Shown: piece by piece, positions 1 through 64,000 of the stretch
Position numbering within the stretch: the stretch's first letter is position 1
Layout: each line of letters begins with the position of its first letter
Assembly (NCBI GenBank): GCA_944325195.1
Contig: CALUZB010000004.1
Coordinates: 310,001-374,000, forward strand
Source of the DNA: an uncultured Desulfovibrionaceae bacterium
Lineage (GTDB): Bacteria; Desulfobacterota; Desulfovibrionia; Desulfovibrionales; Desulfovibrionaceae
Direction of reading: 5' to 3'
Length of the DNA stretch: 64,000 bases
Notes under the pieces: generated by a model
What the model was told of the DNA's origin: nothing
The model's database searches: none
What the model saw: the letters and a program-made list of their open reading frames with translations, nothing else
Program-made: the position numbers and the translations under genes

Positions 1-2211
1 TTCCCCGGGCCGGGCCTTCACCAGGCTGGAAACAGCCGCGATTTCTTTCTTAAGCCCCTGCAAAATAGCCAAGCTGTTCAATCCAGTAGCTGCTTCAATG
101 CGCCGCACCCCTGCAGCAACGCCGCTTTCAGAAATAATAGTGAACAACCCCGCCTGCCCGGTTCTGCTCAGGTGCGTTCCACCGCAAAGCTCCATGCTTT
201 CCCCGGGCACTTCCACCACCCTGACCATATCGCCATATTTATCCTCAAACAGACCGATGGCGCCTCTGGCCTTGGCTTCGTCCATTGTGCAGACTTGAAC
301 TGTCAGGGGGATATCGGCCAGAATCATTCGGTTTACATCGTTTTCCACCTGCTCAAGCTCTTCCGGAGTTAAAGCGGAGATATGGGTGAAGTCGAAACGC
401 AGACGGGTTGGTGACACCAGCGAACCAGCCTGCTGCACATGTCCGCCCAAAGCCCGGCGTAAAGCCGCATGGAGCAGATGAGTGCAGGTATGGTTACGGG
501 CCACGGCCTGGCGTTCACCCGCCCCGACTTTCATCTCGGCTTCCTGATCAAGCAGCACTTCCCCATCCGCCACTTCAATATGATGCACAATCAGGTTCGG
601 TGAGGGCTTGAGCGTATCAAGCACCAAGGCGGTACCGGTGGAAGTTCTGATGCTTCCCAAATCACCGGTCTGCCCACCGGATTCTCCATAAAACGGTGTC
701 TGTCCGGTAACAATATAGCCTTTTTGCCCTTCCTTTAAACTATCGGCAAATCCGGCGTCCGCATCCAACAGGGTGATGATCCGGGAATTCGCTTCCAGAC
801 ACTCGTAGCCAATGAATTGGGACTCCAACCCATCTTCCAGCAACTTGGCGAAACGGCCGGCAATGTCCACTTCTCCGGAACCTTTCCAGTTGGCTTTGGC
901 CCGCTCTTTCTGCTCGGACATCAGGCGGTCGAACGATTCAGCGTCCACACCCAAACCTGCAAGCTCTGCGATATCGTTAACAATGTCTATGGGGAAGCCG
1001 TAAGTATCGTACAGGCGGAAAGCGTCTTCCCCGGAAACCATGGTGTCGCCGTTCTTTTTGAGATTTGCAATTACTTCTTCCAAGAGGCCCAGGCCTTTGT
1101 CCAATGTGCGCTCAAAGCGCTCCTCTTCTTCCCGCACCACCCGGGACATGAATTCCTGATTTGCCTTCAGCTCCGGGTAATCGTCGCCCATACATTCCAC
1201 TACTTTAAGGGCGGTTTTATACAGGAAGGGCTCTTTCAGATCGATCAGGCGGCCAAAGCGGTAGGCGCGGCGGATCAGGCGGCGCAGAACATAGCCGCGT
1301 CCTTCGTTGGAGGGCAGAATGCCATCGGTGATCATGAACGCCAAAGCCCGGCTGTGGTCGGCGATTACGCGCAGGGCAGTGTCGCCGTCGTCGGTATTGG
1401 GGTCACTCTTCTTGTAGGTCACACCCGCCAGTTTGCAGGTGTACTGGATAATTTCCTGGAACAGGTCTGTATCATAATTCGAGTATACCCCTTGACAGAC
1501 CGCAGCGGCGCGCTCCAGGCCAAGCCCGGTATCAATGCTGGGCTTAGGCAGATTTTCCCGGTGGCCGGGGGCGATCTGGTCGTATTGCATGAATACCAGG
1601 TTCCAGATTTCCAGGAAACGGTCGCAATCGCACTGTCCGATGCCGCAATTATCGCCGCATTTCATGTGTTCGCCCTGGTCGTAGAGAATTTCAGAGCAGG
1701 GACCGCAGGGACCGGTATCACCCATTGCCCAGAAGTTGTCTTTCTCGCCCAATTTATAGATCCGGTCACGGGTGAGCGGAGTGTTTTTCAGCCAAAGCTC
1801 AATCGCCTCATCATCGTCTTTAAATACAGTAGCGTAAAGACGGTCTTCCGGCAGCCTGAGGTATTTAGTCAGGAACTCCCAAGCGTATTTGATGGCATCA
1901 TCTTTAAAATAATCTCCAAAGGAGAAGTTGCCCATCATCTCGAAAAAAGTATGGTGGCGGGCCGTGCGTCCTACGTTTTCAAGGTCGTTGTGCTTGCCGC
2001 CAACCCGCAGGCATTTTTGGGCAGTGGTCGCTCTGGTATAGCCCGGTTTGTCTTGACCCAGGAAGACCCGCTTGAATTGCACCATACCGGCATTGGTAAA
2101 TAATAACGTGGGGTCGTCGCGGGGAATAAGCGACGATGAAACCACATGTTCGTGTCCGCGTTCTTTAAAAAACTGAATGAATAAACGCCGAATTTGATTG
2201 GCCGTCAACAC
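1..2211 (-). CDS. alaS: Alanyl-tRNA synthetase, 3' end cut by window edge
   Basis: Class II alanine-tRNA ligase, charging tRNA-Ala in the cytoplasm and editing mischarged Ser and Gly. The visible 737 codons hold the N-terminal aminoacylation domain, the tRNA-recognition region and the editing domain with its metal motif: HTCTH, then CGGTH further on. About 140 C-terminal residues (the C-Ala part) lie beyond the left edge, judging from the usual length near 880. I chose the GTG at 2211 because AGGAG sits seven bases before it; a TTG follows at once and is the alternative. It lies 77 bp downstream of recA on the same strand, so the two are probably co-transcribed, as is common in Desulfovibrio. 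A 428-codon open frame on the opposite strand is only a shadow of this gene. Confidence 0.97.
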
Positions 2212-2288
2212 TTTAAATCTCCTGCCGGAATAATCCGCTTAAAGTCTTAATTGCACGCCTTAAACGGGCGAAATATAACTCAGCCTGC

Positions 2289-3452
2289 CTATTCCACAAG
2301 CTGCTCGTCCTCTGACAACTCGGGGATGAAATCTTCCATAGCGGGAGTTTCTTCCAAAATCTGCTCACCCGGCATTTGAGCTTCCGGAACAGTTTCAACA
2401 TTAGTGGCTTTATCCGGATTGATGCCCAAGTGCTCCAGCAGTTTTTGTTCAATCTGCTCTTTTATTTCCGGGTTTTCATCAAGCAGTGCGCGCACGTTTT
2501 CTTTGCCCTGACCGAGTTTTTCTTTGCCGAACGCAAACCACGCCCCGCTTTTATCCACTATTCCGGCATCAACCGCCATATCAATGATTTCACTGGTACG
2601 GGAAATGCCTGTTCCATAAATAATATCAAAAACGCCTTCACGGAAGGGCGGCGCCATTTTATTTTTAACGACTTTTACCCGGCATTTTATCCCGTAAGAC
2701 TCTTCCTTGTCTTTAAGGGTGAGGATACGCCTGATGTCCAGGCGAATTGAGCTGTAAAATTTCAGCGCCTGCCCCCCGGATGTGGTTTCGGGACTGGCTC
2801 CGTAACCCATGGTGCCGATTTTCATTCGGATTTGGTTAATGAAAATCACCGCTGTGCGTGATTTGTGAATGGTGCCCGTCAGTTTGCGTAAAGCATGCGA
2901 CATCAAACGAGCCTGTCCGCCCACCTGGGTTTCGCCCATGGCGCCCTCAAGTTCTGCCTGTGGAATGAGTGCAGCAACCGAGTCGATAACCACGGCGTCC
3001 ACTGCTCCGGAGCGTACCAGCATATCAGAAATTTCCAACGCCTGTTCGCCGTAATCCGGCTGCGAGACTAAAAGTTCTTCAGTGTTGATGCCCAGACGTC
3101 TGGCATAAGCAACATCCAGCGCGTGCTCTGCATCAATAAAAGCCACAACTCCACCCAGCTTCTGGGCTTCGGCCAGGATATGCAAGGCAAGAGTGGTTTT
3201 ACCGGACGACTCCGGGCCATAGATTTCGGTAATTCTGCCCCGGGGTATGCCGCCGATGCCAAGGGCCAGATCCAAACCGATTGAGCCGGTGGGAATAACC
3301 GGTACATGCACATGCGCATCATCTGACAAACGCATGATTGAACCTTGGCCATACTTGCGTTCTATGGTTCCAAGTGCCGTATTCAAGGCTTCCAGGCGCA
3401 TTTCTTCAGGGGTGAGCCCGCGTTTTTTCGTCGCCGGTACAGGCTTTGACAT
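2289..3452 (-). CDS. recA: Recombinase RecA
   Basis: DNA strand-exchange ATPase of homologous recombination and co-protease for LexA in the SOS response. The 387-residue protein has Walker A GPESSGKT at residues 79-86, Walker B (VVIDSVAAL), and the conserved L2 region around [10 protein letters not shown]. The acidic C-terminal tail (PELSEDEQ) is typical. The start at 3452 ([10 protein letters not shown]) has GGAG six bases upstream; a longer frame reaching 3551 lacks such a site and adds 33 residues unlike RecA. It precedes alaS. A 19-bp palindrome about 120 bases upstream is a candidate LexA site. Confidence 0.98.
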
Positions 3453-3573
3453 TTTAATCTCCAGTTTTTGCAGTGCACCGTCGGCACACTCTCGGCGTTG
3501 CCAACATAATAATTTCGCAAGGGTCATACCATGTTCCATTTGGTTCAGCAAGCAACTCAGGCAAGATAAAAAA

Positions 3574-3592
3574 TACTAGAAATTTTCTAGTA
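3574..3592. promoter_or_regulatory. Perfect palindrome upstream of recA, candidate LexA operator
   Basis: TACTAGAAA and TTTCTAGTA flank a single central base, a perfect 9+1+9 dyad in an AT-rich stretch. It sits 121 bp before the recA start, where an SOS operator would be expected. It does not match the E. coli CTGT-N8-ACAG form, but LexA motifs differ strongly between phyla. Assignment to LexA is inference. It could also serve the divergent helix-turn-helix gene at 3856. The rest of 3453-3855 is AT-rich with no gene. Confidence 0.55.
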
Positions 3593-3712
3593 AAAGTTTA
3601 AACTGCTTAAAATTGTATTAAATTCAGCAATACTCATTCTGATTGACAGATGGTGATTACTATATAGTTATGCCGGGCTTGGTGGATGTCAGCTTAAATC
3701 AGTTAATTAATA

Positions 3713-3742
3713 TTGACACGAGTTGATTATAGATGCTATTAA
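3713..3742 (+). promoter_or_regulatory. Candidate sigma-70 promoter for the HTH gene
   Basis: TTGACA at 3713-3718 and TATTAA at 3737-3742 are separated by 18 bases, facing the gene at 3856. A second TTGACA at 3643 has only 14 bases before TATAGT and fits less well. Called from the sequence pattern alone. Confidence 0.4.
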
Positions 3743-3855
3743 TAAGTTTATTTATAATGGAGTGTAGTCAGTTGAATTGTTTGAGCGTAATTAATAAATA
3801 AGGAGCTGCAAGGTAAGCGGTCATGAACTTTAATCCATAGCCTGCTTGAAAAGCC

Positions 3856-4182
3856 ATGCTGAAAACAACCTATACACTCAGTGAAGCCGCAGATTTGCTT
3901 TCCTGCCATAAAGAAACATTGCGCCGGGCGATTATGGACGGCCAACTGCAAGCGGCTCGCTTGGGAAGAGGTTGGCGTATATCGCGCATCGACTTGGAAG
4001 CTTTCTGGGCGTCCAAGGGCGGTGGCGAACTGTTTCCCCGCGATGAACCGGTAATTACCCGGCGTGAGGAAACGGAGCTTTCTGAACTCAGGAAGACAGG
4101 CAAGCGGGGAAAAAAAAACGCTCCAAACCAACTGCTTTTGCCGACAGGTCCGTTTGATAACAACGGAACGTCAACGGTGTAG
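3856..4182 (+). CDS. Excisionase/MerR-like helix-turn-helix protein
   Basis: A 108-residue protein whose first 55 residues form a typical HTH_17 (excisionase-type winged helix) domain: TLSEAADLLSCHKETLRRAI, then GRGWRISRIDLEAFWASK. The rest is charged and low in complexity (RKTGKRGKKN), perhaps a DNA-contacting or flexible tail. Proteins of this family act as excisionases in mobile elements or as small transcription factors. No integrase, recombinase or attachment repeat is near, so a regulatory role is more likely. The ATG at 3856 lacks a clear ribosome binding site. It is divergent from recA. Confidence 0.75.
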   Translation: MLKTTYTLSEAADLLSCHKETLRRAIMDGQLQAARLGRGWRISRIDLEAFWASKGGGELFPRDEPVITRREETELSELRKTGKRGKKNAPNQLLLPTGPFDNNGTSTV

Positions 4183-4521
4183 AGGTTGCTTATGTTTCCC
4201 GGCCTCTAGGCAGATTTGTTTTAAAAATACACAGCTTCAAAGTTTTTGCAGTCTAAAGGTTACCGATTTTTATCCGTTAAAGAATCTGGAACCTGTTCGC
4301 CGGAGCATTTGACTTTTAAGTTGGCGCCTGACAAATATCAGGCATTGCGGCGGCAAGCTGCAGCGCACAAGTGGAATTGGCTGGTCTTATGCTTCTCACG
4401 TCGTAATTGAGCCGATTTGCAGGCTCTTTGCCGTAATACAGACAAAAACAGCCGGTCCGGGGTTTTAAACTGTGTAGTCTCATGATACAAATATACTGCC
4501 GCGCGGGCAGGAGGGCATATT
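4183..4521. other. Intergenic stretch, nothing recognised
   Basis: 339 bp between two plus-strand genes. I see no RNA gene, repeat or mobile-element remnant. The only clear signal is AGGAGG at 4509-4514, the ribosome binding site of the next gene. Confidence 0.5.
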
Positions 4522-4908
4522 ATGTCACATTATTCTGGTGAGAGTATGGATTTGATAGTACTTGCCAATGACCATGGTGGGGAACTTCAGTTCAGAGGGC
4601 GCATCTTTTCCGAGTGTTCCTATTACGATGAAGAAACCAACTCCATTACCAGGCAGCGTCTTTACGTAACTGATAAAGGCGAACAGGTTTACTATATAGC
4701 AACCGGAAGCGGACAGGCCAAAGAGCGCAGAGCGTATCTTTTGCGGATTGACGGTGAAAATTGCGTGATTAATAACGGGTTACTTGAAATAACGTTGCGC
4801 ACAGATTTGTTGCTGGCCAGCATGCGTACCCTGTGCGGATTTAACGAGGGGTGCAGCGCCGACCTGTTAAAATCGCTGGAGGATACGCTTAAAGCAGCGA
4901 ATGTTTGA
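4522..4908 (+). CDS. Unrecognised 128-residue protein
   Basis: Start ATG at 4522 preceded by AGGAGG with seven bases spacing, so translation is likely. No signal peptide or membrane segment. The sequence is acidic, with a central region rich in beta-strand-like stretches (ENCVINNGLLEITLRTDLLL) and a tail beginning ADLLKSLEDTLKAANV that looks helical. I do not recognise the family. It is followed on the same strand by a possible 55-codon frame and by another unknown protein at 5175, which may form an operon. Confidence 0.7.
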   Translation: MSHYSGESMDLIVLANDHGGELQFRGRIFSECSYYDEETNSITRQRLYVTDKGEQVYYIATGSGQAKERRAYLLRIDGENCVINNGLLEITLRTDLLLASMRTLCGFNEGCSADLLKSLEDTLKAANV

Positions 4909-4945
4909 TGAGCTGAAGACTTGGAGCATTTCACTTTAAAGCCGA

Positions 4946-5113
4946 ATGCTTTTTAATTGTGAGAACGGCCGTCCGCGCCCGGAGCAAGTAACACCACAGT
5001 TTCGGCAAAGCTTGGTGGAAACGCACACTGAAAGGATGTATAGCTCCAAAAACAAGCTGCTTCGGTTCTTTTTAGGGCAGGAATATCTCCTTAAATTGCA
5101 GGACGCTTTATAG
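4946..5113 (+). CDS. Possible small protein, 55 residues
   Basis: An ATG-to-TAG frame of 55 codons between two unknown genes on the same strand. The product would be basic (RPRPEQVTPQFRQ; SSKNKLLRFFLGQEYLLKL). There is no strong ribosome binding site, only AAAG upstream, and a frame of this length arises by chance fairly often. Listed because of its position and protein-like composition. Confidence 0.25.
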   Translation: MLFNCENGRPRPEQVTPQFRQSLVETHTERMYSSKNKLLRFFLGQEYLLKLQDAL

Positions 5114-5174
5114 TGCTGATGTTGCTGAAGCGCCCTGCATGGCGTCTGTCGGGCCATATCGGGGGCGATTAATT

Positions 5175-5915
5175 ATGGTGCAGGCAAGGGATGTTGATCT
5201 CAGCCAGATCGATGTGGCGGGTTTGGCTGCGTTTTGGTTGACTTTGAAAAAGATGATCGGCAGCGGAAAAAATTTTAAGCCGTTACAGCAGGAAGCGGAG
5301 TATGTTGCCGATCCGTTTGTGCGTCATCTATTGGATATTTGCTTTGGCGATATTGAAGAGCCGCGGATCAGAATTCTGGCTAAGGCCAAAGCGGATACCT
5401 TGCTCTCTGATAAGGCTAGGCGTTTCGACCTGATGCGGGTGTGCCTATTGGATATGCTCAATCTGGAAAATCCACACCGCACTTTGGCTAAAATGATGGC
5501 GCAGTACACGCAATCTCCGGCCACAGGAGCGACTGTTCTGAAACGCGCCCAAGCACTTTTGCGTTTGAAGCCCCAAGATGAAAATGCGGCGGGGCGGTTT
5601 GATGTGTCCGATCATCTGCCGGATGAGGCCTTGGTCACACGCTTAATTTTTTACAGTCTGCTGGTGCGGCATAAAGATAAAATGGCCTGTCAGGAATATG
5701 TTCCGCTGGTCAGCTCGCATTTCTTCCGGGATGGGCTGGCGTTGATCATCGATGGATTTGAAGAGCCGTTTGTGCGCCGTTGGCTGCGGGTGCACCGGCA
5801 GGCAAGTCTTGATGACGCCGCTCACAAAATGCAGATGTGCACGGAGCTTGCCCTGGGGATCCGCGCCAGATTTGAATATTCTGATATGGAGCGCATCGCC
5901 AGATCATTTTTATAG
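5175..5915 (+). CDS. Unrecognised 246-residue protein
   Basis: A soluble, mostly helical, charged protein. Two stretches echo each other: FVRHLLDICFGDIEEPRIR near the N terminus and LALIIDGFEEPFVRRWLRVH near the C terminus, suggesting a repeated helical unit. No known motif, signal peptide or membrane segment. I place the start at 5175 (MVQARDVDL) because GGGGG lies eleven bases before it; an ATG at 5139 has no ribosome binding site. It follows the unknown gene at 4522, and the pair may be lineage-specific. Confidence 0.7.
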   Translation: MVQARDVDLSQIDVAGLAAFWLTLKKMIGSGKNFKPLQQEAEYVADPFVRHLLDICFGDIEEPRIRILAKAKADTLLSDKARRFDLMRVCLLDMLNLENPHRTLAKMMAQYTQSPATGATVLKRAQALLRLKPQDENAAGRFDVSDHLPDEALVTRLIFYSLLVRHKDKMACQEYVPLVSSHFFRDGLALIIDGFEEPFVRRWLRVHRQASLDDAAHKMQMCTELALGIRARFEYSDMERIARSFL

Positions 5916-6302
5916 CTCTTGGCTGTGATCAAGTAACATTCAAGATAAATATATATAGTGCAACGTTGCGTGACAGACTTTTTGCTTTTTGAACCTTTGA
6001 ATAATCCGTTTGCATGCTGGTTTGCAATTGAGCCTGGTGCTATGTGATTTCGCCCCGCCGGTGCCGTTACTCTGGCGGAATAGCCGGCGGCTTGTATGCT
6101 GGAGACTGATAAGAATTGCTGTGCATAAAAAGCCTTCACTACATGGGCAACTTCTTACTGAGTTCCATTCAAAATAATTAGTCAAACAAACCTGGCCTAT
6201 TTACAAAAATGGCGCGGTCGTTTGGTATGACGCGCGCCGCATCATTAGATGTTAGAGGATTCTATCGTAGAATAGACTATTTTTAGTCACTCGCTTGATA
6301 AG
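5916..6302. other. Intergenic stretch between convergent genes
   Basis: 387 bp between a plus-strand and a minus-strand gene end. A short dyad ATTCTA-TCG-TAGAAT lies near 6260-6275, close to the end of the minus-strand gene, but it is AT-rich and not a convincing terminator. Nothing else recognised. Confidence 0.5.
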
Positions 6303-6944
6303 CTACTCACAGCTTCGAATAAAATTTGTGAGAGTAATTTTCTCTCTCTTAGGCAATGGTATTCCATCTTTTTGAGCTGCTTCCTTACATTTGAGGAAGT
6401 AGGCCATGTTTCTTGCCAGTATACGCATTGTTTGCAGACCTTCATGGTCCTGCTTAACGTCATCGGCATTTGCACCATGAACCATATTCCAGTATTGAGA
6501 TGAAATAATGGGCATTTGTACCAGTGTAAAGTATTTATTGAGCTGATCGAAGGTGGCGGTAGTTCCGGCGCGTCTGGCCGATACCACCGCGGCAGCCGGT
6601 TTCAGATAGAAAACATCGTGTCCGCCGTTCATTCCTGCATAAAAAGCACGATCCATAAAAGATGTCATCGCACCGCCAACAGCCGCCCAATGGACAGGAG
6701 AACCGAAAACATAGCCATCAAATTCGCCGGCTATTTCCAGAAATTCATTGACTCTGTCCTTAAAAATACACCTTCCCAGCGTGACACATTTTTTACAGTC
6801 AATACAGCCTGCAAGGGGTTTGATACCAATCCAGAACATAGTTGTTTCTATGCCTTCCTGCTCAAGTGTATTCTTTACTTCAGACAGAGCAGTATATGTG
6901 CAACCGTGCTCATGGGGACTTCCGTTCACAAGAATAACTTTCAT
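6303..6944 (-). CDS. Iron-sulfur flavoprotein, NAD(P)H-dependent FMN reductase family
   Basis: A 213-residue flavodoxin-fold protein starting MKVILVNGSPHEHGCT, with the phosphate-binding loop NGSPHEHG. Cysteines follow the pattern C-x2-C-x2-C-x5-C (GCIDCKKC...GRC), the [4Fe-4S] signature of iron-sulfur flavoproteins. It probably passes electrons between ferredoxin or NAD(P)H and a small acceptor in the cytoplasm. GGAG sits seven bases before the ATG. It is the last gene of the AraC-headed block and lies 33 bp after the SDR gene. Local GC is clearly lower here than at the start of the block. Confidence 0.88.
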   Translation of the reverse strand: MKVILVNGSPHEHGCTYTALSEVKNTLEQEGIETTMFWIGIKPLAGCIDCKKCVTLGRCIFKDRVNEFLEIAGEFDGYVFGSPVHWAAVGGAMTSFMDRAFYAGMNGGHDVFYLKPAAAVVSARRAGTTATFDQLNKYFTLVQMPIISSQYWNMVHGANADDVKQDHEGLQTMRILARNMAYFLKCKEAAQKDGIPLPKREKITLTNFIRSCE

Positions 6945-6977
6945 CGCGTTTCTCCATTTATCGTGTTGTCCATAGAG

Positions 6978-7811
6978 TTATATATCTGTTTGAATGCTGA
7001 GGTCTTTCCATTTTGCGACTTCCTCAGCGCGTGACGCAAAAACTTTCTCAGCAAGTTGAACGGCAATGGAGCCGAGCAGAAGACGAAAAGGACTTTCCTT
7101 GCCTTCAACAGCTTTAATGATGACTTCAGCGGCTTTATTGTTATCTCCCCAACCATTTATTACAGAGTCTTCAAGATTTTTAATTCTGACTTTCCGTTTT
7201 CCTGCTGTATTCTGATAGTCTTCTATATTGTGTTCGTTGATTGCAATGGAGCGATAGAAAAAATCCGTCTTAAACGGTCCTGGCTCTACTACCATGACTT
7301 TTATGCCCAATGGATTTACTTCTTTTCTAAGACCATCAGACAGACCTTCGACAGCACATTTTGAGGCTCCGTAAAAAGCTGAGCCTTCAGCAGTGCTTAG
7401 CGCTGCTATGGAAGAAAAGTTGATAATGGTACCTTTTCTTTGTTCCCGCATATACGGCAGGACATGTTGTATCATGCGGATAGTGCCGAAGAAGTTTGTC
7501 TCAAATTGCTCTCTGATTTCTTTAAAAGAGCATTCTTCCACGGCCCCACGCAGGCAGTAGCCGGCATTATTGACCAGTACGTCAATTTTACCAAAGTGTT
7601 CAATCCCCTTTGTTATGGCAGTCTTAACTTCATCTTCTTTCGTAACATCTAATTGCAGAGGCAAAGCCGTTTGCGGAAAGCTTTTTCCGAATAGTTGCAC
7701 GGTTTCAAGGTTTCTGGCCGTAACAATTGCCTGATCTCCATGTTCAAGAACCGCTTTTGCCAAGCTTTTTCCAAGCCCGGAAGAACAGCCTGTAATCAAC
7801 CACGTATTCAT
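6978..7811 (-). CDS. Short-chain dehydrogenase/reductase
   Basis: Classical SDR of 277 residues. The cofactor motif TGCSSGLG is at residues 7-14, NNAG at 81-84, catalytic Ser in NFSS (133-134), and YGASK gives Tyr147 and Lys151. Arg32 and Asn34 after the second strand (TARNLE) suit NADP(H). The substrate is unknown; the closest general pattern is the SDR group annotated as oxidoreductases or short-chain dehydrogenases of aldehydes and ketones. The start lies four bases after the preceding hydrolase stop, so translation is probably coupled. A sample of the gene (7201-7260) is only 38% GC. Confidence 0.9.
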   Translation of the reverse strand: MNTWLITGCSSGLGKSLAKAVLEHGDQAIVTARNLETVQLFGKSFPQTALPLQLDVTKEDEVKTAITKGIEHFGKIDVLVNNAGYCLRGAVEECSFKEIREQFETNFFGTIRMIQHVLPYMREQRKGTIINFSSIAALSTAEGSAFYGASKCAVEGLSDGLRKEVNPLGIKVMVVEPGPFKTDFFYRSIAINEHNIEDYQNTAGKRKVRIKNLEDSVINGWGDNNKAAEVIIKAVEGKESPFRLLLGSIAVQLAEKVFASRAEEVAKWKDLSIQTDI

Positions 7812-7815
7812 TGTG

Positions 7816-8898
7816 TCAATCCACCCTCTTTTCTTTTAACCACTGTGACAGGATATCAGCTACCTTGAGATTATTCCGATCAGAAAAGGGGAAATGAGTA
7901 TTCCCATGAATTCCTATTTCCGGAAGATGTACCACAACAGCATCGCCGCCATGCCGGTTCACGGTGTCTGCCCATAGCTTTGCCATACTCACGGCTGCAC
8001 GCCAGTAGTCCTGATGCGGCTCTGATACAGGTTGTTCAGGGATGTTGTCGCCATAATAGATGACGATGGGTATGCGTGTCAAAGCCTTGAATTGTTCCAG
8101 CGGAATTTCAGCAGCCGTGAGCGGACCAAAAGAACTGGCGTTGGGGATCGGTTCCGGAAGCTCGCCTTTGGGAAAAACGAAACCGCTGCCGGGTTCATAG
8201 GCCACGACTGCCCGTACATTTTTGCTTTTCATTGCCGTCAGCCAGCCGGGGCCGCCACCCTGGGAGTGCGTAACCAAAATGCCTGGACCGATTTGCTCGA
8301 ATACAGCAGTCATAGCATCGGAAACAACCTCGGCGTCATATGGACCGGTATTTGGCGTCATCTGGCGGAAGAACTGGTTCAATGATTTGTCGCCTTGGGC
8401 AAACTGCGTTCCTTTGAAAAAGTCCGGCCATATTCCGAGCCGGAACTGCCCGAACCAGAACTGTTCGTCAGGAGTAGCCTCAACTGTGGCGGAAATGGTG
8501 CTGCGCCCGGCGTCGCCGCGCCTGGGTTGATCTACCAGGTAAACACCGAATCCGCGGTGCAGAAAAATATTTTGAAACCCCTCCCGTCCATCGGGAGTAC
8601 TTTCCCACGTCTTGGCGGACTGGCCCGCTCCGTGCAGAAAAACCAGAGGGTATTTTCTGGCATGTACCGGTACTTGATAGAATACATAGGCGTGGTCACC
8701 ATGCAATGTCTGTCCGGCTGCCTGGGGATTCAGCGGGTTATACGGTTCCTTTGCGGGAATGACTGTCCCCCCCGCGGCAAAACTTCCCTGCTCCTTGATG
8801 ACCAATGGCTTGGAAACTGTTTCATCAGCCATTGCGGCTGTCGCTGTGACAAGTCCAGCCGCAAGCAGTAACCCGGCAAGAAATGTTCTTGATTTCAT
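7816..8898 (-). CDS. Exported alpha/beta hydrolase
   Basis: 360 residues with a signal peptide ending AMA at 22-24. The alpha/beta-hydrolase fold shows the oxyanion segment FLHGAG (88-93), the nucleophile elbow THSQGG with Ser212, an acidic residue near YYGDN, and a late His in GIHGNTHF. The family includes esterases, lipases and amidases; the substrate cannot be read from the sequence. GAGGAG stands eight bases before the ATG. It is one of four exported hydrolases in this gene block. Confidence 0.88.
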   Translation of the reverse strand: MKSRTFLAGLLLAAGLVTATAAMADETVSKPLVIKEQGSFAAGGTVIPAKEPYNPLNPQAAGQTLHGDHAYVFYQVPVHARKYPLVFLHGAGQSAKTWESTPDGREGFQNIFLHRGFGVYLVDQPRRGDAGRSTISATVEATPDEQFWFGQFRLGIWPDFFKGTQFAQGDKSLNQFFRQMTPNTGPYDAEVVSDAMTAVFEQIGPGILVTHSQGGGPGWLTAMKSKNVRAVVAYEPGSGFVFPKGELPEPIPNASSFGPLTAAEIPLEQFKALTRIPIVIYYGDNIPEQPVSEPHQDYWRAAVSMAKLWADTVNRHGGDAVVVHLPEIGIHGNTHFPFSDRNNLKVADILSQWLKEKRVD

Positions 8899-8910
8899 CG
8901 GTGCTGCTCC

Positions 8911-9891
8911 TCATTTTTTCTTTGTTAATTGTTGTTCCCAGAAATGGACGGCATCCTCCAGCCAACCTTCGGCATCTGTACCCACACCTGTCCCGAAACC
9001 GTGACCGGCATGGTGATACAGGTGAAATTCCACTGTAATTCCGGCCCGTTTCAGAGCATTTATTCTCTGTTTCATCGTGTATGGACTGGCTATGGGGTCA
9101 TCGGAGCTGACCACGGCGAAGGTCGGCGGATCAGCTTTCGTGTAGCGGCTATGTCCTGTGTAGGCCATAACGACGGCGGCGGGACGTGGAAGATCATTTC
9201 CGCCAAAAGCCACGGCGCCATATGAACCCAAATCGGCCGCCATGCGCGCCCCGGCCGAGCCGCCCCATACGGAATAGCCCCGGGTGGACACATTCAGTTC
9301 TTCCGCATGGCGAAAAATCCAGGAAAGCGCGGCGGCCATGTCTTCATACGCCACTGTCGGATCGCCGGTACGGTATTGCAGGACAAAAGCGTTGTACCCC
9401 TTGCGGCTCAGCATGTCCGCTAATGGAAAGCCTTCATGCAGGGAACCTACATAGGCAAAACCGCCGCCCGGAAAAATCAGGGCAAAAGGTGCGCCCGGCT
9501 TCCCTCTGAAATAAAACAGCCCGGTGCGGGCGCGCTTTTGTTGCTCCTCATAAAAGCCGTAAAATACGGTCTCTCCAGCGGAAATGTCGGCGATCATACG
9601 ATTGACTGCCTGTAGGACGATATGCGGCTGCACATGGCTGTGCCAGGGCATGAGCCTGCTGACTTCGCGTAAGGGCAAGCTGCTTTGCGCATCCTGTTGT
9701 CTTGGAACCAGATGCTCCCCAAAACCGGTAAAAGCGGGATGATTCACCATATCAGATACGGTATCTGATTCTGTAAGCCGGGTATGTTCAGCCATGTCGC
9801 CCTCTGTATGGCCTCCCGCGTAAGGTACGGCCAAGGCAAAGAAAGTTGTTATTCCAACCGCTGAAAAGAGGATATGAAGCGGTTTTTTCAT
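8911..9891 (-). CDS. Exported alpha/beta hydrolase, carboxylesterase-like
   Basis: 326 residues from the ATG at 9891, which has GGAG six bases upstream; an upstream frame to 9945 would overlap the previous gene. The first 27 residues form a signal peptide (LHILFSAVGITTFFALAVPYA). PGGGF at 141-145 is an HGGG-like oxyanion loop, GGSAG at 210-214 gives the nucleophile Ser212, Asp264 (SSDDP) and His297 (HAGHGF) complete the triad. This is the arrangement of hormone-sensitive-lipase-like and BD-FAE esterases acting on acylated sugars or xenobiotic esters. It follows the aldo/keto reductase gene. Confidence 0.88.
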   Translation of the reverse strand: MKKPLHILFSAVGITTFFALAVPYAGGHTEGDMAEHTRLTESDTVSDMVNHPAFTGFGEHLVPRQQDAQSSLPLREVSRLMPWHSHVQPHIVLQAVNRMIADISAGETVFYGFYEEQQKRARTGLFYFRGKPGAPFALIFPGGGFAYVGSLHEGFPLADMLSRKGYNAFVLQYRTGDPTVAYEDMAAALSWIFRHAEELNVSTRGYSVWGGSAGARMAADLGSYGAVAFGGNDLPRPAAVVMAYTGHSRYTKADPPTFAVVSSDDPIASPYTMKQRINALKRAGITVEFHLYHHAGHGFGTGVGTDAEGWLEDAVHFWEQQLTKKK

Positions 9892-9941
9892 GAGTTTCTC
9901 CAAACAAGACGGAGGCGATTTTTTCACAGCAACATAGGCTT

Positions 9942-10904
9942 TCAAAAATGCGTTTCATCCACATTAATTTGTGCCAGTGCAGCATTGATGGCCGCCAGCT
10001 CGTCACTTGAAAGCTCGACGAGTGTTGCCCCCAGATTTTCTTCCAGGCGCTGCAGGCTGGTCGTGCCGGGAATAGGAATGACAAAAGGACGTTGCGCCAG
10101 TTCCCACGCAAGAACAATCTGGGCGGCTGTCGCCCTCTTCTGTTCGGCCACAGCCCGAATGAGATTGAGCAGCGCCTGATTGTGTTCCATAACTTCCGGC
10201 TTGAATCTCCCCATGAAGCTGCGAAAGTCGCCTTCGCCGTACACGGTATCAGGGGTGAAGCGCCCGCTCAGAAAACCGTTGCCCAGAGGACTGTAGGCGA
10301 CAAAGGCGATGTTCATGGCCGCGCACAGGTCAAACAGCCCCTGTTCAGGCTCGCGCCACAGCATGGAATACTGGTTTTCCACCGCGGCCAATGGGCAGAC
10401 GGCATGGGCGCGCTTCATATAGTCCACAGGTGCGTTGGAAAGACCCCAACCCAAGATTTTTCCTTCCTTCATCAGCGCGTTCATAGTTTCAGCGACTGTT
10501 TCCGGCTCCACGTTAGGGTCCACACGATGTTGATAATAGAGATCGATATGGTCGGTTTTGAGTCGGAGAAGGGAACCTTCCACCTGTTGGCGAATAGACG
10601 CAGGGCTGCTGTCCAGCAGATTGACAAGGTTACCGTCTACAATACGTTGCCCGACAATGCCGAATTTTGTTGCCAACACAACCTGGTCACGGATAGAAGA
10701 GAAAGCTTCTCCCAGTAACTCCTCATTGGCCGTGCCGTAAACAACGGCGGTATCAAAGAACGTACAGCCTAACTCCACGGCATGGCGGAGCAGTTTGAGC
10801 ATGTCTTCTCTGGGAGCAGGCTTGCCATAGGCGTGATCCATGCCCATGCAGCCAAGTCCGATTTCAGAAACGGACAGGCCGTTTCCCAACTGACGTTGTT
10901 TCAT
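9942..10904 (-). CDS. Aldo/keto reductase
   Basis: NADPH-dependent reductase of aldehydes or ketones, TIM-barrel family, 320 residues. The catalytic tetrad is visible: Asp51, Tyr56, Lys80 and His126. The C-terminal IPGTTSLQRLEENLGA motif binds the cofactor phosphate. No signal peptide, so cytoplasmic. GGAG lies nine bases before the ATG. In E. coli the AraC-type activator YqhC switches on an aldehyde reductase and an aldo/keto reductase; the AraC gene at the head of this block is of that type, which makes aldehyde removal a reasonable guess. Confidence 0.93.
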   Translation of the reverse strand: MKQRQLGNGLSVSEIGLGCMGMDHAYGKPAPREDMLKLLRHAVELGCTFFDTAVVYGTANEELLGEAFSSIRDQVVLATKFGIVGQRIVDGNLVNLLDSSPASIRQQVEGSLLRLKTDHIDLYYQHRVDPNVEPETVAETMNALMKEGKILGWGLSNAPVDYMKRAHAVCPLAAVENQYSMLWREPEQGLFDLCAAMNIAFVAYSPLGNGFLSGRFTPDTVYGEGDFRSFMGRFKPEVMEHNQALLNLIRAVAEQKRATAAQIVLAWELAQRPFVIPIPGTTSLQRLEENLGATLVELSSDELAAINAALAQINVDETHF

Positions 10905-10995
10905 ATTTGTTTTCTCCGCTATACCTGCATGGCAGGTTTGGGTTCAATTTTATAACTGATGATTTCATAGTGTTTCCATTACATAATCTGAAAGA

Positions 10996-12071
10996 TCACT
11001 TCAGATTATTGCGGAAAAAGGCTTCAAGCTTGTCAAAGGGAATCAGATCGATTTTGTCATAGAGATCGAAGTGTCCGGCGTTTTTGACGATGAAAAGTTC
11101 CTTGGGTTCAGCGGCTCGGGCATAGGCGTCTTCCGAGAAGGGGCGGGAGTGCGCCTTTTCCCCCATGATGAAAAGCATGGGGCGCGGTGAAATTGTTTCA
11201 ATATCATTGAAGGGATAAAAGTTCATGAATTTGATGTTCGTGGCCTTGTCGGAGCGGGTGTTGATTTCAAACGGCTCCCCTTTGGGAATAAATTCGCCCC
11301 TGCCATGATAAAAGGCATGGGAAGCCTTACGGGCGGCCGGAGCGTTTTCATCAACCTTGAACGGGGAACCGCCCACAAAAACTTGCTCGCCGCCAAGGAA
11401 ATCGGCATAGCGCTGTGCAGCGGCCTCGGCGATGTTTTTTTGCGTTGTTCGAGAGAGATGGAGCCGCGCAGGCCGCTGCGACGCATTTCTCCTATGTTGT
11501 ACATGCTCACGGTGGCAACGGCCTTCATTCGCGGATCGATTTTCGCGGCGCTGATGACGAAACTGCCGCTTCCGCAAATGCCGAGAATGCCGATTTTTTC
11601 CCGATCCACAAAGTCGCGGGTGCCGAGAAAGTCCACGGCGGCGCTGAAGGTTTCGGCGTATATGTCAGGCGCGATGCCGTGGCGCGGGATGCCGCCGCTT
11701 TCTCCCCAGAACTGCTGATCGACGGCAAGGGTCACAAAACCGCGAGCCGCAAGCTGAGCACCGTAGACGCTTGAAGCCTGTTCCTTGACCGCCCCCATCG
11801 GATGGCCGATGACAATGGCGCTCGCCTTGCCTTTAAGCTGCCTTGGCATGAACAGATTGCCGACAACTTCCATGCCGTACTGATTGCTGAAACTCACACG
11901 ATACAGCCGGACGTTGTCGTTGACGGAAAAGGTCTTGAAATCGCGGCTGGTGATTTCTGTCATGGTGGTTGCGGGCTTTTTTCCCTCCTGCCCGGCATGT
12001 GCCTGGGGTATGGTCATGAGGGAGACAACGCAGCAAAAAAGGCAAATACGCAGCCATTTAATCGAATGCAT
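10996..12071 (-). pseudogene. Exported DLH-like hydrolase, split by a frameshift at a run of seven A
   Basis: The ATG at 12071 has GGAG six bases upstream and begins a signal peptide (CVVSLMTIPQAHA). The protein then follows the paralogue at 12678-13736 closely, including the elbow GICGSG and KAVATVSMYNIGEMRRSG. At a T7 run on the plus strand (11435-11441, A7 in the message) homology passes to the -1 frame (TQKNIAEAAAQRYADFLGG) and continues without a stop to 10996. Only this one lesion is present, so it may be a recent mutation, a homopolymer sequencing error, or slippage that yields some full product. If intact it would be about 358 residues. Confidence 0.8.
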
Positions 12072-12096
12072 GACACGCTCCAGAGAGGATATGCTG

Positions 12097-12579
12097 TTAC
12101 CGGGCGGTATACTGTTCATCACTGACCTTTTCCATCCAGGTGACGCTTTTGCCGTCCAGGCGTTCGCCGATGGCGAGATGGGTCATGGCGGCATCGGGAG
12201 CAGCGCCGTGCCAGTGCTTGACATTGGGAGGGCACAGCACCACGTCCCCTTGCCGAATGACCTGAATCGGGCCGCCCCATTCCTGGGTCAGCCCGGTGCC
12301 GAACGTGACGATAAGCGTTTGTCCCAGCGGATGGCTATGCCAGTTGGTGCGCGCGCCCGGCTCAAAGGTGACGTAGGCGCCGTAGACGCGTTGCGGAGCC
12401 TGGGTGGCAAAAGCCGGATCAACGCGGACGCTGCCCGTGAAATTCTGGCTGGGAGCCGTGGACGAAGGGCGGGAACCGCCAGGAATCACGATCTGTCCCC
12501 GGGGTTCCGCATGGGCCGGAGGCACGGCCATGCTCCCGGCAAGCAGCAGGCAAAGGGTGAAAAGAGCGAGGCGTTTCAT
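12097..12579 (-). CDS. Exported cupin-domain protein
   Basis: 160 residues from the ATG at 12579 (GGAG six bases upstream; a frame reaching 12654 is less likely). Signal peptide ending PAHA at about 24. A single cupin barrel carries metal-ligand histidines His81 and His83 (NWHSH) and His122 and His124 (KHWHG). The sequence resembles the small cupins found beside carboxymuconolactone decarboxylases. It may be a metal-dependent isomerase, decarboxylase or oxygenase. It sits between two related hydrolase genes and ends 25 bp before the start of the frameshifted one. Confidence 0.9.
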
Positions 12580-12677
12580 GATCTTCTCCGTAGCAGGTTC
12601 GGCGGCGTCGGGCAGGAGGGCTTTTTCGTGCTGGCCGCCGTAGCCCTCCTGCATGGAACCGCCTTGTCGACGACGAA

Positions 12678-13736
12678 CTATTTCAGATTCTTGCCGTAGA
12701 ATGCCGTGAGCCTGGCAACGGCCTGATCCACATATTCAGGCACAAAGTAGGTCTGGATATGCGTGGCTCCGGGAATCTTGAAGAGTTCCTTGTCCTTGGT
12801 GCCCGTCGCCTTCTTGAAGGCCTCTTCGGACATGTACAGCGAGTCGGCCTTTTCCCCGGCCATCAGCAACAGAGGAACATTGATCAGGTTGATGTTGTCC
12901 ATGGCGTCCCAGGTCATGAGATCCATGAGACTGCTGGTCGTATAGCGGAACGTGGAGTTGGGATGCCGGTGCGTCTTTCCGTAGTACATCATGCCTTCAC
13001 GGTAGAGATCGGTGGGAATCTTGCTGATGCTTTCCTCGGTAAGAGCGTCAAAATCGACGTTGCCGGAATAGCTGATCTCCCCTGTGGCGACTTCCCTGGC
13101 GCGGGCGTCGGAAGCTTCCTTCAGGCGGGCCTGGATGGAATCAAGCTGCGTGTTCATGTAGCCGTTGCGCCGTACCTGGCCGGAATTGAACATGCTCAGC
13201 GTGGCCACGGCCTTGAAACGCTTGTCGGACTTGGCGGCGTTCAGCGTATAGCCGCCACCACCACAGATGCCCAGAGCGCCGATGCGATTGGCGTCCACGC
13301 CGGGATACGTGCTGATATAGTCAGCCATGCCGTGGATGTCTTCGGTGCGGAACTGGGGCTTGTCCACATTGCGGGGGGTTCCCTCGCTGGCTCCCTGGTA
13401 GGAAGCGTCCGCCGCGATGGTGATATAGCCTTTTTCCGCCAGACGCTGCGCATACAGCCCGGCCACCTGTTCCTTGACGCCGCCATTGGGATGAGCCACC
13501 ACGATAGCGGGATATTTTTTCGTGGCCTCATATCCGGCGGGGGTGTAGACGTTGGCCGCGATTTTCAGGCCGTTCAGCGTATAGGTGACGGGATGGATGT
13601 TTACTTTTCCCTTGACGTTTTCCATGATGGCTCCTTTGTACACAAGACCGAACGGATTGTTTTCAGCCGCATTCGCAACACATGCGAAAGCAAGGGAGGA
13701 TGCCACTGCCAGCGTCGTCAGAAGCGTTTTTTTCAT
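12678..13736 (-). CDS. Exported dienelactone-hydrolase-like alpha/beta hydrolase
   Basis: 352 residues; ATG at 13736 with AGGAG six bases upstream. Signal peptide ending ANA at 21-23. The nucleophile elbow is GICGG with Cys158 where most alpha/beta hydrolases have Ser; cysteine is the nucleophile in dienelactone hydrolase. A late Asp (GEKAD) and His (GATHIQ) fit the rest of the triad. The protein is a tandem paralogue of the frameshifted hydrolase at 10996-12071. Local GC is high (63% over 13201-13260). It lies 33 bp downstream of the CMD-like gene. Confidence 0.9.
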
Positions 13737-13769
13737 GATGGTCTCCTGTTCCATAAAACTGCTATGGCT

Positions 13770-14504
13770 CTATTTTGCCTGCATTCTGCTTTGCAATACG
13801 GTGTCCAAACTCTTTTTCGCCAGTTCCGCTTCCTCCTTGCCGACTTTCGTTTCAAGCACGGATACAAACGCTTTCATTTGATCTTCGCTCAATCCGACAA
13901 CCAGGCAGCAGTTCAAATGGGAACGCAACTGCGTTGCGGCAGGAAGACTGGCCAATGCGGAAACCGTGGCCAGTTCCCGCTCCTGGAAGCTGAGAACATC
14001 ACGGCTGAAAATGTCGCCAAAAAGATGTTCCTTCAGAAAGGTGTCGATCATGGGCGCAAATTCATAGACCCGTCCGCTGGCAGGTCTGCCGATGACAGTG
14101 GTCTGATTCGCCGTGCCGAGTTCGCGGATGTTCGCCTTATCGGGCAAGGGGGCGGCATCGCGGCCCACTTCATCGTGAATGCCCTGAGCTTTCCGCTCAT
14201 CAAGCAAAGCAATGAAGGTGTTCAGACCCGTCAGGCTGCGCGGGAACCCCGTATAGGCATACATCTGCACCAGCACTTCCCGTATCTCGTTGATCGTCAT
14301 GCCGTTTTGCAGACCATCGGCAAGGGCTGCCTTCAGCTTTTCCACATTGCCGTTCGCCGTAAACGCCGCAATGGGGATAATGCTTTGCTGTTTGCCGCTC
14401 AATGCCGATACGGAATGCGTACTTTCGGCATGTGCAATCGCCGGCAATCCCATTGCTGCAGTACAGTATAGGCCCAAAATAACCGCGAATACCTTGGACA
14501 ACAC
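13770..14504 (-). CDS. Exported carboxymuconolactone-decarboxylase-like protein
   Basis: 244 residues with two CMD/AhpD-like helical domains. The first contains NGMTINEIREVLVQMYAYTG, the second RSHLNCCLVVGLSEDQ, whose His and paired Cys lie where this family has its active site. A signal peptide ends AIAHA near residue 26. Family members decarboxylate gamma-carboxymuconolactone or act as thiol peroxidase partners; the exported two-domain form has no assigned reaction that I know of. The GTG at 14504 is chosen because AGGAG precedes it by six bases. It is the first enzyme gene after the AraC regulator. Confidence 0.88.
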   Translation of the reverse strand: MLSKVFAVILGLYCTAAMGLPAIAHAESTHSVSALSGKQQSIIPIAAFTANGNVEKLKAALADGLQNGMTINEIREVLVQMYAYTGFPRSLTGLNTFIALLDERKAQGIHDEVGRDAAPLPDKANIRELGTANQTTVIGRPASGRVYEFAPMIDTFLKEHLFGDIFSRDVLSFQERELATVSALASLPAATQLRSHLNCCLVVGLSEDQMKAFVSVLETKVGKEEAELAKKSLDTVLQSRMQAK

Positions 14505-14578
14505 CAGACTCTCCTTGTTAATGTTGCATCAAAGTTTTCCTTTCGTTGAGAACAAAATAAGATTTCTCCGGCAAAGGA

Positions 14579-14609
14579 ACTATATGTAATCCAAGCGATT
14601 TTTTGCCTA
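14579..14609 (-). promoter_or_regulatory. Candidate activator-dependent promoter of the enzyme block
   Basis: On the minus strand TATAGT (14584-14579) forms a good -10 box about 75 bases before the GTG at 14504. Seventeen bases further upstream there is no good -35 box, only an A-rich stretch. A strong -10 with a poor -35 is typical of promoters that need an activator such as an AraC protein. Inference from pattern. Confidence 0.4.
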
Positions 14610-14645
14610 TTTCGCTCAGCGCTGTTTGCTTTATGGAAAAGCTAA

Positions 14646-14690
14646 AAACAGAAAAGCGTGGAAGCCTTATCACTTGAGGCTTCCACGCTT
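14646..14690 (-). terminator. Terminator downstream of the AraC gene
   Basis: A perfect 14-bp stem (14654-14667 with 14677-14690) around a nine-base loop, followed on the minus strand by a T-rich run (TTTTCTGTTTTT). It separates the regulator from the enzyme genes, so these are probably transcribed from their own promoter. Confidence 0.85.
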
Positions 14691-14714
14691 GAATTTATGA
14701 ATTTAATCAATAAA

Positions 14715-15614
14715 TTATGAACGTTTTTTAGCTACATCCCTACGGGGCGGGGCTCCGAACAGGCGTTTATATTCCCTGTTGAACTGTGAACCGCTTTCAT
14801 ATCCAACCATAAGCGCCGCGGTACCGGCATCCCTTCCTTCAAGCAGCATGAGGCGCTCGGCTTCATAAAGCCGCAGTCGCTTTTGGAATTGGAGTGGACT
14901 GAGATTGGTCACTTCTTTAAAATGTCGATTGAATGTTGAGGGAGCCATGTTGACTTTCCGAGCCAGTTCTTCCATGCGAAATGGGGCTGTGTAATTTTCC
15001 CGTAACCAAGAAATCGCTTGAGCAATTTGATTTGCCTGTGTTCCGTTTGTATTGAAAAGCCGCAGACAGCCACCTTGACTGCCGCTAAGCAAATAGAAAT
15101 GAATTTCACGGAGAATTAGAGGGGCTAAGACTGAAATTCGTGACGGGGTGTCAAGCAGACTCACAAGGCGTTTGAAGGCGTCCAAAAGCTCTTCACCGGC
15201 TTTAGAAATGACTATCGGATTGAGAGAAGCAGTGCTTTCCGTAACTATAGTAGGCAGCTCGGTAATTAATTGAGAGATGATATGTCTGTCGAGTTTGACG
15301 GACAGAGAAAGGAACGGGGCTTGTGGAGAGGCCTCAGTCACATGAAATACCCCCGGCATATCAATGCCGACGACAACACAATGATTTTTACCATAATTAG
15401 CCTCATGATCGCCAATCATCGAACGCTTAAATCCTTGCACAACCAATGCAACCATAGGGTGGTAAAAACAGCGTATTGCAGAAGTGTTTTCATCGTAACG
15501 AGTTAATGCCAAACCCGGAATAGGTGTTTCCAGCCTGGATTGTTCAGGGAGCCATTTCAACAATTTCTCTCTTAGAGAACCAGCCTGTTCTGGAATGGTT
15601 ATCGGATTACTCAT
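14715..15614 (-). CDS. AraC-family regulator, YqhC-like
   Basis: 299 residues: an AraC_N-type sensory domain (about 20-170) followed by a C-terminal double helix-turn-helix (about 195-290) with LARKVNMAPSTFNRHFK and the second helix region ALMVGYESGSQFNREYKR. This two-part layout is that of YqhC, which activates aldehyde reductase genes in E. coli. GGAG stands eight bases before the ATG. It heads the enzyme block on the same strand but is cut off from it by a strong terminator. The sequence motif TATCAG occurs twice just upstream (near 15650), perhaps for self-control. Confidence 0.92.
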   Translation of the reverse strand: MSNPITIPEQAGSLREKLLKWLPEQSRLETPIPGLALTRYDENTSAIRCFYHPMVALVVQGFKRSMIGDHEANYGKNHCVVVGIDMPGVFHVTEASPQAPFLSLSVKLDRHIISQLITELPTIVTESTASLNPIVISKAGEELLDAFKRLVSLLDTPSRISVLAPLILREIHFYLLSGSQGGCLRLFNTNGTQANQIAQAISWLRENYTAPFRMEELARKVNMAPSTFNRHFKEVTNLSPLQFQKRLRLYEAERLMLLEGRDAGTAALMVGYESGSQFNREYKRLFGAPPRRDVAKKRS

Positions 15615-16118
15615 GCTGCTTGCTCCAGTAGTTAAAGTAAAATATCAGTTAAACATGATGTTATCAGAAAATTCCATTGCTTTCCGGGTACACTGAAGCC
15701 GAGATATTCTCCGGCGGGTCTCCCAAAATCCTCCAGTCGGACGATATTCCCTTTGTTCACCTATTTTCTTCCAAATATCAAGTTCGGTAATTTTTCAGAC
15801 CAGACCACTGTTTCATGGTTATAATGGGCTTTGTACATCTTAATTTGAGCTGGTCATACCTTCTTTCCCGTATGACCAAGTATTCAATTAAAATAAAGGA
15901 GAGCCTTTCACATGCCGTACTTGCTGCGTCTATAATACATGGGAACGTTCAACGTACAATCCCCACACACGGGGTACCAGTTCAATGAGGCTATGTTAAA
16001 AAGGCTTGCGAGGCACTCACAGCTCCTCATCCATTTTCAGATTTACCGCGTGCTGTTCTATGAATATGGTTCAGCAGTTCTCGTCAGTTAGGCGCTCATC
16101 ATAAGCGAGCTACAGTGT
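15615..16118. other. Intergenic stretch between two minus-strand genes
   Basis: 504 bp. The right part of the AraC promoter should lie in the first 100 bases. A plus-strand AAGGAG at about 15897 precedes a seven-codon frame (MPYLLRL), too short to judge. No RNA gene, terminator or mobile-element remnant recognised. Confidence 0.45.
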
Positions 16119-17093
16119 CTATGTTCCCCCAACACTATTGCCGATGTGCAGGGTTATTTCTTCCAGAATTGCTTTTTCCGGGGAAGCGGGCAGCAGAGAA
16201 AGTTTTTCCCTTGCAACTTGCAGAAATAAGTCCAGTTGCGCCCGGCACTGCTGTGTCAGCTCTGAAGCATGTGCCTGCATACAGATATTTCCAAGTTCTG
16301 CCTGATCGATGTGTCCGGATACAATTCTGTTTATCAGGGCCTGTTGTTGCTTGTGCGGCAGGGTATTGAGGTAGAGGTGAACGGGCAGCGTGATATTCCC
16401 CCGCAAGATGTCCCGCCCCTGATCTTTACCGGTTTGCACAGCCGGAAGGAAATCTCGCCAGTCGTCTGCAATTTGGTAGGCTGCTCCAAGATTTCGCCCG
16501 AATTCACGTAAAAGCGCGCATACGGGTTGGGGCTGCATGGCCAGGCTGCCCCCCATTTCGCAGGCAGCCCCTATCAGACTTCCGGTTTTTTTGAAAATTG
16601 TTTCAAGGTACAGATGCTGGGAACATAGACCGGCTGTTTCCATAATCTGACCATGCACCATATCGTTGACGCAATCGGAGTAAATCAGGAATATCTGAGG
16701 CTGGCTGCTTGCACAAATGTGCATGGCTGAAGCGAGCATGGCATCTCCGGCAAGCAATGCCTCTTTCACCCCAAAACGCAGATGGCCGCAGGGTTTGCCC
16801 CGCCGCAGGGTTGAATCGTCCTGAATGTCGTCGTGCAACAGTGAGGCTGTATGGGTCAGTTCTAGGGCCGCAGCCAAAGAATAGGCGCCTTCCGGCAACT
16901 TACCGAACATGCCGCTACACAGCAGAAGCAGACCAGCCCGCAGGCACTTCCCCTGGTTATCCAGCAGATAGGCACACGGTTCTCTGCCGGGCTTGGGCAA
17001 GAGGCGTATGTATTTTAATATCTCAGCAGAAATTCCCGGCCAGTGTAAGATAAGATATTCCTGATATGATTTGATTTGGAAATGGGACTTCAA
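16119..17093 (-). CDS. Polyprenyl diphosphate synthase
   Basis: Trans-type prenyl chain elongation enzyme making the isoprenoid tail of menaquinone or the like from IPP. The 324-residue protein has the first Asp-rich motif HDDIQDD (Asp88, 89, 92, 93) and the second YQIADDWRD (Asp210, 211, 214), plus LRRGKP after the first. Product length cannot be read. The start is a TTG at 17093 with AAGGGGG five bases upstream; no ATG lies near. It stands alone with long gaps on both sides. Confidence 0.92.
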   Translation of the reverse strand: MKSHFQIKSYQEYLILHWPGISAEILKYIRLLPKPGREPCAYLLDNQGKCLRAGLLLLCSGMFGKLPEGAYSLAAALELTHTASLLHDDIQDDSTLRRGKPCGHLRFGVKEALLAGDAMLASAMHICASSQPQIFLIYSDCVNDMVHGQIMETAGLCSQHLYLETIFKKTGSLIGAACEMGGSLAMQPQPVCALLREFGRNLGAAYQIADDWRDFLPAVQTGKDQGRDILRGNITLPVHLYLNTLPHKQQQALINRIVSGHIDQAELGNICMQAHASELTQQCRAQLDLFLQVAREKLSLLPASPEKAILEEITLHIGNSVGGT

Positions 17094-17618
17094 CCAACCC
17101 CCTTATATATTTCCGGACGAAATGATTTGCTTCAGGTTACCTTAGTCGGCGGGCAATCCCACCTTCTACAGGAACCTGTTCCGTTTATCCCGCAAGTCAG
17201 CGAACTGCCGCCCGAGTGTATATTTTCCGGGCTGCACCTATAGCTCAATCATAAAACGTCTGACAGACTTTTATGTGGTTCACGTCACTGAATGGAGTTC
17301 GACTTTCTTATCGCCGGTTTTATCGACAGCGCCATTTCGTCCGATTTTTGAAAACGTCTGTAAATGCTCTCTAACCAAATATCTTAACAAATACAAAAGT
17401 AAAACTCCAGATGTATAGAAGATGGGTATATTGGTTCTGAGCTCTGGATATTTAGTGAAATTAAATGTATTCATAGACGAGAGGACATGGACGGCCAAGA
17501 GGGAACCAGTTCAGCTGGTATGGCCGGAAATACTTACGGCGGGGCAGCGTGGGAGGCGCTCGTTAAGCGACGCAAGCTGCTGGGAACGCCGGTAATTATT
17601 GGTGCTTGAGGTGGACCA
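17094..17618. other. Intergenic stretch with one possible 40-codon frame
   Basis: 525 bp. An ATG-to-TGA frame at 17487-17609 (+) would encode 40 residues rich in Gly and Ala (SSAGMAGNTYGGAAWEAL) and stops ten bases before the DUF2065 gene, which it might precede as a leader. Support is weak. Nothing else recognised. Confidence 0.35.
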
Positions 17619-17822
17619 ATGCAGTTTTTACCATGGATATTGTCAGGTTTGGGGCTGGCCTTATTTCTGGAGGGTTCTCCATATTTTCTTTTTCCCGGGC
17701 GTATGCGCAAGCGGCTTGCCTATATGAGCGAGCTGCCGGTGAGCACTTTAAGATGGAGCGGGATTATTGAGGCTTTAATCGGGGTGCTCTTGGTCGGCTT
17801 AGCTGTGCACTTCAGCGCGTAA
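17619..17822 (+). CDS. DUF2065 (YjeT-like) inner-membrane protein
   Basis: 67 residues with two membrane helices (about 4-24 and 45-65) and the central motif SPYFLFPGRMRKRL characteristic of DUF2065. In many proteobacteria the gene follows hflK-hflC, but no such genes are next to it here. Function unknown. A GGTGG stands just before the ATG. Confidence 0.85.
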   Translation: MQFLPWILSGLGLALFLEGSPYFLFPGRMRKRLAYMSELPVSTLRWSGIIEALIGVLLVGLAVHFSA

Positions 17823-17841
17823 GGAAAAAAGTAGGCTTGCT

Positions 17842-18681
17842 TTAAGAAGCAAGCTGAGCCAGAAAGTAGCGCACCAAGTTGACGGACATACCAGTTCCGA
17901 TTATCAGCATCATCAGGCCGAAAATAATTTTCAGGCGACGCTCGGTGAGTTTGTGGGCAATCTTTACGCCCATAGGCGCGAAAAGCACAGCCGTGAGCAT
18001 AATCGCCGCCAAGGCGGGAAGATGCACATAGCCCAGTGCGCCCCACGGCATTCCCGCGCCGGGAAAGCCGTGCTCAACTATTCCATTTACAACATAACCC
18101 AGGGCTCCGGAAATGCTGATGAAAACGCCTAAGCTTGCTGATACGGCTATGGCGCAGCGCATAGTATTGCAGTTCCAGTGAAGGTAGGGAACAATAATAG
18201 TTCCACCGCCAATGCCCACCAGGCTGCAGATTGCTCCTATTAAGGCGCCAACCGGGGCTGAAAGAGCTGGGGGAACAGGATTCTTGCGTTGCCCGAACTT
18301 GAAGCCGACCAGCATATTGACCGCCAAGGTGAAAATAAACAGTGTAAAAAACGCTTTTAAAAACAAGGGGTTAAGTCTGGTGGCTACGCTGGAACCGGCC
18401 AGCGTTCCCAACACCAGCCAAGGGGCGAGGCTTTTTATCAAATCCCAGCGCAGCGGCATATATTTATTATGGGCTCTGGCACTTGAAAAAGAGGTGAAAG
18501 CAATGCTGGCCAGGGAAGTGCCTACAGCCAGCCGGTAAATCTGGTCCGGGTCGGCGCCGAGCAAAGAAAAAGCCAAACTTAGCAAAGGAACCATGATAAT
18601 ACCGCCGCCTATTCCCAGCAGCCCTGAAAAAAAGCCGCCGACCATGCCCACTGTAAGAAACAACATCAGCGCAAAAATCAT
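17842..18681 (-). CDS. TauE/SafE family anion permease
   Basis: 279 residues with about eight membrane helices and the duplicated family motif: GGFFSGLLGIGGGIIMVPLL in the first half and GAICSLVGIGGGTIIVPYL in the second. Family members export sulfite, sulfoacetate or other sulfur-containing anions, which fits a sulfur-metabolising host, but the substrate is not evident. The ATG at 18681 with GAGG eight bases upstream is chosen over a TTG at 18741. Convergent with the DUF2065 gene, 19 bp apart. Confidence 0.92.
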   Translation of the reverse strand: MIFALMLFLTVGMVGGFFSGLLGIGGGIIMVPLLSLAFSLLGADPDQIYRLAVGTSLASIAFTSFSSARAHNKYMPLRWDLIKSLAPWLVLGTLAGSSVATRLNPLFLKAFFTLFIFTLAVNMLVGFKFGQRKNPVPPALSAPVGALIGAICSLVGIGGGTIIVPYLHWNCNTMRCAIAVSASLGVFISISGALGYVVNGIVEHGFPGAGMPWGALGYVHLPALAAIMLTAVLFAPMGVKIAHKLTERRLKIIFGLMMLIIGTGMSVNLVRYFLAQLAS

Positions 18682-19150
18682 TATTGCAACCTCAATTCCA
18701 ATCAGCAGTTTAAGCAAAGCAAAAATGAAATAACCCTTCAATCTATTGGCCTTAAAATCATACTACAAGATTGATTAAAATCAAATCCATGTTGATTTTA
18801 AGGGGAAATTGCCGGTTATAATTATTGATATGTGCTTGGTTCACAGACAATGTCGGCAAGACGTGGCCGGCATTCTGAAAGTGAACTTGCAAAAGCGGCA
18901 CATCTGGCCTCGCTTACCGCTGAAAGTCCGGAAGGAAGGAGTATTATAGCTCTTGCTGAAGAGCGCGCCGGGCAGTAGTTTACTGCCGAAAACCATTTGT
19001 GAGGAGGCCCCATACTCATGGCTTCCACTTACAGTAAGGACGGCAAGCCCCTGTTGTATGCGGACCCAAGCTTAAACGCTTGAATGCGCTCAACCATACT
19101 CCCCCAGAGTGGCTATCGCATACTCAGAGTAGAAGAGCTGGGTTGAGTTA
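18682..19150. other. Intergenic stretch with two possible very small frames
   Basis: 469 bp. On the plus strand 18850-18978 could encode 42 residues (SARRGRHSESELAKAAH...), without a ribosome binding site. At 19018-19083 a 21-codon frame (MASTYSKDGKPLLYADP) follows GAGGAGG with ten bases spacing. The second has the better signal. No homologue is known to me. Confidence 0.35.
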
Positions 19151-20854
19151 TCATTTCTGATATTCCGCGCTCACCATGTCCTTACGTAATGCCTGCACCG
19201 TAAGTTTAGGAGTTTTATTCTGCCGCAACAGACTTACATGATGACTGAACTTGTCAAGGCAGGTTTGCATTTCCTTATTATGCCACTCTTGTCCGGCAAT
19301 ATCCTCGCGAACCAGTTTCATCTGCTTATCAAACATCTCTTGGGGATAAATGGCGCTTTCTTCCACCAGAATGCGATAGTGGCCCACCGTGGTGTCGATT
19401 GCCTGGTCGAGCATCTTGATAAATTCGCGATGTTCGCCAATGCTTTTCTCCAGCTTCTCCCTTTGAGCTGTGTCCTTGATTTTAGCTTTCTGGTCATTGA
19501 GGGCTGCAAGCTGGTTGGATAACGTTTTTCTGCGGATAAAAAAGTTACGTATGCTGCCCACTGTGTGCATGGCGCTGCGAACATGCCAGCCGGCCGCTTT
19601 CTCCTGCTGACGTTCCAAAGCGATGTTATTGTCCTTGATCACCCCGCGCAAAGCGGTAAGCATAGCTTTTTCCTTATCGCTCTGTGCCTCGGCAAGCAAG
19701 CGGTCAACTTCAGCCAGCGGATCGCGAGTGGTATCGAACCTGAACGGGGAATGGGCGCCAACTCTGTCCCATTCCCGGCGCAGGGCTTCAGGCTGGTTGC
19801 CCCCCGGCGTATTTATGCCTGAAATTACAGGGCGAAAGCCAAGATCGCGTGCTTTATTGGGTCCGGTTGTTACATAAAAGGCAACCTCTTCCCGCCGCCC
19901 CGGCATAATTTCGCTGAGCCCGGTCATAAAACTGCCTCCCTTGCGCACAAAGCCGCCGGAGGCCCCGCCAAGCCGTCCCCCCAGAGAAAACTGAAATGGG
20001 TCTAGCGTCATTTCAGCCAAATTACCCGGCATGTCATACAGCCCCAGCGGGTTAGGCCGACGGGATCCGATATTTTCCGGTTTTTCCGCTACGCGCGAGC
20101 CGTCGTCCGCCTGAAAAACCGCGAATTCACTGACCGGCAGATCTTTGTCCCGTTCAAATAAATTCTCATTGCGCAACGATTCCAAACTGACCATGTGGCC
20201 GCCTTTGGCGGCATATTCCCATTCCTGCTCTGTGGGAAGACGCAGATAGGCAATATTCTTATCATCGCCCTCAAAATGAGGAAGAGCTCCCGGGTGATTC
20301 GCCAGAAGCCAGTCCATATAGCGCCGGGTAAAGTCAACCGCTTCATACCAGGAAAGCATTGCTTTCGGGCGGGCGGCTTCTGAACTGAGGTTTTGCGGGT
20401 TATCCGGGCACTTGCCCATTACTGCATCCCACTGCAGGTTGCTGACTTCATATTTAGCTATCAGATACAAGGCTTTTCCCTGATAACTGAATTGTTCGGA
20501 TTGCGATGCGCTCTGCAAGATTTTGCGCCAGGCTTCCGGCAGATTCTCCAGGCGGAAAGGCCCGGAAATGCCGTGGGAATATTGCCGGTCATAAAATTCT
20601 TCTCCCTTGCGCTCGCAATCGTCACAGCCGAAACGGGTTTCCAGATCAGACAAGTAGCCGTCCACCGGAACAGCTACTGCCCGGAAAACCATTTGCAGTC
20701 CGCAGGGCATGGGCAGAAGCAGGTCATCGGCAAGCGGCTCCGGGTTATATGTATCTTCCGGATTGACCTTGCCTTTACGTTGCAGACCTTGTCCAAGACA
20801 GAGGCTCGGGGAAAAACAGATGAGCAGGAAAACAAGCAAGAGAAAGCGACGCAT
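19151..20854 (-). CDS. Exported SUMF1-domain protein, TagR-like
   Basis: 567 residues. A signal peptide (RRFLLLVFLLICFSPSLCLG) is followed by a formylglycine-generating-enzyme-like fold (about 120-350): IAKYEVSNLQWDAVMG, LPTEQEWEYAAKGG, LGLYDMPGNLAEMTLDP, LGFRP. The catalytic cysteine pair of true FGE is not seen, so it is probably non-enzymatic. A long helical, coiled-coil-like C-terminal region (about 400-560) is extra compared with TagR. TagR of Pseudomonas is a periplasmic SUMF1 protein working with the TagS-TagT ABC complex and TagQ to activate the kinase PpkA. The ATG at 20854 has TGAGG before it. Last gene of the three-gene set. Confidence 0.82.
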   Translation of the reverse strand: MRRFLLLVFLLICFSPSLCLGQGLQRKGKVNPEDTYNPEPLADDLLLPMPCGLQMVFRAVAVPVDGYLSDLETRFGCDDCERKGEEFYDRQYSHGISGPFRLENLPEAWRKILQSASQSEQFSYQGKALYLIAKYEVSNLQWDAVMGKCPDNPQNLSSEAARPKAMLSWYEAVDFTRRYMDWLLANHPGALPHFEGDDKNIAYLRLPTEQEWEYAAKGGHMVSLESLRNENLFERDKDLPVSEFAVFQADDGSRVAEKPENIGSRRPNPLGLYDMPGNLAEMTLDPFQFSLGGRLGGASGGFVRKGGSFMTGLSEIMPGRREEVAFYVTTGPNKARDLGFRPVISGINTPGGNQPEALRREWDRVGAHSPFRFDTTRDPLAEVDRLLAEAQSDKEKAMLTALRGVIKDNNIALERQQEKAAGWHVRSAMHTVGSIRNFFIRRKTLSNQLAALNDQKAKIKDTAQREKLEKSIGEHREFIKMLDQAIDTTVGHYRILVEESAIYPQEMFDKQMKLVREDIAGQEWHNKEMQTCLDKFSHHVSLLRQNKTPKLTVQALRKDMVSAEYQK

Positions 20855-20866
20855 AAATAACCTCAA

Positions 20867-22102
20867 TTAAACTTCGCGGATCAAAGCAGAAGGCGATATG
20901 CCCACAACCTTACGGCTGGCGGCAAGCGCCCCCAACATCATAATTAGGGTGGCGATTATGATTGAGAGCAAAGCATACCCCGCCCCTAAAGCGCACACTT
21001 GCTCACCCGGCAGTACTTGAGCGGAAAAGGCTCGGTTTATCACTCCCTGGACACAAAAAAGGAGCGCCAGGGAGAGCAGCGAGCCGCACACCCCGGTAAC
21101 AGCGGCCTGCACCAGAGGAAACAGAGCAAGGTGTATGGATTTGAACCCCAGCAGCCTCAGCACTCCCAAAGCGCGTTGCTTGCGCTCCACCTGGGCTAAG
21201 GCCGAGCTGACCGCTGAAGCCAGGAAGCCCCCGCCCACTACCAGCAGCAGGAGCACACTTAAGAAATTGAAGGCCTGGTCAAGTGACTTTACTGATGCTA
21301 TTTCTTCCGCCCGGGTATAAGTTTCAATGCCCTGCTCCTGCAACAACACGTTTAATTTTTCTACTCCGTCCAGATCGCGGGCATACAGCCTGAAGCTGAT
21401 GTAAATCTGCCGCGGCTCTACAGCCTCTCCAGCCCAGTTCAGGCGTGGTACAGAACGTCCATCGCGGTAATTTTCCACTGCTTCCAGAAGTGCCAGCGGG
21501 GCATAGGCAGCATCGCGCTGATCAGCCTCAAGGGGCAAAATGCCTTGCACCTGCAACGGGAAGAACTCCTGTTCATAAACCCCTTGCACGCGTCGTGACA
21601 CCCGTCCTCTGATTACCTGGCCGGGGTTTTCCACACCTAACTTACGCGCGGCTGAAGCACTTAAGATAATCCGGTCTTCTTGCGCAGGGCCCCCGTTGCT
21701 GAGCTCTAACCAATGTTCCAGCAGCGGATCACCCGGTGCGCTGGGAAGCAGATCCACCTTGGTGGCCCGCCCGGTTCCGTTTTCCGGCTCAAGAGGGAAA
21801 AGCTCCAGTTGCGCTGAAATAGAGCGGGTTTGCGGCAGAATAAAGGCTGTATCCGGGTTTGAACGCAGCTTTGCAATCCACTCAAGACTATATTGTCCCA
21901 TACCCACAGGACGGATTTCCAGATTGCGCGGATCAGCCAGCAAACGGTCTGTGAGCGAGCCTACCAGGCCCTGCTGCACCCCCAAAATAACCAGAAGCGG
22001 AAGCATTGCGGCGGCAAGGGCCAGCACCCCACAGGCAGACAGCAGCGCCTCATGACGATAGTCCGCAAGCGCCAAGCGCATGATTGTCATCAACCGTATC
22101 AT
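20867..22102 (-). CDS. ABC transporter permease, FtsX/MacB type (TagS-like)
   Basis: 411 residues: one N-terminal membrane helix (about 15-40), a large extracytoplasmic domain (about 45-270), then three helices with the FtsX motif (SVLLLLVVGGGFLASAVSS, ALGVLRLLGFKSIHLALFPL). Such permeases couple ATP use to mechanical work or lipoprotein movement rather than import. The start overlaps the ATPase stop by four bases (ATGA), showing tight coupling. With the downstream SUMF1 gene the set matches TagT-TagS-TagR. Confidence 0.88.
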   Translation of the reverse strand: MIRLMTIMRLALADYRHEALLSACGVLALAAAMLPLLVILGVQQGLVGSLTDRLLADPRNLEIRPVGMGQYSLEWIAKLRSNPDTAFILPQTRSISAQLELFPLEPENGTGRATKVDLLPSAPGDPLLEHWLELSNGGPAQEDRIILSASAARKLGVENPGQVIRGRVSRRVQGVYEQEFFPLQVQGILPLEADQRDAAYAPLALLEAVENYRDGRSVPRLNWAGEAVEPRQIYISFRLYARDLDGVEKLNVLLQEQGIETYTRAEEIASVKSLDQAFNFLSVLLLLVVGGGFLASAVSSALAQVERKQRALGVLRLLGFKSIHLALFPLVQAAVTGVCGSLLSLALLFCVQGVINRAFSAQVLPGEQVCALGAGYALLSIIIATLIMMLGALAASRKVVGISPSALIREV

Positions 22103-22860
22103 GCTTGTCCGCCTGTGCTTTCATTTCTCCGAACACGGGCATCAAGCACCGCCAAAATTGGGGCGGTGTGTGATTCGGACATCTGAACCTTAATCTGTAA
22201 TTCTCTAAAACCGCTTTCCCTGACCAAATTCCAGTCATGGCTGGATATGACCAAAGCGGCGCCCTGCTTGCGCGTGGAAGAAACAAGCAACGACAACACA
22301 TCTTTGGCAGTAACCGGATCAAGTGCGGAAGTAGGCTCATCGGCCAGCACCAGGGAAGGGTTATGGGCCAAGGCGCGGGCAATAGCTGTGCGTTGGCGCT
22401 CGCCAACGGAAATCTGGTCTATTCTTTTCATCAGCAGGTGAGCTATGTTGAGCCGTTCCGCCAGTTCCGCCAGATGCCCCTCGCCCTCAAGGCCAAGGGC
22501 CCGACGGGAAAGCAGAATGTTGTCGCGCACATTGAGAAAAGGAAGCAAGCCCCCGACCTGCAGAACATACCCAAAGTAGCGGGCGCGGATATCGCCCAGA
22601 CTGTCGATATTTCCCTTCAACCAGGCTTCTTTAACGGAGAAGCCGCTGTTGTCAAAATGCAGCCGGAACTCATCACAACGGTCAGGCTGTAAAATCAACG
22701 CTAAAATATCCAAAGCCGTGCTTTTACCACTGCCGCTGGGCCCTAAGATGGCGACCGTCTCTCCGGCCCTTAGTTCCAACTCCGGGATAAGCAGCTCATA
22801 TCCCCGGCCTTCCGGGCGGGATTTGGAAAGGTTTTTGATTTGAACCAGTGCGTCTGCCAT
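22099..22860 (-). CDS. ABC transporter ATP-binding protein, LolD/MacB type (TagT-like)
   Basis: 253-residue ATPase. Walker A GPSGSGKST at 40-48, signature ISVGERQR at 150-157 (GE in place of the usual GGQ), Walker B VLADEP at 171-176, switch His in SSHDW. It pairs with the FtsX-type permease that overlaps its 3' end. First gene of the three-gene set; the XRE gene upstream lies 52 bp away on the same strand but is of a different kind. Confidence 0.9.
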   Translation of the reverse strand: MADALVQIKNLSKSRPEGRGYELLIPELELRAGETVAILGPSGSGKSTALDILALILQPDRCDEFRLHFDNSGFSVKEAWLKGNIDSLGDIRARYFGYVLQVGGLLPFLNVRDNILLSRRALGLEGEGHLAELAERLNIAHLLMKRIDQISVGERQRTAIARALAHNPSLVLADEPTSALDPVTAKDVLSLLVSSTRKQGAALVISSHDWNLVRESGFRELQIKVQMSESHTAPILAVLDARVRRNESTGGQA

Positions 22861-22912
22861 GATTTAAGTCTGCTTTATGAAAGGCTGTGTAAAAACAAAT
22901 AGTTAAAAAGTA

Positions 22913-23176
22913 CTACTCAGGTTCATGATTCCTTTTGAAGCGTACCCGTTCCTCTTCTACCTTCTTGAAAAATTCAAGCGGTGAAACATTGAGCGCCTCA
23001 CAAATTGAATAGATCGCGTTCACTGTTGGCTTCTTCTCCCCGCATTCAATCTCCCTCAGATATCGCCTTTCCAAACAAGCAAAGTCGGCTAAGGCTGATT
23101 TTGTCATCCCCTTGTCTTTCCTGAAAATTTCAATCGCATTGCCAAGCGCCTGCGATAAATATGGATACTCTTTCAT
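22913..23176 (-). CDS. XRE-family DNA-binding protein
   Basis: 87 residues with a Cro/CI-type helix-turn-helix: IEIFRKDKGMTKSALADFA, then LREIECGEKKPTVNAIYSICEALNVSPLEFF. It is nearly all domain, so it is probably a dimeric repressor-like protein. No strong ribosome binding site before the ATG at 23176. It is divergent from the zinc-ribbon gene at 23302; the 125 bp between them should hold control sites, and TTGACA occurs at 23200-23205 with TATAAT at 23218-23223, though their spacing is short. Confidence 0.88.
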   Translation of the reverse strand: MKEYPYLSQALGNAIEIFRKDKGMTKSALADFACLERRYLREIECGEKKPTVNAIYSICEALNVSPLEFFKKVEEERVRFKRNHEPE

Positions 23177-23301
23177 TCATACATTACTTACACTAAGTCT
23201 TGACAAAATATGGGAGCTATAATACTCAATAGCGAACTATAGAACTCATTACAATCGAGTACAGCCCAATTGAACATCTATTCAACCGATAGGAGGAGCA
23301 A

Positions 23302-23817
23302 ATGATTTGCCCGTTCTGTAAAGAAGAAATTGCCGAGGGCGCTATTAAGTGCAAACACTGTGGGTCTATGCTTACAACCCAATTTCAAACTCAAACACAG
23401 GTCGCCGCTCAAACGGTTATCCCGGATTCAACAAACGGCCATGCGACTATTGACGCCCTGCCCATATCAGAGGGGCTTAAGAAGAAACTCCACTTCGTCC
23501 ACGATAATTTAAAAGGGACAAAATTCGGCTGCCCTTATTATGGAAAGATTTCCTTCAGCGAAAACCTCAGCCAGTTCAGCGTCTTCGCATTCTTATTCAC
23601 TGTCTTCTACTATTTGGTCAAAGGCATGTGGCGTAAGGCCCTTGTCTTGCTGCTCATCCATATTGTTTTACAGGTACTCGTTACCTTAATTCTGCCGTGG
23701 CAGTACCAAGGTCTGGGTAGCCTGCTGTGTGTAATGGCAATTGCCAGTATAGCTGCATCCAACGCTTACTGTGACCTTTACAGAAAATATGTGTTGAAAC
23801 AGGAATTCTGGTGGTAA
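23302..23817 (+). CDS. Zinc-ribbon membrane protein, DUF2628-like
   Basis: 171 residues. The N terminus is a zinc ribbon with Cys3, Cys6, Cys17 and Cys20 (CPFC, CKHC). The second half has two or three membrane helices (VFAFLFTVFYYLVKGMW, ALVLLLIHIVLQVLVTLIL, then LCVMAIASIAASNAY) preceded by FGCPYYGKISFSENLSQFS, a layout like DUF2628 proteins. GGAGG precedes the ATG. Role unknown. It is the first of three plus-strand genes in a small accessory islet. Confidence 0.75.
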   Translation: MICPFCKEEIAEGAIKCKHCGSMLTTQFQTQTQVAAQTVIPDSTNGHATIDALPISEGLKKKLHFVHDNLKGTKFGCPYYGKISFSENLSQFSVFAFLFTVFYYLVKGMWRKALVLLLIHIVLQVLVTLILPWQYQGLGSLLCVMAIASIAASNAYCDLYRKYVLKQEFWW

Positions 23818-23899
23818 ATAAGGTTAAAAACTGATTGGCCGGGTTAAATGGAACCAGTCCAGCATGAATATTTTAGCCATAACCAGATTGGAGGGCGTT

Positions 23900-24106
23900 A
23901 TGGAAGATTCTTCTGAACCCTGCACGACTTCAAAAAGGCAAGCTCGCGCTGCCAGAAAAGATGCAACAGTAGGCGCTATTAAGAAAAAAATTGAAAAACA
24001 TTTCGCTCTTCCAGAAGGATCAATCGTAATTGTTGATGTTGATGGACGCGCGATAAGAAACGACGCCCGTATTGCCACTGTACGCAAGCGCTGGGAAGAA
24101 GGTTGA
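23900..24106 (+). CDS. Unrecognised small basic protein
   Basis: 68 residues from the ATG at 23900, which has GGAGGG four bases upstream; an ATG at 23864 is less well placed. The sequence is basic with a run that may form a strand-helix-strand unit (AIKKKIEKHFALPEGSIVI, then VDVDGRAIRND). No signal peptide. I do not recognise the family. Confidence 0.55.
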   Translation: MEDSSEPCTTSKRQARAARKDATVGAIKKKIEKHFALPEGSIVIVDVDGRAIRNDARIATVRKRWEEG

Positions 24107-24165
24107 TTATAATAATACAGAGCAAAAATGCTCTATAACCTCAAAAACTTAAAAAGTGGGACGCT

Positions 24166-24666
24166 ATGAAATCAAGATTTATTCAAACATTCGTTATGCT
24201 TTTCGTACTGTGCTCGTCTGCCGCGTGTGTGGCTGATGACCCTATAGAAATTGTCAGACAGGGGGTATTGAAGGCTTTCCCAACAACAACTATTGGCCAG
24301 GCCTTCGACAACTATGAAGGCTTTTCCAAAACAACTTGGGAAACGGAGACCATGCCCAACGGTACCCGCATAGTTGTGTTTACGGCGGAGCTTCCCAGAG
24401 AATACTGGGATCCTTCCGTAGCTTCTGATATCCCTACTGCTATCGACAAAGCTACCCTTTATATACAATTTACCCTTAATGCAGACGACACATTCTCAAT
24501 AGGGCCTTATACAGCAATCTATAGCGGTGCAGATTTTACTGCGGTAGAAGCTTTTTGCCGCCGCAAGGGACCCTTGGCGACAATGACAGAAGATGGCTGT
24601 GGAAAGATATGCACCAGTTTTTCACTAAGTTGTATTTATTCAAACACTCCGCTATTCTTCTTTTAG
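24166..24666 (+). CDS. Unrecognised exported protein
   Basis: 166 residues with an N-terminal signal peptide (FVMLFVLCSSAACVA). Cysteine in SSAAC could be a weak lipobox, but a normal signal peptidase I site is as likely. The mature part is a small alpha/beta domain beginning DPIEIVRQGVLKAFPTTTIG. The C terminus (CGKICTSFSLSCIYSNTPLFFF) is unusually Cys- and Phe-rich and may result from a late frameshift. Function unknown. Confidence 0.6.
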   Translation: MKSRFIQTFVMLFVLCSSAACVADDPIEIVRQGVLKAFPTTTIGQAFDNYEGFSKTTWETETMPNGTRIVVFTAELPREYWDPSVASDIPTAIDKATLYIQFTLNADDTFSIGPYTAIYSGADFTAVEAFCRRKGPLATMTEDGCGKICTSFSLSCIYSNTPLFFF

Positions 24667-24680
24667 GACGTTACTTCGTG

Positions 24681-24715
24681 TGCCCTCCCGCTATAACGGC
24701 AAAAATCGGAGGGCA
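24681..24715 (+). terminator. Weak terminator-like hairpin
   Basis: TGCCCTCC (24681-24688) pairs with GGAGGGCA (24708-24715) across a 19-base loop, and pairing continues imperfectly outwards. The following T content is modest (CTGCTTTTTCC later on). It may end transcription of the plus-strand islet before tgt. Confidence 0.4.
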
Positions 24716-24811
24716 TACACTGTTTCACTGCTTTTTCCACAATGAGAAGCTTTTAAGATTTGCTCACTTTGCGCTTTTCTTAGGCGCAATTTTCCCTTCC
24801 GTTTCCGCAAA

Positions 24812-25969
24812 CTATTCCCAGCCCTTGACCTGAGCCAGTTCATCGGGATAACAGGCCTCAATGCCGGAGCGATAGGCGTTGAAACGCCCCGCCCGGATAG
24901 CTTCGCGGGCGCCGCGCACCAAATCCAGAAAATAGGTGAGGTTATGCAGGGAATTCAGCCGGAAGGAAAGCAATTCCCCGGCAGTGTAGAGATGACGCAG
25001 GTAGGCTTTGGAGAATGTACGACAGGTATAGCATGAACAATTAGGGTCAAGCGGAGAGTCGTCTTCAGCAAACTCCTTGCGTTTGATATTGATTTTACCT
25101 TGCGATGTGTAAAGAGTGCCGTTCCGGGCATTGCGGGTGGGCAAAACACAATCAAACATATCGAGCCCGGCCGCTATGCCGTTCACAATATCAAACGGAG
25201 TACCCACCCCCATTAAATAGCGGGGCCGGTGAGCAGGCAACAATGGGGTGGAATAATATACAAAATCTGTCAGTTCGGCTTTGGACTCCCCAACCGAAAG
25301 ACCGCCCAATGCAAAACCGTCAAAATCAATATCAGTAATCTGACTGGCGGATTCAGCGCGCAAGTCCTGATAAAATCCGCCCTGCACAATCCCGAAAAGC
25401 AGATTGTGCGCTGTCCCGGCCGGATAGGCGGCACGGGAGCGCTGCGCCCAGCGGGTAGTGAGCTGTAAAGATTTAGACGTGTAGTCCCGGCTTGCCCCAT
25501 AAGCGACGCATTCATCCAACACCATCATGATATCTGAGTTTAAATTTCTTTGCACAGTCAATACACTTTCCGGGGTAAAAAAGTGTTTTGAGCCGTCAAT
25601 ATGCGAGCGAAAATGCACTCCGGCCTCGGTTATTTTGCGCAAGTCATTCAGACTGAACACCTGGAAGCCGCCACTATCTGTAAGTATCGGCCTGGACCAG
25701 GCGTTAAATGCATGCAGTCCACCCCTCCGGGCGATCAGCTCATCGCCGGGACGCAGATAAAGATGATAAGTGTTGCCAAGAATTATTTCCGCGCCAATGG
25801 CTTCAAGATCATCCGGGGCAATCGCCTTTACCGAACCGACTGTGCCCACAGGCATAAAAATGGGGGTATGAACAATGCCGTGCGCGGTGTGTAACTCGCC
25901 ACATCTGGCATTGCCGTCCTGAGCGGTAATTTTAAATGTGCCTGGTTTTAACTGTGCAGGACTATCCAT
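24812..25969 (-). CDS. tgt: tRNA-guanine transglycosylase
   Basis: Exchanges the G at position 34 of GUN tRNAs for preQ1, a step of queuosine synthesis. 385 residues: LTDSGGFQ carries the general Asp, GLDMFDCV the nucleophilic Asp, GIVQGG and ALGGLSVGE the base pocket. The zinc site CSCYTC...H is near the C terminus. Stands upstream of a 288-bp gap that separates it from aspS. Confidence 0.97.
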
Positions 25970-26220
25970 GGAATGAACCTGTAGCCTTTTAGGTTCGCGC
26001 TTGCAGACTGGTACAGACTAATACACAAAGCAAATTCGACGCCGCCTTAACACTGTGAGAAACAGAAATCACTTGCTTTCAGCGTTCCTGATCCCTCGTC
26101 CTCCGTGCCCCCGCGGCGCAACCGCTTAAGGCGGCAGAGCAGCCTCAAACTTAAGTTCTCTTAATAAATGAGCTTTTACCAATCATCCTGGGTTTGCACA
26201 TACTCTCTAACGGAGAAACT

Positions 26221-26250
26221 AGGGAGATGCGGATTGCCCCGCATCTCCCT
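26221..26250 (-). terminator. Hairpin after aspS
   Basis: Perfect 12-bp stem (26221-26232 with 26239-26250) with a six-base loop, starting eight bases after the aspS stop. The T tract on the minus strand is short (AGTTTCT), so efficiency is uncertain. Confidence 0.65.
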
Positions 26251-26257
26251 GCCCAAT

Positions 26258-28105
26258 TTATTCCTGCGTTTTTTCCCGCAACCGCAAGTTCAGTTCTCTC
26301 AACTGGTTAGGTGCAACTGAATTTGGAGCATCTGTAAGCAAGCACTGTGCCTTTTGGGTTTTGGGGAAAGCAATCACATCTCGAATGGAATTAGCCCCCG
26401 CCAGCAGCATGATCATCCGGTCAAGCCCAAAGGCTATTCCGCCGTGTGGTGGGGCTCCGTATTCCAAAGCCCGCAACAGAAATCCGAATTTTTCATTGGC
26501 TTCTTCCGCATCCAGGCCCAAAGCATTGAACATCACCTTCTGATTATCTTCGCTATGAATACGGATTGAACCACCGCCCAACTCATTGCCGTTGAGCACA
26601 AGGTCGTATGCCTTGGCCTTCACCTGCTCCCAGTTATCGGGGTTACCGGTTTTTAAAAGCTCCAAGTCATTGTCCTTAGCAGCGGTAAATGGGTGATGGC
26701 GGGCCACATAGCGCTTCTCTTCCGGGTCATATTCAAACAACGGGAAGTCGGTAACCCAGGTAAAGGCAAAGGTGTTTTCCGGTATCAGATTTAAAGCTTC
26801 CGCTACTTTGATGCGCAGATTACCAATAGCCGGATTGACGATATCCGCCGGACCGGACTGGAAAAAGACAATATCGCCAAGCTCCAGGCCCAAAACCTCT
26901 GTCAGGTCCTTGCGCTCTTTTTCGGAGAGGAATTTGGCGATGGGAGACTGCCACTCATTTTCTTTAATTTTAATCCAGGCAAGACCACCGGCTCCGTAAA
27001 TGCGCACAAAATCCGTAAAATCGTCAATCTCCTTACGGGTGAACGCTTCCCCGCCCGGCACACGCAATGCCTTGACCAGGGGAGAGGCAGAAAACAACTT
27101 AAACTCTGAGCCGCGCAGAATATCAGTCACTTCTTTTATCCGCAAATCAAAACGGGTATCGGGCTTATCCACCCCATATTCGGCAATGGCCTGATCATAG
27201 GTCATGCGCGGCAAAGGAAGTTCAAGCTCAATCCCCATACATTCCTTAAACACACGCGCCATCAGGCGTTCCGCCATATTCATTACGTCCTCTTCATTAA
27301 CAAAGGACATTTCTATGTCCACCTGAGTAAATTCAGGCTGGCGGTCCGCCCGCAGGTCTTCATCCCGGAAGCAGCGGGCTACCTGGTAGTAACGCTCCAC
27401 CCCCCCCACCATCAGCATTTGCTTAAACAGTTGGGGGGATTGCGGCAATGCGTAAAAATCGCCGGGATTCAGGCGCGAGGGCACTAAAAAGTCGCGCGCC
27501 CCTTCCGGCGTGGATTTAGTAAGGAAGGGTGTTTCCACTTCCAGAAACCCGTCTTCATCAAGGAAGTTGCGGATAGCCTGGGTGGTTTTGTGCCTTAAGC
27601 GGATATTCGCTGCCATTTTAGGCCGACGCAAATCAAGATAGCGGTATTGCAGGCGCAAATTTTCACTGGCTTCCACCCGGTCTTCAACCTCAAACGGCGG
27701 TGTTTTGGAAGTGTTCAGAAGTCGCCAATCGGTAACAACCACCTCAATTTCGCCGGTACGCATATTAGGGTTGGCCATGCCTTCCGGACGGGAGCGTACA
27801 TACCCTTTAGCCGCCAGTACATACTCGCTGCGCAAAATGTGAGCGCGTTCATGGCCGGAAGGATCGACTTCGGGCGAAAATACAATCTGAGTCAGACCTT
27901 CCCGGTCACGCAAATCCACAAAGATCAATCCACCGTGGTCGCGGCGGAACTGAACCCAACCCATCAAAAGGACATTGCTGTCAATGTCCGCAGCATTCAA
28001 AACGCCACAGCTATGGGTGCGCTTCCAGTCCCCTATCGGAACAATATACTTCTGGTGTTCCTTTTGAACGTCATCAATCTGAGATAAGTTTTGGTTCTGT
28101 TCCAT
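26258..28105 (-). CDS. aspS: Aspartyl-tRNA synthetase
   Basis: Class IIb aspartate-tRNA ligase of 615 residues, bacterial type with an inserted GAD domain. N-terminal OB fold (MGWVQFRRDHGGLIFVDLRD), motif 2 (VARCFRDEDLRADRQPEFTQ) and motif 3 (GIAFGLDRMIMLLAG) are clear. Whether it also charges tRNA-Asn is an open point of interest because gatA and gatC are present in the window. AAGGA lies before the ATG. Follows hisS by 21 bp, so the two form an operon. Confidence 0.97.
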   Translation of the reverse strand: MEQNQNLSQIDDVQKEHQKYIVPIGDWKRTHSCGVLNAADIDSNVLLMGWVQFRRDHGGLIFVDLRDREGLTQIVFSPEVDPSGHERAHILRSEYVLAAKGYVRSRPEGMANPNMRTGEIEVVVTDWRLLNTSKTPPFEVEDRVEASENLRLQYRYLDLRRPKMAANIRLRHKTTQAIRNFLDEDGFLEVETPFLTKSTPEGARDFLVPSRLNPGDFYALPQSPQLFKQMLMVGGVERYYQVARCFRDEDLRADRQPEFTQVDIEMSFVNEEDVMNMAERLMARVFKECMGIELELPLPRMTYDQAIAEYGVDKPDTRFDLRIKEVTDILRGSEFKLFSASPLVKALRVPGGEAFTRKEIDDFTDFVRIYGAGGLAWIKIKENEWQSPIAKFLSEKERKDLTEVLGLELGDIVFFQSGPADIVNPAIGNLRIKVAEALNLIPENTFAFTWVTDFPLFEYDPEEKRYVARHHPFTAAKDNDLELLKTGNPDNWEQVKAKAYDLVLNGNELGGGSIRIHSEDNQKVMFNALGLDAEEANEKFGFLLRALEYGAPPHGGIAFGLDRMIMLLAGANSIRDVIAFPKTQKAQCLLTDAPNSVAPNQLRELNLRLREKTQE

Positions 28106-28126
28106 ATCAGGTCCTTTCTGCTGGGT

Positions 28127-29371
28127 CTATTCAAAGAAATTAACAATATCCGCCAAAGGGGCCGCAATCTGTTCGCCGCTATCCATATCTTTAATCTGAA
28201 CCATTTGATTTTCCACTTCCAGACTGCCGAGAATAAGGCATTTACGGGCATTAAGGCGAGCGGCGACTTTCATTTGATGCTTCATTTTTTTAGCTGAAAA
28301 GCTCATTTCGCCTTTGAACCCCGCCCTGCGCAAGTTCCTGCTTAGTTCAAAGGCACAGTTCATGGCCATATCTTCAACTACAGCGATATAGAAATCCGGG
28401 CGCTGTAATTTCACTTCCGGCAGGAGCATGGCCAGGCGCTCCATACCACTGGCAAAACCAATGCCGGGCACATCCGGACCGCCCAAGTCACGGATAAGCC
28501 CATCGTAGCGTCCGCCCCCGGTCACAGCACCTTGGGAGCCGATTTTATTCGACACAACCTCAAAAGTTGTCCGCATATAATAATCAAGGCCGCGCACCAT
28601 GCGGGGGTTCAATTTCCAGGGCACACCATTTTTATCAAGCAGTGCGCATACTGCGTCAAAATGCTCACGACATTCCGGACAGATATTGTCGATCATTACC
28701 GGAGCATCCTGGGTAAGGCTCTGGCAAGCAGGAATTTTACAGTCAAGAAGTCGCAACGGGTTAGTGTTCATGCGACGCCGACAGTCAGGGCAAAGCTGAT
28801 CCGCAGGCAATTGTCGGGCCCAGTCAAGCAATTTCTGGCGGTAAGCGGGGCGGCAATTTCTGTCTCCTAACGAGTTTATTTCCACGCAGAGGTCTTCAAT
28901 ACCCAGCTCATCCAGAAAATGCATCAGCATGGTGATGATTTCAGCATCCGCCCCCGGTTCAACCGGGCCCAGACACTCGCAGTTTAACTGATGGAATTGA
29001 CGTAAACGCCCCTTCTGCGGCTGTTCATAACGGAACATCGGCCCATAAGTGAAAAATTTCGATACGGGCTGGGAGTTTGCGAGGTTAGCCTCAATAAAGG
29101 AACGCATCACCCCGGCAGTGGCTTCGGGACGCATAGTTAACGAACGTCCGCCCCGATCGGGGAACGTGTACATCTCTTTTTGAACCACATCGGTCTCATC
29201 GCCAATGCCCCGCGCAAACAGCTCGGTGCGTTCCAGTATCGGGGTGCGCAGTTCTGTATAGCCATACAGGCCGAACACCCTGCGTGCGGTATTTTCCAAG
29301 AAGGTGAAGGCTGTTGACTCCGGCTCAAATAAGTCGGCAAAACCTTTAACGCGTTTAATCGGGTCAGACAT
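28127..29371 (-). CDS. hisS: Histidyl-tRNA synthetase
   Basis: Class II histidine-tRNA ligase, 414 residues. Motif 2 is seen in FFTYGPMFRYEQPQKGRLRQFHQLN, the histidine-A loops in LVRGLDYY-like MVRGLDYYMRTTFEV, and motif 3 in GIGFASGMERLAMLL. The C-terminal anticodon-binding domain follows. Lies eight bases after the M23 peptidase gene and before aspS. Confidence 0.97.
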   Translation of the reverse strand: MSDPIKRVKGFADLFEPESTAFTFLENTARRVFGLYGYTELRTPILERTELFARGIGDETDVVQKEMYTFPDRGGRSLTMRPEATAGVMRSFIEANLANSQPVSKFFTYGPMFRYEQPQKGRLRQFHQLNCECLGPVEPGADAEIITMLMHFLDELGIEDLCVEINSLGDRNCRPAYRQKLLDWARQLPADQLCPDCRRRMNTNPLRLLDCKIPACQSLTQDAPVMIDNICPECREHFDAVCALLDKNGVPWKLNPRMVRGLDYYMRTTFEVVSNKIGSQGAVTGGGRYDGLIRDLGGPDVPGIGFASGMERLAMLLPEVKLQRPDFYIAVVEDMAMNCAFELSRNLRRAGFKGEMSFSAKKMKHQMKVAARLNARKCLILGSLEVENQMVQIKDMDSGEQIAAPLADIVNFFE

Positions 29372-29378
29372 AGCAGCT

Positions 29379-30701
29379 CTATTGTATTGCTTCGCCGGGC
29401 AGGCGCAAGCGATCGGTTATTTTATCTCTAATCCATTGGGCATCGAACCATTCAATCGGATTTACCGGGAACCCGGACACATATACGCCGAAATGGAGAT
29501 GATCTCCGCCGGCCATGCCGGTGGCTCCGGTCTGGCCGATAGTCTGCCCTTTGCTCACAATGTCGCCCGGGCTTACATGGATATTACTCATGTGCGAATA
29601 AAGAGTTTGCAACCCCAGACCGTGGTCAATCAGCACCATTTCCCCATAAATGCCCATATAACCGGTAAAAATCACCACACCGTCATTGGCAGCGGGAATT
29701 GCAGCCTGACGCACTGAAGCGAGGTCGGAGCCAAGATGGGTCTGCTGATCCACTAACTCTCCATTGTAAACATAACTGCGGAACTCAGCAAACCCGGCCG
29801 GACTGGACGCATTGGGCAGGCGGGCAAAAGTACCGCTCCACAACATGGTATCCGCGGATTGTTTACCGAATTCAAGCAGCTTGACGTCATTTTCACGCCG
29901 AATATCGCCATTGACGACCAAATAGCGTTGCAGCGGGGTCATATTACCGGGGACCAATTCTGTAAACTCACCATCTTTAGACTCAAGGAAGTTATCGGAT
30001 AAATTAATGGTGTCGGTTCTAAAATTACGGGCAAGGGGATAATGCGCCAACCTTGAAGTAACGATATTTCCAGCCAGGTCTTGAGCTGTAATTACCGGTT
30101 TATAATCTTTCATCTCTACATTGTAAGGGAAAGCAAAAAAGCAAATGTACTCACCGTTGTCCTGACGGTAAGCCGGGAAAAACAGCTCATTCACTTTTAC
30201 CCCTGCTGCAGCCAATTCCTCATTGGCGGTAAAAGCAATGCAACCGGCTCCGCCTCGATAAATATAGGGGGGAGCGGTACGCACGGAAAGACGTGGCGGC
30301 ACAGAATCATAGCGCATTTCAAACAACCGGGTGGTGGAATTACCTTTCCCAAACCCGGCCATCGAAGTGTCGTTGGCTTTCACCTCCAGTTCAAAACTGC
30401 CGTCGCGCAACTTGGCGTTTTCCAAAGTGAAACTGAATTGGGCTTCTTTAGCCGGCGGATCAAAAGTATGGCTGAGTAAATGACTGGAGACGTTGTTCTT
30501 GCGTACACTGATGTTCACGCTCTTAACTTCAGATCCTTCATCATACATGTACACGGTTATTTCCTGAGTAGCGCCGGCCTTGCCGTTATCAGGGCTGATT
30601 CTGATACTGGGGCCCTCCATATCTTTCATCAAGAAGTAGGCCAGACCGCCACCGACGCCCAAAAGAATAAGAGCAAGTAAATATACTGGAATTCTTTTCA
30701 T
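29379..30701 (-). CDS. M23-family (LytM-type) metallopeptidase
   Basis: 440 residues with an N-terminal signal anchor (VYLLALILLGVGGGLAYFLM), a middle region of two beta-sandwich-like segments (about 30-270) and a C-terminal LytM domain. Zinc ligands appear as THLGSD (HxxxD) and HLHFG. It should act on peptidoglycan cross-bridges from the periplasmic face, or regulate other hydrolases. First gene of the M23-hisS-aspS group. Confidence 0.93.
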   Translation of the reverse strand: MKRIPVYLLALILLGVGGGLAYFLMKDMEGPSIRISPDNGKAGATQEITVYMYDEGSEVKSVNISVRKNNVSSHLLSHTFDPPAKEAQFSFTLENAKLRDGSFELEVKANDTSMAGFGKGNSTTRLFEMRYDSVPPRLSVRTAPPYIYRGGAGCIAFTANEELAAAGVKVNELFFPAYRQDNGEYICFFAFPYNVEMKDYKPVITAQDLAGNIVTSRLAHYPLARNFRTDTINLSDNFLESKDGEFTELVPGNMTPLQRYLVVNGDIRRENDVKLLEFGKQSADTMLWSGTFARLPNASSPAGFAEFRSYVYNGELVDQQTHLGSDLASVRQAAIPAANDGVVIFTGYMGIYGEMVLIDHGLGLQTLYSHMSNIHVSPGDIVSKGQTIGQTGATGMAGGDHLHFGVYVSGFPVNPIEWFDAQWIRDKITDRLRLPGEAIQ

Positions 30702-30765
30702 GATATATTCCTTGATATTATATGCAAACGCAACTTAAGCCTGCAAAGGCTTATAACGCCCTATT

Positions 30766-31008
30766 TTAAACATGGCAAGCAGGACATGCGTTTGCTTTAT
30801 CATATGCCTCAACTGTCTGCTTTAAGCATGCAACCAATGAAAGTTGCGGATTATGAACGGGCCATCTTCCTTTGAAGCAGCCCCAAAACATCTCTGCATC
30901 AGCGGGAGAGCGTCTCGCACAGTCATGTGCCCCCGTTGAAGACAAGGGTTGTCCTACCTTTATCGCAGACTGAGGCGATACCGGCATTGAAGCCATAAAC
31001 AGTTTCAA
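30766..31008 (-). CDS. Doubtful small Cys-rich frame downstream of ssb
   Basis: Frame of up to 80 residues ending ANACPACHV, with other cysteines (AHDCARR, FWGCFKG, LVACLKQ). CPACH matches a heme c attachment motif, yet there is no signal peptide. The start is unclear (TTG at 31008 or ATG at 30996) and no good ribosome binding site is seen. A second frame at 30923-31039 (MNISRLEQKRLETVYGF...) overlaps it in another phase, so this may be one gene broken by a frameshift, or no gene. The whole gap between the peptidase and ssb is 365 bp. Confidence 0.25.
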   Translation of the reverse strand: MKLFMASMPVSPQSAIKVGQPLSSTGAHDCARRSPADAEMFWGCFKGRWPVHNPQLSLVACLKQTVEAYDKANACPACHV

Positions 31009-31066
31009 GCCGCTTCTGCTCTAATCTGCTAATATTCATTGACATCAATTGGCGCGCGGTAAACAT

Positions 31067-31516
31067 TTAAAAAGGAACATCATCCATTCCGCTTGCTTCA
31101 GACGGGAAAGCCGGGCCGAGATCATCATCTTTTTGATTTGATTGCGGCCTGGCGTATCCTTCGTCCGCCGCTCCCATGCCCTGGCGATCGCTTTTACGGT
31201 CCAGAAATTGCACCCGTTGCGCTTTTACTTCTGTAGTATAACGGGTCTGCCCCTGCTGATCCGTCCACTTGCTGGTGGACAGGCTCCCCTCAATGTAGGC
31301 GAGGCTGCCCTTATGCAAATAATTGGCGCAGGTTTCAGCTTGCTTGCTGAAAGTAACCACCCTGTGCCATTCAGTGCGTTCCTGACGTTGTCCGCTTTGG
31401 TCGGTATAGCTTTCATCAGTGGCAACGTTAAAGCGGCAAATCGCCATGCCTGTGGTAGCATAGCGCAGTTCCGGGTCGGCCCCGAGCCGTCCGATAATCA
31501 TTACCTTATTCAACAT
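31067..31516 (-). CDS. ssb: Single-stranded DNA-binding protein
   Basis: 149 residues: the OB fold opens with NKVMIIGRLGADPELRYATTG and includes WHRVVTFSKQAE and LAYIEGSLSTSKW. After a short Gln/Pro-rich linker the acidic tail ends DDVPF, the protein-interaction tip typical of bacterial SSB. Coats single-stranded DNA during replication and repair. Confidence 0.97.
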   Translation of the reverse strand: MLNKVMIIGRLGADPELRYATTGMAICRFNVATDESYTDQSGQRQERTEWHRVVTFSKQAETCANYLHKGSLAYIEGSLSTSKWTDQQGQTRYTTEVKAQRVQFLDRKSDRQGMGAADEGYARPQSNQKDDDLGPAFPSEASGMDDVPF

Positions 31517-31556
31517 AGATCAGCTCCTGATTTATGCCGGAAGTGCCGCCGGCATG

Positions 31557-31916
31557 TTATTGCTTAAGCTTTGCATTCGGGGCAAGGTCCTCCAGAGCGT
31601 CCAGGGCATCTTCCAACTCATTGGAAAGCGCGTTGGCCCGACTCGGATTCCAATCTGCCAAAGCTTCATCTATTTGTTTGCGGATAGCAATCACCTTATC
31701 CAGTCCCGGGCGCAACTTTGCTTTCAGGCACTCATCCAGTCCGCCAAAAAGAAACTTGTCTGTAAGCGCATCAATAAGCTCAAAAATCCCCATGTGCTTA
31801 TCGGCATCGCCCGGTTGCTTATCAAATGCCAGCATACACAACTTTTGCCAGGACCAGCCTACTTCCGATGTCGATACAGTTTGGGCAATTACCCTTATTT
31901 GCAGAACTCTTCCCAT
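31557..31916 (-). CDS. Unrecognised 119-residue protein upstream of ssb
   Basis: Soluble protein with an N-terminal strand (GRVLQIRVIAQTVS) and a helical, acidic C-terminal half (LSNELEDALDALEDLAPNAKL). No motif recognised. AAGG lies upstream of the ATG. It sits 40 bp before ssb on the same strand and 117 bp after the biotin-carrier gene; a co-transcribed role with ssb is possible. Confidence 0.7.
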   Translation of the reverse strand: MGRVLQIRVIAQTVSTSEVGWSWQKLCMLAFDKQPGDADKHMGIFELIDALTDKFLFGGLDECLKAKLRPGLDKVIAIRKQIDEALADWNPSRANALSNELEDALDALEDLAPNAKLKQ

Positions 31917-32033
31917 AGAATGTATCCTTTTGAGTTGCCGGCGTCTTAATTGAACTTCTTTTGAGTTTACTGGTTAAAAGGCACAGCATTGATTAACGCA
32001 CATTAACCTGTCCTCCGGTTAACCTAAATGGCG

Positions 32034-32684
32034 TTATTCCTGCTCTTCCCATTCAGCCTGCACCCGAGCTACCACATCTTCCACTATGGGCATCAATTCT
32101 TCCGGACAGACCCCAATTAGTGGTTCACCAGCCCCCACGTTTTCGTTGTGAGAAAAATACACTGAATAGATTAGTCCTTCCGGACCGGAGTAAGGTAAGA
32201 TTGCTTCCCGCTTCATCCGGGACATGATGAACAGGTCCATGCCATTCGCTATTCTGACACTACGGTGCCCGGCTGCACGGATTTTTACATCTACCTCAGG
32301 CACAAAATAGTATTTCGCGCGTTCCGGCGCATTGAACAGATGCAGCGCCTGTTTGAGAATAATCTGGATTACTTCCTGCTTGGTCAGAAAATGTTTCAGA
32401 GTAAGCAGTGGAGTGCCTGCTTCAATAAATTGCCCCTCCAATTCATTGTGGATGATTTCAATCCGTCCTTTTTCAGGCGCCCTGACCGGTTTGGGGTTGT
32501 GCTCACGTTCCACGTTGGCAAGCAGAGTGCCCGGCACTTCCAGCCAATTACCTGACGGCCCCGCTACCGGGTCCTCCTCTTTTATATCCGCAAAACTGAC
32601 CCGTCCACACCAGGGCGATACGATTTCCACCTTATCAAAGGGGGTTTGCTTTATTTCTTCCAGTAACTTGCTGATATCTAGCAC
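32034..32684 (-). CDS. Biotin/lipoyl-attachment protein, acetyl-CoA carboxylase carrier
   Basis: 216 residues with two biotinyl-lipoyl-like parts: one around VRAPEKGRIEIIHNELEGQF (about 67-100) and one around MSRMKREAILPYSGPEG (about 153-190). The lysine in RMKR occupies the biotin position, although the usual EAMKM context is absent. It should carry carboxybiotin between the biotin carboxylase and the carboxyltransferase. Last gene of the acc operon, 47 bp after the fused carboxyltransferase. Confidence 0.8.
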   Translation of the reverse strand: MLDISKLLEEIKQTPFDKVEIVSPWCGRVSFADIKEEDPVAGPSGNWLEVPGTLLANVEREHNPKPVRAPEKGRIEIIHNELEGQFIEAGTPLLTLKHFLTKQEVIQIILKQALHLFNAPERAKYYFVPEVDVKIRAAGHRSVRIANGMDLFIMSRMKREAILPYSGPEGLIYSVYFSHNENVGAGEPLIGVCPEELMPIVEDVVARVQAEWEEQE

Positions 32685-32731
32685 ATTTGCCTCCTTGTCC
32701 GGCGCTTGGCAGGCATCAAGGTAATTTGCGG

Positions 32732-34996
32732 TTATTTATAATACAGATTTCTGCCGCCCATAGTCACCAAAGCCTGTTGCAGATTTGCCCTGATGTCGCG
32801 GCGGTCCCAGATGCCCTGAATGTGACCGCGGGAGAGCGCTTTTTCCGCATCATGGTAATCAGGCGGAATATCCAGGCCGGTTGTTTCCTTAATCACGCCG
32901 CGACCGGCAAAGCCAAGATTGGTTGATCGAATGGCGAACTGGTATGGAGAACAGCCCAAAAAAGACGCCACTGGCCCGGCGTAGGAATTGGTATCGTAAA
33001 CCACCAGATACAGCCCACCGGCATCAATATACCTGCGTACCCCTATGGTGCAACGGGGCATTTGAATTACCCCGTTGGTGCCTTCCTGAATCCGAATGCC
33101 CGCGGTACCGTGCACATAGGCCAGTACCGGAAGACGCTTGCGTTGCGCCCGCTCAATCGCAGAGAGGAATTTCTCACCTTCGGCAACTCCCACAGAACCA
33201 CCCCGGAAAGAGGCCGCCAAAAGAGCCACGCACATTCTGGTGTTGTTAATGCTTGCTTCAAAGGTAATGCAACCGCTTTTCAGACCGGTTTTCTGCTTGG
33301 CCTGCTCCAGCTTGGCGTCAAAACCGTCCCAGTTCAACGGGTTAGTCGCCTCTATTTCCTGATTGAATTCCCGAATGGATCCCGGATCGAATACGTTATA
33401 CATGAACCATTTATAGCCCATCGGGAAATGATAGCCACAATGCGTACACACACCTGCGAATTCCCCGAACAAATCCGGAGCCCATAAATCCAGACAACCG
33501 TATTTAGCGGCATTGGGACAGGTAACAGCACGATCTTCCTTGGCTTTTGACGAAATATAGCTCCAGGTTCCGTTTTTGCTGCCATCTTCTTCCCAGGAAG
33601 ACAGGGTTGTCAGTTCTTCTGCTATTTTCGCCCGAGGCTTGGTTCCAAACAGTTCACGGGTGAATGAAAAGAATGGGTTGAAAATCCGATGCAAAAGCAT
33701 ACGCGCCCCGGCGTCCATTTCTTCCACTGCGTAACCGAGTTGTTTTTTTCTACGCCCCCAGAGATCATGACGGAATAAATTGAGCAGATCGGTACTGGTG
33801 GCCTGTATTTTCGTGAGCATTAAATCAAAGGAAGTGCGGGGGTCAATCCAGCGTCCATTGCTTAGGTTTCTGAATTTTTTCTGACGCAGCACAACCAAGC
33901 GATCTCTGGCTTTTGTGGAAAGTGACCAACGGGTAACGAAATTTTCCGCATTGTAATTTTCAAGGCTTTTAGGACGATGCGGCTGGCTTATAGCTCCGCG
34001 CAACAAAGCGAACGAACGGGTGGTGAGCACCACTTCATCGGTGGCGCGCATCAGCTCATTGCGCAAAGACTGGAAAAATTCATAATGGTAGGGTTTGGCG
34101 CCTAGGGGCGGTTCCTCCACAACCTGATCTATAAGTCCATGCCGGAGATTGTCCTGGGCGGTCATTTTCAGTTGCAGGGCGCAGCGTTCAATCAGTTCCG
34201 GAGCCGCCCTGGTCCCGTCCCGCAAACGGCCTTCAATGGCTGCTGCTCCTTCCGGAGAAATAACTGAATAATATCCATGCGACAACATCAACCGGCGGTC
34301 AGCCAAGCCGATAGCCTCAGCCCCACCGGAGCCGCCCTCAGAAAAAACTGCGACAATCGGAACCTTCAGACCGGCCATCTCATATAAATTGCGGGCGATT
34401 TGCTGGGCCGCGCCGGGGTAATCCTCTATAGGGTAAGAGCCCGGGGTGAACACAAAGGTATGCACGGGAATATTTTCAATTTCCGCAACTTTCATATATT
34501 GCAAAGCTTTTGCATTGCCCCATGGTTTTACGGAGCCGCCGTTGCGAAACTCATCGCCATGTCCTGTTTCCTGTCCGATGACCATTACCGGCTGGTTATG
34601 CAAAGCTTTACCACGTCGCCTGGTAATATAGGCACGGGCAATCAACATGCTGGGGTCAATGCTTTTATCATCCTGCCCCCCTATCTCGGTATAATTGTCA
34701 TACACATTTTCCAAGATATCGCGCAGGCAGATGCGCTGCGGGTGCCGGACAATCCTGACTTTATCCATGGGGCTGAGCTGCTCATCGAGCTTTTGCTCCA
34801 TAAAGGTAAACAGCTCTTCCATGGCGGAAATGGCAGACAATCTCTCTTGCGCGCTCATTTCCGCAACTCTGGCCTGGAAATCATCCAGACGCACCTGCAA
34901 CATGCGTACCGCTTCATTCTGCTTGCCGGCGAAGATGTCTTTGATATATGCCAGTCTGTCGTTCAGGCGATGCAGTTTTTTCTCTACGTCTATCAT
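32732..34996 (-). CDS. Acetyl-CoA carboxylase carboxyltransferase, alpha and beta halves fused
   Basis: 754 residues. The N-terminal half (about 1-330) is AccA-like: VMVIGQETGH, FGNAKALQYMKVAEI-type region, VFSEGGSGGAEAIGLADRR. The C-terminal half (about 420-754) is AccD-like with a Cys-containing zinc region (CPNAAKYGC, later CTHCGYHF) and MCVALLAASFRGGSVGVAEGEK. The fusion puts alpha before beta, as in Desulfovibrio. It transfers carboxyl from carboxybiotin to acetyl-CoA to make malonyl-CoA. Between accC-like and carrier genes in one operon. Confidence 0.92.
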   Translation of the reverse strand: MIDVEKKLHRLNDRLAYIKDIFAGKQNEAVRMLQVRLDDFQARVAEMSAQERLSAISAMEELFTFMEQKLDEQLSPMDKVRIVRHPQRICLRDILENVYDNYTEIGGQDDKSIDPSMLIARAYITRRRGKALHNQPVMVIGQETGHGDEFRNGGSVKPWGNAKALQYMKVAEIENIPVHTFVFTPGSYPIEDYPGAAQQIARNLYEMAGLKVPIVAVFSEGGSGGAEAIGLADRRLMLSHGYYSVISPEGAAAIEGRLRDGTRAAPELIERCALQLKMTAQDNLRHGLIDQVVEEPPLGAKPYHYEFFQSLRNELMRATDEVVLTTRSFALLRGAISQPHRPKSLENYNAENFVTRWSLSTKARDRLVVLRQKKFRNLSNGRWIDPRTSFDLMLTKIQATSTDLLNLFRHDLWGRRKKQLGYAVEEMDAGARMLLHRIFNPFFSFTRELFGTKPRAKIAEELTTLSSWEEDGSKNGTWSYISSKAKEDRAVTCPNAAKYGCLDLWAPDLFGEFAGVCTHCGYHFPMGYKWFMYNVFDPGSIREFNQEIEATNPLNWDGFDAKLEQAKQKTGLKSGCITFEASINNTRMCVALLAASFRGGSVGVAEGEKFLSAIERAQRKRLPVLAYVHGTAGIRIQEGTNGVIQMPRCTIGVRRYIDAGGLYLVVYDTNSYAGPVASFLGCSPYQFAIRSTNLGFAGRGVIKETTGLDIPPDYHDAEKALSRGHIQGIWDRRDIRANLQQALVTMGGRNLYYK

Positions 34997-35023
34997 GCTT
35001 GTGTTCCCTAGTAAGGCGCACCG

Positions 35024-36430
35024 TCAAAATTTAAGAATATCAGCGGTTTTGGCGCGCAGGAAAGAAATGTTTGACTTAAGCGGGTTGCCGGAAGAATCCG
35101 CGCCCTCCAGGACCAGACTGTCAAGAAAGGCCACTCCCCGCATTTTGGCTTCTTCCATATCCTTTCCCCAGACAATGCCCAATGCAAGGTTGGGGTCAAA
35201 CTCTGTAGGAATGTCGTAGGGTTCGTTCACGGGCACCTGGGTGTACATTTCCAACCAGCTTTCCTGTTTCCAGGCAAACTTTTCAATGCGTCCCACCCAC
35301 GGCGCGAACCCGGCAGCCGGATCTTCAGCAATAATCCGATACTCTATGCCCACACCGGAGAGGGAGACATCTGCCTGAGTATATCCCAGAGGTTCTCCAA
35401 GCCCAACCCGGATTTGTTCAGCAATAATATCCACACCCTCTTGCTCCCTGATCCCGGCAATAATGCCGGAAACCCCGTTTTCCACCTGAATGCGGGTATT
35501 TACCTCCATCAGAAAAGGACGGCCATCGCGGGTGACTATCCATTCCCAGGTGCCCACATTGTCGTAGCGGACTTTACGGGCCAGCGCCAGAGAATGCTCG
35601 GTAATTTCGGCAAGCACACCGGCGGCGTCAAAGCTGTAGTTGATTTCAGCCGGAGCAAATCCGGGCGCAACTTCCACACGTTTCTGATGCCCGGTGCTTT
35701 GAATGGAGCAGTTGCGGGTTCCGAAGTGTACGGGATTTTTACCGCTGCGGTCGGAAACAATCTGCACCTCAAGATGATTGAAATCGCGAATACGCTGCTC
35801 AATCAGAACGCCTTCATCTTTAAAATTCCGCAGCGCATAGTTTCGGATACGGCGATACACAGAGCGAAACATGCCGATATCCTGCACTTCCTCAATGCCC
35901 ATGCCGCCCCCGCCGGCCGACGCCTTAACCATGATCGTAGGCTGGCTGATCCCCGACGACAATTGAAAATCATACAGGCTTTGCGCCACATGCTCCGCTT
36001 CCATTTCGTCATATATCGGCTTGTCGGAACCCGGAACTGTAGGCACGCCCAGCGAACGGGCCAGGCGCTTTGTGTTTATTTTATCGCCCAATTCACGGAT
36101 TACCCGCCAGGAAGGCCCGATAAAAATCAGACCGCGCTCCCGTTGAGTGACCCGCCTGGCGAACCTGAAGTCCTCGGCAAAAAAACCGTACCCGGGATGA
36201 ACCGCAGTTGCAAAGGAAGCGTCGGCCACAGCCATCAACTCATTGGCATCGTGATATGATGAAACTCTGTAAAGCCCGCCGCCAAGTTCGCGGGCCAAAT
36301 GGACGTGCCTGGAATGGGAGTCTTCGGCTGTGTAAACGCAAACAAAATCAAGACCAAGCTTTTGACAGGCACGGGTGATGCGCATAGCTATTTCACCACG
36401 GTTCGCAATTAATACCTTGTGTTTTTCCAC
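35024..36430 (-). CDS. accC: Biotin carboxylase
   Basis: 468-residue ATP-grasp enzyme that carboxylates biotin on the carrier protein. Seen are the N-terminal KVLIANRGEIAMRI, the glycine-rich ATP loop KASAGGGGMGIEEV, FGTRNCSIQSTGHQK, and the catalytic stretch LMEVNTRIQVENGVSG (the E. coli enzyme has H-V-E where this has Q-V-E). First gene of the operon accC-carboxyltransferase-carrier, 27 bp before the fused subunit. It could instead belong to a pyruvate- or propionyl-type carboxylase, but the operon argues for acetyl-CoA. Confidence 0.92.
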   Translation of the reverse strand: MEKHKVLIANRGEIAMRITRACQKLGLDFVCVYTAEDSHSRHVHLARELGGGLYRVSSYHDANELMAVADASFATAVHPGYGFFAEDFRFARRVTQRERGLIFIGPSWRVIRELGDKINTKRLARSLGVPTVPGSDKPIYDEMEAEHVAQSLYDFQLSSGISQPTIMVKASAGGGGMGIEEVQDIGMFRSVYRRIRNYALRNFKDEGVLIEQRIRDFNHLEVQIVSDRSGKNPVHFGTRNCSIQSTGHQKRVEVAPGFAPAEINYSFDAAGVLAEITEHSLALARKVRYDNVGTWEWIVTRDGRPFLMEVNTRIQVENGVSGIIAGIREQEGVDIIAEQIRVGLGEPLGYTQADVSLSGVGIEYRIIAEDPAAGFAPWVGRIEKFAWKQESWLEMYTQVPVNEPYDIPTEFDPNLALGIVWGKDMEEAKMRGVAFLDSLVLEGADSSGNPLKSNISFLRAKTADILKF

Positions 36431-36899
36431 TTAATTCGCTCCCAGCCCCTTAAAAGGCCCTGGTTTGATTATTTTCCGTGGCAAATGTCGCCCTGGAAAC
36501 AGTAAGCAGTTTTTTACAAAATATGGCTCTTCTCCTAAGGTGAAAGAGAATTGTATATCATTTAATGCGCATAAGCAATTGGCATATGCGCAGACTGCCG
36601 GCTTACGCCTGGACATAAAAATCGTTTAATTTGAGCCGACTGCCCGGCAAAGACGGGAACAGTGCCCGTGCCGAAATGTCATCCACGAACTGACGGGCTG
36701 ACAATATCAAGCGGGGGTAAAACCGCCGTACCTCATCCGGTTTCAGAGTTGCTCTGGGCAAGACCGCATTTGTTCAGCAATTCATCCGGGGGCTGCCAAA
36801 CGATCTGCCGGTGTCGCCGCTGATTCTTGCCTTATTCATAAATTGCCCGATTTTTCCTTTAATAGCGGGTTCCGCACGGCGAATAGAGGTCAATCTGAA
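36431..36899. other. Intergenic stretch
   Basis: 469 bp between accC and the PilZ gene, holding the accC promoter on the minus strand. A plus-strand frame from 36721 to 36927 stays open and would encode a hydrophobic stretch (VSPLILALFINCPIF), but has no start codon or ribosome binding site. No gene is called. Confidence 0.4.
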
Positions 36900-37244
36900 T
36901 CAGCCGGCTTCTCTGACTGCGGATTGAAGAAGCAGCTTGTCCAACAACGCTTTCTGAAGCGAGTTTTGATTGATGAATTCGAAACTGACAACTTCCTTAT
37001 CCAAGTCCACTTCGGAAAGGCGGGCAGAGCAACGGAGTATTTTCTTTTGAGATACCGACATTATTTCCGCCACTGTTTCCTGTCCCGGGCGCATATGTTC
37101 GGTTTCAGACGCTTTAATGGAGAATCCGCCCGCGCTGATGTTTAAAAGAGGGAATGCCCCCTCAAAGCCTGACAGTTGTATAACCAGCCCGGGAACTGCA
37201 GTGCGTCCGGGATGGGTTCCCATGTGTTCAGAATTTAAAGTCAT
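36900..37244 (-). CDS. PilZ-like domain protein
   Basis: 114 residues with NISAGGFSIKA, close to the PilZ motif (D/N)xSxxG, and a small beta-barrel pattern around it. The preceding R-rich c-di-GMP loop (RxxxR) is weak here, with only HPGRTAVPG, so nucleotide binding is doubtful. It may control motility or surface traits. Confidence 0.55.
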   Translation of the reverse strand: MTLNSEHMGTHPGRTAVPGLVIQLSGFEGAFPLLNISAGGFSIKASETEHMRPGQETVAEIMSVSQKKILRCSARLSEVDLDKEVVSFEFINQNSLQKALLDKLLLQSAVREAG

Positions 37245-37261
37245 AAATATCGAATTAACGG

Positions 37262-37447
37262 TTAGATTTTAAAGTCGAAATCGGGCCCTTCAATAATTAA
37301 TAATCCGATAAAAGGCAAGGCTTGCTGTTCACTTGCCGTTTGAGCTTTGAGCTCACGAGTACTCTGCAAGTGCTCTGACACAAACGTCAGAACGTTTCCC
37401 GGTCCGGTGTAAAGCAAGCTTTGGTCGGCTTGGAAGCGAACGAGCAA
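37262..37447 (-). CDS. Possible small protein with TTG start
   Basis: A 61-codon frame from a TTG one base after the DUF486 stop to 37262, between the DUF486 and PilZ genes. The product (LLVRFQADQSLLYTGPGNVL... ending GPDFDFKI) looks protein-like, but the start has no clear ribosome binding site and coupling to the upstream stop is only a guess. Confidence 0.3.
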   Translation of the reverse strand: MLVRFQADQSLLYTGPGNVLTFVSEHLQSTRELKAQTASEQQALPFIGLLIIEGPDFDFKI

Positions 37448-37448
37448 G

Positions 37449-37802
37449 CTACCATTTTTTGAAAATAAAAAAGACCGCCGATGCAATAAGCGCAAATCCG
37501 ACCAGGTAATTCCACTTAAGCGGTTCATTCAGATAAACCACGGAAAAGACCATAAATATGGTCAGTGATATTACTTCCTGAATGGTTTTCAGCTCGGCTG
37601 CATTAAAATAAGTATATCCGATCCGGTTTGCCGGAACCTGGAGAATGTATTCAAAAAACGCTATTCCCCAGCTTATGAATATAACAGCAAGTAAAGATGC
37701 ATGCGGGAATCGGAGATGACCGTACCACGCCACAGTCATGAACAGGTTGGACGCCGTAAGCAGTCCGATTGTGATCAGAGGGATAGGAATGCCAGAAAGC
37801 AT
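37449..37802 (-). CDS. DUF486/DMT-type small membrane protein
   Basis: 117 residues, four membrane helices: IPLITIGLLTASNLFMTVAWYG, LLAVIFISWGIAFFEYIL, ISLTIFMVFSVVYL, YLVGFALIASAVFFIF. FMTVAWYGHL and VPANRIGY are typical of DUF486, related to small multidrug-resistance-like transporters. The ATG at 37802 has GGGAGG six bases before it; an upstream extension into the methyltransferase gene is unlikely. 23 bp after the methyltransferase stop. Confidence 0.9.
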   Translation of the reverse strand: MLSGIPIPLITIGLLTASNLFMTVAWYGHLRFPHASLLAVIFISWGIAFFEYILQVPANRIGYTYFNAAELKTIQEVISLTIFMVFSVVYLNEPLKWNYLVGFALIASAVFFIFKKW

Positions 37803-37825
37803 AAACAGCCTCCCATAATAATGTT

Positions 37826-38656
37826 TTACGAGCGTTCCGAGGGTGTGACGCCTGAGGCGTCCTGGTGTGATTGTTTGGGCAGCCTCTTTGCTAACCAACT
37901 TATTTTATTGCAGATTCCCATCAATATAGAAAACTCGTTGTGCTTGAGTTGGCAGCGGGTGACCAGCCGCCTTACAGGCAACAGAAAATAATTTGAGTTG
38001 TCAGAGGGAAGCTGATCCAATGCCAGCATCGCCTCTTTTAATCTGGACATCAACAGTTCCTGCTGGGCTAAGGTAATGGGTGGGGAATGCTTTACCCGAC
38101 CGGGTCGGGCCGGTTTTTGTTCCTGTGCAAACGGCAAAGTACGGCTCAACTCATACAGCAGCACCAGCACCGCCTGGGCCAGGTTGAGAGAAGGTTCGCC
38201 TGCAGTAGGAATATTGACCAGCAACGAGCATAGTTCAATGCTTTGATTATCCAGTCCTTTATCTTCAGGACCAAAAATTAAAGATACCCTGCCGCCCGTT
38301 GCAACATGCTTGCAGACCCGCTCCATGGCCTCGGCCGGATTGATAACGCCTTGACGCCAGCCGCCGGTGCGGGCAGTAGCTCCTATAGCCAGTGTGCTGT
38401 CGCAAAGAGCGGCTTCGAGCGAATCATAAATCTGCAAACTGTGGACAATTTCCCGCCCCGCACTGGTAGCCAGCGCCAGAGCTTTTTCCAGGTACTCTGT
38501 TTTCGGAGTGAAGTCGGAACCGAGCCAGAGCTCAGGCTGCACCAGAACCAGATGAGAGACTCCCATATTGCCGCAGGCGCGCGCGCACATCCCGATATTT
38601 TCAGGGAATCTGGGCCTGACCAGGATCACTTGGATATTATCGCGCAGGATGCTCAT
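37826..38656 (-). CDS. trmJ: SPOUT tRNA methyltransferase, TrmJ-like
   Basis: 276 residues from the ATG at 38656 (SILRDNIQVILVRPRFPENIG); a TTG 24 bases earlier is possible. Trefoil-knot motifs are present: NIGMCARACGNMG, LIFGPEDKGLDN and IPTAGEPSLNLAQAV. TrmJ makes 2'-O-methyl at position 32 of tRNAs. The C-terminal helical extension is also found in TrmJ. Position choice among TrmJ/TrmL-type enzymes rests on the length and C-terminal extension. Confidence 0.85.
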   Translation of the reverse strand: MSILRDNIQVILVRPRFPENIGMCARACGNMGVSHLVLVQPELWLGSDFTPKTEYLEKALALATSAGREIVHSLQIYDSLEAALCDSTLAIGATARTGGWRQGVINPAEAMERVCKHVATGGRVSLIFGPEDKGLDNQSIELCSLLVNIPTAGEPSLNLAQAVLVLLYELSRTLPFAQEQKPARPGRVKHSPPITLAQQELLMSRLKEAMLALDQLPSDNSNYFLLPVRRLVTRCQLKHNEFSILMGICNKISWLAKRLPKQSHQDASGVTPSERS

Positions 38657-38894
38657 GGGGCGTGGTATATCTGAAAACAAAAGATTTTACCATAGGTTGC
38701 TTTCAGGGCAGCAACTTTTGCAATTAGCTATCAAAGTTGAATTCATAGAACATTATCAATGCTCCTGAGGCAAACTGCAAAGATTACCCTAAGGCCGGTT
38801 TGCGACCGTGCGGGAGAATAGGGATAAATTCTCATACCAAGCATGAAATCTTTAAAGGACGATAACCAGCATTACAAGCAAACTACGGTTCACA

Positions 38895-38938
38895 ACAAAA
38901 GCAAAGCCCGCCAAGGCCTTACGGACATTGACGGGCTT
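38895..38938 (-). terminator. Terminator after tRNA-Lys
   Basis: AAGCCCG (38904-38910) pairs with CGGGCTT (38932-38938), and on the minus strand TTTGCTTTTGTTG follows. It lies 15 bases after the tRNA 3' end. Confidence 0.65.
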
Positions 38939-38953
38939 ATGCGGATTTGAATT

Positions 38954-39029
38954 TGGTGGGTCGTGCAGGGATCGAACCTGCGGCTCACTAATTAAAAGTC
39001 AGTTACTCTACCGACTGAGTTAACGACCC
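38954..39029 (-). tRNA. tRNA-Lys (anticodon TTT)
   Basis: A 76-nt cloverleaf with encoded CCA: acceptor stem GGGTCGT/ACGACCC, D stem ACTC/GAGT, anticodon stem ACTGA/TTAGT around loop CTTTTAA, T stem GCAGG/CCTGC with loop TTCGATC. The anticodon TTT reads lysine codons. No integrase or duplicated 3' end is near, so it shows no sign of use as an attachment site. Confidence 0.97.
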
Positions 39030-39309
39030 AAAATCTAAAATAGCACTTCTGCATTGTTACTGAAAATCAACATGCATTGCGTTACGGGTAATCTTTTGCG
39101 ACAAAAATCAAATCTTGTCAAGAAAAAATTAAACGATTTCAAAGGAGTATTGGACGGGGGCTCAGTTTGCATCCAAAACATTGACCTGCCGCAGAATTTT
39201 ATTTGTGCCAATCAGATAATCTTGTTGTGCAAGTGGGATAATTCTGTTATGAGGACAACTCCGTATGGCTTACGGAAATTTTACTGTAGGTGTGGAGGAC
39301 TATTTACCT

Positions 39310-41079
39310 ATGACAACCAAACCCGAAACTGATTTCCTGGATGGCGACATCAATTTTGAAAGCGCCCTTGAAGACTATCTGAATTGTGACTTTGGAGAGC
39401 TTGAAGAAGGCACCATAGTCAAAGGTGAAGTGGTAAGGGTGGATAACGACAACGTGTTGGTGGACGTGAACTTCAAGTCCGAAGGCCAAATTCCTCTGGC
39501 AGAATTTCTGGATGCTTCCGGAGAGCCGGCTGTAAAAGTCGGCGATATCGTGGATGTGTTCATAATTCGTAAAAATGACCAGGAAGGCACCATTGCGCTG
39601 TCTTATGAAAAAGCCAAGCGCATGCAGATGTTCGACCAACTGGAAGGGCTGCAAGAGAAGGAGGGTATTGTAACCGGCACCATTACCCGTCGCATCAAGG
39701 GCGGTTACACTGTGGATATCGGCGGTGTGGAAGCCTTCCTCCCCGGCTCTCATGTTGATCTGCGTCCGGTTCCCGATATGGACGCGCTTGTGGGCCAGGA
39801 ATTCGATTTCCGGGTGCTGAAAATCAATCGTAAGCGCAGCAACGTCATTGTTTCACGCCGCGTCCTTCTGGAAGAAGAGCGCGACAACAAACGTGATGAT
39901 TTGTTAAAAGTGCTTGAAGAAGGCCAGACTGTAGTGGGCCGCGCCAAAAATATCACCGAGTATGGCGTATTTGTCGATTTGGGCGGTTTGGACGGCCTTT
40001 TGCATATCACTGATATGTCCTGGCGGCGCATTCGCCATCCCAAAGAAATGGTTCAGCTTGGTCAGGAAATGGAGCTGAAGGTGCTCTCCTTTGATAAAGA
40101 AACTCAGAAAGTTTCTCTGGGCCTTAAACAACTGGTGCCGGATCCCTGGCAGGATATCAACGAGCGCTTCCCCATCGGCAAGCACATGAGCGGTAAAATC
40201 ACCAATATTGTTGATTACGGCGCATTTGTGGAACTTGAGCCGGGAGTTGAGGGCCTGGTTCACATTTCTGAAATGTCGTGGACCCGTAAACTGCGTCATC
40301 CCAGCCAAATGGTAAAAGTGGGCGATGAAGTGGAAGTGGTGATCATTGGGGTTGACGAAGACAAAAAGCGTGTTTCCCTGGGCATGAAGCAGGTAAAGCC
40401 TAACCCGTGGGATATTGTGAGAGAAAAATACCCTGAAGGCACCATTATTGAGGGTACGATTAAAAATATCACTGAATTCGGAATGTTCCTGGGCATTGAA
40501 GACGGCATTGACGGTCTGATTCATGTCAGCGATATTTCCTGGACTAAAAAAATCCGCCACCCCAACGAAATGTTCCAGGCGGGCGATGTTGTACAGGCAA
40601 AAGTTCTTACTGTTGACCAGGAGAACGAAAAGTTCACCTTGGGCATCAAGCAGCTTACCGAAGATCCCTGGACTCATGTACCCAGCATTTACCCGGTCGG
40701 CAAAAGTGTAGTGGGTACAATTACTAATATTACTGATTTCGGTTTGTTCGTAGAAGTTGAAGAAGGTGTTGAAGGACTCGTTCATGTAAGTGAAATCAGC
40801 TCTAAGAAAATCAAGTCTCCTTCCGAAATGTTTAAGGAAGGCGACAAGATCGACGCAAAAGTAATCCATGTATCTGCTGATGAACGTCGTCTGGGTCTGT
40901 CAATCAAACAACTGCATGAAGAAAATGAACGCAAGAAAGGCAAGGAATATCATTCTGTAGGCGGCGATGCCGCTCAAACCTTGGGCGACCTTCTGAAACA
41001 GAAAATGGAGGACGCTGAAGAGGCCAGAGGCGAGCATAAACAGGAGGCGGCGGAAGAAGCTTCCGAAAAGCAGGAATAG
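39310..41079 (+). CDS. rpsA: 30S ribosomal protein S1
   Basis: 589 residues with six S1 RNA-binding repeats; in the middle repeats the recurring core is ITNIVDYGAFVELEPGVEGL, LVHISEMSW and (V/M)VKVGDEVEV..DEDKKRVSLGMKQ. It binds mRNA at the ribosome. Two starts compete: ATG at 39310 with GGAGG eleven bases before it, or ATG at 39265 with GAGG ten bases before, which would add 15 residues. I prefer 39310, since the mature N terminus then begins with a short acidic segment. A strong terminator follows. Confidence 0.96.
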   Translation: MTTKPETDFLDGDINFESALEDYLNCDFGELEEGTIVKGEVVRVDNDNVLVDVNFKSEGQIPLAEFLDASGEPAVKVGDIVDVFIIRKNDQEGTIALSYEKAKRMQMFDQLEGLQEKEGIVTGTITRRIKGGYTVDIGGVEAFLPGSHVDLRPVPDMDALVGQEFDFRVLKINRKRSNVIVSRRVLLEEERDNKRDDLLKVLEEGQTVVGRAKNITEYGVFVDLGGLDGLLHITDMSWRRIRHPKEMVQLGQEMELKVLSFDKETQKVSLGLKQLVPDPWQDINERFPIGKHMSGKITNIVDYGAFVELEPGVEGLVHISEMSWTRKLRHPSQMVKVGDEVEVVIIGVDEDKKRVSLGMKQVKPNPWDIVREKYPEGTIIEGTIKNITEFGMFLGIEDGIDGLIHVSDISWTKKIRHPNEMFQAGDVVQAKVLTVDQENEKFTLGIKQLTEDPWTHVPSIYPVGKSVVGTITNITDFGLFVEVEEGVEGLVHVSEISSKKIKSPSEMFKEGDKIDAKVIHVSADERRLGLSIKQLHEENERKKGKEYHSVGGDAAQTLGDLLKQKMEDAEEARGEHKQEAAEEASEKQE

Positions 41080-41099
41080 CCTTAAGCCAAATGGATTGT

Positions 41100-41132
41100 A
41101 ACGGGCGTTCAGTCTTTCTGAACGCCCGTTTT
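41100..41132 (+). terminator. Terminator of rpsA
   Basis: A 13-bp perfect stem (41100-41112 with 41118-41130), loop TCTTT, then TTTT. It begins 21 bases after the rpsA stop. Confidence 0.92.
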
Positions 41133-41540
41133 GGTTCGGCAGTTTTTTACTGCACCTTTGCGACAGAAACACTTGCTATCTTTACTCGACCCGCTTTAGC
41201 TCAAAGACTGCCAAAGAAGGAGTTTTGTTCCGTCCAAGGCCGAATCCATCAGCCGGCTTACGAACCTACATGCCTGCGCTTGTTCTGTCCGGTTGGAACT
41301 AACAAATACATTTAAGCTTTTCAGACAAAAATTATTTGAACACATTAACTCACTAGGGGCAGCTTGCTTTTTTAAACGAAACTGGTTTATGATCAGTTCC
41401 TTCAGGAAAAATAATTTGACAATCGGCTTTGCCGATGATTACTTTAATCAAGCAATGACAAAGAGAACCCAACCGGCTTTACAGTCAGCTTAACTAAGCT
41501 GTGAATATGGTATTAAGATAAAAGAAACACGAGCAAAGAG
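41133..41540. other. Intergenic stretch before sppA
   Basis: 408 bp. A possible promoter for sppA is TTGACA at about 41416, with a short hairpin ATCGGC-TTT-GCCGAT immediately downstream in the spacer, and TACTTT as a poor -10. Nothing else recognised. Confidence 0.35.
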
Positions 41541-42506
41541 ATGAATGATTTTTATTTCCCCGGCCCGGCGGGGGATGAGCCGGGGGTTTTGTTCGAGAAT
41601 GAAGCTTACAGACCATTTCGAAAACGTCATCCGATATTGTTTGCCTTAATAATTCTGCTGCTTATCGGTGGCCTGGGGTTGCCGTTTGTCGGTTGTATGC
41701 GATTAATGCTGACCGGCGACAGTATGGGCTCGCTATATGGTGTAAAGCAGCTTGGCGTGGTAAATATTGAAGGGGTTATTATGGATTCAACCGACGTTGT
41801 CGATTGGATTCATAAGCTGGAAGAAAACGATAATGTCGTTGGCGTGCTGGTGCGCATCAACTCCCCCGGTGGGGCAGTCACACCTTCTGAGGAAATTTAT
41901 TTTGCTTTGGAACGCCTCCGGGAGAAAAAGCCGGTAGTGGCAAGCATGAGCGCCCTGGCGGCCTCGGGCGGTTATATGGCGGCATTGCCGGCACACCACA
42001 TAATAGCCGCACCCTCCAGTGTTACCGGGAGTATCGGAACCCGCATGGATATGGTCAACTGGGAAGTGCTGATGGGCAAAATCGGCATTAAAGATCAAAG
42101 CCTGGCTTCCGGCGGAATGAAAAGCGCCGGCTCGCCCTATCGCGATATGACGGAAAAGGAACGGGCTTATTTCGTTGGCATGCTTACTGACATGCATGAG
42201 CATTTTAAAGAAATGGTTATGAAGCACCGCGGTCTTGAGCGGGATGCCATAGACAAAGTGGCCGATGGACGTGCCTTTACCGGAAGACAGGCCCTTGAAC
42301 TGGGTCTGGTCGATTCTTTAGGCGACAAACACGATGCTTTGGAGATGCTGAATATCCTCACTCTGAATGAAGCTGCCGGAAATGTTTTGTTGGAAGGGCC
42401 GCCCAAACGCTATACCCTGTTTGAAGAGTTGTTTGAGTCACTATTTCAAGCCTGGAACAGCGCAAAAATAAGAGTGGCTTCTCAACAACCGATGTTTTAT
42501 TATTGA
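41541..42506 (+). CDS. sppA: Signal peptide peptidase SppA
   Basis: 321-residue membrane-anchored serine protease that degrades cleaved signal peptides. One membrane helix at about 31-50, then the ClpP-like fold. Nucleophile Ser142 in LAASGGYMAA and general base Lys194 in GGMKSAGSPYR, in the order of the short bacterial (half-length) SppA. Twelve bases before nfnA, so probably co-transcribed with it. Confidence 0.94.
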   Translation: MNDFYFPGPAGDEPGVLFENEAYRPFRKRHPILFALIILLLIGGLGLPFVGCMRLMLTGDSMGSLYGVKQLGVVNIEGVIMDSTDVVDWIHKLEENDNVVGVLVRINSPGGAVTPSEEIYFALERLREKKPVVASMSALAASGGYMAALPAHHIIAAPSSVTGSIGTRMDMVNWEVLMGKIGIKDQSLASGGMKSAGSPYRDMTEKERAYFVGMLTDMHEHFKEMVMKHRGLERDAIDKVADGRAFTGRQALELGLVDSLGDKHDALEMLNILTLNEAAGNVLLEGPPKRYTLFEELFESLFQAWNSAKIRVASQQPMFYY

Positions 42507-42518
42507 AGGATATTATAA

Positions 42519-43358
42519 ATGGCTTTAATTTTAGATAAAGTGGAGCTTGAACCGGGGCGGATCAGCAAATTGCTGATTGATGCTCCGCAAATTGCCCGGA
42601 AAGCCCAGCCCGGCAACTTCGTAATCCTGCGGGTCAGCGCAAAAGGTGAACGCATTCCCCTGACTATTGCCGACTCCGATCCGGAAGCAGGCACCATTAC
42701 AATCGTGTTCCTGGTCTTGGGCAAAAGTACGGCAGTGCTGGATACCCTGAACAAAGGCGACCAGTTGTATGATCTTTGCGGCCCGTTAGGTAACCCCGCC
42801 AAAATTGAACCCCGCGGCACAGTGGTCTGTGTGGGGGGCGGCACCGGGATAGCAGCCCTGCACAACATCGCCAAGGCGCATAAAAAGCTGGGAAATAAAG
42901 TGATTTCTATCTTGGGAGCACGCACTGAAGCACTTTTAATAATGCAGGAAGAGTTCTCCCGGGCCTCTGATGAAGTGGTTATCTCCACCAATGACGGCAG
43001 TAAGGGGGTGAAAGGTCTGGTGACCGACGCTCTGGCCCTTGTCCTGGCAGAGCATCAGGTGGGTGAAGTAGTGGCGATCGGCCCGGTGCCGATGATGCGT
43101 GCTGTGTGTGATATGACCAGGGAAGCGGGAATTTTAACTACAGTCAGCATCAACTCCATTATGGTGGACGGAATAGGAATGTGTGGCGCCTGCCGGGTGA
43201 CTGTGGGGGGCGAAACTAAATTTTCATGTGTTGACGGGCCTGAGTTCAACGGTCATCTGGTTGATTTTGATGAATTGCAACGCAGGCTCACAGCCTTTAT
43301 GAGCCAGGAACGTCTGGCGTATGATGCCTTTTTAAACAAGTGTGGTCTGCATGACTAA
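42519..43358 (+). CDS. nfnA: NfnA-like FAD/[2Fe-2S] subunit (ferredoxin-NAD(P) oxidoreductase)
   Basis: 279 residues of the PyrK/SudB/NfnA type. FAD/NAD-binding parts include IPLTIADSD and CVGGGTGIAALHNIA; the C-terminal cluster motif is GMCGACRVTV...FSCVDGPEFNGH, giving four Cys for [2Fe-2S]. With NfnB it forms an enzyme that transfers electrons between NADH, ferredoxin and NADP, known to bifurcate electrons in several anaerobes. Stop overlaps the next start by eight bases. Confidence 0.88.
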   Translation: MALILDKVELEPGRISKLLIDAPQIARKAQPGNFVILRVSAKGERIPLTIADSDPEAGTITIVFLVLGKSTAVLDTLNKGDQLYDLCGPLGNPAKIEPRGTVVCVGGGTGIAALHNIAKAHKKLGNKVISILGARTEALLIMQEEFSRASDEVVISTNDGSKGVKGLVTDALALVLAEHQVGEVVAIGPVPMMRAVCDMTREAGILTTVSINSIMVDGIGMCGACRVTVGGETKFSCVDGPEFNGHLVDFDELQRRLTAFMSQERLAYDAFLNKCGLHD

Positions 43359-44754
43359 GTCTAAGCTCAAAACCAGAGTGCCCATGCCTGCACAATCTCC
43401 GGCCGCCCGGATTGGCAATTTTAAAGAGGTGGCCCTTGGTTATACCGCTGAACAGGCGCTGGCGGAAGCTGAACGTTGCCTGCAATGCAAAAATCCACGA
43501 TGTGTTCCCGGCTGCCCGGTGGAAGTGGAAATTAAGGACTTCATCAAATGTATTGTTGCCGGCAATCTTGAGGACGCATACCGGATCATCCGCAACACCA
43601 ACAGCCTGCCGGCCGTATGCGGCCGGGTGTGCCCTCAGGAAAATCAATGCGAGGGAGCCTGCATTCTGGCTAAAACCGGGCAACCCATCGCAATCGGGCG
43701 GCTTGAGCGTTATGTGGCCGATAACTATATTGCCGCCAACCCTTGCGCCCGCTTAACCGGAGATGAAGCGGCCTGTTCTTTTTCTCATGGACCTAAAATA
43801 GCCTGCATTGGCTCCGGTCCGGCCAGCCTGACCTGTGCAGGGCACTTGGCGGCGCGTGGAGCCCGGGTCACAGTATTTGAAGCACTGCATGAGCCCGGCG
43901 GAGTATTGATTTACGGCATTCCGGAATTCCGTCTGCCTAAACGGATTGTGGCCGAAGAGCTGGGCACATTGAAAAACCTGGGGGTGGAATTTTGCCTCAA
44001 CTGGGTTGGAGGGCGCACCTTCAGCATACAGGAGCTGTTCGATGAGGGTTACTCCGCCGTATTCATCGGAGTAGGAGCAGGACTGCCCAACTTTCTCGGT
44101 ATTCCCGGCGAGAATCTGATTGGAGTGTTCTCCGCCAATGAATATCTGACCAGAGTCAATTTGGGCCGCTCGTATGATTTCCCGAATTTTGACACGCCCA
44201 GCTTTCGAGGGCGTAAAGTAACAGTGTTCGGTGCAGGGAACGTGGCCATGGATGCGGCCCGTACTGCTCTGCGAATGGGTTCTGAAAGTGTAACCATAGT
44301 TTACCGCCGCACTCGCGCAGAAATCCCGGCCCGCCTGGAAGAACTGGAGCACGCTGAAGAAGAAGGAGTTCAACTCAGACTTCTGTCCGCTCCCCTGCGT
44401 TTCCTGGGCAATGAGGAAAAACGGCTGAGAGGGGTTGAGCTTGAGCAAATGGAATTGGGTGACCCCGGAACAGATGGACGCCGGGCCGTACATGCCATAC
44501 CCGGCTCAAACCACATTTTGGAAACAGATCTGGCGATTATCGCCGTAGGCACAAAATCGAATCCGGTGCTGTTGAAGTCAACTCCAGGCCTCAAACTGAA
44601 TCTGAAAGGTTACATTGAGGTTGATCATTTATCAGAAACTTCCATTCCCAATGTATTTGCAGGAGGTGACATTGTTACCGGTTCAGCTACAGTAATCGAA
44701 GCCATGGGCGCGGGCCGGGCCGCTGCTATGGAAATTGCCCGGCGTTTTTTATAG
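43351..44754 (+). CDS. nfnB: NfnB-like NAD(P)H oxidoreductase, GltD family
   Basis: 467 residues. N-terminal 4Fe-4S part CLQCKNPRCVPGCP plus later C-x3-C motifs (CGRVCPQENQCEGAC); then two Rossmann parts: GSGPASLTCAGHLAARG for FAD and VFGAGNVAMDAARTALRMG for NAD(P)H. FAGGDIVTG is the usual FAD C-terminal motif. Overlaps nfnA, which argues for NfnAB rather than a stand-alone glutamate synthase small subunit. Confidence 0.92.
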   Translation: MTKSKLKTRVPMPAQSPAARIGNFKEVALGYTAEQALAEAERCLQCKNPRCVPGCPVEVEIKDFIKCIVAGNLEDAYRIIRNTNSLPAVCGRVCPQENQCEGACILAKTGQPIAIGRLERYVADNYIAANPCARLTGDEAACSFSHGPKIACIGSGPASLTCAGHLAARGARVTVFEALHEPGGVLIYGIPEFRLPKRIVAEELGTLKNLGVEFCLNWVGGRTFSIQELFDEGYSAVFIGVGAGLPNFLGIPGENLIGVFSANEYLTRVNLGRSYDFPNFDTPSFRGRKVTVFGAGNVAMDAARTALRMGSESVTIVYRRTRAEIPARLEELEHAEEEGVQLRLLSAPLRFLGNEEKRLRGVELEQMELGDPGTDGRRAVHAIPGSNHILETDLAIIAVGTKSNPVLLKSTPGLKLNLKGYIEVDHLSETSIPNVFAGGDIVTGSATVIEAMGAGRAAAMEIARRFL

Positions 44755-45039
44755 GCGCATCAGTTACAAGAGCTCACCGGTCAGCGTGCAGTGTCTTACC
44801 GGGAAACACCCTCTTTCGGGGTGAATACAATTGTGGTCCGCATCTTGAAACAAGGCAAAAGTGTTTGCTGTGGATTGAAAGCAAACTTGAATTGTATGCA
44901 ATTAATCTGTTCTGAGTATTCACGTCTGAAATGCCCTGCAAGGAACTGTTTTCAGATCTTTGCTCAATGGTTGCAGGGGCAAACCTTCTGTTAAACAAGC
45001 ATCAGAAGCGCGAAATGCTGTAAGAAGCAAGGAGTTGTA

Positions 45040-45411
45040 ATGGCGAGGTATCCATGCGAGATGTTCGCACAGTTTTATTACAGCCCTGATCTCACTTATG
45101 ATGAGCTGCACCAGGTTGAAGAGGAGCTGATGCGGAAAGTGGACATTCTTTTCACCAATGAGGGCGGAATCCATCTTGAATTCTGGCCGAATAGCGACAG
45201 TTTCGCTGTACAGGGCCAATTCGATGAATTTGATAAGCATAAGTTCGACCGGATGACAGATCAGATTAAAGCTGTTCTCCCCCAGTCGGTGCAGTCGAGA
45301 ATTTTGTTGGTGGATAAAAGCGGGTTGGAAAACGTCTTTATTTATAATCTCACTTCCGGCAACATAGAATTTGAGGAAATTACCTTATCGCGACCGTTCG
45401 CAGAGGCTTAA
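45040..45411 (+). CDS. Unrecognised 123-residue protein
   Basis: Soluble alpha/beta-type protein (AQFYYSPDLTYDELHQVEEEL; HLEFWPNSDSFAVQGQF). AAGGAG five bases before the ATG. Thirteen bases before the aminotransferase gene, so it is part of the same operon. Not recognised, but the strong ribosome binding site and tight spacing support it. Confidence 0.75.
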   Translation: MARYPCEMFAQFYYSPDLTYDELHQVEEELMRKVDILFTNEGGIHLEFWPNSDSFAVQGQFDEFDKHKFDRMTDQIKAVLPQSVQSRILLVDKSGLENVFIYNLTSGNIEFEEITLSRPFAEA

Positions 45412-45423
45412 GGAGGGTGTTCA

Positions 45424-46620
45424 ATGTCTGTAGTATCAACTCAGGTTGGTGATTATTTAAGCCGTGCGTCGATGATCCGCCGCATGTTCGACGCAGGTAT
45501 AGAGCTTAAAAAGCTGCATGGTGAAGACAAGGTCTGTGATTTTTCGCTGGGTAACCCGGATTTACCTGCTCCTGCCGCAGTGCAGACAGAACTTTATCAG
45601 CTTGCTGAACGCGCGCTTGAACCGAATTGTTTCGGATATATGCCCAATGCCGGCTTCCCTTGGGCGCGCGAACGGCTGGCAGAATTCCTTTCCCAAGAAC
45701 AAACATGTACACTTTCAGCCCGCAATGTGATAATCACAGTGGGAGCCGCCGGCGGCATAAACGTCTTATTACGCGCCATTATGAACCCCGGTGACGAATT
45801 ACTGGCCTTTTCCCCGTATTTTGTAGAGTATGGCTTTTATGCGGAAAACAGCGGCGGGCGCTTTCGCACCATCCCCGCCGGTCCCGGTTTCAGGCCGGAC
45901 CTTGCGGCGCTTGAACGGGCGCTTACCCCAACTGTCAGAGCTATAATCATTAATTCCCCGAACAACCCCACCGGGGTGATTTACTGTCGGGAAGAACTGG
46001 AAGGGATAACCAGGCTGCTGGCCGCAAAAAGTGCGGAATACGGGCGGCCAATTTTCCTGATTTCCGATGAACCTTACCGCTACCTCATCTATGATGGAGC
46101 TCAAGTTCCGCCGGTATTGCCGCTATATGAATACGCGGTGGTTGTGGGTTCTTTTTCTAAAACCTTGGGCATTGCCGGAGAACGGGTAGGCTATCTGGCT
46201 TTTGCGCCGCAAATGCCCGCTCTGGATACCCTGCTCAACGCCTGTATTTTAACCAATCGTATCCTGGGCTTCGTAAATCCGCCGGTAATCGGCCAATATC
46301 TGATGTCTGCAGCTCTTGGCTCGCAGGTGGATGTGTCGATATATGACGCCCGCCGCAAAGCCATGGCTGAGGTGCTTGACAACGCCGGAATCAAATATCA
46401 AATGCCGAAAGGGGCATTTTACTTTTTCCCGGAAGTACCGGTCGGCGCCAACGGAGACGACAAAGCCTTTGTGCAGAAATTGGTGGAGGAGCTGGTGTTG
46501 GTTGTACCTGGTTCCGGATTCGGCTGTCCGGGGCATTTCCGCATGACCTTCTGCATGGACGAAGCGATAATCCGCCGTTCCGCGGCAGGATTTGTTAAAG
46601 CTGTAGCGGCATTTAAATAG
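45424..46620 (+). CDS. PLP-dependent aminotransferase, class I/II
   Basis: 398 residues of the AspC/ArAT family: NSPNNPTGVIYCREEL and the Schiff-base lysine in VVGSFSKTLGIAGERVGYL. It moves an amino group between an amino acid and a 2-oxoacid; substrate class (Asp, aromatic or other) not clear. AGGAGG at the start. Between an unknown small gene and the epimerase gene, spacing 7 bp to the latter. Confidence 0.92.
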   Translation: MSVVSTQVGDYLSRASMIRRMFDAGIELKKLHGEDKVCDFSLGNPDLPAPAAVQTELYQLAERALEPNCFGYMPNAGFPWARERLAEFLSQEQTCTLSARNVIITVGAAGGINVLLRAIMNPGDELLAFSPYFVEYGFYAENSGGRFRTIPAGPGFRPDLAALERALTPTVRAIIINSPNNPTGVIYCREELEGITRLLAAKSAEYGRPIFLISDEPYRYLIYDGAQVPPVLPLYEYAVVVGSFSKTLGIAGERVGYLAFAPQMPALDTLLNACILTNRILGFVNPPVIGQYLMSAALGSQVDVSIYDARRKAMAEVLDNAGIKYQMPKGAFYFFPEVPVGANGDDKAFVQKLVEELVLVVPGSGFGCPGHFRMTFCMDEAIIRRSAAGFVKAVAAFK

Positions 46621-46627
46621 AAGCATC

Positions 46628-47806
46628 ATGTATAAAATTTGCGTGCTTACCGCCACCCGGGCGGAATATGGTCTGCTGCGCTGGCTGATGCAGGATATTC
46701 AGGCAGATCCGGAATTGGCGCTTCAGCTGATTGTTACCGGTGCGCATCTTTCCCCGTTATTTGGTGAAACCTGGCGGGAAATTGAAGCGGACGGATTTAA
46801 GATAGATGCAAAGCTGGAAATGCTCCCGGAACACTCCGGGCTTGCTCAGGAATTGGTGAAAAGCACAGGTAAATGCCTGGAACTGCTGGGGGGAACCCTT
46901 GCTTCACTTCAACCTGATTTGCTTGTCCTGCTGGGAGACCGCTATGAACTTCTGCCGGTATGTACTGCGGCCTTATTACTGGATATACCCATAGCCCATA
47001 TCTCTGGCGGCGACGTCACAGAAGGGGCGATTGACGATGCCGTTCGCCATGCCGTAACCAAGCTTTCCAGCCTGCATCTGGTAAGCTCTGAAGAAGCCCA
47101 ACGCCGGGTGCTTCAACTTGGCGAAGAGCCGGCGCGGGTGTTCTTATGCGGGGGACCGGGCCTGGATAATTTGCGCCGCCTGCCGCAACTGACCCGACAA
47201 GCGCTTGCTGCTGACTTAGGCCTAAATGTGAACAGCGCTTGGGCCTTGTTAACCTATCACCCGGAAACCAGACTTTCAATTGCAGAAAATCTGGATACTT
47301 TGCACAATATTCTGACTGTGCTGGCAAAGCGGGCTGACATTGGACACTTTGAGACCATTGCCACTTATGCCAACGCCGACTTGGGCGGAACAGAAATCAA
47401 TTGCTGCCTGGAGCAGGCCGCCCGGAAAAATGAATGGCTTAAAGTCTGCCCCAACCTGGGACAGTTACGCTATGTGAATATGCTCAGACAGATAAAGTTC
47501 ATGCTGGGCAATTCTTCCAGCGCAATTTTTGAAACTCCGGCTTTGGGATTGCCCGCTGTTAATATCGGTAATCGCCAGAAAGGGCGGCGGCTCACCCCAA
47601 ATATCATCCAGTGTGGTCACTCGGCAGAGGATATAGCCACGGCTGTTGCCAAAGCTGAGGCTCCGTCCTTTTCGGGAAGTTTGCGTGACATAGTCAGCCC
47701 CTACGGCGATGGACATTTCGCGGAAAAAGCCCTGCATGCCTTGAAAACCGGGCTTACCTGGGGCAGAAGGCAGCTCCTGACCAAGCGTTTTATAGACTGC
47801 CCTTAG
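46628..47806 (+). CDS. neuC: UDP-N-acetylglucosamine 2-epimerase (hydrolysing), NeuC-like
   Basis: 392 residues with the N-terminal NeuC signature (CVLTATRAEYGLLRWLM), GDRYELLPVCTAALLLDIPIAHISGGD and a C-terminal UDP-binding region (MLGNSSSAIFETPALGLPAVNIGNRQKGR). NeuC releases ManNAc from UDP-GlcNAc in sialic acid-type synthesis; it may instead feed other nonulosonic acids. No neuA or neuB is near, so pathway partners must lie elsewhere. Follows the aminotransferase by 7 bp. Confidence 0.9.
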   Translation: MYKICVLTATRAEYGLLRWLMQDIQADPELALQLIVTGAHLSPLFGETWREIEADGFKIDAKLEMLPEHSGLAQELVKSTGKCLELLGGTLASLQPDLLVLLGDRYELLPVCTAALLLDIPIAHISGGDVTEGAIDDAVRHAVTKLSSLHLVSSEEAQRRVLQLGEEPARVFLCGGPGLDNLRRLPQLTRQALAADLGLNVNSAWALLTYHPETRLSIAENLDTLHNILTVLAKRADIGHFETIATYANADLGGTEINCCLEQAARKNEWLKVCPNLGQLRYVNMLRQIKFMLGNSSSAIFETPALGLPAVNIGNRQKGRRLTPNIIQCGHSAEDIATAVAKAEAPSFSGSLRDIVSPYGDGHFAEKALHALKTGLTWGRRQLLTKRFIDCP

Positions 47807-47934
47807 CTGTGCTGGTAATAGCGACAGAGCACACTAACCAATCCCTGAATTTTAACCTGGGTTATCAAAAACACTTATCATATACTGGGGCTTCCGCTTC
47901 GGTAAGCACCAAGGGCTGACCTTTCAGTTGGCCA

Positions 47935-48240
47935 TCAACTGCGGCTGTTGAATATGGTTCCTGCTGTGCTGAACGGATCTATTTCCCGCGGACTTTCAGT
48001 GTTGGAGAAAGCAAAGCTGTCCAGACTTTCCTGAGCTACGCTGGCGTGTTCTGCGCTCCGTTGCTCCGCAAGGTTCTTGGCAACAGTAATATCGTTCTCA
48101 ACGTCAGCCGGTTCGGGCCGGGTTATCGGGTCATCGTGTCTTGCGCCCGCACCTTTGGAAATGGTTGGTTGCGGGCTGGAAATGAGCCTGTGTCCTTCGT
48201 AGCTGTTTATACTTTCCAGCATACTTGAGTCGCCTACCAT
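47935..48240 (-). CDS. Unrecognised small protein
   Basis: 101 residues; GGAGGG stands four bases before the ATG at 48240, which is strong support. The product is polar, proline- and acid-containing, without a membrane segment (RLISSPQPTISKGAG; VAKNLAEQRSAEHASVAQES). It may be disordered. Divergent from the gene at 48397; about 128 bp of unassigned sequence follow it. Confidence 0.6.
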   Translation of the reverse strand: MVGDSSMLESINSYEGHRLISSPQPTISKGAGARHDDPITRPEPADVENDITVAKNLAEQRSAEHASVAQESLDSFAFSNTESPREIDPFSTAGTIFNSRS

Positions 48241-48396
48241 TTTACCCTCCAACAATTAAAATTCTCTATAACGGATATATCGGCTAATTCAGAAATGCTT
48301 TAGGGGTGAATAAAAATATCTTGCCTTTCTTGCCATTAATCGCCATGACGTGTATTTTCTGACTGCTTCAACGCAAACATCATTCAGGAGATTACA

Positions 48397-48825
48397 GTGT
48401 CCAACAATAAAAACGATAATGAAATCGAAATCATGGTGGCTGAGCAGGTGGGGTTCGCCTCATCTAAAGACGGCCAGTTTGTACTTATGGAGTGTACGGG
48501 GTCGGATGGAGAAATCAGTCGTGTTGCCATCCCCACTTTAAAAATTCCTTCTCTTGCTTCTGTGCTGTTCAGCGAAGCCCAGAATGCGGCAATGCGACTG
48601 CCCAATGCAGAAGTAATTCAGGCTGCGGCTGAAGCCCTGCAGGCCGAGGGTGGAAAACCGCTGCTGGTTACCGGCATGAAACTTACCCAAGACAGTTCTG
48701 ACTTGTTGGTGGGGCTTGGCTTTACAGTAATGCGTCTGTCTTTGAGCAATGAGGCCAGACAGGAAATCAAGCGTTGTGTGAAAGCCATTCGCCGCAAGCA
48801 GTCAGATCGGGATGAAGACGAATAG
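48397..48825 (+). CDS. Unrecognised protein before 5-formyltetrahydrofolate cyclo-ligase
   Basis: 142 residues from a GTG with AGGAG six bases upstream. Mixed alpha/beta, with an N-terminal strand region (GFASSKDGQFVLMECTGSDG) and a basic C-terminal tail. Not recognised. Overlaps the next gene by 14 bases, so they are co-translated. Confidence 0.72.
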   Translation: MSNNKNDNEIEIMVAEQVGFASSKDGQFVLMECTGSDGEISRVAIPTLKIPSLASVLFSEAQNAAMRLPNAEVIQAAAEALQAEGGKPLLVTGMKLTQDSSDLLVGLGFTVMRLSLSNEARQEIKRCVKAIRRKQSDRDEDE

Positions 48826-49444
48826 CTCCAGCAACAATTTATCGCAGCTTTCAGAGGACAAACGTCTTCTGCGCGGGCAAATGCTCAGCTTGCGCAAGGA
48901 ATTTCTCCAACGTGGCTGGAGTGAAGCTTCCCTAGCAGCCCAAAGGCACATTCTAAATCTACCGGCCTGGAGACACGCGCGTCAGGTGCTACTGTACGCC
49001 GCCGTGCGGGGAGAGTTAGACACAGGACTGCTGTTTGCACACGCAATTGAAGCTGGGAAGCAGGTGTTGTTTCCCCGCTGCATTTCTCCTGTTGTGGGGG
49101 ATTCTTGCGGCCGCATGGAACTGGCTTTTTGTGCAGGCGCCCACCAGCTGATTCCCGGCTCATATCAAATACCGGAGCCTGACCCGGCGGTCTGCCCGGG
49201 CGTAGAGACAGTCGATCTTGCTCTTGATTTAGCGCTGATTCCTGGGGTTGCGTTCTCCAGAACCGGGGAGCGTCTGGGGTATGGGGGCGGCTATTATGAC
49301 CGTTTTTTTGCTGATAACCGTTCATCAGGCTGTATATTTATAGGGTTTTGCGCAAGCTTCCAGTTACTCGACAGCCTCCCCTCAGCGGAATGGGATGTAA
49401 AAGTTGATGCGGTATGCACGGAAAACGGGGTGATTTTTATATAG
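48812..49444 (+). CDS. 5-formyltetrahydrofolate cyclo-ligase
   Basis: 210 residues converting 5-formyl-THF to 5,10-methenyl-THF with ATP. The family motif shows in KRLLRGQMLSLRKEF and in the C-terminal PGVAFSRTGERLGYGGGYYDRFF. In E. coli this gene (ygfA) follows 6S RNA, but I found no 6S-like structure next to this one. Confidence 0.92.
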   Translation: MKTNSSSNNLSQLSEDKRLLRGQMLSLRKEFLQRGWSEASLAAQRHILNLPAWRHARQVLLYAAVRGELDTGLLFAHAIEAGKQVLFPRCISPVVGDSCGRMELAFCAGAHQLIPGSYQIPEPDPAVCPGVETVDLALDLALIPGVAFSRTGERLGYGGGYYDRFFADNRSSGCIFIGFCASFQLLDSLPSAEWDVKVDAVCTENGVIFI

Positions 49445-49584
49445 AAACCGGCTGTTCCGCAAGCATTGTGCCACTCGACATTTATGAAGTGGTTAAGTAT
49501 AGTAATCCGAATTCAGAGTATTTCTTATTTGTAATGCTTCTTTGACTCTGAAAACAGACCGCCGCCATACCGGCTAACGCAATT

Positions 49585-49621
49585 ATCTGTATTGACAGAT
49601 GTCAAAGCAGGAGTCCTGCTT
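49585..49621. promoter_or_regulatory. Three overlapping dyads upstream of hisD
   Basis: ATCTGT-N4-ACAGAT (49585-49600), TTGACA-GA-TGTCAA (49592-49605) and AAGCAGGA-G-TCCTGCTT (49605-49621) follow one another about 65 bp before hisD. TTGACA could also be a -35 box. They may be operator sites or an RNA hairpin; no factor can be named. Confidence 0.4.
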
Positions 49622-49685
49622 AAGATTGCAAATCTCAAAATCAATCTGATTGAGAATAACCCGACAGGCAAAAGAGGTGTGACCG

Positions 49686-51020
49686 ATGCCGTGCAGAGTG
49701 TTTGAGTTTTCCAGCCCGGACCAGTGGAATGAGCTGGCTGGTGTTCTTCAGAAACGCAACACGGAAAACCCGAAAATTGAATCCGCAGTAGTGGAAATCA
49801 TCCGTCAGGTTCGGGAGCGGGGCGACGATGCTCTGGTTGAATATTCACGCCGGTTCGACTGCCCTGATTTCCGGATTACAGACCTTAAAGTACCCTATAA
49901 ACAACTGAGAGATGCTGCGCTGGCCATCAGTGAGGAAGACAGCCTGCTGATTGAGGAAGCGGTTGGGAACATTCGCGCTTTTCATGCGGCTCAGGTTGAA
50001 CGCTCCTGGTTCAGAACCTCGCCGGCGGGCAATATTATCGGTCAGGAAGTCAAGCCTGTGTCTGCAGCCGGTTTATACATTCCGGGCGGCCAAGGCGGCA
50101 ACACTTCGCTTATTTCCACCCTGCTGATGACTGCAATTCCGGCTTTGGAAGCCGGGGTAAAGCGGGTAGTGGTTGTCTCGCCGCCGGGAGCAGATGGGAA
50201 ATTGAACAAATACCTGCTTGCAACCGCTCATATTCTGGGCATATCTGAAGTTTACGCCGTGGGCAGCGCTTGGGCCGTGGCTGCGCTTGCTTTCGGTACA
50301 AACAGCATTGCCCCTGTGGATGTGATTGCAGGGCCGGGAAATATTTACGTTACCTGCGCCAAGCGCTTGGTTTCCGGCAGAGTGGGCATTGACATGCTGG
50401 CCGGGCCAAGTGAAATCTTAATCATTGCAGATGAGGCGGCCTCTCCCGCCTTGGTTGCGGCCGACATGCTCTCCCAGGCGGAACACGATCCTATGGCATC
50501 GGCTGTGTGCATATCCGAGTCGGGTAAATTACTGAAGGATATTGCAGCAGAGCTGGAAAAGCTGCTTGCCGGCCTGCCCAGAGCTGAAATAGCTGAATCC
50601 TCATTAAAGAATTGGGGAGCGCTGGTCAAGGTTGAAGACCTTGACCAGGCGGTGGGCCTGGCCAATCTGATTGCTCCGGAACATCTGGAGTTGATGATTG
50701 CAAACCCATGGGATCTGCTGGGCAAAGTGCAGAATGCCGGTGCAGTTTTTCTTGGCGCCAACACGCCTGAAGCTATGGGAGATTATTTTGCCGGTCCCAA
50801 CCATGTTCTGCCCACCATGGGCACAGCGCGTTTTTCATCCTCCCTGTCTGTACAGACTTTTTGCAAGCGAATTAATGTTATCTATTCCTCTGCTCAATAT
50901 GCGGAAGCATCAGCCCCTAAAATCGCCCGCCTGGCAAGACTGGAGGGGCTTGAAGCCCATGCGCGTTCGGCAGAGCTGAGATCTGTCCCCAAACCTCAAA
51001 CCGGCATAAGTAAGGAGTGA
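49686..51020 (+). CDS. hisD: Histidinol dehydrogenase
   Basis: 444 residues; oxidises histidinol to histidine in two NAD-dependent steps, with zinc. Seen: AGLYIPGGQGG, DVIAGPGNIYVTCAKR, GPSEILIIADEAASPALVAADMLSQAEHDP and NHVLPT. GAGG stands before the ATG. Followed three bases later by fabI; no other his gene is in the window. Confidence 0.96.
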   Translation: MPCRVFEFSSPDQWNELAGVLQKRNTENPKIESAVVEIIRQVRERGDDALVEYSRRFDCPDFRITDLKVPYKQLRDAALAISEEDSLLIEEAVGNIRAFHAAQVERSWFRTSPAGNIIGQEVKPVSAAGLYIPGGQGGNTSLISTLLMTAIPALEAGVKRVVVVSPPGADGKLNKYLLATAHILGISEVYAVGSAWAVAALAFGTNSIAPVDVIAGPGNIYVTCAKRLVSGRVGIDMLAGPSEILIIADEAASPALVAADMLSQAEHDPMASAVCISESGKLLKDIAAELEKLLAGLPRAEIAESSLKNWGALVKVEDLDQAVGLANLIAPEHLELMIANPWDLLGKVQNAGAVFLGANTPEAMGDYFAGPNHVLPTMGTARFSSSLSVQTFCKRINVIYSSAQYAEASAPKIARLARLEGLEAHARSAELRSVPKPQTGISKE

Positions 51021-51023
51021 ATT

Positions 51024-51788
51024 ATGTTGCTGAAAGACAAGAAGGCGGCCATTTTCGGCGTTGCCAACAATAAAAGCATAGCCTACGGCATTTCCAAGGA
51101 ATTTAAAAATCAGGGCGCCCGCCTTTGCTTCAGCTATGTGGGCGAAGCTATTCAGAAACGGGTTGAGCCGATTTCAGAAGAGCTTGGCGGCGACTTCACC
51201 TTCCCTTGTGACGTGTCGTCTGATGAGAGTATTGCTGAAGCGGCTGCCCGCGTAAAGCAGGAGTGGGGGAACCTTGATGTGCTGGTGCATTCTGTGGCTT
51301 TCGCCAACCGTGAAGATTTGCAGGGCCGCTTCCTCGACACTTCCCGCGACGGCTTTAAGCTGGCCCTGGATATATCCGCCTACTCCCTGGTGGCTTTATG
51401 CCGCGCTTTTGAAGGTATGTTTAATCCGGGGGCCTCAATCATCACTTTGACTTACTACGGCTCCACCAAGGTAATCACCAATTATAACGTAATGGGCGTG
51501 GCCAAGGCAGCTCTGGATTGCTCCATGCGCTATCTGGCCGGCGAACTGGGCCCGAAAAATATCAGAATCAACGCTATCAGTGCGGGCCCCATTCGCACTC
51601 TGGCCGCTTCAGCGGTGCATGGAATGCGCGACCTGCTTTCTGAACTGGCTGAAAAGGCCCCCTTGCGCCGCAATGTAAGCATTGAAGATGTAGGCGGCCT
51701 TGCCGCATTTCTGGCCAGCGATCTGGCCTCCGGCGTAACCGGTGACACAATCTTTGTTGATGCTGGCTATAACATCATGGGAGTTTAA
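51024..51788 (+). CDS. fabI: Enoyl-ACP reductase FabI
   Basis: 254-residue SDR of fatty acid synthesis II, last reduction step. FGVANNKSIAYGI binds NADH; Tyr144, Tyr154 and Lys161 match the FabI Y-x6-K active site; SAGPIRTLAAS follows. AAGGAG lies before the ATG. Operon with hisD, ending at a strong terminator. Confidence 0.96.
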   Translation: MLLKDKKAAIFGVANNKSIAYGISKEFKNQGARLCFSYVGEAIQKRVEPISEELGGDFTFPCDVSSDESIAEAAARVKQEWGNLDVLVHSVAFANREDLQGRFLDTSRDGFKLALDISAYSLVALCRAFEGMFNPGASIITLTYYGSTKVITNYNVMGVAKAALDCSMRYLAGELGPKNIRINAISAGPIRTLAASAVHGMRDLLSELAEKAPLRRNVSIEDVGGLAAFLASDLASGVTGDTIFVDAGYNIMGV

Positions 51789-51809
51789 AATCCGGAGAGT
51801 TGGTAGGTT

Positions 51810-51843
51810 AAGCCGCCCCTAATCAGGGCGGCTTCTGATTTTA
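51810..51843 (+). terminator. Terminator of fabI
   Basis: AAGCCGCCC (51810-51818) pairs with GGGCGGCTT (51826-51834), loop of seven bases, then CTGATTTTA. It also stands near the end of the convergent arginase-family gene. Confidence 0.85.
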
Positions 51844-51886
51844 TGACATCCGGAACTTAATCCGCTTTATGGAGCCCTATTCCATA

Positions 51887-52771
51887 CTATTTCATAAACG
51901 GGAACTGTTCCATCATCTTTTTCAAGTTGCGCGCATCCCACGGCATATGTTCCGCAAAGCTGAAACCGACTACATCGACAATCGCAGAAACATCCTTAAT
52001 CAGGCGCGTTGCCTGCGGAATGGTAAGTTTCCCCAAGACCGTATTAAATTGCACCCCCTCTGGATTGCGGGTTAATTGGGAATAAAAATACGTTGGGTCA
52101 AGCACATCCAGGTCAAAGTGGATAGCGATATGTTCAAACTTATTATCCCGTAACCAGCAAAGAACCGCCTCGCTGCTCTCAGCCACGGCCGTAGACGGAA
52201 GCACCCGCAAGCCCATTTCCTTAACAATTCCTTCTTCCCCGGGATTGTTGTAAGCATCTACTCCAACAATCATTACTTGCTCGGGTTGAAGATGAGGTTT
52301 TACCTCTTCAGCGAAAACCGGATCGCCGCCGCCAAGCAGGTTGCCAAGCACCATCGCATGTTCGCGGTCATGCTCTTTCGGAGTGGAAATATCAGGGTGA
52401 GCATCCAGCCACAGAAAGCCAATCCGGCCGGCATAACGTTCATTCAGGTAGGCAAACGGGGCTTGAGAGACCAGGCAGTCGCCACCGAACATAATTATTC
52501 TGTCCGGAGAATGCTCCTCGATAATTTTTCGTGCAGCCTGCATCTGGCGAAGCACCACTTCCTGCTGAATAACGCCGTTTTGTTTGAGCCCGGCAGTTGC
52601 ATGATGCTCCACAGGCACTTCCAGAATGGGAGAGTCGCTTTTCGGGGCAAGAAATGCTAAAAGCCGTGCTCCCAGCGGATACAACTCCCTGGTGGAAGGC
52701 GGGAGATCGTAATCTCCACCTTGCCATTGCGGCATAAGAAGCCGAAGGGTTTTCTGTTTTTTTTCGATCAC
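51887..52771 (-). CDS. Arginase/agmatinase-family protein with GGDC motif
   Basis: 294 residues of the ureohydrolase fold. Metal motifs: GGDC at 96-99 (Cys99 where the family normally has His), DAHPD at 123-127, and DLDVLDP with Asp220, Asp222 and Asp225. Substrates in the family are arginine, agmatine, guanidinobutyrate or formimidoylglutamate. The changed ligand may alter metal or activity. Start at a GTG (52771) with GAGG eight bases upstream. Alone on its strand. Confidence 0.83.
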   Translation of the reverse strand: MIEKKQKTLRLLMPQWQGGDYDLPPSTRELYPLGARLLAFLAPKSDSPILEVPVEHHATAGLKQNGVIQQEVVLRQMQAARKIIEEHSPDRIIMFGGDCLVSQAPFAYLNERYAGRIGFLWLDAHPDISTPKEHDREHAMVLGNLLGGGDPVFAEEVKPHLQPEQVMIVGVDAYNNPGEEGIVKEMGLRVLPSTAVAESSEAVLCWLRDNKFEHIAIHFDLDVLDPTYFYSQLTRNPEGVQFNTVLGKLTIPQATRLIKDVSAIVDVVGFSFAEHMPWDARNLKKMMEQFPFMK

Positions 52772-52960
52772 TTCTTTTACCTCTCATTCTTACTTGTGCA
52801 ACAGGAAGACATCTGCTTACTTTAATTACTTTTAATATAAGCAGACACAAGCTGTCAAACGGGTTTTGTCAAACATTACAGGTCTTGGCTAAGACAACAC
52901 CGGCGCGCGCAGTCCGGCCCAAGCCTGTGTAACCGGCATCCCATTGGAAAAAGATTTGGC

Positions 52961-52991
52961 TTGACTCTATACCAGGTATAGAGAGTAAGCC
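52961..52991 (+). promoter_or_regulatory. MerR-type promoter 1 upstream of the metal ATPase
   Basis: TTGACT (52961-52966) and TAAGCC (52986-52991) are separated by 19 bases, the overlong spacer of MerR-activated promoters. The 9+1+9 dyad at 52965-52983 (CTCTATACC-A-GGTATAGAG) fills the spacer as in ZntR and CadR sites. The -10 box is poor. Confidence 0.75.
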
Positions 52992-53034
52992 TTTCCTGAA
53001 AGGCGGAAAATGCAAGAATAAAGTTCCTGAACAC

Positions 53035-53065
53035 TTGACTCTATATTAACTATAGGCACTAAATA
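53035..53065 (+). promoter_or_regulatory. MerR-type promoter 2 upstream of the metal ATPase
   Basis: TTGACT (53035-53040), a 19-base spacer and TAAATA (53060-53065). The spacer holds CTATA-N5-TATAG, a less complete dyad sharing the core of the first site. It is the better promoter of the two, 50 bases before the ATG at 53115. Confidence 0.75.
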
Positions 53066-53114
53066 AAAGTCAGATCCCCGGATAAGTAATGACACTAACA
53101 TGCGGAGAGACAAT

Positions 53115-55736
53115 ATGAGTAGTGATGCAACTTTTTTGTGTTCCTGCGGCTCTTTTCACCCTGTGGGGTTTATTTGCGGAAATAGCGGGTTTGGACAAGT
53201 ACGAAATAAAAAAGCGGCTGTTCCGGAGTGCTCCCACGAGCCTGAACATGAAGAACTCTGTGCTGAACCTGCTTCAGAGCACAATTCTCATGCCCATGCT
53301 CTTGACTGCACTGTGGATATGAAGGCTGTTTCTGCAGAGCAACCTGGTCTGGAGCAGGCCCCAGCCATACAGGCTGTTTACCATATTGCAAATATGGACT
53401 GCCCTTTGGAAGAGATGCTTATCCGTAAAAAGCTAGCCACAGTTCCCGGTATCATCGCTCTTGAATTTAATCTCATGCAAAGGCTGCTTACAGTCCGGCA
53501 TATGCTTTCAGATACAAAGTCGATAGAATCCGCCCTGGAAAGCATTGCCATGACTGCGGAGCCCATTTACGAAAATCAGGGAACTGTAGCTGTATTTTCC
53601 ATTAACGGTATGGATTGCCCGGTAGAAGAAAACCTGATCCGGAGCAAGCTTGCTGCAGTGCCCGGGGTACTTTCCTTCCGCTTCAATCTCATGCAGCGCA
53701 CGCTCCAGGTTCAGCATGAACCGTCGGCGCTTTCGGCCATTTCCGCCGCACTGAACTCTCTTGACATGGACGCAAAGTTGCTGACTACGCAGGCAGAAAC
53801 TCCTGCGGTGAGCTCCGAGCCCAAAATCCCTTGGAAAAAACTAGCTGCCGCCGGTGTATTCGCTGCCCTGTCGGAAGGGTTTGAACTTATACATGAGTGG
53901 GGGGCCAGACCTCTGGGTATGGACCTGTCTACCTGGAACATCGGCGGATATACGGTTCTTGACTATCTCCCTCTCATCTTCGCGGTTATCGCCATTGCCC
54001 TGGGCGGTCTGACGACTTATAAAAAAGGCTGGCTGGCTGTTTCCAACTTCAACCTGAACATCAACGCACTGATGTCTGTAGCTGTTACAGGAGCGGTTAT
54101 CATCGGGCAGTACCCGGAAGCGGCCATGGTTATGGTCTTGTTCAACTTATCTGAAACCATTGAAGCCAAGGCTCTGGACAAAGCACGCAACGCCATTAAA
54201 GGGCTTCTCGCGCTAGCACCTGACACGGCCACCGTGTTGCAGCCGGACGGAACATGGGAAGAAACGGATATCCGTAAAGTATCGATAGGTAGTCGGGTAC
54301 GAGTGAAACCCGGCGAGAAAATTGCTCTCGACGGTATTGTGCTGACAGGACAGTCAACGGTCAATCAAGCGCCTATCACCGGAGAAAGTATGCCGGTGGA
54401 AAAGAAAGCGGGCGATACTGTTTACGCCGGAACCATCAATGAAACCGGCTCTTTTGAATTTGAAGCAACTGCCGCAGCCACAGATTCAACTCTGGCACGG
54501 ATTATCCATGCCGTGGAAGAGGCGCAGGGCAGCCGCGCTCCCATGCAGCGCTTTGTGGATACTTTTGCCAGATACTACACTCCCGCCGTCTTTCTGACTT
54601 CCGTGCTGGCCGGAGTTATTCCACCGTTATTCATGGCGGCGGAATGGTTGCCGTCTGTCTATACGGCGTTGGTCATTCTGGTAATCGGGTGTCCATGCGC
54701 CCTGGTTATTTCCACGCCGGTCAGCATTGTCAGCGGCATGACCGCAGCTACTCGTTACGGGATCCTGATTAAGGGCGGCATGTTTCTTGAACAAGGCCGG
54801 CTTCTCAAATGGCTGGCCCTGGATAAAACCGGCACAATCACTTACGGCAAACCTCGTCAAACCGATTTTGTCCGGGTAGGGGAAATGCCGAAAAGAGACA
54901 TCATTGAGCTGGCAGCCGGTCTTGCCGCCCGCTCCGATCACCCTGTATCCAAGGCAGTTGCTCAAGCTGCAATGGAATCCGGCGTCCAACCGAAAGCAGT
55001 GGAAGCCGTTGAGGCTATTCCCGGACGGGGGGTGAGCGGTATTGTTAGCGGTAAAAAGTGGTACTTGGGCAATTACAGGCTGGTGAAAGAGTTAAAACAA
55101 AACTCCAGCCAGATTGAAGAACAGATTTTCAGCTTGGAGCGACAAGGAAAAACAGTGGTAGCCCTGATTGGCCGGAAGGGAATTCAAGGCTTGTTTGCTG
55201 TTGCCGATACGGTTAAGGAAAGCAGCTTTGAGGCCGTAAAAGAGCTGAAAAAGCTTGGCGTAAAAACCATAATGTTAACCGGCGACAACGAACACACGGC
55301 AGAAGCCATTGCCCGCCAGGTGGGCGTGTCTGACTTCAGAGCAAATCTGCTTCCTGAAGACAAGCTCTCCATCATTGAACAACTGGAGCAGCGCGGCGAG
55401 AAAGTAGGCATGGTCGGCGACGGCATTAATGATGCTCCAGCTCTGGCCAAAGCGCATGTGGGGTTCGCTATGGCCGGAAGCGGCACAGACACGGCCATAG
55501 AGACCGCTGATGTAGCCCTTATGGATGACGACTTGCGGAAAGTTCCCCGCTTTATCCGTCTGTCCAGAGCAACTTACGCCATTCTGGTGCAGAATATCAT
55601 TCTGGCTTTAAGCGTGAAGGCTCTTTTCTTCACCCTGACCTTTACCGGCAACGCGACTATGTGGCTGGCCGTTTTTGCCGATGTGGGCACGGCGCTTCTG
55701 GTTGTGGCCAATGGGCTGCGGGCAATGCGTAAATAA
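53115..55736 (+). CDS. Zn/Cd/Pb-type P1B ATPase with two HMA domains
   Basis: 873 residues, an inner-membrane metal exporter. The N-terminal Cys/His-rich stretch (about 35-65: PECSHEPEHEELC, HNSHAHALDC) precedes two HMA domains (about 88-150 and 158-220) whose metal motif is MDCP with a single Cys each (Cys96, Cys168). Membrane motif Cys526-Pro-Cys528, phosphorylated Asp570 in DKTGT, HP motif in SDHPVSK, and GDGINDAPAL are all in place. The ATG at 53115 has GGAGAG upstream. Two MerR-type promoters precede it. Zn, Cd and Pb cannot be told apart. Confidence 0.94.
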   Translation: MSSDATFLCSCGSFHPVGFICGNSGFGQVRNKKAAVPECSHEPEHEELCAEPASEHNSHAHALDCTVDMKAVSAEQPGLEQAPAIQAVYHIANMDCPLEEMLIRKKLATVPGIIALEFNLMQRLLTVRHMLSDTKSIESALESIAMTAEPIYENQGTVAVFSINGMDCPVEENLIRSKLAAVPGVLSFRFNLMQRTLQVQHEPSALSAISAALNSLDMDAKLLTTQAETPAVSSEPKIPWKKLAAAGVFAALSEGFELIHEWGARPLGMDLSTWNIGGYTVLDYLPLIFAVIAIALGGLTTYKKGWLAVSNFNLNINALMSVAVTGAVIIGQYPEAAMVMVLFNLSETIEAKALDKARNAIKGLLALAPDTATVLQPDGTWEETDIRKVSIGSRVRVKPGEKIALDGIVLTGQSTVNQAPITGESMPVEKKAGDTVYAGTINETGSFEFEATAAATDSTLARIIHAVEEAQGSRAPMQRFVDTFARYYTPAVFLTSVLAGVIPPLFMAAEWLPSVYTALVILVIGCPCALVISTPVSIVSGMTAATRYGILIKGGMFLEQGRLLKWLALDKTGTITYGKPRQTDFVRVGEMPKRDIIELAAGLAARSDHPVSKAVAQAAMESGVQPKAVEAVEAIPGRGVSGIVSGKKWYLGNYRLVKELKQNSSQIEEQIFSLERQGKTVVALIGRKGIQGLFAVADTVKESSFEAVKELKKLGVKTIMLTGDNEHTAEAIARQVGVSDFRANLLPEDKLSIIEQLEQRGEKVGMVGDGINDAPALAKAHVGFAMAGSGTDTAIETADVALMDDDLRKVPRFIRLSRATYAILVQNIILALSVKALFFTLTFTGNATMWLAVFADVGTALLVVANGLRAMRK

Positions 55737-56071
55737 GTTGTACAAGGAATTTATGGCATGGCGGCCTTCAGGCTGCCGGACCCACCCGGGGATTTGCGCC
55801 GGCAGATAACGGCATTCCGCCACACAATAAAAAGAACCACCAGAAGTCATTCACAGATGATACAGAAATCAGACGCGGCCCCCCCAGCATGAATTTATCC
55901 CGCGCGCCCGCTATCGTCCGTTAGAGCGTTTTAATTTGAAAATCAAAACGCTCTGACGGCTGCTTACTTAACCGAAGTTCTGCGGTTTGGAAATTACCCT
56001 GCTCCATTGTTGCAAACATGGAAGTTTATTCCCCATAACTCTGCCGGAACCAGGTTTTCTCATATCAGGTG
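55737..56071. other. Intergenic stretch with a long hairpin
   Basis: 335 bp between convergent genes. A hairpin at 55918-55959 pairs AGAGCGTTTT with AAAACGCTCT, extended outwards by CCGT/ACGG with one mismatch; the 12-base centre is AT-rich. It lacks a following T tract, so it may be a REP-like element or a bidirectional terminator. Nothing else recognised. Confidence 0.5.
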
Positions 56072-56746
56072 CTACTTCTTGTAACCAAGTTCTGTCAACC
56101 ACACAGCAATATCAGGCTCTGCCCGTTCCACATCATTTCTTGACACGCTGAAACCGTTCTTTATTACCCGGGCAGAGGGTTGCAGGCGGGCAATAGTTTC
56201 AATTGTACGGGAAAACCCGCTTCCGCCGTGGGTATTGAACGGGATAATGGTTTTGCCGGAAAGATCGCAGCTCTCCAGGAAAGTGTATAAGATCATCGGC
56301 ATATCCGCCCACCAGTTGGGATAGCCTAAAAAAATCGTATCGTAGGAGCCGAGACTATCAATCCGACCCGAAATGGCCGGCCGGGCATTCCGCTTTTGTT
56401 CCTCTTTTGCCAGATCAACCAAGGCGTCGTGTTCTGTGGGGTATGGTCTTTCAGGTTCAATGCGAAAGATGTCTCCACCGGTCATATTCTGAATCAGTTG
56501 AGCTACATATTGCGTATTGCCCATCACCTTTCCGTCTATAACAACTGTACTGTTTTCTTCCTCTTGGGTCATGTTATGGGGATTGTCCGTTTCCGGCATG
56601 GAGAAATAGACAACCAGTATTTTCCCCTTTTCCGAATCCGCAGCTTCGGCAGACCCGGACAAGCTTGCATGAATTAATAAAACCGCCACTGCAAGCATTC
56701 CGATCAGTTTCAATGTCTGTCTATGGTAAATTCGCAACCTTTGCAT
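56072..56746 (-). CDS. Exported flavodoxin-family protein
   Basis: 224 residues with a signal peptide (LIGMLAVAVLLIHASLSGSAEA) and then a flavodoxin fold: VVYFSMPETDN phosphate loop, IFLGYPNWWADMPM and FNTHGGSGFSRT around the flavin. Proteins of this kind (long flavodoxin group) are common in anaerobes, but a secreted one must get its FMN outside the cytoplasm. AGGAGAGG precedes the ATG. An inverted repeat lies upstream. Confidence 0.88.
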   Translation of the reverse strand: MQRLRIYHRQTLKLIGMLAVAVLLIHASLSGSAEAADSEKGKILVVYFSMPETDNPHNMTQEEENSTVVIDGKVMGNTQYVAQLIQNMTGGDIFRIEPERPYPTEHDALVDLAKEEQKRNARPAISGRIDSLGSYDTIFLGYPNWWADMPMILYTFLESCDLSGKTIIPFNTHGGSGFSRTIETIARLQPSARVIKNGFSVSRNDVERAEPDIAVWLTELGYKK

Positions 56747-57988
56747 AATCCTCTCCTATGATCTGCCTGGTATTCATCATTAACTTGTTTCAATCATTTG
56801 CCTATTGAAACTTTGCATTGCTCGTAACAGGTAGAAATCGTCAGGCCTTGCCTTAAACAGATCCCTAATAAACAAAACCAAAAGAATTGGGCTCAGACAT
56901 GGTTACCGCACCTGTAAAATTCAATAACAATGCTATGATAGAGTATCGACGATAGCCCCATTCAGCTAAACTAAACTTTCCGGAGCCGGGATTCCATACC
57001 CAATCCTTGCAATTCTTTGCCTGATCCGCTCTCTGGAACAGATGACTAAACTGCAGCAGATTGATTCACCCTGTTTTGGTTTGACAAATTTCAATATAAA
57101 GAGGCATGGCATAGTTTTCCGTAACCAGGGGCGCCTTGGCAATTTGACCAGCTCTGTCATTGTGGTTGAACAACCACAAGCAATCCACCCGCCGGTAAGC
57201 AAAATAAAAGTGAATTCCCCTGGTAATGGAGCAAGAACCGGAATTCTTGAGGGAATATCCAACAGAGCAACAAGGCACGCTAATGCCTCATAAGCTCTTC
57301 TGCTACTTCAAAAACAACTGCCGGCGTATCAGGAGAGCTTTAATATGCAGCAACTATAGGCGCTTCCATTGCCAGAGGAGTAATAACCAGTCTGCCCAGT
57401 TTTATGGATAATCAGAGAAAAGGGGCTGTTGATGAGGCCAGGGTGATATGAAGTACGTCCGGCATAAAATGCCAACTATCATGCGGTGATGTTCTCCATA
57501 ACCGGCTTCACGATTTCCGACTATGGACTGCCTGATTCCGTGCGCAACTAAAACGCCCATTAAGGTAATAAAAACACTTTACTGCAACAATCTCTTGAGC
57601 ATACCGGTAAAGTCAACCCCGCAACCGTTGTTTCCAGTCGTGGTTGTCTGGTGGGGGGCCATTTAAACACTTTATTTTTAAAAAGTACGTTGCCTTCTTT
57701 TACGCTCACAACCATACTGTCAGAGTTCCGACTTTTAAAGATACATGGTATGTCTATCCGGGCAGAGTGCGGCAAGTCAGCCACAGTGTATAAACTTGCC
57801 ACACGCCCGGTTTGAATCAATACCGGCTTGTCGTTTTAATCTCTGCCGTCCAACATATATATCCGGCCTGACCATGTGGTCACGATATCTTATCAGAGGT
57901 TAAAAACTGACTTTGCTTACATCTTGCAAATCTACTACTCATTGCCCTGCTCCATTCAAATGTACGACTTCATTTTCGAACAAACAGA
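56747..57988. other. Gene-poor 1.2 kb stretch, perhaps decayed
   Basis: No convincing gene. Minus-strand frames 56966-57262 (FTFILLTGGWIACGCSTTMTE) and 57560-57820 (VSVKEGNVLFKNKVFKWPP) contain protein-like pieces but have no good starts and no continuity; neighbouring frames carry related-looking pieces, as expected for a broken gene. No transposase, repeat or RNA gene seen. Confidence 0.5.
56787..56811. promoter_or_regulatory. Inverted repeat upstream of the exported flavodoxin
   Basis: GTTTCAAT and ATTGAAAC, perfect 8-bp arms, nine bases apart, 41 bases before the flavodoxin start. Likely operator for a dimeric regulator that I cannot name. Confidence 0.5.
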
Positions 57989-59449
57989 CTAAAGCTTGGG
58001 AGAACCAATGGACGGAATAGCCTGCTCCAGCCGGTGGGCGGCTTTAAGCAGATTGTGTTCATCAAAAGCCCGTCCCAAAAGCTGTACGCCTACCGGCATA
58101 CCGGATTCAACTCCTAAGCCGGCCGGGATAGCCACACCGGGCAAACCTGCCAGATTTAAAGAAACGGTAAAAATGTCCATCAAGTAATTCTTTAATGGAT
58201 CGCCGCTGTGTTTACCGATTTCCCAAGCAGTAACCGGAGAAATGGGGGCGAGCAGCAGGTCGCATTTCTGTAAAGCAGCAAGATAATCCTGTTGAATTAA
58301 CCGCCGCACCTGCGAGGCTTTTTTATAATAGGCGTCATAATATCCGGACGAAAGCACGTATGTGCCAAGCATGATGCGCCGCTTTACCTCATCTCCGAAC
58401 CCCTGGGTACGCGACTGCTCATACAGCTCATCCAGAGTTTCAACCCCTTCTGCTCTAAAGCCATAGCGGGCGCCGTCAAATTTGCTCAGGTTGGTGCTGG
58501 CTTCTGCAGGTGCGATAATGTAGTAGGCGGCCACGGAAAGCGGTATATGCGGCATATCCACATCCACTATTTCCGCGCCCAGAGCACGGGCCGCATCAAT
58601 AGCCTTTTCAGCTTCTCCCAGGACTTCAGATGCTATTCCCCCGGCTTGCCAGAACTCTTTGGGCAAACCGATTTTAACGCCTTTCAAATCACCGGTTAAG
58701 CCTTGGCTGTATGCCTCGATTGGTCGGGTGGAGCAAGTGGAATCCCGTTCATCCAGTCCGGCAATTGCCTCCAGAAGAATAGCGCTATCTTCTGTTGTTG
58801 AGGCAAAAAGACCCACTTGGTCAAGGGAAGAAGCAAATCCGATAGCGCCGAACCGGGACACCCGTCCATAAGTTGGTTTAACCCCAACGCAACCGCACAT
58901 GGAAGCGGGCTGGCGCACAGAGCCGCCTGTATCTGTGCCGAGCGCCCCAAAGCATTGAGCTGCTGCAACAGAAACCGCCGAACCGCCTGATGAACCGCCC
59001 GGTATGAGTTTTGTATTCCACGGGTTTTTGGTAATACCGAAATAAGAGCTTTCAGTGCTGGAGCCCATGGCAAACTCATCCATATTTGTTTTCCCAATCA
59101 CTATTGCTCCATTGACCTTAAGCCGTTCCACAACATAAGCGTCGTAAAAGGGAACGAAGTCAGCCAGCATCCGCGAACAACAGGTGGTGGGCAGATCTTT
59201 AGTGCAGATACAGTCTTTTACGGCAATGGGCACGCCCCATAACGCCCGGTCTGGTTGAGGCCCTTCTTTGTCCATTTTTTCAGCCTGCTCCAGAGCCTGC
59301 TCCGCAGCGACATACACCAGAGAATTAAGCTGCTTATTCGTTGTATTAATGCGCTCGATGCACGCCCTGACCACTTCTGTGACGGAAACTTCCCGGTTTG
59401 CCAATAAATCCCGAATTTGTTTGAGCGATTTTTTGTAAAGTTCAGACAT
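57989..59449 (-). CDS. gatA: Glu-tRNA(Gln)/Asp-tRNA(Asn) amidotransferase subunit A
   Basis: 486 residues; amidase that supplies ammonia to the GatB kinase-transamidase. Ser-cisSer-Lys triad: Lys78 (AVKDC), Ser153 (GGSSGGSA) and Ser177 (TDTGGSVRQ). ATG at 59449 with AGGGA upstream; the longer frame to 59488 is unneeded. Follows gatC by 86 bp. gatB is not in the window. Confidence 0.97.
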
Positions 59450-59535
59450 ATGATTTCCCTGCATCAACGCAGATTGATTTAAATTCAACTGTAACAGCCA
59501 ACCACACAGACAACGCCGAAAACTTCCAGGAAGTC

Positions 59536-59820
59536 TTAAATTACCCGCGGCACTACAAAGAATTCTTCACTGTCGGCAGGAGAATTCATCAATAATTCCG
59601 TACGATTACAGGTTTTAGCCACTCTATCTTCCCGAACTGCCGGCAAGCCCTCATGCGGAGAATAAAGCGGTTCCACGCCGCCGGTATCCACTGCGTTAAG
59701 CCGTTCCATATACCCCAAAATATCCGCAAACTGAGCCTGTAAGCACGCAGCTTCTTCCTGATTTGGGCGTATTTTCGATAATTCTCCTACATGTAACACA
59801 TCGTCCAGGCTAATTGCCAT
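59536..59820 (-). CDS. gatC: Amidotransferase subunit C
   Basis: 94 residues from the ATG at 59820 with GGAGG nine bases before it; an ATG at 59880 is not supported. Small helical protein ([37 protein letters not shown]) that holds GatA and GatB together. Upstream of gatA, as usual. Confidence 0.95.
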
Positions 59821-60103
59821 TTTGGCATTCCTCCAATGGTTTAAGCTATACAGGTTTTTGCGCGTTTGACTGTCAACCATAACTTAAGCGGCATCTGCCG
59901 CGCCGGTTGCGGCTGCTTAATCAAGACCGAAGCGTTTTGCGTTTATTGTTGTTGAAGCCCTACAGCTCTTTCCCAAATCACCTGTTAAACGGTTCGGGTG
60001 ATCTGTAGCTGAAAAAATGTAGTTTCCGCCACCTTCACAGCGATCTTACCGCCACGCCGGACATAAGTACAGCGTCAGAAGTCATCTCCTGACCGACCGG
60101 CTT

Positions 60104-62194
60104 CTAATTACTCCAACGCTGCCCGTGCAAACGTTTAGTCTCCTCAATTCTGCGCTTCATCTCATCCAGGCTGATAGAGGCAAAGCCGTCTTCCGTGGGA
60201 GTGAACAGGAACATTCGTTGAGAAACGTGCCCGGCACTGTCCCAATGCAGCGGCGCCATACTCCAATCTATATTCTGGGCCTTTTGCAGTTTACTGTTCA
60301 CCTGCTGAGCACTCCACCCTTCACCGCTGAACATACCGGCTTCAGGTTCACCCATACTCATTCCAAACCGCACGAAATCAAAACCCAGAGCATACCAGAA
60401 ATCGGCTTTAACATTATTAACCGCAATGCCGGGAACGCCTGAGTCTGTGGCCTGGGCCTGGCCTCCCCCCATTTGATTTAAAATATGCACAAGACTTTGG
60501 TGAGCCGCAGTGCCGCCCTCGCTACTCCAGGATCCGGGGAAAACGCCCAGGTAAAAATAGCTGGCATCAGGAGAACGGTCATTATAAAGGCTTTGTTCCC
60601 AAAGCGTAGTGCCCATAATCACCAACCTGTCTTCTTTATTAAAGAAAAGATAGGGCACCAGCCCCTTGGCATTGGGCCAGGTATCCGGCAGGAAGAGGGC
60701 ATCAAAGGACGAGCCACTGTTGCGCATTTGCAGTATGTCGCGCACGGCGCTGCTCCATGCGTCGGGATTGTCGGACGGGTACGAATGTGAGGTGACATTT
60801 ATCCCATAGGAACCGGCCGCCTTAACAATGCTTGTATTCATCCGCTGCCCATAGTCGTCAGAGGGATATAATGAGCCAACGCCATGAATGCCCAAAGCCC
60901 GGCAAAATTCCAGCAAACTTGCAACCTGGTCATGGGGACTGGAGAAGAAACGCCATGCCGAAACCCCCTCTTCTCCAGGATCAAGTTGCGACATGAAGGT
61001 AAACACCGCCCGTCCCTGCAATAAGCCCGCCGCTTTCGCCTGTTCGTAGGCTTCACGGGTGAGGGGACCGCCGATTACGGTACTCCGGGGCAAAGAGGCA
61101 AGCTGTTGCTGCCAGCCGGGAGTTTCCGTATCAATTACAACTACGGTTGCGCCTACCCCACTTTGGGCCAGGGCGTGTTGTGCGGCTTGAGCCCCCGCAG
61201 ATATTTTTTGAGCATAGGTTCCATAACGTCCCTGCAAGGGAATAAGCAGAGCCACAGTGCCTTGAGACGGCATATCGCTGGGCAAGGCGGAAAGAGCGTT
61301 TTTCTGTGACGCCGCTAAATCCAACAAATTCTGAGCCAGTTGCGGGCTGGCAAGCAAACCGCTGCCGGCCAACGACTCAACAATCTGGCGACCTGAGCTC
61401 CGATACTCATCAGAGGTGGAGAAAAGCATTCTCCGCCCCTGTTCGAGATTAATGATGGTGTATGGGAATTTAATGGCATTGTCGGCTGAAATGTATCCGT
61501 AAAGCTCACCCAACAAACCTGGTTGCTGCCAGCGCAACTGATCGGCAAAAATATTCTCAAAAGCAGCTTTCTCAGCTCCGGACATCCCGTTATAGAAATT
61601 ATTCATTGCCGCCAATGCCGAACCCATTTCTTCGCGGTTTTCCGCTTTTAAAGCAAGCACTGCCTGAGCGCGCGCGCGCATTGTCAAAGGTTGCGCCGGA
61701 TCAGAGGCCGTCTGGGCCCTTTCTTTAGCTTCAGCCGCCGGGAAGCGCAAGGTCACGCCCAACCAGGCGTCTTGCCAGGCAGTGGCGTTTTCAATGCCTG
61801 GTTCACTTCCGGCCCAATTTTTCAAGGCCTGCTGGGCCAAGTGAACATGGTTGTTGGCCGCTGCGGAAAGCACATAGTAAAGCCAAGCCTGGCTGCGGTC
61901 TTGAGCTGACAGCCCCGGAGCGGTAATTAGCGAGCCGGCCAGGCGTTCCGCCCGCCCATATTCACCCAATTCATAAAATTCCTTGGGTGTGCTTGGGGTA
62001 GGCTGGCTTGGCTGTTCGATTTGAGGCGGGCGTTTAACCGGTCTGCTTGGTTCAGCCGGCTGCTCAGCGCCGGGCTTGGCTACAATTGTACTTTTAGGGC
62101 AGCCTGTAAGCATAAGCAGGCTTAAAATCAGGACCAGGCTTGCAAACAATGTAACCAACAAAGACCCAGAGGGTCCGGACGAAAGTGCTTTCAT
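60104..62194 (-). CDS. Penicillin-binding-protein-activator-like lipoprotein
   Basis: 696 residues. A lipoprotein signal ends LLMLTGC, followed by a Pro-rich linker, a helical TPR-like region (about 75-300) and a type-1 periplasmic-binding fold (about 310-690; VALLIPLQGRYGTYAQKISAG). This is the layout of LpoA/LppC, outer-membrane activators of PBP1a. Starts at the ATG 62194 with GGGG upstream; one 12 bases earlier is possible. Confidence 0.85.
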   Translation of the reverse strand: MKALSSGPSGSLLVTLFASLVLILSLLMLTGCPKSTIVAKPGAEQPAEPSRPVKRPPQIEQPSQPTPSTPKEFYELGEYGRAERLAGSLITAPGLSAQDRSQAWLYYVLSAAANNHVHLAQQALKNWAGSEPGIENATAWQDAWLGVTLRFPAAEAKERAQTASDPAQPLTMRARAQAVLALKAENREEMGSALAAMNNFYNGMSGAEKAAFENIFADQLRWQQPGLLGELYGYISADNAIKFPYTIINLEQGRRMLFSTSDEYRSSGRQIVESLAGSGLLASPQLAQNLLDLAASQKNALSALPSDMPSQGTVALLIPLQGRYGTYAQKISAGAQAAQHALAQSGVGATVVVIDTETPGWQQQLASLPRSTVIGGPLTREAYEQAKAAGLLQGRAVFTFMSQLDPGEEGVSAWRFFSSPHDQVASLLEFCRALGIHGVGSLYPSDDYGQRMNTSIVKAAGSYGINVTSHSYPSDNPDAWSSAVRDILQMRNSGSSFDALFLPDTWPNAKGLVPYLFFNKEDRLVIMGTTLWEQSLYNDRSPDASYFYLGVFPGSWSSEGGTAAHQSLVHILNQMGGGQAQATDSGVPGIAVNNVKADFWYALGFDFVRFGMSMGEPEAGMFSGEGWSAQQVNSKLQKAQNIDWSMAPLHWDSAGHVSQRMFLFTPTEDGFASISLDEMKRRIEETKRLHGQRWSN

Positions 62195-62290
62195 GATAAA
62201 CCCCATACAAGCTGCAAAATAAAGGATACACTACACTTATTTTCATTTATTGTGAAGTATTTTCACCAGGGCCCGTTTGAGGAACAAAAA

Positions 62291-63001
62291 TCAGTTCAAC
62301 CCGGTACGGGCGGCCACGGCAATTACAACCCGAACGGCCCCTGCCGCAAACAACACTTGGCAGCATTCGCTGATAGTCGCCCCGGTAGTCATAACATCAT
62401 CCACCAGCAAAACATTCATTCCGGTGAACTGGTTGTTTGAATGGAATGCTCCTTTAACCGCTTTTCCCCGTTCAATTTTGCCAAGCGACTCTTGAGGAGG
62501 ACAATGTTTGACCCGTACCAGGCTGTGCGCGTCAATTTTTATCCTCATTTCACGGGCAAGTTGTCTTGCAATCTCCAAACTTTGGTTATAGCCGCGTTCT
62601 TTCAATCTTTTTATATGCAAGGGAACCGGCACCACCAAATCAAATTGCTCGGGAGATAGTCTGGAAGCCAGCAATCCGCCCAACAAATTGGCTATATGCA
62701 GCGCGGAATGGAATTTTAAGTCCAGCACCAGTTGCCTTAAAAGCCCCTCATAAGGGCCAAGACTCAAAAAGCCTGACCAATCCGGTCTTTTCGCCAGACA
62801 TACCGGGCAGAGGCCACTGCTTCGGCTTCCCTGCGGAAACGGCAAACCACACAGCTTGCAGAACTCCGTTGGGTTGGGAGAAAGAGCTGCATGGCAAGCC
62901 CGGCAAAGTCGGGATTGACACGCTGCGCCGTTCGGGCTGTGGATCAAGTCGCCGCAAGCAAGACAACGTTTATCAAAAAAAGTGGAAAATAGTTTAAACA
63001 T
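62291..63001 (-). CDS. comF: ComF-family phosphoribosyltransferase-like protein
   Basis: 236 residues. An N-terminal zinc region with CxxC pairs (CLAC, CRAC, CKLC, CPVC) precedes a PRTase-type fold ending VLLVDDVMTTGATISE. ComF proteins take part in natural DNA uptake in competent bacteria; in others the role is unclear. ATG at 63001 with AGG upstream is favoured over 63007 and 63022. Confidence 0.9.
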   Translation of the reverse strand: MFKLFSTFFDKRCLACGDLIHSPNGAACQSRLCRACHAALSPNPTEFCKLCGLPFPQGSRSSGLCPVCLAKRPDWSGFLSLGPYEGLLRQLVLDLKFHSALHIANLLGGLLASRLSPEQFDLVVPVPLHIKRLKERGYNQSLEIARQLAREMRIKIDAHSLVRVKHCPPQESLGKIERGKAVKGAFHSNNQFTGMNVLLVDDVMTTGATISECCQVLFAAGAVRVVIAVAARTGLN

Positions 63002-63077
63002 ACTCATCCTAACCGAATACAAACTGTTCCCAAATAAACTCCGGTTGGACTTGAGGGTCTCGGGAAAAGGCGTTTAT

Positions 63078-63695
63078 CTAATAACTGTGCCCAGCCTGAC
63101 GGGTGTAGGAGATAATCTGAGCTTTGGCGGCTTCATTTAACGCCAAGTCCCGCACATCATCAACCCCGCGCAATAAAAGAGGCTCAGCCAATTCAATATT
63201 AAAAGGCTTCAGGAAAAACCGTAAAGACAGCAGACTGCCCTGGAAAAGCTTTTCGCCATTCTCCCTGGCTGCAATCAGAATCACATGGGCTTTTCGCCGG
63301 GGCAGACTTTGCAAGCTTGCGCAGCCGCACTCCCGCATTACCCAGTAAGCCTGAGCCCGGTCTATGAAATTCTTAAATAAAGCCGGGAGATGATAAAAGT
63401 AGATGGGAGAAATAAAAAATATTCGTTTCCCCGCAAGCAGAGGAGAAAACAAAACAGCCGCCTCATCCTGATTACTGGAAACGCAAGGCAGCCCACCGGT
63501 AGCCGTACCGAAACACATTTGGCAGCCGCGGCAAGGCATAAGCTTTACATCCCGAACAAAGATGATTTCAGAGCTGATATTCAGACGTGTCAGCTCTTCC
63601 TGCACCATACCGGCCGCCAAATCGCTGTTTCCGCCCCGGCGCGGGCTGCACCCGTACACAAAGGCCGTGGGAACATCGCAAGAAGCATGAGACAT
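63078..63695 (-). CDS. Iron-sulfur flavoprotein, NAD(P)H-dependent FMN reductase family
   Basis: 205 residues of flavodoxin fold: GCSPRRGGNSDLAAG binds FMN phosphate; C-x2-C-x2-C-x7-C (CRGCQMCFGTATGGLPC) is the iron-sulfur signature. It resembles the protein at 6303-6944 in plan but not closely in sequence. Electron carrier or reductase of unknown partner. Confidence 0.88.
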   Translation of the reverse strand: MSHASCDVPTAFVYGCSPRRGGNSDLAAGMVQEELTRLNISSEIIFVRDVKLMPCRGCQMCFGTATGGLPCVSSNQDEAAVLFSPLLAGKRIFFISPIYFYHLPALFKNFIDRAQAYWVMRECGCASLQSLPRRKAHVILIAARENGEKLFQGSLLSLRFFLKPFNIELAEPLLLRGVDDVRDLALNEAAKAQIISYTRQAGHSY

Positions 63696-63731
63696 GTGCG
63701 GCTTCCTTCATCACTTATTCAGTGTGGTCAT

Positions 63732-64000
63732 TCAATAGAGATACGGATTACTTTTCCTTTCCCGTTTTACCGTAGTGGAAGGTCCATGCCCCGGGTAGAG
63801 GGTTGTTTCATCCGGCAGAGTCAGAATCTGAGTTTCAATTGACTGAAGAAGTTGAGTGTGAGATGCACATGCGAAATCTGTGCGCCCCACTGCTCCCCTG
63901 AAAATTACGTCCCCAACAAAGGCAACCGCCGCATCAGGGAAATAATAGGTAAGACTGCCCGGGCTATGCCCCGGGGTAGCGCGCACTTCACACTTCAATC
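63732..64000 (-). CDS. Metallo-beta-lactamase-fold hydrolase, 5' part beyond the window
   Basis: The last 89 codons of a glyoxalase-II-like hydrolase: TPGHSPGS with the third motif His, VAFVGDVIF with the bridging Asp, and LYPGHGPSTTVKRERKSNPYL with the last His. The N-terminal HxHxDH motif lies to the right of the window. Likely a thioester hydrolase such as hydroxyacylglutathione hydrolase or a persulfide dioxygenase relative. Confidence 0.88.
   Translation of the reverse strand, partial: LKCEVRATPGHSPGSLTYYFPDAAVAFVGDVIFRGAVGRTDFACASHTQLLQSIETQILTLPDETTLYPGHGPSTTVKRERKSNPYLY

Follow-up and report, generated by a model that had tools for sequence, protein, structure and literature searches.

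The nine enzyme genes and the AraC-type gene that we describe here form a genuine block within the window (the whole stretch of 64,000 nucleotides analysed, from an uncultured Desulfovibrionaceae bacterium), and this block is probably a YqhC-type regulon against reactive electrophiles, extended by an envelope arm. Sequence evidence supports the regulation in this reading, and its chemistry is what we infer. In E. coli, YqhC and yqhD-dkgA constitute a response to glyoxal, furfural and aldehydes. ORF calls confirmed the ten minus-strand genes reported in the preliminary description, and the relevant features are as follows:

6303..6944, minus strand: FMN_red protein (PF03358) with a compact CX2CX2CX5C motif
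6978..7811, minus strand: SDR oxidoreductase, predicted cytoplasmic (NF004824, 311.7 bits against a cut-off of 298)
7816..8898, minus strand: ABH6, esterase-like hydrolase, predicted exported, with 4q34, 8gol and 1qlw as relatives
8911..9891, minus strand: ABH3, predicted exported alpha/beta hydrolase, esterase-like (Abhydrolase_3, Peptidase_S9 and BD-FAE over cut-off)
9942..10904, minus strand: aldo/keto reductase (AKR), predicted cytoplasmic (PF00248)
10996..12074, minus strand: DLH2, predicted exported hydrolase gene, frameshifted at an A7 run
12097..12579, minus strand: cupin, predicted exported, (R)-mandelonitrile lyase family (NF049940, 185.4 bits against a cut-off of 140)
12678..13736, minus strand: DLH1, YcjY-like hydrolase, predicted exported, C158 being its likely Cys nucleophile (PF01738; 5xb6, 2hdw)
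13770..14504, minus strand: CMD protein, predicted exported, two-domain, without CxxC (PF02627)
14588..14612, minus strand: predicted operator upstream of CMD with the core AGGCAA-N10-GGAT (held-out matrix 18.8)
about 14654..14690, minus strand: predicted intrinsic terminator 3' of the AraC gene (-24.5 kcal/mol, z -5.1, U-rich tail)
14715..15614, minus strand: AraC_N/HTH_18 regulator of the YqhC-like family, probably on its own transcript (PF06719, 151 bits; PF12833, 69 bits)
56072..56746, minus strand: exported flavodoxin (Flavodoxin_4), predicted regulon member (PF12682, 98.4 bits)
57002..57026, minus strand: another predicted operator of this type (no mismatch to the pattern; held-out matrix 29.4)

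Across the block, Pfam assigned CMD, DLH, Cupin_2, Aldo_ket_red, two further alpha/beta hydrolases, adh_short and FMN_red, with AraC_N and HTH_18 in the regulator. Intergenic gaps range from 4 to 98 bases when the likely starts are used, and the GGAG-type ribosome binding site previously attributed to every enzyme gene was found at eight of the nine starts, the SDR gene having GGGTGG. The AraC gene had been described as heading the block, but it is not the first gene of the block's transcript, because a strong predicted terminator separates it from CMD: the hairpin in this gap was not equalled in any of 200 shuffles. The transcript start formerly proposed near 14570 fits the position of this terminator upstream of CMD. 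Our motif scan for terminators permits loops of 3-8 only and does not list this hairpin. Motif scans for promoters and terminators were both set aside, since sigma-70-like sites numbered 8, no more than the 8.9 found on average after shuffling (with none on the minus strand in the AraC-CMD gap), and terminators stood at 16 against 12.6. A hairpin 3' of the FMN gene was rejected as a terminator (z -1.96, with 6/200 shuffles equally good).

Regarding the two DLH-like hydrolases of the preliminary description, DLH1 stands but DLH2 does not as an intact gene, because its halves occupy different frames (ORFs 11223-12122 and 10996-11577, broken at the A7 run 11435-11441), against a single frame in 12/12 homologous half pairs from other loci. 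A systematic homopolymer error may account for this break; against it, other homopolymer runs of at least 7 within genes lie mostly in intact frames in five stretches of the same genome. The DLH2-type residue C167, presumably the nucleophile as in dienelactone hydrolase-like enzymes, is kept in 10/10 aligned rows.

The regulatory argument is built on the pattern AGGCAA-N10-GGAT, which lies about 84 bases upstream of the CMD gene and recurs beside relatives of the window AraC regulator. A spacer of 10 gave 28 matches, part of them probably chance (3.4 expected), and each other spacer from 4 to 20 gave 2-9; in 15 genomes, 49 sites were counted against 5 for the reversed pattern. Among the 18 sites with at most one mismatch, nine are outside the loci that supplied the motif; of these nine, sites precede genes of the recurrent families for a flavodoxin (1), AKR (2), a DUF362 protein (1) and metallo-beta-lactamase-fold proteins (2), the remaining three being unclear or within reading frames. 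A matrix trained without the window (held-out matrix; 21 training sites, at least one of which, from locus L074, is probably chance) scored 29.4 at the flavodoxin site and 18.8 at the CMD site over the 64-kb window, the third-best score being 7.0. The flavodoxin site, 42 kb from the CMD site and roughly 250 bases away from where the flavodoxin gene starts, matches the longer pattern perfectly, and the CMD site has two mismatches to it. Moreover, the same matrix reached 15.8 in a second island of this genome carrying AraC and ABH6 genes, where the next-best score is 0.7. Operator-type sites also precede Fe-ADH genes in genomes G134 and G086, and genome G351 has a CMD with no operator site at two mismatches or fewer. 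A third match in the window's own genome was dropped as chance, since it falls within a long reading frame that seems to encode an ABC-type ATPase; a fourth, at G000:C4:574391, has two mismatches.

Over an 8-kb stretch of E. coli K-12, the held-out matrix gave its best score, 17.5 bits, in the yqhC-yqhD spacer (next 9.3; 0/500 shuffles), and the window operator appears, as judged from sequence, to be of the same type. In the available text of the corresponding reports, a gSELEX screen found this spacer to be the only YqhC site in vitro and YqhC was presented as a single-target regulator of yqhD-dkgA, encoding NADPH-dependent oxidoreductases (PMC8249747); ChIP-exo recovered a limited number of in vivo YqhC sites (PMC8464067), and a single site may therefore not be the whole picture. 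The earlier comparison with YqhC gains support from the operator, although the regulators are not close kin: the window AraC, with PF06719 and PF12833 over cut-off in the AraC_N plus HTH_18 architecture, shares just 30% identity with YqhC across 294 aligned positions and did not come out as its ortholog, YqhC grouping with the regulators of loci L098, L037 and L039 (100/98) and the window AraC being in another, 13-row group (100/99). A Cys sensor shared by the regulators was rejected, as no Cys column is common to all 33 and the most frequent one has 18. The window AKR shares 26% identity with DkgA. YqhD-like genes, absent from the block, occur in 9/91 loci and DkgA-like ones in 21/91. The resemblance to the E. 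coli system hence lies in a regulator of AraC type that aligns along almost its entire length, a matching spacer site, and the presence of DkgA- and YqhD-like enzymes at related loci, whereas the window differs by a predicted regulon that is mostly exported and by the clade of its regulator. In locus L037, a YqhC-clade regulator gene and a YqhD-like gene point away from each other, and after the latter come DLH2-like, cupin, CMD, FMN_red and AKR genes. Many CMD loci carry other regulators, of LysR type or AraC without AraC_N.

The conservation of the neighbourhood was assessed in the best 80 of at least 572 candidate CMD loci, a ranked selection and not a random sample. The exact nine-gene set was not found at the other loci examined, and gene content around CMD differs between loci; in their available text, the open-licence papers PMC5817063, PMC2631605, PMC10434189 and PMC7326052 mention CMD, cupin or reductase genes one at a time and not as the set. 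A core of exported CMD, cupin, DLH1 and ABH6 with a cytoplasmic AKR nevertheless co-occurs in several phyla with the same predicted compartment split. Within 5 kb of CMD, cupin was found at 67, DLH1 at 35, AKR at 31 and ABH6 at 28 of these best 80 of at least 572 loci, and matches per 100 kb fell from 0-2.5 kb to 7.5-10 kb from CMD (cupin 18.9 to 0.4, DLH1 7.5 to 0.4, ABH6 6.0 to 0.4, AKR 4.9 to 0.7). The idea that these genes are rarely neighbours is thus contradicted for the core, but applies to ABH3 (2), SDR (10), FMN (7) and DLH2 (2 of the same best 80), and no decay with distance was seen there for ABH3 (0.3 to 0.4) or DLH2 (1.0 to 1.1 per 100 kb). The flavodoxin family of 56072..56746 also recurs near CMD at other loci. 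That the genes are merely adjacent and functionally unrelated would agree with these four rare companions, the broken DLH2 and the mosaic GC content of the block (cupin 0.636, DLH1 0.565, SDR 0.428, FMN 0.442, AraC 0.463); it is scarcely credible, given that the core clusters on the same strand in many different bacteria and that the common operator also marks the exported flavodoxin.

Concerning localization, a crude rule gives signal-peptide-like N-termini to CMD, DLH1, cupin, DLH2 (N-terminal part), ABH3 and ABH6, and none to AKR, SDR, FMN or AraC, as first described for the enzymes; the flavodoxin also has a signal-peptide-like N-terminus. Across loci, the same rule classed as exported-like 58/60 CMD, 44/51 cupin, 32/34 DLH1 and 32/35 ABH6 proteins, against 0/23 in the ORF cluster of the window AKR, 0/23 AraC_N, 1/13 SDR and 1/7 FMN proteins. 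The predicted division, with hydrolases exported and reductases kept in the cytoplasm, therefore holds in the window and is mostly preserved at other loci, with the qualification that in another AKR cluster near CMD 8/12 look exported, so that some CMD-neighbour AKRs are not cytoplasmic.

The catalytic residues of the enzymes are well preserved. C158 of DLH1, which we take to be its nucleophile, is kept in 35/35 rows. ABH6 retains S212 and H335 in 36/36 rows and E235 in 35/36. It resembles 1qlw and 8gol (presumably Esterase 713 and SulE), matching 8gol over most of its length and 1qlw over part; the entry nearest to it is 4q34, from an uncharacterised protein. ABH3 has weak PDB matches, several to esterases. 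The FMN_red protein keeps C47, C50, C53 and C59 in 8/8 rows; iron-sulfur flavoproteins (Isf) have the compact motif CX2CX2CX4-7C, and by motif and fold the protein appears to be one of them. In the cupin, H81, H83, Q87 and H122 are present in 52/52 rows and H124 in 51/52, the HxHx3Q...H motif, presumably of metal ligands, aligning with that of 4bif.

This cupin exceeds the NCBIfam mandelonitrile lyase cut-off, keeps its metal ligands and matches 4bif and 4uxa, which we take to be bacterial cupin hydroxynitrile lyases. It could be a true hydroxynitrile lyase in cyanohydrin or cyanogenic processing, releasing an aldehyde to the reductases; we consider this very unlikely, as the CMD-cupin pairing (67 of the best 80 of at least 572 loci) spans very different bacteria, for which one plant substrate seems too narrow, and to our knowledge none of the block's Pfam families is known for cyanide handling. 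With the Granulicella-type cupin hydroxynitrile lyases (PMC5413884), the shared traits are sequence family, HxHx3Q...H ligands and a further His, whereas the window cupin is predicted to be exported and to belong to a stress-type cluster, with a putative lyase activity.

An oxidant defence, with CMD as a peroxidase resembling AhpD or RclX and the genes responding together to HOCl or peroxides, finds parallels in the available text of a review listing a CMD-family gene among HOCl-induced genes of Burkholderia cenocepacia (PMC7464077) and of a report modelling P. aeruginosa RclX as AhpD-like (PMC7950407). AhpD/RclX-type proteins are, however, tied to CxxC in these sources as available (PMC3426412, PMC7950407), and CxxC occurs in 0/61 aligned CMD rows, window included, the commonest Cys column having 29/61. 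An AhpD-like identity for CMD was rejected on this ground, and we regard oxidant defence as quite improbable. The neighbourhoods of ECF41 sigma factors ('COE'), as given in the available part of PMC3426412, likewise place a regulator gene beside those for a carboxymuconolactone decarboxylase or an oxidoreductase, but ECF41 CMDs have CxxC, unlike window-type CMDs, and here the regulator is AraC-type.

A catabolic pathway had been proposed at the outset: an aryl ester, lactone or ring compound would be opened by the exported enzymes, and its products would pass to the cytoplasmic reductases. This could support growth or serve as an electron sink. Several exported hydrolases with intact catalytic residues, the CMD and DLH family memberships and a carboxylesterase cluster in 17/91 loci speak for it. 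Conversely, polytopic proteins, identified by a crude rule, are rare in CMD gene runs (7/410 genes, at 6/72 loci, these 72 being the best 80 of at least 572 less 8 without a CMD-family ORF in the set), gene content varies by locus, and regulator and operator match the YqhC type. In addition, the intradiol dioxygenase family PF00775 has 0 matches in the 98% complete genome, 4/14 control genomes having some. With CMD also scoring below cut-off for TIGR02425 (PcaC; 58.1 bits against 155.7), the beta-ketoadipate pathway was rejected. An inward flow of opened products is thus not supported, and the ester or lactone pathway, though possible, is unlikely and less likely than a YqhC-type regulon.

In the favoured YqhC-type regulon, the AraC_N regulator would bind AGGCAA-N10-GGAT sites and switch on two transcripts, the CMD-to-FMN operon and the exported flavodoxin gene 42 kb away. 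The exported CMD, metal cupin, Cys- and Ser-hydrolases and flavodoxin would act outside the cytoplasm on reactive carbonyls, lactones or esters, which they would hydrolyse, cleave or reduce, and the cytoplasmic AKR, SDR and FMN protein would reduce those that get in. Gene families, core neighbourhood, compartment split, catalytic residues and the recurrent operator with its E. coli match are the sequence support for this scheme; AraC binding, co-transcription, the inducer and every reaction are what we infer.

Reactive aldehydes and related electrophiles are usually viewed as a cytoplasmic problem for reductases and glyoxalases. If the proposed regulon is true, the electrophile response would extend to the cell envelope through an operator tying exported enzymes to a YqhC-type switch, giving testable functions to several widespread families named by homology alone. 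Moreover, the operator motif allows regulon members to be sought in unannotated genomes and, because a matching site sits in the yqhC-yqhD spacer, a direct test is possible in E. coli K-12. More tentatively, bacteria of many phyla could have put an exported set and their cytoplasmic aldehyde reductases under one and the same operator, detoxifying reactive carbonyls before entry; bacterial cupin hydroxynitrile lyases and exported two-domain CMDs would then have a natural role. The exported set may thus be a widespread outer defence against reactive chemicals.

The ten minus-strand genes described for the block in preliminary work are indeed present according to ORF calls and profile searches, in a genome of 2.48 Mb that is 98% complete, and their GC contents are widely spread (0.428 to 0.636). 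Both DLH-like genes are there, the second (DLH2) being split by a frameshift:

10996-12074, minus strand: DLH2 gene, its halves in different frames, with the frameshift at an A7 run (11435-11441)

Homologous half-pairs of DLH2 elsewhere are in a single frame in 12 of 12 cases, and the frameshift is either a fixed break, a place of slippage or switching, or an assembly error. Another A7 run frameshifts a Fer4-type aldo/keto reductase gene (L123:6173-7314; G000:C4, about 79.2-80.3 kb) of the same genome, next to a second AraC/flavodoxin/ABH6 island, and in the relative G012 an in-frame TAG interrupts CMD (L002, G012:C39:78769-79482). A strong hairpin and its U-rich tail terminate the AraC gene, initially seen as the head of the block, which is thus a neighbour of the enzyme transcript. 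Catalytic residues, by the roles usually assigned to them, are kept in the cupin, DLH1, DLH2, ABH6 and FMN families, as judged from alignments of family members; related named proteins are GtHNL for the cupin, SulE and Esterase 713 for ABH6, and Isf for the FMN protein.

With the CMD protein as bait, 8 of 98 relatives gave strong matches (>160 bits), as did the genome of the window itself. Among named genomes, the analysis was restricted to the best 80 of 572 candidate CMD loci, a similarity-ranked sample whose titles include Bacteroidota, Geobacter, Desulfobacter and Desulfovibrio relatives, Bacillota, Pseudomonadota, Campylobacterota and others. Within 5 kb of CMD in these best 80 of 572 loci were found cupin (67/80), DLH1 (35/80), AKR (31/80), ABH6 (28/80), AraC_N (14/80), SDR (10/80), FMN (7/80), DLH2 (2/80) and ABH3 (2/80). 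The density of cupin, DLH1, ABH6 and AKR drops with distance from CMD in this sample, while that of ABH3 and DLH2 does not. In a phylum sample of 297 genomes (E 1e-20), 8 genomes have CMD and 2 have ABH6, the window's genome counted in each, and in the other ABH6-bearing genome (G238) ABH6 directly adjoins CMD. From the counts near CMD, the distance decay and the 297-genome sample, the core is therefore a real neighbourhood with a patchy distribution. Of the two nearest relatives, G002 carries AraC, CMD, DLH1, cupin, ABH6 and SDR, with FMN further on, and the G012 stretch carries AraC, CMD, DLH1, cupin and ABH6; no second instance of the exact nine-gene set was found among the relatives, the best 80 of 572 named loci and the phylum sample. 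A prior description of the set is possible in the literature, of which openly licensed papers were searched.

Recurrent neighbours were also sought without prior choice, by clustering 1535 ORFs from 91 loci and comparing one representative per cluster with Pfam. Flavodoxins (Flavodoxin_4), SnoaL/DUF4440 proteins, carboxylesterases and more regulators were recovered. DkgA-like reductases are present at 21/91 loci and YqhD-like ones at 9/91. Regulators of other types are common at loci elsewhere, so the enzyme set is not bound to one switch. Cupin and CMD are fused into one exported-like protein at L040:8670-10262, and likewise in other ORF clusters whose CMD proteins are long, which fits a joint function.

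Signal peptides and membrane segments were called by simple, crude rules, the controls for the export rule being cytoplasmic families only. By this rule, exported-like proteins account for 58/60 CMD, 44/51 cupin, 32/34 DLH1, 32/35 ABH6, 30/31 SnoaL, 17/17 carboxylesterase and 28/36 flavodoxin sequences, versus 0/23 for the AKR of the window's cluster, 1/13 SDR, 1/7 FMN, 0/23 AraC_N and 0/9 Fe-ADH; exceptions are another AKR cluster (8/12 exported-like) and a second cupin group (0/11). Judged from these per-family counts, the predicted split between exported enzymes and cytoplasmic reductases proposed for the block appears largely conserved across loci. It had been read as catabolic, exported enzymes opening an ester, lactone or ring compound and cytoplasmic reductases processing the products. 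We consider this unlikely, since transport-type genes are scarce (7/410 polytopic by the crude membrane-segment rule), an intradiol dioxygenase is missing from the 98% complete genome and gene content varies between loci. An AhpD-type peroxidase role for CMD is likewise weakened by the finding of CxxC in 0 of 61 CMD rows, in contrast to the CxxC-bearing CMDs described in two papers (PMC3426412, PMC7950407).

When the AraC-CMD gap of the window was aligned with those of two relatives, a common stretch emerged, from which a two-part site, AGGCAA-N10-GGAT, was derived. At spacer 10 it has 28 matches in 1.79 Mb, versus 3.4 expected under equal base use and 2 to 9 for each other spacer from 4 to 20. 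AGGCAA-N10-GGATY occurs three times in the window's whole genome, where its reversed control gave zero: before CMD, at window 57002-57026, and within a reading frame, the last being taken as chance. The motif was first noticed upstream of CMD genes; a later training site (L036) is situated between AraC and flavodoxin genes. When as many as 2 mismatches were allowed, a longer pattern gave 49 sites in 15 CMD-carrying genomes, versus 5 for its reversed control, one of these genomes (G351) having zero. All 18 sites with at most 1 mismatch were inspected. Nine are within the motif-source loci, most of them upstream of Fe-ADH, CMD, flavodoxin, DkgA-like AKR and CMD, or FMN genes. The nine at new places comprise one before the window's flavodoxin, two before AKR, one before a Tat-type DUF362 protein, two before a metallo-beta-lactamase-fold protein (assigned by Pfam in one case and by N-terminus likeness in the other) whose family recurs in 4 loci, and three that are unclear or within reading frames.

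A weight matrix was built from 21 training sites, none of them from the window, the second island of its genome or E. coli. In the 64-kb window, the flavodoxin and CMD sites rank first and second (29.4 and 18.8 bits; third, 7.0), the former belonging to a distant gene:

56072-56746, minus strand: exported flavodoxin gene, with the predicted operator (57002-57026) about 250 bases upstream

This flavodoxin family adjoins CMD at other loci. The roughly 1.2 kb between the gene and the next large one (56747-57988), which contain the best operator and no ORF above 98 aa, may be a decayed remnant of an older cluster. In the second island (L123:7429-10528), an AraC gene whose product is 46% identical to the window's diverges from an ABH6 homologue, the adjoining flavodoxin is without signal peptide, and the best site lies between the AraC and ABH6 genes (15.8; next 0.7). 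Around the genome's third AraC gene (L124), the best site reaches 10.6 and does not adjoin that gene. A third CMD-cupin place (L031:7397-10362), with a LysR-type gene, a cyclophilin-like exported protein, cupin and CMD, is without a strong operator site by the same matrix.

When the held-out matrix was run over an 8-kb stretch of E. coli K-12, its top match fell inside the yqhC-yqhD spacer (17.5; next 9.3; 0/500 shuffles). This spacer is given as the sole binding site of YqhC in a gSELEX report (PMC8249747), and a limited number of YqhC sites is mentioned in a ChIP-exo study (PMC8464067). According to PMC5297802, the signals for activation of yqhD and dkgA by YqhC are glyoxal and furfural, whose direct action on YqhC is described as unclear. 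The window's regulator is 30% identical to YqhC but belongs to a separate, well-supported group outside the YqhC clade; that of G002, a same-family genome, is nearly identical to the regulator of Candidatus Mailhella excrementigallinarum, which makes Desulfovibrionaceae the probable family. Locus L037 bridges the window-type set and the YqhC system: its YqhC-clade regulator is transcribed divergently from a YqhD-like gene, after which come DLH2-like, cupin, CMD, FMN-reductase and AKR genes.

The evidence drawn from sequence thus comprises the families, the core clustering, the compartment split, the predicted operator, the E. coli spacer match and the intact catalytic residues. The reading we favour, and hold to be fairly probable, is a response to reactive electrophiles that includes an envelope arm. 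AraC would bind the predicted sites, the inducer would be an electrophile, and the nine enzyme genes would be carried on one transcript, their exported and cytoplasmic products each catalyzing a putative reaction in this response.

Follow-up and report, generated by a model that had tools for sequence, protein, structure and literature searches.

Analysis of the window (the whole 64-kb stretch of DNA analysed here) revealed that the tagTSR genes of this Desulfovibrionaceae genome are probably the distal end, now detached, of a conserved Srf-vWA-Tag envelope system, the operon of which has been split in this genus. This reading follows from the module shared with H1-type clusters of Pseudomonas, the partner genes found on another contig (C21), and synteny and co-occurrence in relatives. 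The complete system would be ordered TagQ-like lipoprotein–SrfA–SrfB–SrfC–Sel1/TM–vWA–TagT–TagS–TagR, with the proximal part up to vWA on C21 and tagTSR on contig C4. The three window genes are homologues of TagT, TagS, and TagR, an assignment proposed by an earlier sequence-only reading and upheld by sequence, gene order, and fold. The features are summarized in Table 1.

Table 1. Coordinates of the tagTSR genes, the neighbouring ORF, and the partner genes (window positions unless a contig is given)
Feature	Position	Strand	Description
tagR-like	19151..20854	(-)	567 aa, ATG start; exported SUMF1-fold protein with C-terminal helical region
tagS-like	20867..22102	(-)	411 aa; FtsX/type VII ABC permease, Pfam FtsX
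tagT-like	22099..22860	(-)	253 aa; LolD/MacB-type NBD ATPase, Pfam ABC_tran
Xre-type HTH ORF	22913..23176	(-)	87 aa; PF01381, 2.1e-9
Glycine-zipper lipoprotein (putatively TagQ-like)	C21:81411-82250		Lipobox and glycine zipper
SrfC	C21:91659-94235		P-loop NTPase, motif GPSQAGKS
vWA protein	C21:95573-97549		Homologue of the PpkA periplasmic half, kinase-less
SrfB, SrfA copies, Sel1/TM protein	C21, around SrfC and vWA		

The ORF calls placed all three genes where the sequence-only reading had located them, and its four-base overlap between the ATPase and permease genes (a shared ATGA) and twelve-base gap between the tagS stop and the tagR ATG both proved exact. The tagR ORF spans 19151-20866 and would encode 571 aa with a TTG start, with the ATG at 20854 giving the shorter product. 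All three frames were open, with Pfam E-values of 1.9e-23 (ABC_tran, TagT), 5.2e-8 (FtsX, TagS), and 1e-22 (FGE-sulfatase, TagR). TagT retained intact ATPase motifs (Walker A GPSGSGKST, signature SVGERQ, and Walker B LVLADEPT) and showed 74.9% identity to the copy in a congeneric genome (G035) and 44–48% identity to T6SS-linked TagT of Pseudomonas. TagS consisted of TM1, a large periplasmic domain (about 57–264), and three further TM helices; it matched no NCBIfam model and fell into one clade with the Srf-linked TagS proteins of Desulfovibrionaceae. Its predicted structure (pLDDT 92.5) gave LolC/LolE, MacB, and YtrF as top structural matches. Compared with the congener, the three genes showed dN/dS values of about 0.05–0.12, with dS near saturation and values similar to those of the C21 genes; tagTSR is under purifying selection.

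TagR has a hydrophobic N-terminus and matched FGE structures. The earlier description of a SUMF1-domain protein lacking the FGE cysteines was confirmed: no cysteine was present at the FGE positions (...RKGGSFMTGLSEIMPGRREE...), so that both active-site cysteines of formylglycine-generating enzymes were missing from the corresponding motif. The coiled-coil region that had been described as an addition was found as a helical C-terminus (model residues 379–544), but it was also present in the aligned TagR relatives, including the T6SS-linked TagR of Tistrella. Judging from this alignment, it is an ordinary feature of the family, not an addition.

The sequence-only reading had proposed a stand-alone module without PpkA or TagQ. 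The absence of TagQ held within the window and the absence of a kinase held genome-wide, but the stand-alone claim was not supported, since C21 carries SrfABC, a glycine-zipper lipoprotein, and a vWA protein whose homologue is the PpkA periplasmic half. SrfB contains the motif DIGGGT (actin/Hsp70-like ATPase motifs), and the lipoprotein gene lies ~6 kb upstream of srfB. The family of this lipoprotein also matches the lipoprotein that follows tagR in Pseudomonas H1-type clusters, with weak similarity (E 1e-14 to 1e-20); on this similarity, the lipobox, and the glycine zipper, it may be TagQ-like. The two halves sit on separate contigs of a draft genome, which counts against the Srf-vWA-Tag reading. 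The congener G035 showed the same split, with tagTSR apart from vWA, and the genes just after vWA were alike in both genomes (FAD-dependent and glycosyltransferase-like, going by their sizes and N-terminal sequences). This speaks against misassembly; an assembly artefact is therefore unlikely. The flanks of tagTSR were unlike each other in the two congeners. Generic ATPase matches and one weak vWA match were all that PADLOC returned.

Gene order in relatives was SrfB–SrfC–Sel1–vWA–TagT–TagS–TagR, and the same order occurred on plasmids of Klebsiella, Enterobacter, and Gluconobacter. Methylococcus capsulatus likewise has srf-vWA-tagTS genes in an intact operon. Plasmid searches with TagS and with vWA returned identical counts for the same ten organism groups (125 records each). 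A collection scan with a profile built from a 5-row vWA alignment gave 80 named vWA loci, with SrfB/SrfC in 71/80 and a Ser/Thr kinase in 6/80. Among 199 Desulfovibrionaceae genomes, TagS occurred together with vWA in 45 of the 46 TagS genomes (p 2e-42) and with SrfC in 35/46 (p 8e-26), while TssC was present in 16/46 TagS genomes and 33/153 others (p 0.08); these p-values come from one family and are confounded by shared ancestry. TagS thus tracked vWA and SrfC, not TssC. The single TagS genome without vWA was 58% complete. In 43 of the 45 genomes with both genes vWA adjoined TagS, the exceptions being the genome analysed here and G035. Tree distance correlations among the six proteins were 0.84–0.98 for all pairs; they mainly reflect species relatedness and were set aside as evidence.

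In Pseudomonas, the periplasmic vWA sensor of PpkA interacts with TagR (PMC3224232), and outer-membrane damage sensing runs through TagQRST-PpkA (PMC11881912). We located H1-type clusters across the genus Pseudomonas using the TagS profile, with genomes showing the H1 gene order standing in for the P. aeruginosa PAO1 proteins. Their order was TssM–TagF–PP2C–[about 1000 aa protein]–TagT–TagS–TagR–glycine-zipper lipoprotein, with the C-terminal about 620 aa of the large protein corresponding to vWA. In 24 genomes from Pseudomonas and its relatives, the vWA profile gave a single copy per genome, and none of the frames exceeded 760 aa, indicating no kinase fusion there. The genes studied here resemble the TagQRST-PpkA arm in their homologous, identically ordered TagT, TagS, and TagR, and in having a homologue of the vWA sensor and a putative homologue of the glycine-zipper lipoprotein, which lie elsewhere in this genome. 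They differ in that kinase, FHA protein, and T6SS linkage are lacking, the module is tied to SrfABC in relatives, and the operon is in two pieces. Srf-vWA-Tag thus shares its envelope-sensing arm with H1-T6SS.

The T6SS cluster of Tistrella mobilis pTM1 was ordered tagF–PP2C–STK–vWA–TagT–TagS–TagR; its kinase and vWA are separate adjoining genes, and its vWA-TagT-TagS-TagR arrangement is that of the relatives of the window genes. Unlike tagTSR here, this set lies inside a T6SS with PP2C and FHA, and no SrfBC was found within the 32-kb stretch read.

When all six frames of the window were compared with references for TssK/M/H, DotU, TagF, PP2C, STK, FHA, and glycine-zipper proteins, the three Tag-like genes were the only ones identified. 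The earlier statement that type VI genes are absent therefore holds for the window but not for the genome, which has a T6SS on contig C1. The tagTSR genes could accordingly be a dispersed regulator of that T6SS acting through an altered post-translational route, given their homology to T6SS regulators and the clustering of Desulfovibrionaceae vWA proteins with Pseudomonas H1-type vWA C-termini (SH-aLRT 100), not with other Srf-linked vWA. However, neither Pkinase (PF00069) nor FHA (PF00498) had a match in this 98% complete genome, with control genomes positive for both, which means that signalling by the known PpkA–Fha route is impossible here. Using Tistrella references, no PP2C, STK, FHA, or Tag gene was detected in the C1 cluster, and PP2C (PppA) was found neither in the window nor on C1. 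The TagS/TssC association was not significant, and 30 TagS genomes of Desulfovibrionaceae had no TssC. We therefore rejected this as the main reading and consider it unlikely. The earlier reading had named a complete T6SS elsewhere, with tagTSR as a dispersed member, as grounds against its own stand-alone view. This applies loosely, with Srf-vWA-Tag, not T6SS, as the probable parent system.

A self-contained three-gene envelope sensor independent of vWA and Srf would agree with the separation of tagTSR from its partners in both congeners, the purifying selection, and the local Xre-type gene upstream. We rejected this because of the vWA/Srf partners on C21 and regard it as improbable: vWA was missing only from the one incomplete TagS genome, a partner of TagR is known (the PpkA vWA domain, PMC3224232), and the vWA homologue is retained in this genome. 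The Xre-type ORF is on the same strand as tagT and ends 52 bases upstream of it, and is a possible local regulator of tagTSR. It was not conserved in G035 and was rejected as a member of the system; promoter and terminator scans gave chance level only.

A LolCDE/MacB-type ABC exporter of a lipoprotein or other substrate, with an accessory periplasmic protein, is very unlikely. The permease fold is closest to LolC/LolE and MacB, and permease architecture and ATPase family are those of LolCDE, MacB, and FtsEX type VII ABC proteins. LolD was the nearest NCBIfam model of the ATPase, but its score (117) was far under the cut-off (308), and among the neighbouring ORFs there was neither an adaptor of the MacA type nor another LolC/E gene: unlike those systems, one permease is accompanied by TagR and vWA partners without exporter partner genes. 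We rejected this reading because the genes are syntenic with vWA and TagR in related genomes. That tagTSR is a decaying, non-functional leftover of a rearranged operon is the least credible reading, as its separation from vWA, which sets it apart from relatives in other genera, and the differing flanks are set against open frames, intact ATPase motifs, and low dN/dS.

The Srf-vWA-Tag system likely functions in outer-membrane damage sensing coupled to a cytoplasmic SrfB/SrfC machine. The outer-membrane lipoprotein and periplasmic TagR would detect envelope perturbation, and TagTS, as a LolCDE/MacB-type mechanotransmission ABC unit, would power a conformational cycle. The vWA protein may take up the signal from TagR, a role that belongs to the periplasmic domain of PpkA in Pseudomonas. 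From there the signal would reach SrfB and SrfC by way of Sel1 and SrfA in the inner membrane, a route that would replace Fha phosphorylation leading to T6SS.

The srfABC-tagQRST-'ppkA' neighbourhood has been seen in host-associated Desulfovibrio, with T6SS machinery in only one of those genomes, and SrfC was proposed to be an effector whose export PpkA might set off (PMC3608642, 2013). It was also reported in Xenorhabdus stockiae, where SrfABC was treated as a cytotoxin (PMC6950479, 2019), which has no obvious fit with a housekeeping envelope machine. Our genome has an equal gene set but differs in its detached tagTSR and kinase-less vWA protein, and the effector and cytotoxin readings of SrfABC differ from the conserved signalling unit proposed here. 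Apart from these two notices of the neighbourhood, we found no paper treating Srf-vWA-Tag as a system; the gene set is widespread, little studied, and distinct from the Pseudomonas T6SS set.

We tentatively suggest that Srf-vWA-Tag could be a second, T6SS-independent envelope-damage response, present in several proteobacterial classes, Desulfovibrionaceae, and Klebsiella plasmids, in which the TagQRST/vWA sensor known from H1-T6SS would be connected not to a kinase but to a machine made up of an actin-like ATPase and a P-loop NTPase. The sensor may have been exchanged between Srf and H1-T6SS, since the Desulfovibrionaceae vWA proteins group with those of the H1-type clusters. If the system is wired in this way, the sensor through which Pseudomonas perceives being stabbed would be portable, with many related modules working for SrfABC and not T6SS, and SrfABC would gain a testable role in the response to outer-membrane damage. 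The split operon and missing kinase would also provide a natural experiment on how TagTS and the vWA domain act without phosphorylation. A point against the Srf link is that, in certain relatives, vWA-TagTSR was present without SrfB/SrfC, suggesting that the module is able to serve another purpose.

Open reading frames for the ATPase (TagT), the FtsX-type permease (TagS), and the SUMF1-domain protein (TagR), together tagTSR, were found where the sequence-only reading had placed them, and a sequence check confirmed to the base that TagT and TagS overlap by ATGA and that 12 bases separate TagS from TagR.

Coordinates of the tagTSR genes and associated features
Feature	Location	Strand	Remark
ATPase (TagT)	window 22099-22860	minus	Pfam ABC_tran
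Permease (TagS)	window 20867-22102	minus	Pfam FtsX
SUMF1-domain protein (TagR)	window 19151-20854, counted from ATG	minus	Pfam FGE-sulfatase
Xre-type HTH gene	window 22913-23176	minus	directly upstream of tagT
Glycine-zipper lipoprotein	contig C21:81411-82250		

The description of this module as lacking type VI genes held inside the 64-kb window, where six-frame comparison with T6SS and Tag references gave no match beyond the three Tag-like genes, but not for the genome (2.48 Mb, 27 contigs, 98% complete), whose contig C1 carries TssA, TssJ, TssK, TssL, TssM, TssF, TssH, VgrG, and two TssC-like genes. In this C1 cluster (L035-L037), the two TssC-like genes are divergent, and VgrG and pentapeptide-repeat proteins lie alongside. 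The genome contained neither a Pkinase nor an FHA domain; the PpkA-Fha route is therefore absent. tagTSR is under purifying selection, the ratio being rough because dS is near saturation. The G+C content of the cassette (19151-22860) is 54%, similar to the C21 srf operon (53%), with lower values in its 5-kb flanks (48%).

In the predicted TagS model (pLDDT 92.5), a large periplasmic domain separates the first TM helix from the other three, with LolC/LolE and MacB as top structural matches, a predicted type VII ABC fold. TagR shows a SUMF1 fold and lacks the FGE cysteines, as had been read from the sequence, and its model ends in a helical region of approximately 170 residues. This region, previously regarded as an added coiled coil, is not an addition here, because Srf-linked relatives and the T6SS-linked TagR of Tistrella share it.

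In relatives, the gene order is SrfB - SrfC - Sel1 protein - vWA protein (a homologue of the periplasmic half of PpkA) - TagT - TagS - TagR, a set that we call Srf-vWA-Tag. Contig C21 of the window genome holds the proximal part: the glycine-zipper lipoprotein, a trypsin-like protein, SrfA-like proteins, SrfB (actin/Hsp70-type phosphate motif), SrfC (P-loop), a Sel1/TM protein, and vWA. The genes downstream of vWA are unrelated, tagTSR lying instead on contig C4, of which the window spans 310001-374000, and TagS, vWA, and SrfC are each single-copy. The congener G035 is broken at the same place, with similar genes after vWA; these two genomes are the exceptions to the adjacency of vWA and TagS in 43/45 family genomes having both. 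The congener has no Xre-type HTH gene upstream of its tagT. Ventosimonas gracilis (L163) carries SrfABC-Sel1-vWA with no same-strand TagT/TagS following, possibly another split.

Across 199 family genomes, TagS occurred with vWA in 45/46, with SrfC in 35/46 (p 8e-26), and with TssC in 16/46 (p 0.08), p-values that ignore shared ancestry. A srfBC-tagQRST-'ppkA' neighbourhood was recorded in host-associated Desulfovibrio in 2013, with T6SS machinery in only one of those genomes and tagRST reported missing from two (PMC3608642), for which a split like that described here is a possible explanation. T6SS-control genes also lie beside srfABC in Xenorhabdus (PMC6950479). We found no open-access paper treating the Srf-vWA-Tag set as one system.

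The Tistrella T6SS cluster has the order tagF - PP2C - kinase - vWA - TagT - TagS - TagR. Among 11 Pseudomonas regions retrieved with a TagS profile, ten showed TssM - TagF - PP2C - [~1000-aa protein] - TagT - TagS - TagR, which is the H1-T6SS gene order, and the eleventh was a Srf-type operon. The C-terminal ~620 aa of the ~1000-aa protein belong to the vWA family, and its N-terminal part is taken, from position and size, as the putative PpkA kinase; the frame is in pieces in one of the ten. A recognised glycine-zipper lipoprotein followed TagR in nine of these ten. One Pseudomonas H1-type cluster (L236) has a pair of consecutive TagT-like ATPase genes. In the vWA tree, the Desulfovibrionaceae proteins stood beside Pseudomonas T6SS vWA (SH-aLRT 100), apart from Srf-linked vWA of other Proteobacteria, which argues that the vWA-Tag module switched partners at least once, in either direction since the tree is unrooted.

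The extracellular sensor domain of PpkA is of the vWA type, and the C-terminal domain of PpkA reportedly interacts with TagR (PMC3224232); sensing of outer-membrane damage runs through TagQRST-PpkA (PMC11881912). By homology to this tested system, a TagQ-like lipoprotein, TagR, TagTS, and vWA would form an envelope-damage sensor, and gene order and co-occurrence suggest its coupling to SrfBC, with SrfA-SrfB-SrfC as the putative response side. Because Xenorhabdus SrfABC was reported as a cytotoxin (PMC6950479), another native role for SrfABC is possible.

Scanning 84,980 species genomes with a vWA profile gave 354 relatives, of which the 80 most similar to the T6SS-type Tistrella sequence were kept as named loci; as counts rather than frequencies, 71/80 had SrfB/SrfC and 6/80 a Ser/Thr kinase without Srf, though one of the six (Rahnella, L149) belongs, by its place in the tree, to a truncated locus of Srf type. 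Apart from one Ignavibacteriota bin, these best 80 came from Alpha-, Beta-, and Gammaproteobacteria. That bin (Stygiobacter, L101) has a Srf-vWA-Tag operon nearly indistinguishable from the Magnetospirillum sulfuroxidans one, which perhaps reflects recent transfer or a binning error. Among plasmids, TagS and vWA searches returned identical organism groups with identical counts (125 records each), and complete operons were present in the records read from Klebsiella, Enterobacter, and Gluconobacter. The Klebsiella plasmid among these (L087) carries the whole operon, and 113 other Klebsiella plasmid records have vWA and TagS homologues. vWA-TagT-TagS-TagR also occurs in a third setting, with no SrfBC or T6SS genes in the stretches viewed, at L083, which has an ankyrin-like neighbour as judged by eye, and at L063, L064, and L066, where the TagT and TagS parts apparently form one fused ORF.
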